From Pirellula staleyi DSM 6068 (GTDB lineage Bacteria > Planctomycetota > Planctomycetia > Pirellulales > Pirellulaceae): 40,576 nucleotides of DNA. Numbering within the stretch: position 1 is the stretch's first letter; the number at the start of each line of letters is the position of its first letter. The position numbers and the translations under genes were made by a program. The stretch spans positions 1 through 40,576 of the forward strand of contig CAMBSL010000024.1 in NCBI GenBank assembly GCA_945870455.1. The letters run 5' to 3'. The notes beneath the pieces were generated by a model. The model did not search any database. It was given only the letters and a program-made list of their open reading frames with translations, and was not told the origin of the DNA. Shown here piece by piece: positions 1-40,576 of this stretch.

Positions 1-44
1 ATCCCACAAAAAGCCTTCATCGCAGTCCTTCGCTCTGACAACGA

Positions 45-1199
45 CTAGTCTAAAATCCATTCAAGATTAAAGCGTGCGCAGACAATCTTCCTGTCCCCTT
101 CGAACAAGCAAAGAATGGAACTATCGGGGAGAACCGCAAGGTCCGAATATGCGCTTTTGCCTGCTTCGAGTGTTTTTCTGAGAGGCCACGACAGTCCATC
201 ATCGTAACTCAGTTGGACGGATAGGTTTTCTCGTTTCGCCGAACGTGCAGGTAATTCATTTCCTAAAGCGTCTCGGTTGAGGGTGTGCGGGCACGAGAAG
301 ATTAACGTGCCTGAATTGGATGGGTGCGATATGATGCTAGCCATGCAGATGGGCTCCCACAAAGCATCGTAAAACGTGGGCCTGTTCCATTGTCGTGCAC
401 CATCCGGACCGATCGTAATAAGTTTGCGATTTGGATTCGAAACATTCCTTGAAACCAGCATCACTCGACCATCGGACAATTCTGCAATCGTCGTTTCATT
501 TGGGTTACCAAACTCACCTTCGTTGGGTACCGCAAGATCTCCGGCTTGCCATGTTTGGCCATGGTCATCGCTATAGATCGTTGCGGCCGCAGAGGGAGCG
601 TGGTCCCCTAATTTTCCGTACGCCAGCCAAATGGGCACGACGAGACGACCGCTCTTAAGTTGAATCCCATGTCCTGGTCCCGTTGCAATCACTTTCCAAT
701 TATATTTGGATCGGAACGTCTCGAACGACTTTGTGATTTCAACGGGCTTGCTCCACGTAACGCCATCGTCCATGCTGCGCATCGAGAAGCAACGAGCGTA
801 ATTGACGCAATAGAGAAACTCGATTGATCCGGTGCTTCGATCGATGATTGCGACGGGGTTGTTCACCGTTTGTTCACGATCTCCATCTATTTTATTGTGC
901 GGATTACCTTCGATCCGATCGCCCAAGTGGGCGATGTGCTTGGCAGGCTCCCAGGAACGACCGCTATCGAGCGAACGGCGCAGTTGAATTTGGATCTCGC
1001 CCCAATCTTTCGTGTTGTCGCGTCTCGCTTCACAATAGGCGAGCACAGTCCCTCTGGCGGTAATGACCATTCCCGGGATTCGATAGACAGAAATACCGCT
1101 CATCCCAGCCGGAAAGACGTCAACCTTTTCCAACATGGGTTCGCCAGCAGACAGAATGCTACAGAAGAGCCAAAGGAGGGTGAAGAAGGAGGTTTTCAT
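45..1199 (-). CDS. Exported sialidase-like (BNR/Asp-box) protein
   Basis: A 384-residue protein of the six-bladed sialidase/neuraminidase fold, probably hydrolysing or binding glycans outside the cytoplasm. Residues 1-19 form a signal peptide (MKTSFFTLLWLFCSILSAG). An arginine motif YRIPG lies near residue 39, as in the FRIP motif of sialidases. At least four Asp-box-like repeats are visible: SLDSGRSW, SMDDGVTW, YSDDHGQTW and SYDDGLSW. The frame is open further upstream to 1421, but that extension has no coding character, overlaps the end of aceF and would bury the signal peptide, so I start at 1199. It follows aceF on the same strand after about 190 bases, which need not mean co-transcription. 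Exo-alpha-sialidase (GH33) is the best guess. The substrate is unknown, and many planctomycete homologues have no tested activity. Confidence 0.8.
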   Translation of the reverse strand: MKTSFFTLLWLFCSILSAGEPMLEKVDVFPAGMSGISVYRIPGMVITARGTVLAYCEARRDNTKDWGEIQIQLRRSLDSGRSWEPAKHIAHLGDRIEGNPHNKIDGDREQTVNNPVAIIDRSTGSIEFLYCVNYARCFSMRSMDDGVTWSKPVEITKSFETFRSKYNWKVIATGPGHGIQLKSGRLVVPIWLAYGKLGDHAPSAAATIYSDDHGQTWQAGDLAVPNEGEFGNPNETTIAELSDGRVMLVSRNVSNPNRKLITIGPDGARQWNRPTFYDALWEPICMASIISHPSNSGTLIFSCPHTLNRDALGNELPARSAKRENLSVQLSYDDGLSWPLRKTLEAGKSAYSDLAVLPDSSILCLFEGDRKIVCARFNLEWILD

Positions 1200-1386
1200 G
1201 GTTGCTCGAATCCCGCAGCCTTGCGCTGCGGTTCGTACAGGTTTTCTGAGCCGTTGGGCGATAGCCCCGGTTGTTGTCGCAAGAACCGTGGCTATCGCCA
1301 TTCGGCTAATCCTAAAGTTAGATTTGGACGAAGCAATCGCGATGCGAGATTGCAGATTTGGTGGCGATCGACGAGTTGCCGTTCGC

Positions 1387-2880
1387 CTAAATCGCCAGCA
1401 GCAGCCTGCTCGGGGCTTCAAGGTAGGCGATGATGTCGTTTAGGAATCGGGCGGCCGTGGCACCGTCGACCAAGCGATGATCGTACGCCAAGCTCAACGG
1501 CATCATCAATCTGGCTTTGATTGAGTCGTCGTCCATAACGATCGGCATTTTTCTTGATCGACCCACCAACAGAATGGCTACTTCCGGCACGTTGACAATC
1601 GGTGTCGAATAAGTGCCTCCGATGGCTCCAAGGTTGCTGATCGTGAATGTACCGCCTCGCAAATCGCTTACCGCGAAGCTATTGTTGCGGACTCGGGACG
1701 ATAAATCCGACAAAGCGTACGCAATATCGGGGATCGACATCTTGTCTGAGTTCTTAAGCGTTGGCACGACCAAACCGCGATCGCTGTCGACGGCGATGCC
1801 AATGTTCACGTAATCCTTGTAGATGATCTGCTCGTTTTCGGAATCGATCATGGCATTGAGCGACGGATGATGCTTGAGCGCCGTTGCGACTGCTTTGATC
1901 AAGAAAGGCATCGTGGTCAACTTAATGCCGCGCGAGGCGTAATCGTCTTTGCTGGTCTGACGAAACGCTTCGAGTTCCGTTACGTCGGCGTCGTCGAAAT
2001 TGACAACTCGCGGGACGGTTGACCAAGACTTGTGCATTTGAGCTGCGATAGTCTTGCGAATCTTGGTCATGCGGTCCACTCGGATCGGTCCGTAGTCGTC
2101 TGACGCGACTGTTCCAGGTAGTGCCGACTTTGGGATCGCGGAGGTCTTGGGCGTCGCGGGAGCTTCCACCGCAACATTGCTAGTTGGGGCAGCCGTCGCA
2201 ACCGGGGCACTTTTGGCCGCTTGGTTCGCATGGCGAACAACTGCGAGCACATCGTCGCGAGTGATTCGGCCACCGTCGCCTGAGCCTTGTACTTCGGCCA
2301 ACTCGACACCAACTTCGCGTGCAAATCGACGAATGGCGGGTCCGGCCGGAATGAGGTCATCGCCAAAAGGAGTATCTGTGTCGATAGCCGTAGCGGGTTG
2401 CGAAGCTGGGGGAACAACCGAGGCGGGCGGAACAAAAATGGGAGCAGCCACTTTCACAGGAGCAGACACCGGTGCGGGGGTGACTGTTGGCGGGGTTACT
2501 TCGGCTGCTTTGGTTGGAACTGCGGTCGCGACGGGAGCTGCCATTACGGGCGGAGCTGGCGGTGCGAAGGCCGTTGTTGCCACTGGGGTTGTTGCCACGG
2601 GGGTTGGTGCGGCAGGAGTCGGTGCGGCTGGCAGCGCAGCCCCGACTGCCTCGATGGTTACAATAACCGTTCCGACTGGAACAGTCTGCCCTTCCTTGAC
2701 AGCAATACTCAGGATCTTGCCGGCGGCTGGACTTGGCACGGATACGGTCGCTTTGTCCGTTTCCATTTCCAAAAGAGATTGCTCTTTCTTGATGACATCT
2801 CCCACGTTGACCAATATTTCGAGGACATCGCCTGATTCGATGCCTTCGCCGAGCGATGGTAGTTTGATTTCTGTTGACAT
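1387..2880 (-). CDS. aceF: Pyruvate dehydrogenase complex E2, dihydrolipoamide acetyltransferase
   Basis: 497 residues. E2 moves the acetyl group from E1 onto CoA and forms the structural core of the pyruvate dehydrogenase complex. Domains in order: one N-terminal lipoyl domain with the lipoylated lysine in METDKATV (Lys43); a long Ala/Pro/Val/Thr-rich linker (about 83-165); a peripheral-subunit-binding domain (about 178-215, AIRRFAREVGVELAEVQGSG); and a C-terminal catalytic acyltransferase domain ending in the DHRLVDG motif (His468, Asp472). A single lipoyl domain is fewer than the three of Escherichia coli AceF. It lies 66 bases downstream of aceE on the same strand, so the two are very likely co-transcribed. 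The repetitive linker creates long false reading frames on the opposite strand. No E3 (lpd) gene lies in the window. Identification as the pyruvate rather than the 2-oxoglutarate enzyme rests on the adjacent aceE. Confidence 0.95.
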   Translation of the reverse strand: MSTEIKLPSLGEGIESGDVLEILVNVGDVIKKEQSLLEMETDKATVSVPSPAAGKILSIAVKEGQTVPVGTVIVTIEAVGAALPAAPTPAAPTPVATTPVATTAFAPPAPPVMAAPVATAVPTKAAEVTPPTVTPAPVSAPVKVAAPIFVPPASVVPPASQPATAIDTDTPFGDDLIPAGPAIRRFAREVGVELAEVQGSGDGGRITRDDVLAVVRHANQAAKSAPVATAAPTSNVAVEAPATPKTSAIPKSALPGTVASDDYGPIRVDRMTKIRKTIAAQMHKSWSTVPRVVNFDDADVTELEAFRQTSKDDYASRGIKLTTMPFLIKAVATALKHHPSLNAMIDSENEQIIYKDYVNIGIAVDSDRGLVVPTLKNSDKMSIPDIAYALSDLSSRVRNNSFAVSDLRGGTFTISNLGAIGGTYSTPIVNVPEVAILLVGRSRKMPIVMDDDSIKARLMMPLSLAYDHRLVDGATAARFLNDIIAYLEAPSRLLLAI

Positions 2881-2946
2881 GATTCTGACAATCTAATGCT
2901 GAGTGGATGTTGGATAAATTTGCCTCGTTCCAGAGAAAAGGCACGA

Positions 2947-5700
2947 CTAAGCGAACAATGGATTGGGTTTTTCGGCGTCGTATCCTAGATCTTGGATGGC
3001 TTGTGCCACAACGCTGCCGGAGATGGCACCTTGCTTGCTCAATCGATAGAGGGCCGCGATGGTGACCGAGGCTGCATCGACTTCGAAATGGCGTCGCAAC
3101 GCGGTGCGTGTTTCGCTGCGGCCCAAGCCGTCAGTCCCGAGCACATAGTAGTCCGTTGTCATGTACGGAAGCAGTTGTTCGCCTACCGCTCGCATGTTGT
3201 CGCTGGCCGAAATGATCGGACCCTTGACGTCAGCTAGCACGGTTTCGATGTAGCTCTTGCGAGCTGGCTGGTCTGGGTGGAGCATGTTCCAACGTTCGCA
3301 AGTTTGAGCATCGCGCCTTAGTTGGGTGTAGCTGGTTACGCTCCAAGCGTCGCTAGCCACGTTGTACTTTTCAGCCAAGATTTTTTGGGCCTCCAAAACG
3401 CTTCGCAAGATGGATCCGCTGCCAAAAAGTTGCACACGAGCGATGGCACCGGGAACTTCTTTGGAAGCATACTTGTAGATGCCTTGGATGATGCCGTCCT
3501 CGACACCTTCTGGCATGGATGGCATCTCATAGTCTTCGTTGTGAACGGTAATATAGTAGATGGCCGTTTCGTTTTCTTGATACAGTCGACGCATGCCATC
3601 GAAGACGATGACAGCGGTTTCGTATGCCCAAGCCGGATCGTAAGCACGCACGGTCGGAAAAGCCATTGCGTTGAGATGGCTGTGACCGTCTTGGTGTTGT
3701 AGACCTTCGCCGTTGAGGGTTGTTCGGCCCGCCGTGCCGCCGATCAGGAACCCTTTGGCACGCATATCTGCCGCGGCCCAAATCGAATCGCCTACTCGTT
3801 GGAAACCGAACATCGAGTAGTAGATATAAAAGGGAATCATGTTGATGCCGTGGGCCGAATAGGCAGTACCCGCAGCATTGAAACTGCTCATCGAGCCTGC
3901 TTCGGTGATTCCTTCTTCGAGGATTTGCCCATCGCGAGCTTCCTTGTAATAAGCGATCTGATCGGAATCGATCGGTTCGTAAAGCTGTCCCGCATGAGCA
4001 TAGATGCCGATCTCTTTGAACATTCCTTCCATACCGAACGTCCGCGATTCATCGGGCACGATCGGAACGATGTTTTGTCCGATCTTGCTGTCTTTCACCA
4101 AACGGTTTAGCAGGCGCACGAAACCTTGAGTCGTGCTGATGGCTTTGCCTTCGATATACTGCCCCATGAACTTGCGGTACTCTTCAAGCTTTGGGACATC
4201 GAGCGTCGGATGGTCGGTTGGTCGACTTGGAACCGACCCGCCTAGTGCTTCACGGCGGTCGTGCATGTACTTAATTTCGAGACTCGTTGCAGGCGGTTTG
4301 TAGAATGGAGCGCTACCCACCTCTTCATCGGAAATAGGAATACCGAATCGGCTTCGAAATTCAAGAAGTTCCTTTTCGTTCATCTTCTTTTGGTTGTGAG
4401 CGATATTGCGACCCTCGCCCGCTTCGCCAAGTCCATAGCCCTTGATGGTCTTTGCCAAGATGACTGTGGGTTGACCTCTGTGTTCGACCGCGGCTTTGTA
4501 AGCGGCATAGACCTTTTCAGGATCGTGCCCTCCTCGCTTCATCTTTTCAAGCTTCTCATCCGAGTAGTTTTCGACAAGCTTGAGCAGTTCAGGGTACTTG
4601 CCAAAGAAGTGCTCGCGAATGTAAGCGCCGGACATACCGACATACTTCTGGTATTGGCCGTCGACGACTTCGGTCATACGTTGAGCGAGAAGGCCGGATT
4701 CATCTTTTGCAAGAAGAACGTCCCAATCCGTTCCCCAGATGACTTTGATGACATTCCAGCCGGCTCCTCGAAAGACAGCCTCGAGTTCTTGAATAATCTT
4801 GCCGTTGCCGCGAACAGGACCATCGAGTCGTTGCAAATTGCAGTTGACTACGAAAATCAAATTGTCGAGTTTTTCGCGCGAAGCCAAAGTGATCGCACCC
4901 AAGGTTTCGGGTTCATCGCATTCACCATCGCCCAGAAAAGCCCAGACCTTTTGGCCGGAGGTATCTTTGAGTCCACGATCTTTGAGGTACTCGTTGAATC
5001 GTGCTTGGTAAATTGCCATGATTGGGCCCAAGCCCATGGACACGGTCGGGTACTCCCAAAAATCCTTCATTAGCCACGGGTGCGGGTAGCTGCTCAGTCC
5101 TCCCTCCGGCTGAAGTTCTTGGCGGAAATTTTCGAGCTTGGCTTGCGGCAATCGACCTTCGAGAAAAGCCCGCGAGTACATACCTGGGGACGCATGCCCC
5201 TGGAAATAGATATTGTCGCCCGAATAGCCGGATTCACCTCGACCGCGAAAGAAATGATTGAAGGCGACTTCGTAAAGCGTGGCACTGCTAGCGAACGTGC
5301 TGATGTGACCGCCGACTCCGCCACCGATATGGCCTGGCTGTCCGTCCGTCTTTTTGTTGGCACGAACCACCATAGCCATTGCATTCCAGCGAACGATACT
5401 CTTGATGCGGCGTTCGGTTTCTCGATTGCCTGGATAGGCAGGTTGCTTGTTGGGTGGAATGGTATTGACGTAGGGCGTGTTGGTCTCGAATGGAATCTCC
5501 ACACCATCTCGACGGGCCCGATTTTCCAGGGCTTTGACGAGATAACGGACGCGATCTGCTCCTTTGCTCTTGTAGACGTAGTCGAGAGAGCCGAGCCATT
5601 CGCTGGTCTCGGCAGGATCGGTATCGATCTGTGCTTCGACTTGGCCCGATGCCGCCATCACCGCCGGGTCTACTTCGCCTAAAAGTTTCGCATCTGCCAT
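2947..5700 (-). CDS. aceE: Pyruvate dehydrogenase E1 component, homodimeric type
   Basis: 917 residues, close to the roughly 890 of the homodimeric AceE family. It decarboxylates pyruvate with thiamine diphosphate and passes the acetyl unit to the lipoyl group of E2. The ThDP/Mg motif is clear: GDGECDEPE (257-265) through NCNLQ (286-290), followed by RLDGPVRGNG. Other family landmarks are HIGGGVGGHIS (about 124-134), FFRGRGESGYSGDNIYFQGH (150-169) and the C-terminal FGMEGMFKEIGIY and LNGEGLQHQDGHS segments. The start MADAKLLGEV at 5700 fits the family N-terminus. It is the first gene of the aceE-aceF pair and is divergent from the signal peptidase gene, with about 360 bases between them. This class is the enterobacterial type, not the alpha2beta2 PdhAB type. 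Confidence 0.97.
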   Translation of the reverse strand: MADAKLLGEVDPAVMAASGQVEAQIDTDPAETSEWLGSLDYVYKSKGADRVRYLVKALENRARRDGVEIPFETNTPYVNTIPPNKQPAYPGNRETERRIKSIVRWNAMAMVVRANKKTDGQPGHIGGGVGGHISTFASSATLYEVAFNHFFRGRGESGYSGDNIYFQGHASPGMYSRAFLEGRLPQAKLENFRQELQPEGGLSSYPHPWLMKDFWEYPTVSMGLGPIMAIYQARFNEYLKDRGLKDTSGQKVWAFLGDGECDEPETLGAITLASREKLDNLIFVVNCNLQRLDGPVRGNGKIIQELEAVFRGAGWNVIKVIWGTDWDVLLAKDESGLLAQRMTEVVDGQYQKYVGMSGAYIREHFFGKYPELLKLVENYSDEKLEKMKRGGHDPEKVYAAYKAAVEHRGQPTVILAKTIKGYGLGEAGEGRNIAHNQKKMNEKELLEFRSRFGIPISDEEVGSAPFYKPPATSLEIKYMHDRREALGGSVPSRPTDHPTLDVPKLEEYRKFMGQYIEGKAISTTQGFVRLLNRLVKDSKIGQNIVPIVPDESRTFGMEGMFKEIGIYAHAGQLYEPIDSDQIAYYKEARDGQILEEGITEAGSMSSFNAAGTAYSAHGINMIPFYIYYSMFGFQRVGDSIWAAADMRAKGFLIGGTAGRTTLNGEGLQHQDGHSHLNAMAFPTVRAYDPAWAYETAVIVFDGMRRLYQENETAIYYITVHNEDYEMPSMPEGVEDGIIQGIYKYASKEVPGAIARVQLFGSGSILRSVLEAQKILAEKYNVASDAWSVTSYTQLRRDAQTCERWNMLHPDQPARKSYIETVLADVKGPIISASDNMRAVGEQLLPYMTTDYYVLGTDGLGRSETRTALRRHFEVDAASVTIAALYRLSKQGAISGSVVAQAIQDLGYDAEKPNPLFA

Positions 5701-6061
5701 AGGAATACGCTTCTTTCTCTATCTATTTATTCTGGACAGCCTGACGGGCGACTCTAAAGTAGCCACCTTCAAACATGTACGATAATCGCAAAACCCCACA
5801 TTGTCGCGAAATTGGTGGTCTGCGTAAAGGTGCAACAGGACTGTTATTAGGCGTCAAATCCCAGGGGTTTTTGACCGTCTTGCAATTGCTAAACAATTTT
5901 ATTTGCCTTATACCCGGTTTTTGAGGGGGTTAGAGAGCCATCAAGGCTGTTTTAAGCGATGCCAAGAATTCTCGCGCAGCAACGAATACCGTCATTTAGT
6001 TATACTGCTTCTATTCCAAGTACCCTCAATCCTAACAAAAACTCTTTTCCAGAACCCATCC
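5701..6061. other. Divergent intergenic region between aceE and the signal peptidase gene
   Basis: About 360 bases with no convincing gene. The signal-peptidase frame is open from 5903, but the 53 extra residues that start would add show no family resemblance. The region must hold the promoters of both flanking transcripts. On the + strand a weak sigma-70-like pair is listed separately. On the - strand I found no convincing -35/-10 pair for aceE. No riboswitch or strong hairpin was recognised. Confidence 0.6.
5886..5914 (+). promoter_or_regulatory. Weak candidate sigma-70 promoter for lepB
   Basis: TTGCTA (5886-5891), a 17-base spacer, then TATACC (5909-5914). Each hexamer matches consensus at 4 of 6 positions. 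It would give a leader of about 140 bases before the ATG at 6062. This is pattern matching only; planctomycete promoters are poorly defined. Confidence 0.25.
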
Positions 6062-7954
6062 ATGACCGAGGCCGCCCCCACAACCGTGATTGCACCGACT
6101 AGCGAATTGCAAGTGGTTCGCGAGACCATCGAGAGCTTGGCGGTCGCGTTCATCTTGGCGTTGTTATTCAAGGCCTTCATTGCCGAAGCGTTTGTCATTC
6201 CAACCGGTTCCATGGCCCCCACTCTGATGGGAGCGCACAAAGATATTCGTTGTGAGGAGTGTGGTTGCCAGTATCAATGTGGGGCAAGCAACGAGTTCAC
6301 GGACGTCGGTGCCAAGAGTGGGAGTACGGTCGTCGCGACCACCTGCCCGCTTTGTCGTAAACCTCAAGTCGCCGATCCAAGCCGGAGTTCCAATAACTCA
6401 ACGTTTTCTGGCGATCGCATTTTGGTCAGCAAACTGGCTTACGTCTTTTCGAAACCGCGACGATGGGATGTCATTGTCTTTAAACACATCGAAGAAGCGA
6501 GATTGAATTATATCAAGCGATGTGTTGGTCGCCCAAACGAAACCATTCGAATCCGAGAAGGGGACATCTTTGTCCAAAAGAATGGTAGTGAGGAGAACGC
6601 CGTTTCTGGATTTGAGATAGCTCGCAAGCCGCCACATGTCGTGAATGCGATGCTACAAAAACTCTACGATTCAAAGTATGTACCCAAGTCCCTTGTGAAG
6701 GCCGGAATGCCGAGTGCTTGGCAGCCATTCCCTGCGGGTGAGTCGACCTGGAATGTAAACCAATCCGAAACGAATTGGTCTGCGGCGATCACAGGAGTAC
6801 CATCCGGAACAACTCATTGGATGCGATACTACCATCGTGTCGTCAATCCACTCGCGTGGGAATCGATCGAAACAACGAGTGCTTTGCCTGCACCGATTCC
6901 ACCGCAATCGTCGAGACTCATTACGGACTTTACCGCATACAACGCCAGTTACGCCATCGATCAGGCCGGTAGAATCGATGAGAATTTTCGCTCTGTTGCG
7001 GAAGGCATTATCCGCAACTCAAACGCGCGAGGAGGAGCCCTAAATCGTCCATTCGAAAATGACGGAATACACTGGACCGGTGACTTGGCAACGGAGGTCG
7101 ATTTTAAAACCGAGAAAGACACACAGTCCTTTCTCCTCTCCCTGGTAGAAGCGGGCGTCGAGCACGAAGTTCGGGTGGACTTGAAAACCGGAAAGGCGAC
7201 GGCAAAGGTGCTGATCGATGGAATGCCTGTTGATGCATTTCAAGATGGCAATAAAACTCTAGCAAGCATCGCTACTGCGGAAACTTCGATCCGCTCAGGG
7301 GGTCGACATCGCATTCGATTCGCCAACGTTGACGACACGCTGACACTTTGGGTCGATGGCAAGAACGTACAATGGACACCAAGCGGCAATTTGATGACTG
7401 CGGAATACCTGCCAATCGCGATGCGCACACCCAAAACAAAGCCAAATAATCCACTCGATGCGGCTCCGATCGCGATCGGTATTGAGGGAGGGGGAGCCGA
7501 AGTTTTTCGTATCCAAGCTTTCCGCGACATCTATTACATTGCAAGCATATCGAGAGATCTGTTTGATTACGCAGAAGTAATCAGGGCGCTGCGAAACTCC
7601 ACAACGCCGAACAACAATGAGCGGTATGCACGCGAAATCCATAACATGTCCCTCGACGAGTTGAGCCGAAAGATGTCTCAGGCAGGTCTCAATCGAAACG
7701 CTCTGCTTACGAACGCCGCACTATGGGCCAACAGCGAGATGGGGCAGAGTCGTCAAACGGTGGAATTTGCGATGCAAAAGGATTGGTACTTCCCGATGGG
7801 AGACAACTCAAGTGCAAGTTCCGATGCAAGATCTTGGGGCCACGCGCCTGAAAAATTGTTAATTGGACGAGCTGTTATGGTGTTCTGGCCTCACTATTGG
7901 AATGCGCCCGTTCCATTCTTGCCAAACGTACAACGAATGTCCCTCATTCGATAG
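6062..7954 (+). CDS. lepB: Signal peptidase I with zinc-ribbon-like and large central insertions
   Basis: 630 residues; it removes signal peptides from exported proteins at the membrane. One N-terminal membrane segment (about 24-45, AVAFILALLFKAFIAEAFVI) is followed by the catalytic serine in PTGSMAPTL (Ser50), the general-base lysine in NYIKRCVGRPNETI (Lys152), and the box-E motif MGDNSSASSDARSWG (about 579-593). Two additions stand out. Between Ser50 and the GDRILVSK block is a pair of CxxC motifs (Cys64/67 and Cys95/98), resembling a zinc ribbon. Between Lys152 and box E lie about 415 residues, against roughly 130 in E. coli LepB; residues about 290-510 look like a beta-sandwich (LamG/concanavalin type), for example HRIRFANVDDTLTLWVDGK. 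The start MTEAAPTT places the membrane segment at the usual distance; the frame is open back to 5903. lptB follows 35 bases later. Confidence 0.9.
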   Translation: MTEAAPTTVIAPTSELQVVRETIESLAVAFILALLFKAFIAEAFVIPTGSMAPTLMGAHKDIRCEECGCQYQCGASNEFTDVGAKSGSTVVATTCPLCRKPQVADPSRSSNNSTFSGDRILVSKLAYVFSKPRRWDVIVFKHIEEARLNYIKRCVGRPNETIRIREGDIFVQKNGSEENAVSGFEIARKPPHVVNAMLQKLYDSKYVPKSLVKAGMPSAWQPFPAGESTWNVNQSETNWSAAITGVPSGTTHWMRYYHRVVNPLAWESIETTSALPAPIPPQSSRLITDFTAYNASYAIDQAGRIDENFRSVAEGIIRNSNARGGALNRPFENDGIHWTGDLATEVDFKTEKDTQSFLLSLVEAGVEHEVRVDLKTGKATAKVLIDGMPVDAFQDGNKTLASIATAETSIRSGGRHRIRFANVDDTLTLWVDGKNVQWTPSGNLMTAEYLPIAMRTPKTKPNNPLDAAPIAIGIEGGGAEVFRIQAFRDIYYIASISRDLFDYAEVIRALRNSTTPNNNERYAREIHNMSLDELSRKMSQAGLNRNALLTNAALWANSEMGQSRQTVEFAMQKDWYFPMGDNSSASSDARSWGHAPEKLLIGRAVMVFWPHYWNAPVPFLPNVQRMSLIR

Positions 7955-7989
7955 TTGGAATCTCGCCTGCTTTTTGAAAGAAATAGAAC

Positions 7990-8730
7990 ATGGATGTTCT
8001 GAATGTGGTTGGACTTGAAAAGACCTATGGCAGACGAAAAGTCGTCAATGGCGTCAGCATGCGTGTTGGCGAAGCGGAAATCGTAGGATTGTTGGGACCC
8101 AATGGGGCTGGCAAATCAACCAGCTTTCGTATGACCTGCGGTCTGGTTATTCCAGATCGGGGGCAAGTTTTCCTCGGTGGTGAGGAAGTCACTCATTGGC
8201 CAATGTTTAGACGAGCACGTGACTGCGGAATGGGCTACTTGGCCCAAGAGTCAAGTGTTTTTCGCAAGCTGACGGTCGAGCAGAATATTTCGGCCATGTT
8301 GGAGTTGCTGGGCGTTTCGAGAACGGAGCGTCGACGAAGAACAGACGAATTATTGACGCAGTTCAAGATCACGCATATTCGACGTTCAAAAGCTTCGAAG
8401 CTGTCCGGTGGCGAGCGACGCAGGCTTGAGATCGCAAGATGTTTGGTGTCGAACCCTCGCATCATCATGCTTGACGAACCGTTCGCGGGGATCGATCCAG
8501 TTACGGTGCAAAGTATCCAGCAAACCATTTTCGATTTGAGAGAAACTGGCATTTCGATTTTGATCACAGACCACGCCGCGTTAGAGATACTCGCGGCCGT
8601 GGATCGATGTTATGTCATCAGCAAAGGGATTGTGCTTTGCGAAGGCACACCCGACGAAGTCAAGCAACATCCGGAAGTTCGCAAACAGTACTTAGGGAAT
8701 ATCCAAGGCGAAGCGATGCAATATAATTAA
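7990..8730 (+). CDS. lptB: ABC transporter ATP-binding protein, LptB-like
   Basis: 246 residues, the usual LptB length. LptB is the cytoplasmic ATPase of the LptBFG machine that extracts lipopolysaccharide from the inner membrane. The motifs are complete: Walker A GPNGAGKST (36-44), a Q-loop in YLAQESSVFRKLTV, signature LSGGERRR, Walker B RIIMLDEPFAGIDP, and a switch histidine in LITDHAALE. The sequence FAGIDPVTVQSIQ and the overall order match LptB more closely than LivG-type ATPases. It sits 35 bases after lepB and ends about 45 bases before the convergent sdaA, so lepB and lptB are probably co-transcribed. The lptF, lptG, lptA and lptC genes are not in the window, so the call rests on the ATPase alone. 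Confidence 0.85.
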   Translation: MDVLNVVGLEKTYGRRKVVNGVSMRVGEAEIVGLLGPNGAGKSTSFRMTCGLVIPDRGQVFLGGEEVTHWPMFRRARDCGMGYLAQESSVFRKLTVEQNISAMLELLGVSRTERRRRTDELLTQFKITHIRRSKASKLSGGERRRLEIARCLVSNPRIIMLDEPFAGIDPVTVQSIQQTIFDLRETGISILITDHAALEILAAVDRCYVISKGIVLCEGTPDEVKQHPEVRKQYLGNIQGEAMQYN

Positions 8731-8774
8731 TCGTTGCCTTAGGACGTACCGATCCTCCGGGATAAACCCGCCCT

Positions 8775-10262
8775 TCAGCAATCGACCACGTTGACTGCCA
8801 GACCGCCCAAGGATGTTTCTTTGTATTTGACTTGCATGTCGACGCCCGTTTGCCGCATGGTTTCAATGACTTTATCAAGCGACACAAAGTGCTTGCCGTC
8901 TCCGTATAGAACTGCAAGCCGGGCGGCGTTAATTGCCTTGGTTGCTCCCATCGTATTGCGTTCAATGCAGGGGACTTGAACAAGTCCACCGATCGGGTCG
9001 CAAGTTAACCCAAGATTATGCTCCATGCCAATCTCGGCAGCATTTTCAATCTGTTCGACCGTTCCGCCCATGCAAGCAGCCAAGCCTGCTGCTGCCATGC
9101 TGCAAGCAACCCCAACCTCTCCTTGGCAACCCATCTCGGCCGCCGACAACGATGCATTTCGTTTGTAGAGTAAACCAATGGCGCCAGCCGTCTTCAAAAA
9201 GCGGTAGACACCAGCCTGATCCGCTCCAGGGTAGAAATAGACGTAATATGCAAGGACCGCAGGGATGATGCCCGCAGCTCCGTTTGTAGGGGCCGTAACG
9301 ACTCGCCCTCCTGCCGCGTTTTCTTCGTTGACTGCCAACGCAAAAAGGCTGACCCAATCCAGTTGCTGCAACGGATCAACATAAGTTCCACGGGTTGCGG
9401 ATGCGAGCAATTGCGTGGTGGGGCGGGCTTGTTCCAGATTCGAACGTTGCGGGGATCCAAGTCCCTCGTCGTTGGCAGCGAGCGTCCGAAATATCTTCGG
9501 TGCGCGACGCGGGACATGCAATGCGCCGGGCAAGATTCCCGATGCTCTGCAACCCTTTTCAATGCAATCACTCATAACATCCCAAAGCAGATTCAGTCGT
9601 GCTTCGATCTCCTCCGATGTTCGTTTCGACAATTCATTGATCTGGATCAACGCATCGATCGCCAATCCTTCTCTTCTGCAAAGTTCAATCAATTCTTTTG
9701 CGCTGGTAAACGGATAGGGAACCGTGTCTAGCTCCAACCGCTCGGATCGGTTTGGTTGCGTTTGAAATTGGTCGCGAAACTCCCGCCTGGAATAGACGAA
9801 GCCCCCTCCCGTTGAGAAGTACTGATCTTCGAATACGCACTCACCCGCCGATGAAAAGGCTTGAAACTGAATCGCATTGGGATGTTGAGGAAGTGTTTCT
9901 TTGGTCAACCAAAGCAGGTCGTTTCGCTCGCTGAACGCGACGTAGTTTTGGTCGGCAAGCTTCAACTGTTTTGTTTCTCGAACGTTTCGAACGGTCGCTT
10001 GAATAGCGTCCGGGTCCGTTCGGTCAGGTAAACATCCGGAAAGTCCCGCGATGATGGCGACATCGGTCGCATGTCCAGCTCCCGTCAGTGCCAACGATCC
10101 GTAAAGCTGGATTCGGACACGCGCGATTGGCGGGCCATTGCGTTCGCGTGAAATCTGATCCACACAATCGTTTGCAAAACGATAAGCGGCAATCATCGGG
10201 CCCACTGTATGTGAACTCGATGGTCCCACACCAACTTTGAAAAGATCGAAAATGCTATACAT
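8775..10262 (-). CDS. sdaA: L-serine dehydratase, iron-sulfur type
   Basis: 495 residues, single-chain form with beta and alpha domains fused. It deaminates L-serine to pyruvate and ammonia using an oxygen-sensitive 4Fe-4S cluster. The N-terminal hallmark [11 protein letters not shown] lies at about 13-23. The C-terminal catalytic part holds [20 protein letters not shown] and the cysteines of the cluster region: [24 protein letters not shown] and IERN. Typical single-chain enzymes are about 455-460 residues; the extra length lies in the middle, around residues 270-300 ([20 protein letters not shown]). It follows the Gfo-type gene after 18 bases on the same strand and is the last gene of the probable bL36 operon. 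Nothing else of serine metabolism is nearby. Confidence 0.93.
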
Positions 10263-10280
10263 AAACTAGCCTGGTTATCT

Positions 10281-11291
10281 CTAGCTTATCGTAACCCGCG
10301 CACCGAGATTCGTGCTTTTCTTTGCTAAATCCAAAATATGCAATGCTCGGCACGTGTCTTCGAGATCGTTTGATTTGCGAACGAGGGATGTGATCGAACG
10401 GTGGAATTGGCCGAGCATTTGTTGGCCGACCGAAAGTTCCGTATCGAGCGTTTCTTGATGTCGTCCGGCTTCGTCAAACCAGACCAAGGTCGTTGGTAGG
10501 TCAATGAATGCTACTCCTTTTTCACAGCAGACTTGGATCGCTGCGGGTGGTCGAAACGCGATCGCTTCGTGCCAAACTTCAGGTATGTAGGCACCGCAGC
10601 TAATTTGTGCGAGGATCGCTTTGGAGTCGTTTTCAGGAGACCCAAAGCCCAAGCTCAAGATTTGGTAGTCTGAGTAGCTTGGCAACTGACTGCTGGTGTG
10701 CTGGATCGCTTGAATCCAACTAGGAGAATCGGCCACAATGTAGTTGCACCAGTCGATCAACTCCAATAGTTCGCGTTGAGACCGAGAATCCAGCGATCGT
10801 GCCTTGGGTGCGTCTTTGCTTTCACAGGCGAGTCGTCGATGGCAAAACAGTAGCCTCGGACTGCCGAGCCGAGTCGCAATCAATTCCTTCAACCGAAGCG
10901 TGGCGGGAGCAAACCGACGCGGAAATTCGGTCATGAATGCGATACCAGAGGACTGGATTTGATTTCGAATTTGGTTCGCGGTATTTGGATCGAAATTCAG
11001 TTCGGCACCGCAAAAGACAGCTTTGCCGTAATCGCAAGCGGCAAAAAGAGGCATCATCTGATACCAGTCATCTTCTAGCACGAGGACGGCATCGAGGGAT
11101 GAACTCTCCAAAACGGCTCGGAAACTATCAAAACGTTCGGCATCCAGTTCACGCGCGACAGCATCTGCCAGCATTGACACGCTGTTGTAGATCCCGACGA
11201 CTTGAAATCGATCTCGCATCGAGCGAAGTGCAGGTAGGTAGCGTGACTGCCAATCGCGACCTTGTCCAATAACTCCGATTCGTAGCTTCAT
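10281..11291 (-). CDS. Gfo/Idh/MocA-family oxidoreductase-like protein
   Basis: 336 residues. The N-terminus KLRIGVIGQGRDWQSRYLPA fits the Rossmann fold of the Gfo/Idh/MocA family, usually NAD(P)-dependent sugar dehydrogenases. The segment that follows (SVSMLADAVARELDAERFDS, then SSLDAVLVLEDDWYQMMPLF) is also family-like. However, where most members carry the EKP catalytic lysine motif, this protein reads CGAELNFDP, with no lysine. That suggests a changed or lost dehydrogenase activity. The C-terminal half is less conserved but keeps a DWCNYIVADSPSWIQAI-type segment. It lies 36 bases after bL36 and 18 bases before sdaA, all on the same strand. The substrate cannot be told from the sequence. 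Confidence 0.75.
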   Translation of the reverse strand: MKLRIGVIGQGRDWQSRYLPALRSMRDRFQVVGIYNSVSMLADAVARELDAERFDSFRAVLESSSLDAVLVLEDDWYQMMPLFAACDYGKAVFCGAELNFDPNTANQIRNQIQSSGIAFMTEFPRRFAPATLRLKELIATRLGSPRLLFCHRRLACESKDAPKARSLDSRSQRELLELIDWCNYIVADSPSWIQAIQHTSSQLPSYSDYQILSLGFGSPENDSKAILAQISCGAYIPEVWHEAIAFRPPAAIQVCCEKGVAFIDLPTTLVWFDEAGRHQETLDTELSVGQQMLGQFHRSITSLVRKSNDLEDTCRALHILDLAKKSTNLGARVTIS

Positions 11292-11327
11292 AAGGAGAAC
11301 CGATGCGAAAAGCTACTGTTTCTCAGT

Positions 11328-11480
11328 CTATCGCTTGCGCCGCTTGCTTTTTGCGCCACCTTGGCGAACTTTGTAACGAGGGTTGCTCTTGCAAATCACG
11401 TATATGCGACCTCTGCGGCGAACCACCTGACAGTCGGGATGACGATACTTAAGCGCCCCAATGGACGAAACTACTTTCAT
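11328..11480 (-). CDS. rpmJ: 50S ribosomal protein bL36, cysteine-poor (zinc-independent) type
   Basis: A 50-residue protein: [18 protein letters not shown], then [20 protein letters not shown] and a basic tail [12 protein letters not shown]. This matches the YkgO-like, second form of bL36, which keeps RHPDCQ and VICKSNPR but lacks the four-ligand zinc site of the classical form (CxxC...C...H). A TTGGAG Shine-Dalgarno-like stretch lies about 10 bases before the ATG at 11480. The frame is open upstream to 11579, but that extension has no counterpart in bL36. It is the first gene of a tight same-strand group with the Gfo-type gene and sdaA. A promoter candidate and a palindrome lie upstream. 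In gamma-proteobacteria this paralogue is made under zinc shortage; whether that applies here is unknown. Confidence 0.93.
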
Positions 11481-11648
11481 TTTCACTAACTCCAACGAAC
11501 AATGCGGATGAACCCCAAAACGAACCGTTGCCAACCGAATGGGCGGTTTCGATCTGTTCAGACTGATTTCCAACTGCACGAACAGTGGAACTGCCTAGCA
11601 TGATCTTCAGTGCGTTTTCGACTATCTTGTATGTCTCGGGAATCGCGA

Positions 11649-11676
11649 AGTATACCGATGGCCGCCCACGTGGCAA
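11649..11676 (-). promoter_or_regulatory. Candidate sigma-70 promoter for the bL36 operon
   Basis: On the - strand, TTGCCA (11676-11671), a 16-base spacer and TATACT (11654-11649). Each hexamer matches the consensus at 5 of 6 positions. Transcription would start near 11642, giving a leader of about 160 bases before the bL36 ATG, long enough for a regulatory structure, though none was recognised. Confidence 0.45.
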
Positions 11677-11682
11677 CGCCAA

Positions 11683-11701
11683 ATACACTGGAATAGTGTA
11701 T
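11683..11701. promoter_or_regulatory. Perfect 7-5-7 palindrome between bL36 and larC
   Basis: ATACACT-GGAAT-AGTGTAT, with perfect 7-base arms. It lies immediately upstream of the -35 box of the bL36 promoter candidate and 43 bases before the larC ATG. Either a protein-binding operator for one or both divergent units, or a short hairpin in the larC leader. It does not match any operator consensus I know. Confidence 0.4.
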
Positions 11702-11744
11702 CCAACACGCTTCCACGAGGAAAACAACCACACGAGCCGACACC

Positions 11745-13268
11745 ATGCAAATTGCGTATTTTGACTGTTTTAGCGGAATCAGCGGCGATATGACCTTGGC
11801 CGCTCTCATCGATGCGGGAGCAGACCTGCCCGCCATCCAAGCAACGATCGCATCGATGGGGCTGGGTGACATAAGGCTTTCTGTTTCAAACACCAGTCGC
11901 CGAGGGTTTCGCGGAAAGTTGCTTTGCATCGACCAACCTCGCGAGCATGCACATCGCTATCTGAGAGACGTCCATCTTTTGATAAATCGTGCCAAAATGC
12001 CATCGGGAGCCAAAGATTTGGCCATGCGTTTCTTTGAAAGAATTGCCCGAGCCGAAGCGAAAGTGCACGGGACAACCATGGATCGAGTTCAATTCCATGA
12101 GGTCGGCGCAATCGATTCAATCGTCGACATGGTGGGGGTGGCGGTGGCTTGGGATATGCTCGAACTCGAAAAGGCATACGCTTCCCCAGTGCCGACTGGA
12201 GTGGGTCAAATTCGGATCGCGCACGGCACCGTGAGCGTCCCTGCACCCGCGACAGCAGAACTGTTAGTCGGAGTTCCGATTGCACCTTCTCAGATTCCAA
12301 TCGAGATGACCACTCCGACAGGTGCCGCAATTCTCACCGAACTTACGGCAGAGTTTGGCCCAATGCCAGCCATGCAAGTAGGGAGAATTGGCTACGGTGC
12401 TGGCAACAAAGACATGCCCGACCGGCCCAATCTCTTGCGAATTCTCATTGGCAGCGCTTTGAAAACGAAACCCCATCATTCGGACTCCGTTCTCGTGATC
12501 GAATGCAATCTGGACGATGTGTCGGGGGAGCAAATCGGATTTGCAATCGAACGGCTTTGGAAAGTGGGTGCGTTGGATGTTTTCACAATGCCAATCCAGA
12601 TGAAGAAAAATCGACCCGGCACGTTGCTAACTGTCTTGGCTAGGCCTGAAGATCGACAAGCCATGGAATCGATTTTGTTTCAACAAACGGGAACTCTTGG
12701 CTTACGATATCGAAGGCAAGCTCGCACCATTTTGCCGCGAGCCATCGTCGACGTGTCAAGTCCCTGGGGAATTGTTGCTGGTAAGGTCTCAAAGCTGCCA
12801 AGCGGCGAGATTGATTTCTCACCCGAATATGACGATTGTAGTCGCATCGCGATTAAGCATGGTTTGCGTTTGAACGACGTCGTAGTCGAGATTCGCGAGT
12901 GTTATTACAGTGCGGAGAACGCGAGAGAATTGCACCAAGCAGAGGAGCACGCTCGCAAAGAGAGTTCGGACCTTGAGCCGGATCCCAACCGGATTGAAAA
13001 CGTCAACGCCGTCTTCCGGGAGGCTGCTTTCGAAGATGAGGTTTGTACGGATGGTTCGAGCAATGGATTTGGTGAACCGACTGGCGGCGAGCCGATGGAA
13101 CCTTCCGTTGAGCTTTCCATCGAATTTCCAACCGAAGCCGAGCCTACGCAAGAACGGAATGAATACTATCGATGGGATAGTTCTCCTTGGTCCGTTGCCC
13201 CGATTGCACCACTGCCGCCACCGCGAGCTCCACGGGAGTTTCCAATGCGTGGCGAACGGGATTCCTGA
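11745..13268 (+). CDS. larC: LarC-like nickel-pincer cofactor biosynthesis protein with C-terminal extension
   Basis: 507 residues. LarC inserts nickel, with CTP, into the pincer cofactor used by lactate racemase and its relatives. The N-terminus YFDCFSGISGDMTLAALIDA is diagnostic; further family blocks are FHEVGAIDSIVDMVGVAVAW, PVPTGVGQIRIAHGTVSVPA, EMTTPTGAAILTEL, VIECNLDDVSGEQIGF and MKKNRPGTLLTVL. LarC1 and LarC2 are one continuous frame here, unlike Lactobacillus plantarum, where a programmed frameshift joins them. The recognisable LarC part ends near residue 385. About 120 further residues are acidic, then Pro-rich (WSVAPIAPLPPPRAPREFP), and look disordered. larB, larE and a larA-type enzyme are not in the window. 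It is divergent from bL36. Confidence 0.9.
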   Translation: MQIAYFDCFSGISGDMTLAALIDAGADLPAIQATIASMGLGDIRLSVSNTSRRGFRGKLLCIDQPREHAHRYLRDVHLLINRAKMPSGAKDLAMRFFERIARAEAKVHGTTMDRVQFHEVGAIDSIVDMVGVAVAWDMLELEKAYASPVPTGVGQIRIAHGTVSVPAPATAELLVGVPIAPSQIPIEMTTPTGAAILTELTAEFGPMPAMQVGRIGYGAGNKDMPDRPNLLRILIGSALKTKPHHSDSVLVIECNLDDVSGEQIGFAIERLWKVGALDVFTMPIQMKKNRPGTLLTVLARPEDRQAMESILFQQTGTLGLRYRRQARTILPRAIVDVSSPWGIVAGKVSKLPSGEIDFSPEYDDCSRIAIKHGLRLNDVVVEIRECYYSAENARELHQAEEHARKESSDLEPDPNRIENVNAVFREAAFEDEVCTDGSSNGFGEPTGGEPMEPSVELSIEFPTEAEPTQERNEYYRWDSSPWSVAPIAPLPPPRAPREFPMRGERDS

Positions 13269-13389
13269 GGGAGCTCCATCCAGGGAGAATTCTCGGCTAT
13301 ACTTGACATTGCTCAGCAGATTGGCGGTCGTTTCGTCATTCTCGCGTGCGTTCGTGAACCAAACCGCTCTCTCTTCCTCGGAGCTTTTC

Positions 13390-16300
13390 ATGACATCTTC
13401 TACGAACCAACTAAGACTCTCGTCCCTTATGGTGGGTCCAACAAAAACTCATTTTCGTACTTGGAAGAATGTTTTTCTCATAGCGATTGCAATTAGCTCC
13501 CTATTCGTTGGATCGCTTCATGCTGAGGAACCGGTAAAGAAGTTTCTTGCGCGCCTCCGCGACGAGGGACTTTCCGAGACGGGCATAAAGTACCTTGACC
13601 TCTGTGCGGCCAGGGATCGGTTGCCCGCAAGCATGAAGGAGGACTTGCCTCTCGAGCGAAACATTTTATTGCAAGACTCTATCAAGAACGCGAAAACACC
13701 GCAGCAACGCGACGAACGCATCGCTGCGATCGAACAAGGATACAAGCAATTCCTGGACGCTTCGCCAACGCACCCAAGGCGTAGTGAAGCTCAAACAAAG
13801 CTTGGCGATCTACTGCTTGAACGAGCTCAGACCTTTTTGTCCGACAGCAAAAAGGACGAGAACAAAGAATCTGCCACAACGCTTCGGTCTAAAGCTCGCG
13901 ATGTCTACACCGAAGCCATGGGGCTTTACGCCAAAATTATCGACGAGTTAAAGCCAATTCTTGAATCCATGAAGGGGGACAAGATCAAAGCCAACGATGC
14001 GGAGGGAAAAGAGCGAAGAGAGCAGTATCAAAAAGATTACCGAGGGGCTCAAATCTTAAACGCAAAAATGATGGAGTTCATGAGCCAAACCTACGATCCC
14101 CAGTCCGCCGATTGGCGAAAGTGGCTTGAGAATTCGGAGGCCGCGCTTTCTCAAATCATCGAAAAAACGACGGGCCCAACCGAAGCCGGACGTAGAATGT
14201 TGAGCTTGCTGTATCGCGGTGAAGTTCAGCGACAACTTGAAAAAATCGATGATTCACGCGAAAGCTTCACTCGCGTCTCTGAGAATGAAGGACCCGGCAT
14301 ATTTCGCACTTGGAAAGTGCAGGCCATCGCAAACATAGTACGATTGGATTCGACCGAAAAGTCCGCCAAATTCGAGGCGGCAATAGACCGCGGCGAAACA
14401 ACGCTCAAGCAAGCCACCGCCAATGATCGCAACGAACCGGAATGGATTGATTTGCAGCTTGCTGTTGCCGAAGCTCGCATGGCATTTTCGAAAACACTCG
14501 AAGATAAAAAAGACGAAAACAAGTTTCGAAACAATCGAAAAGCCGCTCGCGAAATGCTGCAAGCCATTGTTAAGAAACAAGGAGCACGAGACACCGCAAT
14601 CGTTGAGACCGTTCGCAAGGCCAAGAAATTGCTGAGCGAACTCGGAATAGAAATCGCCGAGAAGATAGACATTAATCTTCCGGAAACACGCACGTTTACC
14701 GAAGCGTTCAAAGCCGGACGAGAACGCTTGGATCGAGCCGAATCGACGGACGCGACCTTGCCCATTCTTGAACAACAACTCGCCAAGGCAGATGCCCAGA
14801 CCAAACAAAGCGTCGGTGATCAAGTCAAAAAGATCAAGGAGGATTCGCTGCGTGATCGGATGCAAGCCATTGAACTCTACGAACGCGCGTTGCGAATGTT
14901 TCGTGAAAAAGACGATCGCAGTGAGTTGCTCGAAGCCAAATACCTGCTGTCCTATATGTTTTTACGAACAGACCAGTATTGGGAATCCGTCGCGATCGCT
15001 CAGGAATTGGTTGTATCATCAAGTGGAGTAGACAAAGCCGAAAATGCAGGAGGGTTTGCTTTGCTTGGGCTAAACAAACTAATCGTCGAAGCTCCGTCGG
15101 AGCGGCAGATGGCTTTGGTTCCCCCCCTTGAAAAGTTAGCCGGAAAGCTCTTTGAAATATCGCCGGACTCCGAAAACGCGCAAGGTGCTGTGGAACTACT
15201 AGTGAAGTTGGCACTGATTAATAAACAATTTGATGCGGCCGAAAAGTATATCGCTACGTGGCAAAGCAAAGGTGGCTCGAGCGTAAGCATTCTTGGAAAA
15301 ATCCTTTGGAGCGAGTATCGCACGAACTCGGCAAAACATCGCTCCGAAAAAACCGAGGAAACGGCAAGTGATGCGAGCTTGAAGCAACGGGCCGAAAAAC
15401 TACTAGCCTCATCCTGGGAAAACTTAGTTCCAGCCAAAACCGACAAGAACGTGATCGCAGGTGTGAATACACTCGCAAGCATCTATCTTTCTACCGACCG
15501 AATCGACGAAGCCCTGTCCGTACTGAATGATCCACAAAAAGGTGCGATCCTGCTGATCGAAACCAAGTCGGATTTAGAGCCATCACTCAAGCTCGAAGCG
15601 TACCGGCTCAAGCTGCAAGCCATGGTTCAAGCGGCTGGTCAAGGCAAGGGGCCGCTTTCAAGCGACGAAGTCACGCAAGTTGTTCAGAAGATGAAGGAGC
15701 TGTCGGCATCCGATGACTCTTTGCTAACCAATTCGCTCCGCAATCTGGCTGTCGAAATAAAATCCAAATTGGAAGCGACAAAAAACATGGATGACCAAGC
15801 CAAACTGGGAGTCGCCTTCGGTGTCCTCATCCAACAACTGATTTCCTTCAGTTCGGATGTCGGCACACTTGATTCTGCTGGAACCTCCATTCTAAATCTC
15901 GCAACCGATATGGTGAAAGTGCCGGCGTTGGCGACCAATGGAAAGCAATTGATGTTGATCGCAGAAGAAGCCTTTAGCAAAATCGCTAACAAGCCGGAAG
16001 CGGATTTAGTTGCTGCCGGTCGCAAGCCCGAAGAATTTCAGTTTCGCTTGGCTCAGTCAAAAAGCGGTGCAGGTAAACACGAGGAAGCCCACAAACTATT
16101 CGTGAAAGCATTGACCAAATCCGAAACGGTTTTGCAGATTCAAGTTGAGGCAGCCCGAAACCTTCAAGAATGGTCCGCAGGAAAGGATGCAGAGTTGCTG
16201 AAGATGGCGCTACTCGGCACAGAGCCGAATGAAAAGAAGGCCAAGATCGTCTGGGGCTGGGGAAAGATAAGCGAGAAAACTCTGGCCCGCGTCAATGATT

Positions 16301-16578
16301 TCAAAGACACGTTTTTTGAAGCACGTCTCAATATTGCTAAGTGCCGACGCATGATCGCGCTAACGGAAAGCGGAGATCCAAGGAAGAAAGCCCTAGAACG
16401 AGCTGTCGCAGATATACGTCAAACTATGCTAAACTTCCCTGAATTGGGCGGACCAGACCATGAACCCAAATTTTCAAAACTGTTGCTTGAACTTCAACTG
16501 GACTTGGGCAAGCCAACCATTGGTCTAAGCGAATTCAAACAGGCTAGTCCACCGAAGCCTGACAGTACCAATAAATGA
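13390..16578 (+). CDS. Large exported helical-repeat (TPR-like) protein
   Basis: 1062 residues from the ATG at 13390. A signal peptide is visible at about 25-49 (NVFLIAIAISSLFVGSLHAE). The rest is rich in Lys, Glu and Ala and strongly helical, with tetratricopeptide-like stretches such as ERIAAIEQGYKQFLDASP, RDRMQAIELYERALRMFREK, and NRIDEALSVLND-type segments. No enzyme motif was recognised. It probably works as a periplasmic scaffold or adaptor. The frame is open back to 12910, inside larC, but that part is the out-of-frame shadow of the larC end. Only 76 bases separate it from the next gene, which encodes a second exported repeat protein, so the pair may act together. The function is unknown. 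Confidence 0.8.
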   Translation: MTSSTNQLRLSSLMVGPTKTHFRTWKNVFLIAIAISSLFVGSLHAEEPVKKFLARLRDEGLSETGIKYLDLCAARDRLPASMKEDLPLERNILLQDSIKNAKTPQQRDERIAAIEQGYKQFLDASPTHPRRSEAQTKLGDLLLERAQTFLSDSKKDENKESATTLRSKARDVYTEAMGLYAKIIDELKPILESMKGDKIKANDAEGKERREQYQKDYRGAQILNAKMMEFMSQTYDPQSADWRKWLENSEAALSQIIEKTTGPTEAGRRMLSLLYRGEVQRQLEKIDDSRESFTRVSENEGPGIFRTWKVQAIANIVRLDSTEKSAKFEAAIDRGETTLKQATANDRNEPEWIDLQLAVAEARMAFSKTLEDKKDENKFRNNRKAAREMLQAIVKKQGARDTAIVETVRKAKKLLSELGIEIAEKIDINLPETRTFTEAFKAGRERLDRAESTDATLPILEQQLAKADAQTKQSVGDQVKKIKEDSLRDRMQAIELYERALRMFREKDDRSELLEAKYLLSYMFLRTDQYWESVAIAQELVVSSSGVDKAENAGGFALLGLNKLIVEAPSERQMALVPPLEKLAGKLFEISPDSENAQGAVELLVKLALINKQFDAAEKYIATWQSKGGSSVSILGKILWSEYRTNSAKHRSEKTEETASDASLKQRAEKLLASSWENLVPAKTDKNVIAGVNTLASIYLSTDRIDEALSVLNDPQKGAILLIETKSDLEPSLKLEAYRLKLQAMVQAAGQGKGPLSSDEVTQVVQKMKELSASDDSLLTNSLRNLAVEIKSKLEATKNMDDQAKLGVAFGVLIQQLISFSSDVGTLDSAGTSILNLATDMVKVPALATNGKQLMLIAEEAFSKIANKPEADLVAAGRKPEEFQFRLAQSKSGAGKHEEAHKLFVKALTKSETVLQIQVEAARNLQEWSAGKDAELLKMALLGTEPNEKKAKIVWGWGKISEKTLARVNDFKDTFFEARLNIAKCRRMIALTESGDPRKKALERAVADIRQTMLNFPELGGPDHEPKFSKLLLELQLDLGKPTIGLSEFKQASPPKPDSTNK

Positions 16579-16654
16579 CAGTCTTTTGCTGCGTTGCTTT
16601 TTACCGATGTCGCAAGGCTTCGAATCACTTCCCAATCTCATTCCTCGCCAAAAA

Positions 16655-17710
16655 ATGAAACTCTCGACTCCCATCTCTACTGCCACCGCGCTCGCTTGCT
16701 TGGCTCTCGCAACGACGTTCGGCTCACCCAGTGCCGTCGCTCAAGACGATCGGGTGTTCCCGCTCAAAGGGGGAGCTGCGGTAAAAGGAAAGATTGTTGA
16801 ACGCACGCGCGATAAAGTTGTCATCGAAGTTCGCGGAGCCAATCAGAATTTCCCATCCAACGAAATTGCACGCGTTGTGTTCGATGGGGAGCCTCCGCAA
16901 TTGACGCGAGCAAAAGACCTGATCGGGGCAGGAAATTTGGATCAGGCAATTGATGAGTTCAAGAAAATTGACCTGCCATCGATCAAGAACGACGAAATCA
17001 AAAAAGACTATGAGTTCTATCGAGGGTATTTGGCTGCGGCAAATGCGTTGCGAGGAAAGGGGGATGCCGCCGGTGCCAAGACGCTGCTCCTCAATTGGGC
17101 AAAAGAAAACTCGTCCTCGCATCTGTTTTATTCCGCCTCGGAAAAGCTCGGGGAGCTGGCGATGGCGACTGGCACTCCTAATGAAGCCGCAAAGTACTTT
17201 GGGGCGCTCGCAGGGTCCCCTTTTTCCGAACTTAAAGTAAAAGGTGGATACTTGGCAGGCAAGGCACTCTTGGCGCTCAAACAAACAGCCGAGGCCAAGG
17301 CGAAGTTTGCTGCCGTCACACAAGCTCAAGTATCCGACCCGGCATCCCTGAAGTTAAAGAAGTTAGCAAACGTTGCATCCGTAAGTTGCGATGCGGCTGA
17401 AGGCAACGTGGATCAAGCGTTGCAAGCACTCGAAAAAATCGTGGACGAGAGCGATTCCGCCGATGCCGAATTATTTTCTTCTTTGTACAACACGATGGGC
17501 AATATCCTGCAAACGGCAGGCAAGCACGAAGAGGCCATTTTGGCTTTTCTGAAGACAGATCTGTTGTATGCAAGCGAAGTCGACGCTCATGCTGAGGCAT
17601 TGTATTGGTTGTCGCAGCTTTGGCCCAAGGTTGGAGACAGTCAACGTGCAACCGAAGCGAAATCGAAGTTGTCCAAACTCTATCCCACGTCGCAGTGGTT
17701 GACGAAGTAG
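16655..17710 (+). CDS. Exported TPR-like protein with small N-terminal beta domain
   Basis: 351 residues. Signal peptide 1-30 (STATALACLALATTFGSPSA, then VAQ). Mature residues about 33-75 (VFPLKGGAAVKGKIVERTRD and KVVIEVRGANQNFPSNEI) form a short beta-rich module of a kind seen at the front of planctomycete repeat proteins. The rest is tetratricopeptide-like, with helix pairs such as AKDLIGAGNLDQAIDEFKKI, LGELAMATGTPNEAAKYFGA and ILQTAGKHEEAILAFLKTD. The ATG at 16655 is chosen because it directly precedes the signal peptide; the frame is open back to 16586. It follows the 1062-residue protein on the same strand. No catalytic motif is seen, and its partner and role are unknown. Confidence 0.85.
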   Translation: MKLSTPISTATALACLALATTFGSPSAVAQDDRVFPLKGGAAVKGKIVERTRDKVVIEVRGANQNFPSNEIARVVFDGEPPQLTRAKDLIGAGNLDQAIDEFKKIDLPSIKNDEIKKDYEFYRGYLAAANALRGKGDAAGAKTLLLNWAKENSSSHLFYSASEKLGELAMATGTPNEAAKYFGALAGSPFSELKVKGGYLAGKALLALKQTAEAKAKFAAVTQAQVSDPASLKLKKLANVASVSCDAAEGNVDQALQALEKIVDESDSADAELFSSLYNTMGNILQTAGKHEEAILAFLKTDLLYASEVDAHAEALYWLSQLWPKVGDSQRATEAKSKLSKLYPTSQWLTK

Positions 17711-17720
17711 GCTTGTCCAT

Positions 17721-17780
17721 GAACCACGAAAGGCACGAAAAGCACGAACAAATACACTGATGTTTTTCGTGTTTTTCGTG
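17721..17780. repeat. Upstream 9-bp CACGAAARR array with inverted arm
   Basis: GAAC is followed by three 9-base units: CACGAAAGG (17725), CACGAAAAG (17734) and CACGAACAA (17743, partly diverged). After AAATACACTGATG come two units in the opposite orientation, TTTTTCGTG (17763-17771) and TTTTTCGTG (17772-17780). The two halves can fold into a stem of about 18 pairs (three of them G-U) with a loop of about 20 bases, ending 18 bases before the GxxExxY start codon. Confidence 0.9.
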
Positions 17781-17798
17781 ATTAAGAAAGGAAGCCGC

Positions 17799-18179
17799 AT
17801 GAGCGAAACAATCCTTTTCAAAGAAGAAAGCTACGCGATCCAAGGTGCAATCTTCGAGGTCTATCGAGAAATGGGCTGCGGCTTTCTGGAATCAGTTTAC
17901 CAGGAGTGTCTGGAGTTAGAGTTGCACAGCCGAGACATTCCCTTTGTCGCTCAACAAGAATTACTGCATCACTACAAATCCAAACCGCTGAAAACCAAGT
18001 TTATCCCAGATTTTGTTTGCTACGGGCAAATAGTCGTTGAATTGAAAGCAGTCAAAGACATTGCTCCCGAGCACAAAGCACAAGTAATCAACTACTTGAA
18101 AGCAACCCGCATGAAACTTGGCTTATTAGTCAACTTTGGCGCATACCCAAAAGCAACCATCATCCGACTGGCACTTTAA
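17799..18179 (+). CDS. GxxExxY protein, PD-(D/E)XK nuclease-like
   Basis: 126 residues. The family name motif is present as GFLESVY (about residues 27-33), followed by QECLELELHSRDIPFVAQQE, matching the GxxExxY family, which is grouped with PD-(D/E)XK nucleases. The nuclease-like signature is PDFVCYGQIVVELKAV: an Asp after the beta strand, then E-x-K. No helix-turn-helix or membrane segment is seen. AAAGGAAG lies just upstream of the ATG at 17799, supporting that start. An in-frame ATG at 17760 would add MFFVFFVIKKGSR, whose FFVFFV is encoded by the 9-bp repeat itself. The gene is enclosed on both sides by CACGAAA repeat arrays, suggesting that gene and repeats form one unit. Its biochemical role is unknown; a DNA-related activity is inferred from the fold only. 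Confidence 0.88.
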   Translation: MSETILFKEESYAIQGAIFEVYREMGCGFLESVYQECLELELHSRDIPFVAQQELLHHYKSKPLKTKFIPDFVCYGQIVVELKAVKDIAPEHKAQVINYLKATRMKLGLLVNFGAYPKATIIRLAL

Positions 18180-18190
18180 GTTTCTGGAAC

Positions 18191-18234
18191 CACGAAAGGC
18201 ACGAAAACCACGAAAGGCACGAAAACCACGAAAG
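18191..18234 (+). repeat. Downstream 9-bp CACGAAARR array, direct orientation
   Basis: Five contiguous 9-base units start at 18191, 18200, 18209, 18218 and 18227, alternating CACGAAAGG and CACGAAAAC, preceded by GGAAC. The array begins 11 bases after the GxxExxY stop and is followed by AAATACAC (18235-18242), the same octamer that follows the upstream array at 17750-17757. Confidence 0.95.
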
Positions 18235-18370
18235 AAATACACACGAGAAAAAAGTCCACGAGTGCAAGAATTGCGAACTGAAACGTCATACCAGACGACT
18301 GCAGGGAGAAAACTGCGGGGAGAAAACCGACTTGCTGCTGCATTCATGAGTCTACCTGTCGTTCCCTCTT
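18235..18370. other. Non-coding spacer between opposed repeat arrays
   Basis: About 136 bases between the direct and inverted CACGAAA arrays. The only reading frame is the one that translates the repeat as RKARKPRK, which I regard as spurious. A short near-duplication (GGGAGAAAACTGC and GGGGAGAAAACCG) lies near 18305-18330. No promoter or RNA gene was recognised. Confidence 0.6.
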
Positions 18371-18402
18371 GTTTTCGTGCCTTTCGTGTTTTTCGTGGTT
18401 CA
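18371..18402 (-). repeat. Downstream 9-bp array, inverted orientation
   Basis: Three units in reverse orientation: GTTTTCGTG (18371-18379), CCTTTCGTG (18380-18388) and TTTTTCGTG (18389-18397), then GTTC. Read on the - strand this is GAAC followed by CACGAAAAA, CACGAAAGG and CACGAAAAC. It pairs with 18200-18226 at 26 of 27 positions across a loop of about 144 bases. It lies 8 bases beyond the stop codon of the convergent LmbE-type gene. Confidence 0.93.
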
Positions 18403-18409
18403 AAACGAA

Positions 18410-19216
18410 TTATTTCATGTGCGCTTTCAATGCGGTTTCCAGCGGACTGAATTCGGGACCGCTAAAGCCAAGATGCCAGTGTTTTCGCCAGCCCTCGGCA
18501 TAGTTGCAATTCATCCCTGCCAAACGACTGGCTTGCTGGCCCAGTTCGATCATGGCCTGCAAATAGGAATTCATCTTCTGTGTCGATTGCAGCCACGCTT
18601 GCTGCGATCGATGACACTCCAGCATCGCGAGCTTTCCATTCATTACCGAATCGATGTTGAACGCGAACTGCGGATAGACTAGTTCGCCCATCGGCGTGCG
18701 ATTGCCATGCGGCTGAGCATGGTATACGGCAACCTCCCCATCGAAACTTCTGCAGGGCGGATCGGAAATGAAATTCGGAATTCCTTTCGAAAATGCCGCT
18801 GTTACGGCAAGCCGACATGTTTCTGTATGATCCTCCATGTAGTCAACGGGCGCATGTGTCAAGACAATCGAAGGCTTGGCCATTCGGACGATCGATGCAA
18901 CCTTGGCTAAGTTCTCCGAGTTGTAAAAGACATCGAGATCATCGCAAATGGGAGGGTAAAACGAAGCTTCAAGAAGCTTCGCCGACAGTTGCGATTCCTT
19001 GAGTCGGACGGCTGCCGTTTCCTGACGATTCGTATTGGTCGAACCTCCACAGCCGTTGGCTATATTGCAATAGTGAATCTGCCATCCTAGGTCCTTTAGG
19101 AGCAGCAACGTTCCGGCTGCCACGAATTCGATGTCATCGGGATGTGCGAACAAGGCCAGAACGGATGGTTGCTGTGGTTGCGGTGATTGCGGTGATTGCG
19201 GTGATTGCGGTTGCAT
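18410..19216 (-). CDS. PIG-L/LmbE-family deacetylase
   Basis: 268 residues of the zinc-dependent N-acetylglucosaminyl deacetylase superfamily, as in bacillithiol or mycothiol synthesis and other sugar de-N-acetylations. The zinc motif AHPDD lies at 24-28, and the second histidine motif in HAPVDYMEDHTETCRLA. The end of the family fold, including a PQFAFNIDSVMNGKLAMLEC block, is present. The N-terminus is unusual: MQPQSPQSPQSPQPQQ, encoded by a 9-bp tandem repeat, precedes the first beta strand. No other ATG is available before the fold begins, so this start stands. It is 14 bases downstream of the CocE-type gene on the same strand, suggesting one transcript. The substrate cannot be told. Confidence 0.88.
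   Translation of the reverse strand: MQPQSPQSPQSPQPQQPSVLALFAHPDDIEFVAAGTLLLLKDLGWQIHYCNIANGCGGSTNTNRQETAAVRLKESQLSAKLLEASFYPPICDDLDVFYNSENLAKVASIVRMAKPSIVLTHAPVDYMEDHTETCRLAVTAAFSKGIPNFISDPPCRSFDGEVAVYHAQPHGNRTPMGELVYPQFAFNIDSVMNGKLAMLECHRSQQAWLQSTQKMNSYLQAMIELGQQASRLAGMNCNYAEGWRKHWHLGFSGPEFSPLETALKAHMK
19182..19208. repeat. 9-bp tandem repeat at the start of the LmbE-type gene
   Basis: Three exact copies of GGTGATTGC (19182, 19191, 19200), with partial copies on either side. On the coding strand it gives the PQS repeat at residues 3-11. The period keeps the reading frame, so copy number could vary without breaking the gene. Confidence 0.9.
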
Positions 19217-19230
19217 GAGCGGTCTGACTT

Positions 19231-21135
19231 CTATTTGGGAAGGACACCCATTCGGATATGGGTTGGATGCTTTGCCGATCGAAGGATTCTGTGGGTTGCT
19301 TTCTGGAAATCCTCGGGCTTAGCCAGATAAATGTTGGGAACAAAGGTTTGAGGGTTGCGATCGATGAGCGGAAACCATGTGCTTTGCACTTGGATCATGA
19401 TGCGATGCCCTTTTTTGAATCGGTGTAATATGTCCAATAACTCAATGTGTACCTTGGCCGGTACGCCCGGCTCGAAAGCGGCAGGGAGCTCAAACGAATT
19501 GCGAAATCGCCCTCGAATCACTTCGCTTCGAACCATCATCTGGTAGTTCGGAAGCGTAGCGGGATTGGTTCCGTCCGGTTGAACATCGATCAACTTTACG
19601 ACGAAATCCGCATCCGTACCGGTTGTGGAAACCCAAAGATCGACGTCGAGTGGCCCTGCGAAAACCAGATCCGATTCGAGGGGCTCTGTTTGATAGACCA
19701 TTACGTCTCCCCGCCTGGCTGCGAACCGTTGATCCTCAACCATGTATTCCACGGTCATGCGATTGGTAATCGCCTCGGTGTACGGAACGGGCTTTGCTGG
19801 ATCGCTTACGAATTCGTCAAAGGAAAGGTCATCGATCCCATTGGGAGCCTCTGTGGAAAGAGCTCCTCGTTCTCTGGCAAAGTACTCTTTGACAGATACT
19901 TCGTTGGGTGGCCAATGATCAAATGTTCGCCAGGTATTGGAGCCGGTTTCGAATACGGTTGCTTCTGCCGGAGCGGAATGCTCAGCGTCCTTTAAATACT
20001 TCTCAAAGAATGGAAACTCAATTTCGGCCCGATAAAAGGCGCCCGTTTTTGAGCCAAACGGAACGGCACCCAACTTGTCACCATCCCCCGAAGCCCAGCC
20101 CCCGTGAATCCAAGGGCCGACGACGAGCACGTTGTTGATACTTGGATTCTGACGTTCAATCGTTTGGTACGTTTTAAACGAACCATAAAGATCTTCTGCA
20201 TCGTACCAACCCGTTACGACCATGACGGCTGGGGCAACATTTTTCAAGTGAGGCAGGATCTCGCGTTTCTTCCAAAACTCATCTCGATTGGGATGCGCCA
20301 TCATCTCGCTCCAAAACGGAACTTTACCCTTGAGATGGCGACGATTGATTTCCTCGATGGTCATCGCGTCTAGAAATAAATTGTATCCGTCGTTGGAGGA
20401 TAATACCTCAGGGGTGGGCCGTTCGGTTGTTGGTCCCGTTCGTTCCTGTGCATTGTTATTGAGCCAACGGTATGCATGCGCAAGAAAAAATGCGCCGTTA
20501 TGAAGGAAGTCGTCAAAGTACCAATCTCCGACCGGTGCTTGCGGGGAAACGGCCCGCAATGCGGGGTGTGCATCGATCATCCCGGCTGAACAGTAGAAGC
20601 CTGGGTACGAGATCCCAAACATACCGACCCGGCCATTGTGATTGGGACTATTCTTGATCAACCATGAAATGGTGTCATAAGTATCCGAACTTTCATCAAC
20701 ATCGGTAGGCGATTTTTTGTTTGCAATATGCGGAGTGACTTGTTGAAACGTTCCTTCGGACATGAATCTTCCGCGAACATCTTGATTGACGAAGATATAT
20801 CCTGCTTTCACAAAGTGCTCGCTTGGACCGAGCGATGCAGGATAGGAATCAGCTCCATAGGGCGCGCATGCGTAAGGCGTCCGCTTCATCAGAATGGGAT
20901 ACGTTCGAGTGGTATCGCGAGGACTGAATACCGTTGTGTGAAGCTTAGTCCCATCTCGCATAGGGATCATGGTTTCCGTTTTTTGATATCGCAAACGGAT
21001 CGTGCTTTCCGGGCTAACAGACTCTTGTGCTCGCAATGGCGGAACTGGCATTTCCAGTACCAATACCCCAAGAACGATCTGTGCAAAGCGAGCGCAAAAC
21101 CTTAAGTTCATCCGTCGCAATAAAAAACTATTCAT
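19231..21135 (-). CDS. CocE/NonD-family exported hydrolase
   Basis: 634 residues of the X-Pro dipeptidyl-peptidase (S15)/cocaine-esterase family, serine hydrolases acting on esters or amides. Signal peptide about 1-36 (FAQIVLGVLVLEMPVPPLRA). The alpha/beta-hydrolase core shows the oxyanion-side motif NQDVRGRFMSEG (117-128), the nucleophile elbow GISYPGF (Ser176), the acid in VTGWYDAEDLYG and the histidine in VVGPWIHGGWASG. A C-terminal jelly-roll domain (FAGPLDVDLWVSTTGTDADF and HRIMIQVQSTWFPLIDRNP) completes the family pattern. Length agrees with the family. It precedes the LmbE-type deacetylase by 14 bases, so the two may act on a common amide- or ester-containing compound; that is inference. 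Confidence 0.92.
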   Translation of the reverse strand: MNSFLLRRMNLRFCARFAQIVLGVLVLEMPVPPLRAQESVSPESTIRLRYQKTETMIPMRDGTKLHTTVFSPRDTTRTYPILMKRTPYACAPYGADSYPASLGPSEHFVKAGYIFVNQDVRGRFMSEGTFQQVTPHIANKKSPTDVDESSDTYDTISWLIKNSPNHNGRVGMFGISYPGFYCSAGMIDAHPALRAVSPQAPVGDWYFDDFLHNGAFFLAHAYRWLNNNAQERTGPTTERPTPEVLSSNDGYNLFLDAMTIEEINRRHLKGKVPFWSEMMAHPNRDEFWKKREILPHLKNVAPAVMVVTGWYDAEDLYGSFKTYQTIERQNPSINNVLVVGPWIHGGWASGDGDKLGAVPFGSKTGAFYRAEIEFPFFEKYLKDAEHSAPAEATVFETGSNTWRTFDHWPPNEVSVKEYFARERGALSTEAPNGIDDLSFDEFVSDPAKPVPYTEAITNRMTVEYMVEDQRFAARRGDVMVYQTEPLESDLVFAGPLDVDLWVSTTGTDADFVVKLIDVQPDGTNPATLPNYQMMVRSEVIRGRFRNSFELPAAFEPGVPAKVHIELLDILHRFKKGHRIMIQVQSTWFPLIDRNPQTFVPNIYLAKPEDFQKATHRILRSAKHPTHIRMGVLPK

Positions 21136-21317
21136 AGCATTCCTGGTTGAGTCTCAAAAAATGTTCTCTGGAGCCTCACTCGATTGTACTGCAATGGAAA
21201 TCGAAAATGAATGTGGGTAAAAGATGATGCTTTCGCTCTGCCCGTGCTAATCCTGCCCGTGCTAATCCTGCCCGTGCTAATCCTGCCAGATGCCCGGATG
21301 CCCGATGGTCTAAACCG
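21136..21317. other. Intergenic stretch with 15-bp tandem repeat
   Basis: No gene is seen here. It separates the CocE-type gene from the sulfatase-fold gene upstream of it on the same strand. The only notable content is the 15-bp tandem repeat listed separately. Confidence 0.6.
21241..21285. repeat. Three exact copies of a 15-bp tandem repeat
   Basis: CCCGTGCTAATCCTG is repeated at 21241-21255, 21256-21270 and 21271-21285, followed by the decayed CCAGATGCCCGGATGCCCGA. It is intergenic; on the + strand it would read PVLIL in a spurious frame. Confidence 0.95.
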
Positions 21318-22706
21318 TTATCTCATAGGGTGGGTTAAATCGCCGGGAAGAGGTTCCATGTCCGTGTTGCCGTTGGCATCGATACTAGCCAACCATTTCT
21401 CTCGTTGTTCGGTCATCATTCCAACGATCGCGACTGCGCGCTGCGATACTTCGTTTTGTTGCCATCGATCGTCCGGCATCGCAAACAATTCAACGCGATC
21501 ACCAACGCTAGCAGCGTCTGACCACCTGCAACTCCATGCAGCTACCGCCATATGAAACTGATTTTCAAAACAAGAATAGGCAAGCTGATTTCCTAAAGGC
21601 CATTGATCGGCTGGTAGGGCATCTGTTTTAGTCACCAAGTCAATGCCGCTGCCAATCGAATCACTGAGCGAGTCTTCCGTGCTGAGCCAAGAGGAAATGG
21701 TTTTCCGTAGCGAATTCGGCTGAACCATAAATGGAACTCGTACACCCAACTCCAGACGATTCGCAGGTTTCACAATGAGAGGCAAATGGAGAGATTCGGC
21801 ATGCAGCGTTTCGGCGTGCAGCGATTGAGGGCTGTAACCAACCCATCCATGTTCGCCCATCGGATAACCGCTTACTCCAGCCAACACTTGTAGGCACTCC
21901 TCTGCGATGCCAAGCTCCTCAAGTATTTCCTCAATCATTCCCCAAGCATCGTCCATCGCGATCGCTTGACCGCCGGCCGCGCATGCCATCCCGAACACCA
22001 AGTCAGGATCTGTGTCTGGCGCGAGTTTGAGTTGAGCCCGGGTTGTGTCAACCGGTGGATCAGGATCGCCTTCGTCGCACATGATGCTCCGGTATTCGTA
22101 GGGGGCATCCCATCGGCCGTTCAATCCTTGAGAATGGATCCACAGAATGGGATATTCTTCGAGCACGGACGCCCAACGACCTAGCGCCGCTTCGAACAAG
22201 CGAGCGATTTGGGTGGATTTTTCTTGGCTGGATGGATCGTCCGCTGATTCGTCCTCCCTTTCGCGATGTTCAACCCAAGCTTCATCGCCTCCCCATCGGT
22301 CATTGTAATCTGCATCGTAATCTGCATCGTCATTTGCACTATCGGCATCCTCGGTCCTTGGGTCATCACTCTGCGATTCTACCAGCAGCATATCGCCAAA
22401 GAAGTCGCATGACATCTGTTCGATGACGTTCAAGGAGTCGGTTACGAGAAGCGCACGAGCGAACAACGTTGACACGGCTTCGGATGTTTCGGGTGCGTAC
22501 CTGCCGGACCGGTTTGCAAAATGCTCGCCGAGCAACATCGATTCCAGGACATCGGTGGGGCGAAGCGTATCGGCCCAGAATTGATCGAAAACAATAGCCT
22601 GGGCAGCAAAATGGTCCCAGTTCTTAGTTGGGCCAATGGAGCCGCCGTAGCAGCCCACTAAATTCGTCCCCAATCCCTCGATGGTAACGATGACCACCTT
22701 ATTCAT
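21318..22706 (-). CDS. Degenerate sulfatase/alkaline-phosphatase-fold protein
   Basis: 462 residues. The start MNKVVIVTIEGLGTNLVGCY resembles sulfatase N-termini, and the segment YPMGEHGWVGYSPQSLHAET followed by LHLPLIVKPANRLELGVRVP resembles the C-terminal GEHG/lPLiv block of sulfatases. However, the expected C/S-x-P-x-R formylglycine site is missing; the aligned region reads ADTLRPTDVLESMLLGEH. The early metal-binding DD pair is also not seen: IEGLGTN stands where D-D would be. An acidic run, DADSANDDADYDADYNDR, interrupts the middle. It is probably not a sulfatase enzyme and may be a binding or structural relative. The ATG at 22706 overlaps the end of the upstream small acidic gene by 8 bases, indicating translational coupling. 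The frame extends 10 codons upstream to 22736. Confidence 0.75.
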   Translation of the reverse strand: MNKVVIVTIEGLGTNLVGCYGGSIGPTKNWDHFAAQAIVFDQFWADTLRPTDVLESMLLGEHFANRSGRYAPETSEAVSTLFARALLVTDSLNVIEQMSCDFFGDMLLVESQSDDPRTEDADSANDDADYDADYNDRWGGDEAWVEHREREDESADDPSSQEKSTQIARLFEAALGRWASVLEEYPILWIHSQGLNGRWDAPYEYRSIMCDEGDPDPPVDTTRAQLKLAPDTDPDLVFGMACAAGGQAIAMDDAWGMIEEILEELGIAEECLQVLAGVSGYPMGEHGWVGYSPQSLHAETLHAESLHLPLIVKPANRLELGVRVPFMVQPNSLRKTISSWLSTEDSLSDSIGSGIDLVTKTDALPADQWPLGNQLAYSCFENQFHMAVAAWSCRWSDAASVGDRVELFAMPDDRWQQNEVSQRAVAIVGMMTEQREKWLASIDANGNTDMEPLPGDLTHPMR

Positions 22707-23085
22707 CGGATTCCGTTTGCAAAAGCGCTGGTTCAATCATGACAGCATCATCGGACTCTGGATTGATGAGCAACCCGAATTCTTTGGCAAGTGGAGTCAG
22801 CAGATCTTCGCCGGACACTTCGAAGAGATCGACCTCTTCGCCCTCGATTTGATCCGCAATGGAGTCGACGAATTCCTCCGCATGCTCCGAGCTCATGAAC
22901 GCCACCAATGCAGGAAACTCCTCGGTCTCTAAAATCATGGCGGACAAGGAATCTTCGTCGTTGCTGAGTGAAACGAGCGTAAACTGTTCCCCTCGGATCC
23001 ATGTCATAATCGCATCTTTATCTTCCGCTTCGACGGCTTCTACCAAAGAATCTAACCGCGATTCCATCTCATCATCTGACTGCAT
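22699..23085 (-). CDS. Small acidic SseB-like protein
   Basis: 128 residues, strongly acidic. The start MQSDDEMESRLDSLVEAVEA at 23085 follows a purine-rich GGAAAGAG ribosome-binding-like stretch; the frame is open to 23145, but the extension is not needed. The central part, FPALVAFMSSEHAEEFVDSI, resembles the SseB N-terminal domain pattern (a value or date field compared with a stored setting), but the match is weak. The end LLTPLAKEFGLLINPESDD supports it, since SseB-type domains often end with GLvvNP. Its last codons overlap the start of the degenerate sulfatase gene, so the two proteins are probably made together. The function is unknown. Confidence 0.75.
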   Translation of the reverse strand: MQSDDEMESRLDSLVEAVEAEDKDAIMTWIRGEQFTLVSLSNDEDSLSAMILETEEFPALVAFMSSEHAEEFVDSIADQIEGEEVDLFEVSGEDLLTPLAKEFGLLINPESDDAVMIEPALLQTESDE

Positions 23086-23195
23086 TTTTCTCTTTCCTGT
23101 GTGAAATTTGATTTGAATCGAGCTAAGTGTGACGAAAGTTTCCACAAAGGACCATGGGGCAAAACCGAAAAATCAATTCTTCTCGCAAATCCTCG

Positions 23196-24176
23196 TCAAA
23201 AGCCGAGCCAATAGGCTCCCACGACCATCCATAGAGGAATCGTGCCAATTCCCAATAGCGAAGTGCCCACCACAACCGTCCAAGCTGTCTCGAGGCTCTG
23301 GTTGTAAAGCCGCGTCATCACGATAGGGAATGTGGCGGCTGGCATCGCGGCTTGCAACAGCAGAACTTCTTGCAATTCTCTCGACACCCCCCCGAATTTT
23401 GCGATCGTCAAAAAGGTGATCGGCAACAGAACAATTCGGACTGCGATTGCCAAAAGGAGCGGCCCCCATGCCTCGGACAATTTTATTTTACCTGCATAAT
23501 CAAAGATGATAGCACCGCTCAACACGAGCCCCATTGGGATTGAGCATCGCCCCAACTGATTACTCATGTGCAGCAACGGCTGGGGCAGATAGGGCAGTAA
23601 GCCGAGCTGTAGAATCGTCAACGCGGCGGCAACCGACACTAGCGGCGGGCTAAAAAGGATGCGACGCCAGGATTTCTTGAGACCAAGTCCTGAAATGATA
23701 AACAATCCAACGCTCCATATCGCCGTATCGACTCCCACATTGTGAACAAGCAATGTGACGATGCAGCCAGGATAGAACGCTTCTGCCAGTGGGATCGGAA
23801 TGTACCCGTAGTTGGCCAGCCCCGTGCACAAGATGAAGGTTCTACGATCCGATTCTCGATGCAAGCCAAACCACCGTCCGACAAGATAGACCACCAATGC
23901 AGCAATCGCAAACCCAATGGCCGTTAGGCCCAAACCGAACAATGCAGGGGTCCACGCCCCAAGACTTGTGGAAAGCTTGGGATCGGTCAAGATGCGATGA
24001 AAGAAGAAGGAGGGCAATAGGACATTGGTCGTAAAGCCCGCCATCGAACGGTCGACTTCGCTGGTGAACCATTTGAGATAACGGGCCAGCCCGCCCATGG
24101 CCATTACCAAAAAGACTCCGGATACCGTGGTCGCGATGCTTAGGAATGTGCCTTGACCTGTCGAACCTATCTCCAT
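23196..24176 (-). CDS. AEC-family permease (auxin efflux carrier type)
   Basis: 326 residues with about ten membrane segments, the AEC/malonate-transporter pattern. Visible blocks are VFLVMAMGGLARYLKWFTSE, the family-typical NVLLPSFFFHRIL, LCTGLANYGYIPIPLAEAFY, HNVGVDTAIWSVGLF, and near the C-terminus LLQAAMPAATFPIVMTRLYN and VVGTSLLGIGTIPLWMVV. AEC proteins export or import small carboxylates or related solutes; the substrate cannot be told. Its start lies 6 bases after the stop of the upstream lipoprotein-like gene, so the two share a transcript. Confidence 0.9.
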   Translation of the reverse strand: MEIGSTGQGTFLSIATTVSGVFLVMAMGGLARYLKWFTSEVDRSMAGFTTNVLLPSFFFHRILTDPKLSTSLGAWTPALFGLGLTAIGFAIAALVVYLVGRWFGLHRESDRRTFILCTGLANYGYIPIPLAEAFYPGCIVTLLVHNVGVDTAIWSVGLFIISGLGLKKSWRRILFSPPLVSVAAALTILQLGLLPYLPQPLLHMSNQLGRCSIPMGLVLSGAIIFDYAGKIKLSEAWGPLLLAIAVRIVLLPITFLTIAKFGGVSRELQEVLLLQAAMPAATFPIVMTRLYNQSLETAWTVVVGTSLLGIGTIPLWMVVGAYWLGF

Positions 24177-24182
24177 TTGCGC

Positions 24183-24767
24183 CTATCGTTTCATAAACGG
24201 TAAGCTGGGCATCAGGGCGGAAAGCGAGTTGCGTTCGTCGTGACTGACAACGACGTGATCGCCTGGCCGCAGTGAGTAGTTTTGACCTTCCATCACACGT
24301 TTTCCGGTTGCGTCAAAATCCACCTCCATCCGAATGGGTGGTTTATTGCGTCCGTCAGGTCGGAGCACGGTTGCCTGAAGTCGGCCAATTTTCTTTTCAA
24401 GTTTTGCATCGCGAATCAGGTCCGCGACAAAGAGCGACTTACCTGTCTCCATCGGAATTTTCTCAAAGTGTCGTTTTCCGTTGATGACTTCCAGCACAAT
24501 CGCGGGTCGTCCATCTTCGGTGGTTAAAGACTTGTTCGCGCCATATTCCCCAAAGGTGTAGCCGGCTTGCTTCAGTCCAGTCATGTCGAGTTTGTCCAGT
24601 GGGCCTTTTGTCTTGCCTAGCAATGTCGAGCAACCGCTGGACATTCCAAACAGCAAACATGCGCATAGCATCATGGTTGCCGAAGCCCGTTTGTTTTGCT
24701 CAAATTGACTGTCTTGCACGGCTTGCCTGGCGGAACTGCTAGCGTTTTCAAAAAATCTGCTCATCAT
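24183..24767 (-). CDS. Probable lipoprotein or exported protein with SLBB-like end
   Basis: 194 residues from the ATG at 24767 (an adjacent ATG at 24764 is equally possible, and the frame is open to 24809). Residues around 30-46 (SATMMLCACLLFGMSSGC) form a hydrophobic stretch after basic residues, ending in SSGC, a weak lipobox. If correct, the protein would be anchored by its lipidated cysteine. The later part, KSLFVADLIRDAKLEKKIG, with NYSLRPGDHVVVSHDER near the end, resembles the SLBB or polysaccharide-export pattern, in which GDhV.V closes the domain. It lies 6 bases upstream of the AEC permease gene on the same strand. I do not recognise a specific family, and the N-terminal start is uncertain. 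Confidence 0.7.
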   Translation of the reverse strand: MMSRFFENASSSARQAVQDSQFEQNKRASATMMLCACLLFGMSSGCSTLLGKTKGPLDKLDMTGLKQAGYTFGEYGANKSLTTEDGRPAIVLEVINGKRHFEKIPMETGKSLFVADLIRDAKLEKKIGRLQATVLRPDGRNKPPIRMEVDFDATGKRVMEGQNYSLRPGDHVVVSHDERNSLSALMPSLPFMKR

Positions 24768-24896
24768 CAACAATCCGAAAACAAACGACTCGAAATAGGT
24801 TGGGCACATGGCTTCCCATTAGTTCTTCGGCTGTCCTCGTGATTTAACTTAAGCTAAAAGTCCATTTTACCGGAAAAGTCAACGCAGTTTACTATT

Positions 24897-26360
24897 ATGA
24901 CATATTCCTTGACCAAATTGACCTCTTTGAAGTCAGTTGATGATTTTCGGAAGCACACTGAGTCCTTAGGCATTGAGTTTCCGATTGACGATGACTTGAC
25001 GGTAGGCAATGGCTCCCCGCTGTTGACGCCGATTCGCTGGAATTCAACGATCGTTGGAAATCGCATTGCGATACAGCCCATGGAGGGTTGGGACGGAACC
25101 AATACAGGCGGAACGACGGAAGCCACGATTCGGCGATGGAGTCGTTTTGGCGAAAGCGGTGCAAAGTTGATTTGGGGTGGGGAAGCAATGGCGGTTCGAC
25201 CAGATGGTCGCGCAAACCCCAATCAATTGATCCTGCTGCCAGAAAATCAAACGGCCATCGCGCATTTGAGGACCACTCTGATCGCGAGCCACCAAGGGAT
25301 TTATGAACACGCGGACGACCTACTCATCGGGTTTCAATTGACCCATTCAGGACGGTTTTGTCGCCCCAACGACAAAAAGCGATGGGAGCCACGGGTTGCG
25401 TACCGACATCCGATCCTCGATGCAAAGTTTTCAGTCAACAGCGATTCCATGGTTTGGACGGACGCCGAACTCGACGATCTGATCGGCGATTATGCTGAGG
25501 CCGCTGTGCTGGCTCGGTCCATAGGTGCCGATTTTGTGGATATCAAATGCTGTCACGGATATTTGCTCCACGAGTTTCTAGGAGCGAAAACGCGTCAGGG
25601 GCGTTACGGCGGTTCGTTTGAAAATCGTTCGCGTCTGTTGCTTTCGATTGTTCAAGCCGTTCAGCGATCTGCCCCAGGACTCGGAATTGGCGTTCGCCTT
25701 AGCGCTTTCGACTCGGTCCCATTCATGCCAAATCCAGTCACGGCTGCCGATAGAAAGCAAGGCCAAGGGATGCCAGTCGACTTCCAGCGATTCATGCCCT
25801 ACGTATGGGGATTTGGCATGAACGAGTCGAATCCTCTTGAATCGGATTTGACGGAAGTCAGCTTGCTCATCGAAAAATTAGCCCACCACAACGTTACTTT
25901 ACTCAATCTTTCGGCGGGAAGCCCCTACTACACCCCACACATACTAAGGCCAGCAGCATATCCTCCGTCGGATGGCTATCAACCCCACGAAGACCCGCTC
26001 ATCTCCGTCGCTCGCCATTTTAGCGCTGCCAAAGAGCTTAAAGCGAAATTTCCAGGAACTCTCATGGTCGGATCCGGTTATTCGTATCTTCAAGAATTCT
26101 TGCCTAATGTCGCGCATCGACAAATTCGTTGCAATGAAATCGATTTTATAGGCATGGGACGAATGGTATTGTCGTATCCGAAGCAGTTGATGGATTCAAT
26201 TCATTTGAGTAAAAGCGAGCGAAAGTTGGTTTGCCGAACGTTTTCGGACTGCACCACGGCACCGCGAAACGGCTTGGCGTCCGGGTGCTATCCGCTCGAC
26301 GAATACTACAAACGGACCCCGGAGGCGGCCCAGCTCAAAGAGATCAAGGCAAGTTTATAG
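24897..26360 (+). CDS. Old-yellow-enzyme family NADH:flavin oxidoreductase
   Basis: 487 residues of the FMN-binding TIM-barrel family. The diagnostic motif is CCHGYLLHEFL (about 219-229), then TRQGRYGGSFENRSRLLL. Also seen are NRIAIQPMEGWDGTNTGG near the start, FQLTHSGRFCRPND (substrate and flavin region) and NEIDFIGMGRMVLSYPKQL near the end. It is longer than a minimal OYE (about 350-380) because of inserted segments around residues 130-150 and 270-330. The C-terminus has VCRTFSDCTTAPRNGLASGC, three cysteines that do not match the CxxC spacing of the iron-sulfur site of 2,4-dienoyl-CoA reductases. A second flavin/NAD domain is absent. The family reduces activated C=C bonds; its substrate is unknown. 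Confidence 0.88.
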   Translation: MTYSLTKLTSLKSVDDFRKHTESLGIEFPIDDDLTVGNGSPLLTPIRWNSTIVGNRIAIQPMEGWDGTNTGGTTEATIRRWSRFGESGAKLIWGGEAMAVRPDGRANPNQLILLPENQTAIAHLRTTLIASHQGIYEHADDLLIGFQLTHSGRFCRPNDKKRWEPRVAYRHPILDAKFSVNSDSMVWTDAELDDLIGDYAEAAVLARSIGADFVDIKCCHGYLLHEFLGAKTRQGRYGGSFENRSRLLLSIVQAVQRSAPGLGIGVRLSAFDSVPFMPNPVTAADRKQGQGMPVDFQRFMPYVWGFGMNESNPLESDLTEVSLLIEKLAHHNVTLLNLSAGSPYYTPHILRPAAYPPSDGYQPHEDPLISVARHFSAAKELKAKFPGTLMVGSGYSYLQEFLPNVAHRQIRCNEIDFIGMGRMVLSYPKQLMDSIHLSKSERKLVCRTFSDCTTAPRNGLASGCYPLDEYYKRTPEAAQLKEIKASL

Positions 26361-26770
26361 ACATAGCCGACCAAGGGTGCAGGCACGCTCCGCCGTGCCG
26401 TCCGCAATCGTCCGCAATCGTCCGCGATCGTCCGCGATCGTCCGCAAATTCTAGGCCGAAGGAACTTGGAACGTCGCTGCTACCTTCGAAAGCACTCGCC
26501 ATTTGTCGCTCGTTTTCGCGCGAACCGCTAAGGTTTATCAATTATTCGACGCGATCAGAAAGAATCTGCCGATTCCGGTGTATTGTTGGGCAGGCTTATT
26601 CTGCACAATGACGATAAGTCTTCTGGTTTTTCCGACGGAGGCATGCGATTTTTGCGAACCCGATGAATAGAATGACGCGTGGAGTATTGGCACCCACGAC
26701 GTTCCTTTGAATCCAATGATGAACGCTAGCTCCGCCAATCACTTCTCGTTACTCGTATCGCTAATACTTT
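26361..26770. other. Intergenic region with 10-bp tandem repeat
   Basis: About 410 bases between two + strand genes. It holds the 10-bp tandem repeat at 26401-26450 and otherwise no recognisable gene; both strands are broken by stops or give only short frames without family character. The kinase promoter must lie in the right half, but no clear -35/-10 pair was seen. Confidence 0.6.
26401..26450. repeat. Five-copy 10-bp tandem repeat
   Basis: Units TCCGCAATCG, TCCGCAATCG, TCCGCGATCG, TCCGCGATCG and TCCGCAAATT occupy 26401-26450. Non-coding. Each unit spans about one helical turn, and the A/G change occurs in neighbouring pairs, suggesting two-unit duplication. Confidence 0.93.
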
Positions 26771-27631
26771 ATGATTGCACAGAGTTTCAGTGTAATGTCA
26801 AAAACACGAGGTGATTCGAGTCAGTTGCGTGCTCGCCAGCGTCTAGGAAAATATCGAATTGAACGCCGCTTGGCTCAAGGTGGCTTTGCCTACGTGTACC
26901 AAGCCCTAGACACAATCGAAGGGGTGCGTGTTGCGTTAAAGATGCCGCATCAATACAACGTTACCGCAAGTATGCTGGATACGTTTCAACGCGAAGCCCG
27001 TTTGGTAGCCAAGCTCGATCATCCCAATATTCTCCCCCTCAAAGATGCTAGCTTTATCGATGGTCGATTTGTTATTACTTGCCGGTTGGGTGAACGGACA
27101 CTGGCAGACCGACTGAAGAATCGCATCGCATTCGACACCGCCCTTCAGCTAATTGAGCAGATGATCGATGGCGTAGCTTATGCGCATCGCAACAAAATTA
27201 TTCATTGCGACATCAAGCCCGAGAACATGATTCTATTGTCCGACGGTCGGCTTCAGTTGATGGACTTTGGAATCGCCAAAGTAGCCCAGCGAACGATTGT
27301 CAAGACGATGATCGCATCGGGTTCAGGCACGGTCGGTTACATGGCACCGGAGCAGGCCATGGGACGCCCGAGCGCTCGCTCGGATGTTTTTTCGCTGGGC
27401 CTGATCGCATACAAAATCCTGACTGGCCATTTGCCCGAGTGGCCGTTTGATTGGCCACACAGTGGTTATGCAACATTGAAGCGGAAAGTCCATCCGGATT
27501 TGATCGCCGTGATCCGTCGATCGTTGGAAATGCGACCGATTCATCGTTATCGGGACGCAATCGACCTATTGAAGGCATTTCGAGTCGTCAAGGCTCGATC
27601 ACTTAAATTTGCTCATCGGCACCGCCCGTAG
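26771..27631 (+). CDS. Ser/Thr protein kinase, kinase domain only
   Basis: 286 residues, essentially one Hanks-type kinase domain. The glycine loop is LAQGGFAYVYQ, the ATP lysine is in VALKMP, the catalytic loop is IIHCDIKPENMIL (HCD in place of HRD), the metal motif is MDFGIAK, and the P+1 region is GTVGYMAPEQAMG. There is no membrane segment, PASTA or sensor domain, unlike many planctomycete kinases, so it is probably cytoplasmic. The N-terminus is ambiguous: ATG at 26771 or 26795 (MSKTRGD); neither has a convincing Shine-Dalgarno sequence. The HCD variant resembles the RD-poor class of bacterial kinases and may affect activation. Neighbours give no hint of its substrates. Confidence 0.92.
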   Translation: MIAQSFSVMSKTRGDSSQLRARQRLGKYRIERRLAQGGFAYVYQALDTIEGVRVALKMPHQYNVTASMLDTFQREARLVAKLDHPNILPLKDASFIDGRFVITCRLGERTLADRLKNRIAFDTALQLIEQMIDGVAYAHRNKIIHCDIKPENMILLSDGRLQLMDFGIAKVAQRTIVKTMIASGSGTVGYMAPEQAMGRPSARSDVFSLGLIAYKILTGHLPEWPFDWPHSGYATLKRKVHPDLIAVIRRSLEMRPIHRYRDAIDLLKAFRVVKARSLKFAHRHRP

Positions 27632-27729
27632 CACTCAAAAAAAACTCTATGTTTGGATTGCATAGCGGTCCACATGTTACAATGGGGTGCCCTCCCTACT
27701 CCCCCGCCCGTATTTACTAGAGCTCGGTC

Positions 27730-29175
27730 ATGCTATCGCTGTACCACCAAGATGCAACTCGTCTCGGCACAAAATCAGGAGCAACTTTGTGCGATGGGGT
27801 TTCTCGCCGAGAGTGGCTGCGCGTTGGTGGTCTGGGAGCCTTCGGTCTAAGTTTGCCTCAACTAGTGAGCGCTAGAACCACCATTGCTTCACCATCTCTT
27901 CCGAATCCGTTCAGCGGTTCCTTTGGAAAAGCAAAGTCCTGCATCGTTTTGTTTATGCTAGGTGGTCCGCCTCAACATGAGACTTGGGATCCGAAGCCGG
28001 ATGCACCTTCGGAGATCCGAGGCGACTTAGGATCCATCGCAACGGCGACTCCAGGCTTGCGAGTTGGCGAGTTAATGCCGCAAACAGCCAAGTTAACGGA
28101 TCGTATCGCCGTCCTTCGAGCCATGGCAACGGATGACAACGCGCACTCCTCGAGTGGTTATTGGATGCTGACCGGCTATCCGCACTCACCGAAGAATAGC
28201 GAAAACGCACTCCCTGGAGCGCCGAATGATTGGCCGAGCATGGCGTCTGTTGTAAGGCATCTCAAGGGTGATGCGACTAGCATTCCAGGATCGGTTCGGC
28301 TCCCCGAAGAGATTTGGAACACCGGTCATATTCTGTGGCCAGGGCAGGATGCAGGTTGGCTTGGCAATCATGCAGATCCTTGGCTGGTAACTTGCGATCC
28401 CAGCAAAGCCGACTTTCGAGTACCAACCCTTTCGCTGCCTTCCGATATGACCTCCGAGCGATTGGTTGCAAGAAAGGCATTGCAAGAATTAATGAACCAA
28501 AAGCTAGACGCTTTGCAGAGCAGTGTCTCCGCGCGACGTTGGGCTCTGTGGCAGAATAAAGCCATCGATCTATTGCGCACCAATACAGCTCAACAAGCTT
28601 TTGCAATCGAACGCGAATCGGAAGCGACCCGTGAACGATACGGAAAGAATCGTTTTGGTCAAAGCGTTCTGCTTGCGCGACGGCTAGTCGAATCGGGCGT
28701 TTCGCTCGTACAAGTTAATTGGACTCGCGGGGAAACCGATGAGAATGTGGCGCCGGCTTGGGATACGCATGCCAAAAACACGGAACGACTGAAGAACGCG
28801 CTCATGCCTCCGATGGATCAAGCGTACTCTGCTTTACTCACGGATCTTGAACAACGCGGGTTGCTGGACGAGACGCTCGTCGTGTGGATGGGAGAATTCG
28901 GTCGGTCCCCAAAGATTAACCCGAGTGGCGGTCGCGATCACTGGGGACACGTTTTTTCAGCAGCACTAGCGGGCGGTGGCACTCAAGGCGGCGCTGTTTA
29001 TGGACAATCCGATCGACAGGGAGGCTATCCATTAGATGGGCGAGTCGAGCCGCAAGACTTGACCGCCACCATCTACCATTGTTTGGGATTTCGGCCGGAA
29101 ACGGAATTGAGAGACCGATTCAACCGCCCTTTGGCAATCAGCAAAGGGCATCCGATAGAGGCGATATTGCAATGA
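27730..29175 (+). CDS. DUF1501 protein, Tat-type signal
   Basis: 481 residues of the DUF1501 family, typical of planctomycetes and related to the sulfatase/alkaline-phosphatase fold. A Tat-like signal SRREWLRVGGLGAFGLSLPQ is seen at about 26-45. Family landmarks are SCIVLFMLGGPPQHETWDPK, RIAVLRAMATDDNAHSSSGY, ERYGKNRFGQSVLLARRLVE and WMGEFGRSPKINPSGGRDHW followed by GH. These proteins are thought to be exported and are usually found beside DUF1549/DUF1553 genes. Here no such partner is seen; instead a second DUF1501 gene overlaps the stop. The N-terminal 25 residues before the signal are doubtful, but no later ATG precedes the twin arginines. Biochemical function is unknown. Confidence 0.93.
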   Translation: MLSLYHQDATRLGTKSGATLCDGVSRREWLRVGGLGAFGLSLPQLVSARTTIASPSLPNPFSGSFGKAKSCIVLFMLGGPPQHETWDPKPDAPSEIRGDLGSIATATPGLRVGELMPQTAKLTDRIAVLRAMATDDNAHSSSGYWMLTGYPHSPKNSENALPGAPNDWPSMASVVRHLKGDATSIPGSVRLPEEIWNTGHILWPGQDAGWLGNHADPWLVTCDPSKADFRVPTLSLPSDMTSERLVARKALQELMNQKLDALQSSVSARRWALWQNKAIDLLRTNTAQQAFAIERESEATRERYGKNRFGQSVLLARRLVESGVSLVQVNWTRGETDENVAPAWDTHAKNTERLKNALMPPMDQAYSALLTDLEQRGLLDETLVVWMGEFGRSPKINPSGGRDHWGHVFSAALAGGGTQGGAVYGQSDRQGGYPLDGRVEPQDLTATIYHCLGFRPETELRDRFNRPLAISKGHPIEAILQ

Positions 29176-30575
29176 CGAGTCGAAGGGCATTTTTGGTTGC
29201 TTCCAGTTGCGGTTTGGCTGGACTTCGGTTCGGCTCGCCAAACAAGTTAGTTGCAGCAAATCCATTGCAAAGTGTGACCGAAGGTGGAAAGGCAAAGTCC
29301 GTCATCCTTTTCTTCCTTTGCGGTGGAGCATCGCATGTCGATACATGGGACATGAAACCAGACGCACCCGCTGAGTACCGAGGTCCATTCCAACCGATTG
29401 CGACTTCTGCGGGAGGAGTTCGGCTTTGCGAACATCTGCCAATGCTCGCCAAACAGGCGCATCACCTTGCGGTTGTGAATTCGGTTTGTGGGACCGTAAA
29501 CACCAACGACCATCACGCGGGTTACTACTACAATTTAACGGGGCATGTGCCGGACGCGACCTTCCTGTCCCTGGCAAATGATCGTCGTCCGTACGCCGAG
29601 GATTGGCCTTACATGGGGGCGGTGGTTGGTGCTCGTCGTTCTCCTCACGAACATCTTCCAAATGCGATCACGATTCCGCACAAACCGAGCAAAGCTCCGT
29701 ACACGCGGCCCGGTCAGTTCGCCGCCAGGCTGGGAGTCGAGTTTGACCCCTTGTACGTTTCTGGCAACGCGGATGAGCCCTTGAAATTTCGAGCGCCATC
29801 GCTGGTTTTGGCCGGCGACGTCACAGCAGACCAATTGCAGTCGCGGCAACAGTTATTAACGAAGCTCGATCGCGCACGAACTGCCTTCGATCACAGCCAA
29901 AAGGAGAAAACTTGGAAGCACCATCAAGGCCGAACGTTCGATTTGCTAATGTCGACCAAGGCGACTCAAGCGTTCGATGTTGGCCGTGAATCGCTTGAAA
30001 TGCGGGAGCGTTACGGCAAAGGAGTCAATGCAATGAGCTTGTTGCTTGCTCGTCGACTAGCCGAAGCCGAAGTGCCGTTCATTACTGTCTTTTGGAAAGA
30101 GGACGAGTCGATTGCAAAGAAATGTGCCAGCGAGGGAGCTTGGGATACGCATGGAAGCAACTTTGAATGCTTGAAAGAAAACCTATTGCCCCAATTCGAC
30201 CGAGCCTTTTCAGCGCTAGTAGAAGATCTGCACGCTAGAAATTTGCTTGATCAAACCTTGCTTTTGGTCACCAGTGAGATGGGGCGAAAACCCAAAATTG
30301 GCGACCCAAGATCAGGTGGGGTTGGCGGCTCAGGGCGTGACCATTGGACGCATTGCCAAAGTGTATTATTGGCCGGCGGTGGTATACAGGGTGGCCAAAC
30401 CTATGGTGCGAGCGATCGGTACGGGGAATATCCTGCATTACAACCGCTCACGCCAGCGGACATCGCCAAAACCGTTTACCATGCGATGGGAATCAACGAC
30501 TTGCAGGCAACGGACTCGCAGGGTCGCAAATACAATTTGCTTGAAGACGGTAAACCTATCCTGCAACTTTTCTAA
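29172..30575 (+). CDS. Second DUF1501 protein, overlapping the first by ATGA
   Basis: 467 residues. The ATG at 29172 overlaps the stop of the previous gene in an ATGA junction, so the two are translationally coupled. An exported N-terminus with twin arginine is seen: MTSRRAFLVASSCGLAGLRF. The family blocks repeat those of its neighbour: KSVILFFLCGGASHVDTWDM, ERYGKGVNAMSLLLARRLAE, VTSEMGRKPKIGDPRSGGVG and GRDHWTHCQSVLLAGGGIQG. It differs enough from its neighbour that it is an old paralogue rather than a recent copy. The frame extends back to 29079, but the ATGA start places the signal correctly. The substrate is unknown. Confidence 0.93.
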   Translation: MTSRRAFLVASSCGLAGLRFGSPNKLVAANPLQSVTEGGKAKSVILFFLCGGASHVDTWDMKPDAPAEYRGPFQPIATSAGGVRLCEHLPMLAKQAHHLAVVNSVCGTVNTNDHHAGYYYNLTGHVPDATFLSLANDRRPYAEDWPYMGAVVGARRSPHEHLPNAITIPHKPSKAPYTRPGQFAARLGVEFDPLYVSGNADEPLKFRAPSLVLAGDVTADQLQSRQQLLTKLDRARTAFDHSQKEKTWKHHQGRTFDLLMSTKATQAFDVGRESLEMRERYGKGVNAMSLLLARRLAEAEVPFITVFWKEDESIAKKCASEGAWDTHGSNFECLKENLLPQFDRAFSALVEDLHARNLLDQTLLLVTSEMGRKPKIGDPRSGGVGGSGRDHWTHCQSVLLAGGGIQGGQTYGASDRYGEYPALQPLTPADIAKTVYHAMGINDLQATDSQGRKYNLLEDGKPILQLF

Positions 30576-30691
30576 ATGAGTCCCAAGTTGCATTGCGGTC
30601 ATCCATCGATTACAACCCATTTCGGCGAATTACGCGGAACCCCGTGCTAAGTGTTTACCCTCTGATGTGCTTTAACAACCGGAAAAAATTC

Positions 30692-31699
30692 ATGAAAATC
30701 CTCTCCATGTGCGTCACGATCATCTGCTCACTGAGTATCTGCTTGCCGGTGCTAGCGCAAGAAAAAACAAAACCCGTTCGGATGGGCTGTGGGTTGATGA
30801 CCTTTGACACCGTTCCAGGTTGGGGGCTCCGACCAGATGGAAAATCTGCCATTGGTCCGACGCACGGATCCGTGGTGATCGATCAAGCGGGAAACATCTA
30901 TACAAGCGCCAAAGAAGGTGTTTTTGTGTTTTCGCCGGATGGCAAGGTAATCCATAGCTATCTAGGAAAAGAGTACTCCGACATTCACGACATGGAAAGT
31001 CGTCAAGAAGGCGAAAACGAATTTATTTACGGTGCACGCAATAACAATTCAGAGGGAATCAAGTTCAATATTCGCAGTGGGGAGATCGTCCTAAAGCTTG
31101 GTTTTCCAAAAGAATCCGGACTGGAACCGACGACGAAGTTCAATCCAACCGCCATCACCGTCGCACCCAACGGTGATATCTTTTTATCGAACGGCTACGC
31201 GAGCAATCATATTTTTAAGTTCGATAAGAATGGCAAGTACTTGCTCCATTTCGGAACCAAAGGCAACGGCCTCAAGGAGTTCAACACTGCTCACGGCATG
31301 ACGCTCGATACGCGCTACGAGCCCCCACGTCTTTTGATCTGTGACCGAAATCACCAACCCAAAGGCCGCTTGCTCCACTATGACCTCAATGGCGAGTTTA
31401 TCGACGAAGTCATAACAGGGCTCGGTATGCCAACCGCTGCATCGGTTCAAGGAGACTATGTCGCGGTTCCGGACTTGCAGGGACGACTCGTTATTCTCGA
31501 CAAGAGCAACACAATCATGGCGGTTCTCGGCCACAATCCAGATCCAAAGAAAGGTGGGAGTTACAATATCCCTCAAGAACAATGGGTCGAAGGCGTTTTC
31601 AGCGGCACGCACGGTTCCAATTGGGACAAGGATGGAAACCTGTACGTCCAGGATTGGAACGTCTCAGGCCGAATCATGAAGCTCGTTCGTGTCAAGTGA
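30692..31699 (+). CDS. Exported NHL-type beta-propeller protein
   Basis: 335 residues. Signal peptide 1-23 (MKILSMCVTIICSLSICLPV then LAQ). The mature part has repeated NHL/TolB-like blades: GSVVIDQAGNIYTSAKEGVF, AITVAPNGDIFLSNGYASNH, HGMTLDTRYEPPRLLICDRN and HGSNWDKDGNLYVQDWNVSG. This is the pattern of six-bladed propellers, including peptidylamidoglycolate lyase-like proteins of planctomycetes. Whether it is an enzyme or a binding platform is not decided by the sequence. The ATG at 30692 is chosen for the signal peptide; the frame is open back to 30593. It follows the two DUF1501 genes on the same strand after 116 bases and may belong to the same unit. Confidence 0.88.
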   Translation: MKILSMCVTIICSLSICLPVLAQEKTKPVRMGCGLMTFDTVPGWGLRPDGKSAIGPTHGSVVIDQAGNIYTSAKEGVFVFSPDGKVIHSYLGKEYSDIHDMESRQEGENEFIYGARNNNSEGIKFNIRSGEIVLKLGFPKESGLEPTTKFNPTAITVAPNGDIFLSNGYASNHIFKFDKNGKYLLHFGTKGNGLKEFNTAHGMTLDTRYEPPRLLICDRNHQPKGRLLHYDLNGEFIDEVITGLGMPTAASVQGDYVAVPDLQGRLVILDKSNTIMAVLGHNPDPKKGGSYNIPQEQWVEGVFSGTHGSNWDKDGNLYVQDWNVSGRIMKLVRVK

Positions 31700-31733
31700 G
31701 ACGGTGAAGTCGGTGTTAAGTGAGACGGTGAAG
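31694..31733. repeat. Duplicated 16-mer spanning the propeller gene stop
   Basis: AAGTGAGACGGTGAAG occurs at 31694-31709 and again at 31718-31733, a 24-base spacing. The first copy contains the last Lys codon and the TGA stop of the propeller gene; the second lies just before the stop of the convergent DUF1559 gene. Confidence 0.85.
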
Positions 31734-31735
31734 AC

Positions 31736-32629
31736 CTACTCCAAGTCGCCTGTGATTTCAGCACCTGCACGTGTTGCCAAGCCTTGATAAATCTCCAAGC
31801 GAACACTATTGGAAATCATCCTGGTCGAACAATCGCCGAAGACAAAATGGACGCCGCCGGTATGCCGACTTGAGAAGTCGTCAAAGTGGCCTGCCGGACT
31901 GTTCGGAACGTGATCTGTCGTTCCGAGAAATCGTGCTCCAGGTGATTGTACGTCGGGGATATATCCATGCCAAACCGAGCCGCCTAATCGGCTGCTCCGT
32001 TCGCCGAATACGACCGTATTGCTAACGCCATCGACAAGATCTCGGATTCTAGTTCTCGAGTTACCATAAAAACTCCCGTCGCCTGCATAGGGAAACTCAT
32101 CGATTTCCAGCGTGCCGAATACAGCTACATAATTTGATTTGGCAATTGGAAAGAGCTTTGGACCTTGGTCAACGTTGGTGCCTTCCTCTGCATCCGCTTC
32201 CGCTCCGATTTCAAAGATCGATTCGCCTGGATCCGATGGACATTGGAACGAAGGAATGACCGTCTTCAAGTGAATAGCGTTGACCGACGCTTGGATAGGG
32301 AAGTTCGTGTCGATTTGGTTGAAAACGGTGGCTTGTTCCATGTAAGGAAAGAGGGCCGTTCCAAATGCCCAACCAGGCGAAGTTGATTGACGCCAATCCA
32401 CCCAACCGCTCGGGAATCGTTTGAGGGCGGACTCGTAATTGGAGAGTGCAAGCCCCAATTGCCGCATATTATTCGTGCATTGCGTCCGCCTCGCGGCTTC
32501 TCGGGCCGCTTGGACTGCGGGCAATAACAGGCCTACCAAAATTCCAATGATTGCGATAACGACCAACAATTCCACTAGGGTGAAACCGGTCTTGCTACTG
32601 TTTCCGCGTCGAACTCGATAAAAATTCAT
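31736..32629 (-). CDS. DUF1559 pseudopilin-like protein
   Basis: 297 residues. The N-terminus is a prepilin signal: NSSKTGFTLVELLVVIAIIG, cleaved after the Gly before FTLVE, then ILVGLLLPAVQAAREAARRT. The rest is the DUF1559 domain, with SNYESALKRFPSGWVDW, GVSNTVVFGERSS and the C-terminal DFSSRHTGGVHFVFGDCSTR, where the family usually has GGVNFLFADGS. This is a very abundant planctomycete family, exported and processed by a prepilin peptidase; its role is unknown. The ATG at 32629 gives a short basic leader; the frame extends to 32683. It is convergent with the propeller gene. A promoter candidate with an internal palindrome lies upstream. Confidence 0.95.
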   Translation of the reverse strand: MNFYRVRRGNSSKTGFTLVELLVVIAIIGILVGLLLPAVQAAREAARRTQCTNNMRQLGLALSNYESALKRFPSGWVDWRQSTSPGWAFGTALFPYMEQATVFNQIDTNFPIQASVNAIHLKTVIPSFQCPSDPGESIFEIGAEADAEEGTNVDQGPKLFPIAKSNYVAVFGTLEIDEFPYAGDGSFYGNSRTRIRDLVDGVSNTVVFGERSSRLGGSVWHGYIPDVQSPGARFLGTTDHVPNSPAGHFDDFSSRHTGGVHFVFGDCSTRMISNSVRLEIYQGLATRAGAEITGDLE

Positions 32630-32742
32630 AGTATTCAGCGATAGGGTAACGGTGCAAACACAACTAAAACATATCCATTGCATTTCGAAACAAAACCCAT
32701 GTCGAAACGCATGGTTTTTGCAACCGAATTGCTTATGCGATA

Positions 32743-32771
32743 ATTAGTATTTGCAAACACTAATCTGTCAA
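32743..32771 (-). promoter_or_regulatory. Candidate sigma-70 promoter for the DUF1559 gene
   Basis: On the - strand, a perfect TTGACA (32771-32766), a 17-base spacer and ACTAAT (32748-32743, 4 of 6). An 18-base imperfect palindrome, TAGTATTTGCAAACACTA (32745-32762), fills the spacer, suggesting an operator over the promoter. The start would be near 32736, leaving a leader of about 107 bases. Confidence 0.45.
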
Positions 32772-32814
32772 CCGTTTTGTCAAAAAAATTTCGACAATTG
32801 CAGGAACACGCCTT

Positions 32815-32877
32815 AAAAAACCCGAGCAACCCGATCGAGAGCGTTCTGCCAAGAACGGCTTTGTGATCGCCATCGGG
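32815..32877 (-). terminator. Possible terminator structure after the threonine-synthase-like gene
   Basis: Read on the - strand: CCCGAT (32877-32872) pairs with ATCGGG (32835-32830), enclosing an inner hairpin CGTTCT-TGGC-AGAACG (32857-32842). A run of six T follows (32820-32815), about 9 bases after the outer stem. The position, 35 bases past the stop at 32912, suits a terminator, but the gap before the T run makes it imperfect. Confidence 0.35.
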
Positions 32878-32911
32878 AGTTGGAAAAAACGCAAGACGGC
32901 AAACTGTTAAG

Positions 32912-33544
32912 TTAGCCGTGGTCGGCAATCCTCTGCCAATCGATTGGCTGGTTGGGATTGAGCACTTGGAGCTCCGGCGGTGCAACGTGCGGGTACTTCT
33001 GTGCGGCCCCACAATTGTAGATGACAACTCGCTCATCCGACTTGAGCCAACCCGACTCACGCAACATAGACGCTGCGCAGATACAGGCTGCAGATTCGGG
33101 GCAAAACGAAACTCCTTCGGCAGCGATAGCTTGTTTCATCCATGGCAGGATGTTCTCTTCCGGAACGGCGATCGCAGTTCCGCAACTACTGCGAACAGCA
33201 TCTAGAATCATGAAATCACCCACGGCGGCTGGAACGCGAATTCCGCTTGCAATGGTTGCGGCGTTTGGGAATGGTTCTGCAAAGCGTTGCCCTGCTTCAA
33301 ACGCTCGAACAATGGGTGCGCATCCGGGCTTTGCACCGATACCATGCGAACGCGTCACCGAACGTTGAATAGCCGCTAAATCGTATTTTACCCAGATCGG
33401 CCTATCCTGGTGCAAAGTTAGTAACTGGCCAGGCTCAAATCGAGTTTGGTCAATGGCACTTTCGAGATGCGTTACAAAGTTTGACACGTCCTCAACCCTG
33501 GGAAAGTAAAAATTCGGTATTGGTTGTGCTTGCATCGAAGTCAA
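32912..33544 (-). pseudogene. Threonine-synthase-like remnant, catalytic core apparently deleted
   Basis: 210 residues in one open frame. Residues 74-182 (GCAPIVRAFEAGQRFAEPFP, NAATIASGIRVPAAVGDFMI, ERVVIYNCGAAQKYP) match the C-terminal third of threonine synthase. Residues about 36-65 (FEPGQLLTLHQDRPIWVKYD) resemble the N-terminal segment (GRPLLVRYDL type). The middle 200 or so residues, holding the PLP-binding lysine, are missing: the text jumps from RSVTRSHG straight to KPGCAPIV, near 33325-33352. Conserved glycines are also changed: SSCGTAIAVPE for the usual SGGTA, and CPESAA for CPEGAA. Without a PLP lysine it cannot be threonine synthase. It lies 20 bases after cpaE. A small selected derivative remains possible. 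Confidence 0.7.
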
Positions 33545-33564
33545 AAGACGCTGGCTTCAAAAAA

Positions 33565-34803
33565 CTATTTGACCTTTGCTTTTTGTCCAGCTTTTCCCGG
33601 CCAAAAACTGAGCCAGTTGTTTGCAGTCGATCGATCGGTCGGCTTTTCGAGTTCTTGCTTTGGCGCGATTTGGACGCCAGCAAGCAGATCGGTAAGCTGC
33701 TGGACCGCCAGAGTAACGGCTGCCTTCGGGGCTTGTTCTGTGAGAGGCTGGCCGTTGTTTCTCATTTCCACCATGGTCCTGTAGTCATTCGGAATTTGGA
33801 AGAAGACCTCCCTACCAATGGTTTCACGGGCTTTTTTGAGGCTGATTTGGCCGCTCTCCAAACCGACTCGATTGACAACGACCTTCACTTTTTCGCGCAC
33901 GGATTCCAAATGTTGTAAACTCATCAGAAGTCGAACCATATTTCGCAGGCAAGGAAGGTCCAATTGAACCATCAAGATAATCTCGTTGGAAAGTTCCAAA
34001 GCCAACAAGTCAACCTGTGTGTAGGATTTCGAAATATCCAAAACCACATGCGAGAACGACGCTCGTAATAGTCCTATCACTTTTCGCAAGCCGTCTGGGG
34101 TTATCAATTCGAGATCTTGAAGTTGGACCGGTCTAGGTAGCAAGTAGAGTCCTGAAGAGTGCTTCGTTAGCGATTTTCTGAGCAATTGGAAGTCGAGTCG
34201 AGATGCGTTTTCCGTCACGTCAACGAGACTATAATCCGGAATCAAATCCAAAAACACGTCCGCATCTCCCAATGCAAGGTCTAGGTCGACCAACGCTACG
34301 GAGTTTTCTGCGTTCCTAGCCAGGTTGCATCCAATGTTTACCGCGATTGAGGTGCAGCCGACACCACCGGTTGCCCCGGCGATTGCGATGATTCGGCAAC
34401 CTCGGGACTTGCCATCGGCCCCTCCGTACTTTAATTGAAGCACCCGCTCCAACGCGGAATGAAGTTCTTCGACATCCAAAGGTAAAGGTAAAAACTCTTT
34501 AACGCCAGCTCGAATTGTCTTGAGGATAAGTTGACCATCTGAGCTCTTGGAAACAGCGAGCAATGCGCAATCGGGCGAGCTTGATCGCAATTTGTCCATC
34601 AACACGATTGCGCGATCGGGCCCGCCGTCCAAAGAGATGAGCGCTGCATCCGGTTTCGATTGCAGGACGACGTCTGCAAAGAACTCGTACCGTGAGCATT
34701 CCGCGTCAAGCCAAACAATATCCATGCCAAGCAGCATGGTTTTGAGGGTCTCGCGCGATTGATCGTTTGGGTCGACTATTGCAAGCCTAAGTACATTACT
34801 CAT
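33565..34803 (-). CDS. cpaE: CpaE/TadZ-type ATPase with receiver-like domain
   Basis: 412 residues. Residues 1-130 form a response-regulator-like domain: LRLAIVDPNDQSRETLKTML, then ALISLDGG and KEFLPLPLDVEELHSALERV. Residues about 137-385 form a MinD/ParA-type ATPase: IIAIAGATGGVGCTSIAVNI, then VALVDLDLALGDADVFLDLI and VVVNRVGLE. In this family CpaE/TadZ marks the pole or site where the Tad pilus is assembled. The P-loop is atypical: GATGGVGCTS has neither the signature lysine nor the usual P-loop lysine (normally KGGVGKT), as known in other CpaE/TadZ proteins. It follows cpaC after 59 bases. No cpaF is found downstream. Confidence 0.88.
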   Translation of the reverse strand: MSNVLRLAIVDPNDQSRETLKTMLLGMDIVWLDAECSRYEFFADVVLQSKPDAALISLDGGPDRAIVLMDKLRSSSPDCALLAVSKSSDGQLILKTIRAGVKEFLPLPLDVEELHSALERVLQLKYGGADGKSRGCRIIAIAGATGGVGCTSIAVNIGCNLARNAENSVALVDLDLALGDADVFLDLIPDYSLVDVTENASRLDFQLLRKSLTKHSSGLYLLPRPVQLQDLELITPDGLRKVIGLLRASFSHVVLDISKSYTQVDLLALELSNEIILMVQLDLPCLRNMVRLLMSLQHLESVREKVKVVVNRVGLESGQISLKKARETIGREVFFQIPNDYRTMVEMRNNGQPLTEQAPKAAVTLAVQQLTDLLAGVQIAPKQELEKPTDRSTANNWLSFWPGKAGQKAKVK

Positions 34804-34862
34804 ATGAAATCGATTTAAACTAAACGGAACTACGATCTTGCCTTTTCAATTGCTACGACAAC

Positions 34863-36509
34863 TTAGCGACGAACTGGCATCTGACTCGATGTTGCCGTGC
34901 TATAGGGGATTGCCGGACTATTAGGGGTTGCCGGACTATTAGGGGCCGCAGGTGTTGGGTTTGCCGCATTTGCAGAGAGGGCTGGGTTAGGAGTTGTTGG
35001 ACTCATTCCCCTCAACATCATGTTGTTCTCTTGAGCCCCAGCCGGCGGATAGGCATTGCTGTGGAGCGTGGTTCCAGCTTGGGCTGGTGCGACACATTCG
35101 CCTTGACCGACTTGGGCTCCGCACGCGTTGGGAACCTCGATGTAGCCCTTGAAATACAGCTCCTTGTCGAGCGGACTGTTGCTATTCAGGCCGGGGCCTC
35201 CAGAGGGAACTTCATAGCAATCCATCGGGCTTGCGAAATTCGGTGTCACTAGGATCAAGAGTTCGATCTCGTTTTGCACTTCGCGGTTGGCACGGAACAA
35301 CGCTCCCAGATAAGGAATATCGGCCAGTCCTGGCAGGCCAACCGACTGCGCTTCCGTTCGCATTTGGAGCAAGCCAGCCAAGGCAAGCGTCTGTCCGGCT
35401 TTCAATTCCACGGCCGTTTCCACCCACCGGCTTTTGAGACCGGGAACGCTTACGCCATTACTTGTGACTGTGCGAGCGGGATCGATTTCGCTCACCGTTG
35501 ATCGTACTTCTAAATAGATACGGCCTTCACCACGGACCTTGGCTACGAAATCGATTCGTGTCCCGTACTCTTTAAACTCGATTCCGACTAAGCCCAGCCC
35601 GGCAGGAACGGTAATCGGGAACTCTCCACCCGAATTGAAACTAGCGGGTCGTCCATCGATTGCAACGACGGTTGGATCAGCCATCACTTTCGCCAAATTA
35701 TTTTCACGAAGCAACCTCATGAGGCCGAAGAACTGGTTGCCGCTATCGACAATACCGAACCTCAATGTCTCCCTTCCAGTTCCTACCACTGTGGATAATG
35801 GGATAAACGGATTCGATGGTGCCGGGGCGATAGATCCACCGACTGTCTGTGTTATGAAATCGTTGCCGAAGTTAAGACTCCAGTCGATTCCGAACTCTCG
35901 CAGTTTGGTTCGTGAAACTTCCATCACCTGCGTTTGCAACATGATCGTATGTACGCCGACGACTTCGATTCGATTGATAACTGTGGGATAGTATTGCTCG
36001 GCGATGGTGACCGCCTGCTCAACATGAGCGTCGACCGTCACTTGGCCCGAAATAATAACGGCTTGTTGGATCGGACGCACTTGAAGTGTGGCGGTCGGAA
36101 ATTCCTGAGACAAAATGGCTTGTAATTCACGAGCGTCGCCGGTGACCACCACCTGTACATTGTAGACAGTTCCGTCTTCGCCTTTGACATCCAGCTGAGC
36201 GACCCCTGTTGAGATCGCCGAAACCAGTATTTCATTTCTGCCGGTTGGCTTAACTTGAATGCTTGCGTCGTTTTGGACCGTAGCGACTGGGATAGGCTGG
36301 GGAAAGATCAAGTATTGCGAGGTCGAAACGATCATTTGCAAAGACTGCTGGGATTTGGATATCGCCAATCGTCCGCTGGGAATAGTCGTTTCCTCTTGCG
36401 CAAAACAGAGTCGACCCGGTGGGTTGAGTGGCCCAAACAAAATAAGGCTTATCACGCAAGCACCGAACAAACTTCGTGTCAAAGCGTATTTTTTTGGCCC
36501 CATCTCCAT
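34863..36509 (-). CDS. cpaC: Tad/Flp pilus secretin
   Basis: 548 residues; forms the outer-membrane ring of the Tad secretion system. Signal peptide about 12-37 (SLFGACVISLILFGPL, ending CFAQ). An N-terminal beta domain (QMIVSTSQYLIFPQPIPVAT) is followed by a BON-like module (ELQAILSQEFPTATLQVRPI, then VIISGQVTVDAHVEQAVTIA). The secretin domain runs to about 440 with LREFGIDWSLNFGND, VMADPTVVAIDGRPASFNSG, FVAKVRGEGRIYLEVRSTVS, ALAGLLQMRT, GLADIPYLGALFRANREVQN and ELLILVTPNF. The C-terminal 100 residues are Pro/Ala/Asn-rich with a short repeat (NSPATP, NSPAIP). It sits between cpaB (173 bases upstream) and cpaE. Confidence 0.93.
   Translation of the reverse strand: MEMGPKKYALTRSLFGACVISLILFGPLNPPGRLCFAQEETTIPSGRLAISKSQQSLQMIVSTSQYLIFPQPIPVATVQNDASIQVKPTGRNEILVSAISTGVAQLDVKGEDGTVYNVQVVVTGDARELQAILSQEFPTATLQVRPIQQAVIISGQVTVDAHVEQAVTIAEQYYPTVINRIEVVGVHTIMLQTQVMEVSRTKLREFGIDWSLNFGNDFITQTVGGSIAPAPSNPFIPLSTVVGTGRETLRFGIVDSGNQFFGLMRLLRENNLAKVMADPTVVAIDGRPASFNSGGEFPITVPAGLGLVGIEFKEYGTRIDFVAKVRGEGRIYLEVRSTVSEIDPARTVTSNGVSVPGLKSRWVETAVELKAGQTLALAGLLQMRTEAQSVGLPGLADIPYLGALFRANREVQNEIELLILVTPNFASPMDCYEVPSGGPGLNSNSPLDKELYFKGYIEVPNACGAQVGQGECVAPAQAGTTLHSNAYPPAGAQENNMMLRGMSPTTPNPALSANAANPTPAAPNSPATPNSPAIPYSTATSSQMPVRR
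34904..34945. repeat. 18-bp repeat in the cpaC tail
   Basis: On the coding strand, AATAGTCCGGCAACCCCT is followed by AATAGTCCGGCAATCCCC, two copies differing at two bases, encoding NSPATP-NSPAIP near the C-terminus. A shorter Pro/Ala/Asn-rich stretch precedes it. Confidence 0.8.
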
Positions 36510-36682
36510 TCACTTCCCTGTGAACATGATTCGAACTTACTGCAACCAGTTGAGCAGTATGATGAGGTCCGTTTGTGGGTTTTGTCATCCGTGACTTGGC
36601 CTGCAAACGGGTCGTGGTTTCCAACTCAGGGGAAACCAGCGACTACTCACTTATATTCTTCGACATAATGGGTTGCGCGAAA

Positions 36683-37777
36683 TCACTTCTCGCTGGGGTA
36701 GGTTGCCTTAAAGCCCCCAGTTTGCCAAGCTCCGCTCGTTGGATCCCAAATCAAGTTCGGTTGCACTGAGTTGGTTGGATCTACCGGTGGAATGGATGGG
36801 GGCGGTTGAACGGATGTCGGATTTGAGACAGCGGCGGACGACTTCTTGGTCGTTGGCAGCGATGGATCGCTTTGGCTTTGGGTACCACCGAGAGGCGGCG
36901 TTTCGGATTCGATGGTGTTCTTGGGTTGCTGTTCCACCATTTGTCCGTCCACCATTCGGTACTTTGACGTTTTGTTTGCCGTTACGACTAGCATGTCATG
37001 ATCTTTTTGGCGTTCAAGCAATGGGACCTTGATTGGATCTGCGATGGGCCGCTCCACAATCGGTTGAGCCTCGGATTCTTTGAGCCAAGACATGAAACTC
37101 TTGCCATCATCGAGCGTATTTCCATTCGCAACTTGCTCGCGTGGCCGAAGGGCCAATCTCAGCTTTCCATTTGCCAGGTTCGATGCCGTGTCGAGCACAA
37201 CATATTGCGTGTCTTTCACAAGCAATTGCATCGTGTTGGTTTTTTTTGGGGTCGTCGCCACGATATCGACAACCGCCACTCCGTCGATCATGACCACTTC
37301 TAGATTTTCCATTACTTTGACGCTTCTGGCAGCATTGACGCGGGCTCCCTTATCGAAGTAACCGAAGACGTCCACGTGATCGCCTGGGCCGATGTAACCG
37401 ACTCCTCCGGAATCATCGCGAACTTGGATGTCAAAAATCCGGTAACCCGCAGGCACACTAAATTCCTTGCCTTTGTTTGACAGTTTGGCATCGATGATCG
37501 GTTCACCCGCGTACAGCCTTTGGTTGGTGAACTTGTTTTCGACCATTTTTGGGTCCGATAGAGCACCCACCGGGACGCGATCGACTGGCCATGGTTCAAG
37601 CCTGAATGCGTCTGCGGATAACTTTGACGCTGCCGAAAGGTCCTTGGCAACGACCAAGATCCCAACCGTGTGAACTTCACCGCTCTTTTGAGCAAGAACG
37701 ACTTGGCTGATCGCAACCGCTGCGACGACGCCGCAGCCCAATGCGACAACAAGTAACAAAGCAGATTTCGCACGCAT
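36683..37777 (-). CDS. cpaB: Tad/Flp pilus assembly protein CpaB/RcpC
   Basis: 364 residues from the ATG at 37777, which has GAGG about 10 bases upstream; the frame extends to 37831. One N-terminal membrane segment (ALLLVVALGCGVVAAVAISQ) is followed by a SAF domain: TVGILVVAKDLSAASKLSAD, EPWPVDRVPVGALSDP and NQRLYAGEPIIDAKL. The RcpC part follows with VPAGYRIFDIQVRDDSGGVG and YIGPGDHVDVFGYF, then VAVVDIVATTPKKTNTMQLL. The C-terminal 100 residues are Pro/Ser-rich and probably disordered. CpaB helps stabilise the secretin in the Tad pilus. It is the first gene of the cpaB-cpaC-cpaE set; no prepilin gene (flp) is seen before it. Confidence 0.93.
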   Translation of the reverse strand: MRAKSALLLVVALGCGVVAAVAISQVVLAQKSGEVHTVGILVVAKDLSAASKLSADAFRLEPWPVDRVPVGALSDPKMVENKFTNQRLYAGEPIIDAKLSNKGKEFSVPAGYRIFDIQVRDDSGGVGYIGPGDHVDVFGYFDKGARVNAARSVKVMENLEVVMIDGVAVVDIVATTPKKTNTMQLLVKDTQYVVLDTASNLANGKLRLALRPREQVANGNTLDDGKSFMSWLKESEAQPIVERPIADPIKVPLLERQKDHDMLVVTANKTSKYRMVDGQMVEQQPKNTIESETPPLGGTQSQSDPSLPTTKKSSAAVSNPTSVQPPPSIPPVDPTNSVQPNLIWDPTSGAWQTGGFKATYPSEK

Positions 37778-37889
37778 AACTGGACGCCTCACAATGGTTG
37801 AAAGCACTGACAACCGACTTGGTGCTGGCAATAACTAAGGCGTCCATGCCTCAAATAGTTCCCCCGCGCATCCCAAATATTGTCGCAGA

Positions 37890-37905
37890 AACACATCCGT
37901 GTGTT
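37890..37905. promoter_or_regulatory. Small inverted repeat upstream of cpaB
   Basis: AACACA-TCCG-TGTGTT, a perfect 6-base stem with a 4-base loop, 113 bases upstream of the cpaB ATG. It could be an operator or a leader hairpin; no consensus is matched. Confidence 0.3.
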
Positions 37906-37933
37906 GCTTTCGCCTGCTTTACGGGTAGAAATG

Positions 37934-37947
37934 AATTGAAATCAATT
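37934..37947. promoter_or_regulatory. AATTGA-AA-TCAATT palindrome
   Basis: Perfect 6-base arms around AA, about 145 bases before the dehydrogenase ATG and 157 bases upstream of cpaB. It is a possible protein-binding site, but A/T-rich 14-mers of this kind are common by chance. Confidence 0.25.
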
Positions 37948-38091
37948 TCGCCAAAAAAACTACTTCTCCGTTAAACTCCGCACAAACGATTCGTTCACTT
38001 CAATGTGGATGGGGCACTACCATGTGGCACTTCCATTCCGAGAAGCGAGTAAACCTTTCACAATTCTTTCATTGACTAGAATTTTTTATCC

Positions 38092-40576
38092 ATGAGATCG
38101 ATGGTTCGAGCCGCAAGTTTTGTTAGTCAACGCCTTGCAATTCTCTCAAATTGGATAACGGTACTTCTCGTTATCACCTGCTTGGAGCGGCAGTTCACTC
38201 GCATCGGTCGTGCAGATGAAAGACCGAAAGCGGAGACGCCGAAGTTGATCGAGGCGTCCGCAGAAGCCGCAACTGCCATAGGTTCGTTCAAAAAACCCGC
38301 TGGCTGGACATGCAACTTGTTTGCAGCCGAGCCGATGGTTGGCAACCCAGTTGCCTTCACCATCGACAATTCCGGCAGGGTCATCGTTTGTGAGTCGTAC
38401 AGGCAAAATAAAGGAGTCACCGACAATCGGGGCCATGATGACAAATGGCTTGATGCGGATCTTGCAGCCGTCACGGTGAATGACCGGATTCGGTACCACC
38501 GCGAACTGCTTGGCGACCAAGCAAGCGAATATGAAACGCAGGATGATCTTATCCGCATCCTGATCGACTCGGATAGCGACTTTCAGGCCGACAAATCCTC
38601 CGTCTTCGCTTCTGGCTTTAATGCAATCGAAGAAGGAACTGGAGCGGGGATACTTGTACGTGGCGACACGTTTTACTACACGAATATCCCTAAGCTTTGG
38701 GCTCTAGTCGATAAAGACGATGATGGCATTGCAGATAAGCGGGTCGTTCTTTCGGATGGCTATGGAGTGCGAGTTGCATTCCGTGGTCACGATATGCACG
38801 GCTTGATCATGGGCCCAGACGGTCGACTCTATTTTTCGATCGGTGACCGGGGATATCACGTTGAGACTCCGAATGGCCTCATTGCGAATCCAGAGAGCGG
38901 TGCGGTCTTCCGGTGCGAGATAGATGGCTCAAAGCTTGAGGTCGTTGCATCGGGCCTTCGCAATCCACAAGAACTTGCTTTCGACGACTTCGGTAACTTG
39001 TTTACCGGCGACAACAACTCGGACTCAGGCGATAAGGCTCGCTGGGTTTACATCGTTCGAGGTAGCGACTCCGGATGGCGCATGATGTACCAGTACATAT
39101 CGGATCGCGGACCGTTCCATCGGGAAAAAATATGGTTGCCCTTCAACGAAGACACTCCTGCTTACATAGTTCCACCGATTGAGAACGTTGGCGATGGCCC
39201 TTCTGGGTTGGTTTGCTATCCAGGAACAGGCATCTCGACCAAGGAGGGGAATCCAAATCAATTTGCAAACGCGTTCTTTCTATGTGACTTTCGCGGCCAA
39301 GCTTCCAACAGCGGCGTGCGGATGATCAAAGTCAATCCCAAGGGAGCGTTTTTTGAACTCGCTAGCAATGAACAGTTTATCTGGAGTGTTCTTGCAACGG
39401 ATGTCGCCTTCGCCCCGGACGGAGGCATGTATCTGAGCGATTGGGTCAACGGTTGGAATGGCGAAAACAAAGGACGTATCTACCGCTTCGCCGATGAACA
39501 AGCCCAAGCATCAGAATTGGTCAAGAGTACCCAGTTGCTTTTGAACGACGGAGTGAAGAACCGGTCGCCAGGAAAGCTTGGCGAATTGTTGACTCATCCG
39601 GATCGACGAGTGCGACTCGAATCCCAGTGGGAACTTGCGTCACGTGGCGAGCTCAACGTCCTGATCAACGCTGCCAAGCAAGCGTCCGCACCCGTGCTCA
39701 AGAGGTTGCATGGTGTTTGGGGCCTTGGACAGATGCTGCGCGCCACTCCCACCGATCAAGTCATCGCGAAAGCGTTGTTGACCTGTTTGTCAGATGCAGA
39801 ACCAATGGTTGTGGCTCGAGCCATCGAAGCGTTGGCAGATGCAAGTTTCCTGCAAGCCGCCCCCGAAATTGCAAAGAGGCTTGCGCATGAATCAGCGATT
39901 GTGAGATCAGCAAGTTGCTTGGCCCTCGGCCTGTTGGAGTACGATCAAGCGTTACCTGGTGTTATCAAAGTTTTAAGCGACAACGACAATCGCGACCCGA
40001 TTCTACGGCATGCTGGAATCATGGCATTGGCTGGCATTAAAGACAATTCAAAGCTCACTTTGTTGAAGAACAATTCGAGCGACGCAGTTCGGTTGGCGGC
40101 GGTCGTTGCTTTGCGAAAACAAGCCAATCCCATCATAGGGGATTATCTGACAGACACGTCCCCCAGCGTGCTCAAAGAGGCCGTGCGTGCGATTCATGAT
40201 GTGCCTCAATTGCATAGCCAATTGCCAGCCCTGGCGAAGCTAAATGTTGCACCTGAGTCCGAGGACGTGATCGTTAGTCGAATGTTAAATGCGAATTTCC
40301 GATTGGGGCGTGAACAAGATGCGTTGAGGCTCGCCAATTTTGCAGCGAGATCCGCGTGCAAAGACTCGATGCGAATGGAAGCGTTGGAAATGCTCTCTAC
40401 ATGGGCGAAGCCAGGAAATCGCGATCGAGTCATGAATCGCCACCAACCCCTAGAGGCTCGAAAGATCGACATCGTAACAAGTATCCTGCGAGAACGCATC
40501 GAAGAGCTATCGGCAACTCCCGTAGCGGTCCGCGATAAGTTCTTGGAGATCGGCTCAGCCCTTGGATTGACTGAGT
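38092..40576 (+). CDS. PVC-type sorbosone-dehydrogenase/HEAT protein, 3' end missing
   Basis: Open from the ATG at 38092 to the right edge, at least 828 residues, with no stop in the window. An N-terminal signal or anchor (LAILSNWITVLLVITCLE) is followed by a glucose/sorbosone-dehydrogenase-like beta-propeller: VGNPVAFTIDNSGRVIVCES, HDMHGLIMGPDGRLYFSIGD, LEVVASGLRNPQELAFDDFG, NLFTGDNNSDSGDKARWVYI and TDVAFAPDGGMYLSDWVNGW. From about residue 500 come HEAT-like repeats, such as HPDRRVRLESQWELASRGEL and AEPMVVARAIEALADASFLQ. In related planctomycete proteins a C-terminal cytochrome c CxxCH domain follows; that part, if present, is outside the window. It is probably a periplasmic oxidoreductase; substrate unknown. 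The gene is divergent from cpaB. Confidence 0.85.
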   Translation, partial: MRSMVRAASFVSQRLAILSNWITVLLVITCLERQFTRIGRADERPKAETPKLIEASAEAATAIGSFKKPAGWTCNLFAAEPMVGNPVAFTIDNSGRVIVCESYRQNKGVTDNRGHDDKWLDADLAAVTVNDRIRYHRELLGDQASEYETQDDLIRILIDSDSDFQADKSSVFASGFNAIEEGTGAGILVRGDTFYYTNIPKLWALVDKDDDGIADKRVVLSDGYGVRVAFRGHDMHGLIMGPDGRLYFSIGDRGYHVETPNGLIANPESGAVFRCEIDGSKLEVVASGLRNPQELAFDDFGNLFTGDNNSDSGDKARWVYIVRGSDSGWRMMYQYISDRGPFHREKIWLPFNEDTPAYIVPPIENVGDGPSGLVCYPGTGISTKEGNPNQFANAFFLCDFRGQASNSGVRMIKVNPKGAFFELASNEQFIWSVLATDVAFAPDGGMYLSDWVNGWNGENKGRIYRFADEQAQASELVKSTQLLLNDGVKNRSPGKLGELLTHPDRRVRLESQWELASRGELNVLINAAKQASAPVLKRLHGVWGLGQMLRATPTDQVIAKALLTCLSDAEPMVVARAIEALADASFLQAAPEIAKRLAHESAIVRSASCLALGLLEYDQALPGVIKVLSDNDNRDPILRHAGIMALAGIKDNSKLTLLKNNSSDAVRLAAVVALRKQANPIIGDYLTDTSPSVLKEAVRAIHDVPQLHSQLPALAKLNVAPESEDVIVSRMLNANFRLGREQDALRLANFAARSACKDSMRMEALEMLSTWAKPGNRDRVMNRHQPLEARKIDIVTSILRERIEELSATPVAVRDKFLEIGSALGLTE

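Follow-up and report, generated by a model that had tools for sequence, protein, structure and literature searches.

Layout of the block at 17721–18402

In a stretch of 40,576 nucleotides from Pirellula staleyi DSM 6068 (hereafter the window), a single small gene between those for a TPR protein and a PIG-L deacetylase is enclosed on both sides by arrays of a short repeated unit. This raises the question of what the gene and its repeats are to each other, and whether they move together. The first-pass annotation, made from the sequence alone, had proposed that they form one mobile or self-amplifying unit similar to REP elements and their RAYT enzymes, with the repeat as the target of the protein.

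The whole element spans positions 17721–18402 of the window, on the forward strand, and consists of a GxxExxY gene within terminal inverted repeats of CACGAAARR-type units; orthologous blocks are present in two related genomes (G009 and G016). On the left, GAAC and three direct units (17721–17751, forward strand, units from 17725) are followed by an inverted array (17763–17783, reverse strand), with two units at 17763–17780, that closes a hairpin. On the right, GAAC and five direct units (18187–18235, forward strand, units at 18191–18235) are separated by a spacer of about 136 bases from the inverted array that forms the outer end of the element (18371–18402, reverse strand, three units ending at 18397, then GTTC). 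The array positions and their order on both sides of the gene are as initially described, as are the GAAC that precedes each direct array and the octamer AAATACAC that follows it, read in the sequence at 17750–17757 and 18235–18242 (both forward strand). The description of the unit as a strict 9-base repeat does not hold: CACGAAAAC is found in two of the five right direct units and in one right inverted unit, the third left direct unit reads CACGAACAA, and steps of 8, 9 and 10 all occur across loci. The exact CACGAAARR motif is present ten times in the window, nine of these inside the block, against 2.77 expected, and none of 100 shuffled sequences reaches ten.

The block is bounded by a pair of inverted repeats, with GAACCACGAAA..CACGAAA at each outer end, and the whole therefore looks like one element. 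Left and right sides also each fold into a hairpin of their own (as single-stranded DNA, z −4.4 and −4.7 respectively, with 0 of 200 shuffles equally stable). The gene most likely starts at the ATG at 17799, after a predicted ribosome-binding site read in the sequence as AAAGGAAG (17787–17794, forward strand); an earlier in-frame ATG, at 17760, sits within the left hairpin. This gene (17799–18179, forward strand, 126 amino acids) is the only one of annotated size in the block, and no transposase gene lies within the element.

The GxxExxY protein

The protein had been assigned to GxxExxY, a PD-(D/E)XK-like family, and both parts of this assignment are confirmed by profile matches over nearly its full length (TIGR04256, E 1.3e-40, 138.4 bits for a cut-off of 35; PF13366, E 6.1e-41, 139.9 bits for a cut-off of 22), by its conserved residues and by its fold. 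In an alignment of 59 proteins, residues E31, D71, K83 and Q95 are invariant, and E81 is found in at least 90%; the motif is D-ExK-QxxxY. The structure model of the window protein (pLDDT 93) has as its best structural match 4ic1, the Cas4 protein SSO0001 (Foldseek E 1.1e-4; Z 10.0, rmsd 3.3 over 98 residues); restriction enzymes, exonucleases and a further Cas4 also match, all with Z below 8. The model and the conserved active-site residues together predict a small RecB/Cas4-like PD-(D/E)XK nuclease. Cas4 proteins possess iron-sulphur cluster cysteines; in the 59 sequences, none of the invariant or nearly invariant positions is a cysteine.

No Pfam domain other than PF13366 is detected in the protein at E 0.01, be it a Y1 HUH, DDE transposase or PF05635 domain, and a sequence search of the PDB gave no match up to E 1. 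PHROGs yielded two matches (E 0.088 and 0.093), and PADLOC a weak match to PDC-M36A (E 3.9e-5). The dN/dS of the window gene is 0.08 between G000, the genome of the window, and G009, and 0.45 between G000 and G016, the latter on eight changes only.

Gene and arms across bacteria

Of 294 genomes sampled from the phylum, 139 have a GxxExxY match, and the best 80 relatives include 15 named phyla among the 60 rows with labels, with cultured isolates represented. Inverted arms scoring at least 22 flank the gene in 47 of these 80 loci, compared to 33 of 2098 placements at other positions within these loci. A three-unit rule, written after viewing the 114 loci of a first set, identified a left direct array together with a right inverted one in 44 of them and at 0 of 1785 control placements, and an array on some side in 87. 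The rule was then applied unchanged to 70 further loci (30 fetched, and the 40 next in list order, with one near a contig end skipped): the two-sided arrangement is present in 38 of these against 0 of 740 placements, an array on some side in 54, and inverted arms in 52, against 14 of 740 placements. This test set is not fully independent, with L443 identical to L255 of the first set over 2845 bases; in addition, L393/L410, L398/L401/L414 and L439/L452 each represent the same site, since their similarity extends well into the flanks. With the rule fixed beforehand, the 38 loci against no placement support the view that gene and arrays form one unit. GxxExxY genes with no detectable array, which the first-pass annotation had listed as part of the evidence against such a unit, do exist (no array on either side in 27 of 114 and 16 of 70 loci).

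Most of the arms displayed consist of tandem units such as CACGGAG, CGCCAAG, CACAGATT and CACGAAG, and of 120 arms (from 60 of the 80 loci, score at least 18) 97 have their best self-lag at 8 or 9. Statistics on unit number, length, ends and duplications cover 150 loci and only those arms that satisfy the three-unit rule. Exactly three units are present in 172 of 186 such arms, the median element length is 478 bp (73 elements), and the consensus outside the first unit is TTMAC, the ends reading TTMAC-CRC (72 elements). No target duplication of 2–9 bp was found above the level of shuffled partners in 72 elements, the ends of which are placed approximately.

Eight plasmid records contain a match. 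Among four that were examined, one has clear arms (score 24), in Bacteroides finegoldii between radA and a FAD-dependent gene, and the others score 12, 13.5 and 17.5. Phage records gave no match, and viral contigs a single relative among 19 pattern stretches. Three Pedobacter loci have conserved surroundings and no arms (scores 12–14.5), and these copies may be domesticated.

Copies and remnants in the same genome

Five PF13366 matches are present in the genome of the window, and CACGAAA arrays are found there at four places, namely the window and contigs C50, C259 and C124. In C50 and C259 the array lies directly 3' of a remnant of the gene's 3' end, with stop codon and spacer included; no gene remnant was seen at the C124 array. 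This array separates two genes in G000 and G016 that adjoin without it in G023, G015, G020 and G021, and G009 has a different insert at this site.

Two further GxxExxY copies, on C27 and C300, have arrays of the CGCGGAG type. They have a 593-bp block in common, 89% identical, which starts in an outer array and stops less than 20 bases past the right array; no further similarity was found in their 3.35-kb loci, and the flanks are unrelated. Between the two coding sequences there are 10 synonymous and 2 non-synonymous differences (dN/dS 0.06). The C27 copy, also found in G009, sits where the hsdM gene of a type I restriction system breaks off, and hsdM in G024 continues beyond this point. It is not a clean insertion in hsdM, as the remainder of that gene is missing there. 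At the hsdM-hsdR site that has a GxxExxY element in G000, G016 (L342, C308) and G024 (L341, C262) carry a Y1-type gene with REP-like repeats.

Presence, absence and decay in relatives

At the place it occupies in the window, the block is found in the three closest species only; its conservation there in all relatives, which the first-pass annotation had named as refuting the proposal, is not what is seen. The orthologous blocks in G009 and G016 differ in array numbers, and the former has a second right hairpin that takes in the 3' tip of the gene. In G009 only (L347, C2), a short frame is located between the element and PIG-L, to the right of the second hairpin; its product may resemble the beginning of a type I restriction R subunit. 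PIG-L (at least 56% identity) is present in 26 of 27 genomes of the genus, while the TPR neighbour is found within the PIG-L flank (up to 1.5 kb compared) only where the block itself is present, in three species. No empty site for the window locus was found in the genomes of the genus, nor a counterpart with both flanks adjoining for three gene-less sites in G009. No base-exact empty site was found for any element, with the presence and absence at C124 lacking exact ends, and the hsdM junction having lost sequence.

Internally deleted copies are dispersed in G021, a sister species, where 28 PF13366 matches include three of near full length. Among the loci fetched, 19 other places are related to one full element of about 555 bp. 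At 15 of them a left and a right piece remain while the gene lacks its middle, and 7 of the 15 reach both outer ends. In this element (L060:1386–1940) and its relatives, an outer inverted repeat, TAAGCACC..GGTGCTTA, lies beyond the GGATTTACA arrays. TAAGCACC is absent from four other GxxExxY loci examined, so another transposon may have carried the G021 element. Together, the near-copies on C27 and C300 that end near their arrays, the deleted derivatives in G021, the break in hsdM and the C124 site with and without array support the proposal that the unit is mobile or self-amplifying.

The first-pass annotation had also named arrays away from the gene as evidence against the unit. In the window's own genome, two of the three places that lack an intact gene have a 3' remnant, and C124 shows none; G050 counts against the unit, with 72 array matches for one GxxExxY gene. 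The inverted arms of that gene are a diverged form (37 nt, 78% complementary, beginning TTGGAACCGCGAAA). Many of the G050 arrays (L147–L160) are plus/minus pairs spaced 91 or 134 bp, embedded in larger repeats that they have in common (GTAGCCGAGGTC, TGGCACGGTC). G009 and G016 have, at many places on several contigs, another repeat some 40 bp long, arranged in rows at a spacing of about 90 bp (for example L009:204–244).

Unit type and the protein tree

Trees were computed for 141 and 131 of the 184 loci, on few columns; loci without a scored array were left out, as were, for the smaller set, unit types seen fewer than four times. Unit type requires 45 changes on the tree of 131 proteins, compared to 78.0 when shuffled (0 of 200 shuffles as low), and the class defined by the last core base requires 8 against 26.9 (141 rows). 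The T class of this base comprises 20 rows, six named phyla among them, and is not a single clade. The GAAA unit type requires one change, and corresponds to the clade of the window together with a gammaproteobacterial relative that has 59% identity to the protein in the window. For the 60 rows with a named host, phylum requires 28 changes (42.9 shuffled) and unit type 32 (39.9 shuffled), so that host phylum is the more clustered of the two. Two cyanobacterial elements are 77% identical over 479 columns, with unrelated flanks; their units differ jointly in both arms (CCAAG in one, CAGAG in the other), and the adjacent arm sequence is kept. Judged from these sequences, unit type clusters on the protein tree, i.e. 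follows the protein clade, which is indirect support for the repeats as a possible target of the GxxExxY protein.

Similarity to other gene-and-repeat systems

Own repeats are found at 14 of 25 Y1 loci (12 genomes) and, under the same test, at 19 of 36 GxxExxY loci. Inverted arms are present in 11 of 20 IVP loci (12 genomes), and 23 of 32 IVP arms have 7-bp units. The repeat test took in 20 of 36 IVP matches and 25 of 30 fetched Y1 loci, and the unit count 16 of the 17 IVP loci given. By these counts, more than one gene family is accompanied by repeats, and the kind of repeat differs from family to family. Among L166–L190, e.g. L166 (G021 C33), L173 (G000 C1) and L183 (G000 C138), 11 of 20 loci have an IVP/four-helix gene (PF05635) with inverted 7-bp arrays on either side (GAGTTGAGGG, GTTCTTTGTTC, AAATTTGAG), a parallel gene-plus-repeat system. 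Both they and the IVP/S23 genes of 23S rRNA intervening sequences are small genes within inverted arrays of short tandem units, as in GxxExxY elements, but the protein is unrelated and the units are of 7 rather than 8–9 bp; for the Coxiella intervening sequence, heptameric repeats 5' of its gene are described (PMC4990558).

A close likeness is to REPtrons and TIRtrons, i.e. RAYT Y1 genes with REP/REPIN or long terminal inverted repeats (PMC3116915, PMC3733652). There too, the gene of a small DNA-processing enzyme lies between its own inverted repeats, gene-less hairpin copies are found elsewhere, and gene and repeats vary together; no target duplication was detected in GxxExxY elements (2–9 bp, 72 elements with approximate ends). 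The arrangement used to recognise a REPtron, inverted pairs that flank the gene with gene-less copies elsewhere, is found in GxxExxY elements. The comparison made initially is apt for the layout of gene and repeats but not for the enzyme, which belongs to another superfamily: RAYT is a Y1 HUH enzyme, GxxExxY a PD-(D/E)XK nuclease. Moreover, REPtron repeats are GTAG-tagged palindromes, whereas GxxExxY arms are tandem 8–9-bp units, and RAYTs are described as single-copy, unlike the full GxxExxY elements, which can be duplicated (C27 and C300). The E. coli RAYT is reported to cut REP DNA as a single strand (PMC3116915, PMC3733652).

The GxxExxY protein shares with Cas4/RecB-type nucleases the fold match to 4ic1 and the D-ExK-QxxxY motif, but is much shorter, lacks conserved cysteines and is free-standing in its element. 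Insertion sequences with terminal inverted repeats and their MITEs have such repeats and internally deleted derivatives in common with GxxExxY elements, which differ from insertion sequences in possessing no DDE transposase and in their size of about 480 bp; no target duplication was detected in 72 of them, with ends placed approximately. No association of GxxExxY with repeats was found in the portions of the open-access literature searched, and an earlier report in subscription journals is possible.

A model for the element

The reading I favour, with a probability of roughly 0.6, is that the block is a copy of a very small mobile element, whose nuclease would recognise its own units, cut in or close to the arms, and thereby move or copy the element. 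Such an element would comprise one GxxExxY gene with terminal inverted repeats on both sides, usually of three 8–9-bp units each, following the pattern TTMAC plus three repeats of CRCNNAG, AT or AA, set apart by short spacers (CACGAAARR in this block). Recognition of the units would probably take place on single-stranded or hairpin DNA, and gene-less derivatives that retain the arms may be mobilised in trans. In favour of this reading are the counts of gene with arms, the signs of duplication and decay, the clustering of unit type on the tree, the conserved active-site residues, and the dN/dS of 0.08 (G000 and G009) and 0.06 (C27 and C300). Several observations weaken it: no base-exact empty site was found, the G050 arrays face one gene with diverged arms and lie in larger repeats, the G021 element has an outer repeat, 16 of 70 genes have no array, host phylum is more clustered than unit type, and dN/dS between G000 and G016 is 0.45.

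Some of the same observations would fit a passive cassette, the arms of which are moved by a resident RAYT, by an IS transposase, or by slippage or repair at hairpins, while the nuclease serves repair or defence. Each of the 12 genomes searched has Y1 genes, and the outer inverted repeat in G021, the composite repeats of G050 and the weak PADLOC match to PDC-M36A all point in this direction. I nonetheless regard it as unlikely, given that the arms accompany the GxxExxY gene in 15 named phyla, that the repeats at Y1 and IVP genes are of different types, and that unit type appears to follow the protein. Still less probable is a regulatory role, in which the arms would act as hairpins in the transcript of a domesticated nuclease gene and govern its translation, stability or termination, so that selection rather than mobility would maintain them. 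The hairpins adjoin both the start and the end of the gene, and many loci are inherited vertically with their arms (L393/L410, L398/L401/L414), as this would predict; against it stand the gene-less and internally deleted copies at other sites, and a sequence rule common to many phyla where any hairpin would do. Finally, short tandem repeats that merely happen to lie beside a short gene can be dismissed: triple arrays on one side are also seen at control placements (28 of 1785 and 6 of 740), but the two-sided arrangement is found in 82 of 184 gene loci and at 0 of 2525 placements.

Implications

A broader reading can be put forward tentatively, at a little short of even odds. GxxExxY elements could represent a new class of autonomous mobile DNA, of about 480 bp and one gene, with a free-standing RecB/Cas4-like PD-(D/E)XK nuclease as sole dedicated enzyme, co-evolving triple-unit terminal repeats, no target duplication, and gene-less derivatives moved in trans, in many bacterial phyla. 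This would be a further independent invention of the strategy of a gene with its own repeats, beside RAYT/REP and IVP with its 7-bp units. Independently of this broader reading, the association of gene and arms provides a testable role for the widespread GxxExxY family of unknown function, and ties a class of short tandem repeats to one gene; as the units are diverse and come with matching proteins, recognition can be tested directly. Movement of the arms by the nuclease, should it occur, would make a RecB/Cas4-like nuclease a free-standing mobility enzyme, and such a role would bear on how nucleases of this type entered CRISPR and repair systems.
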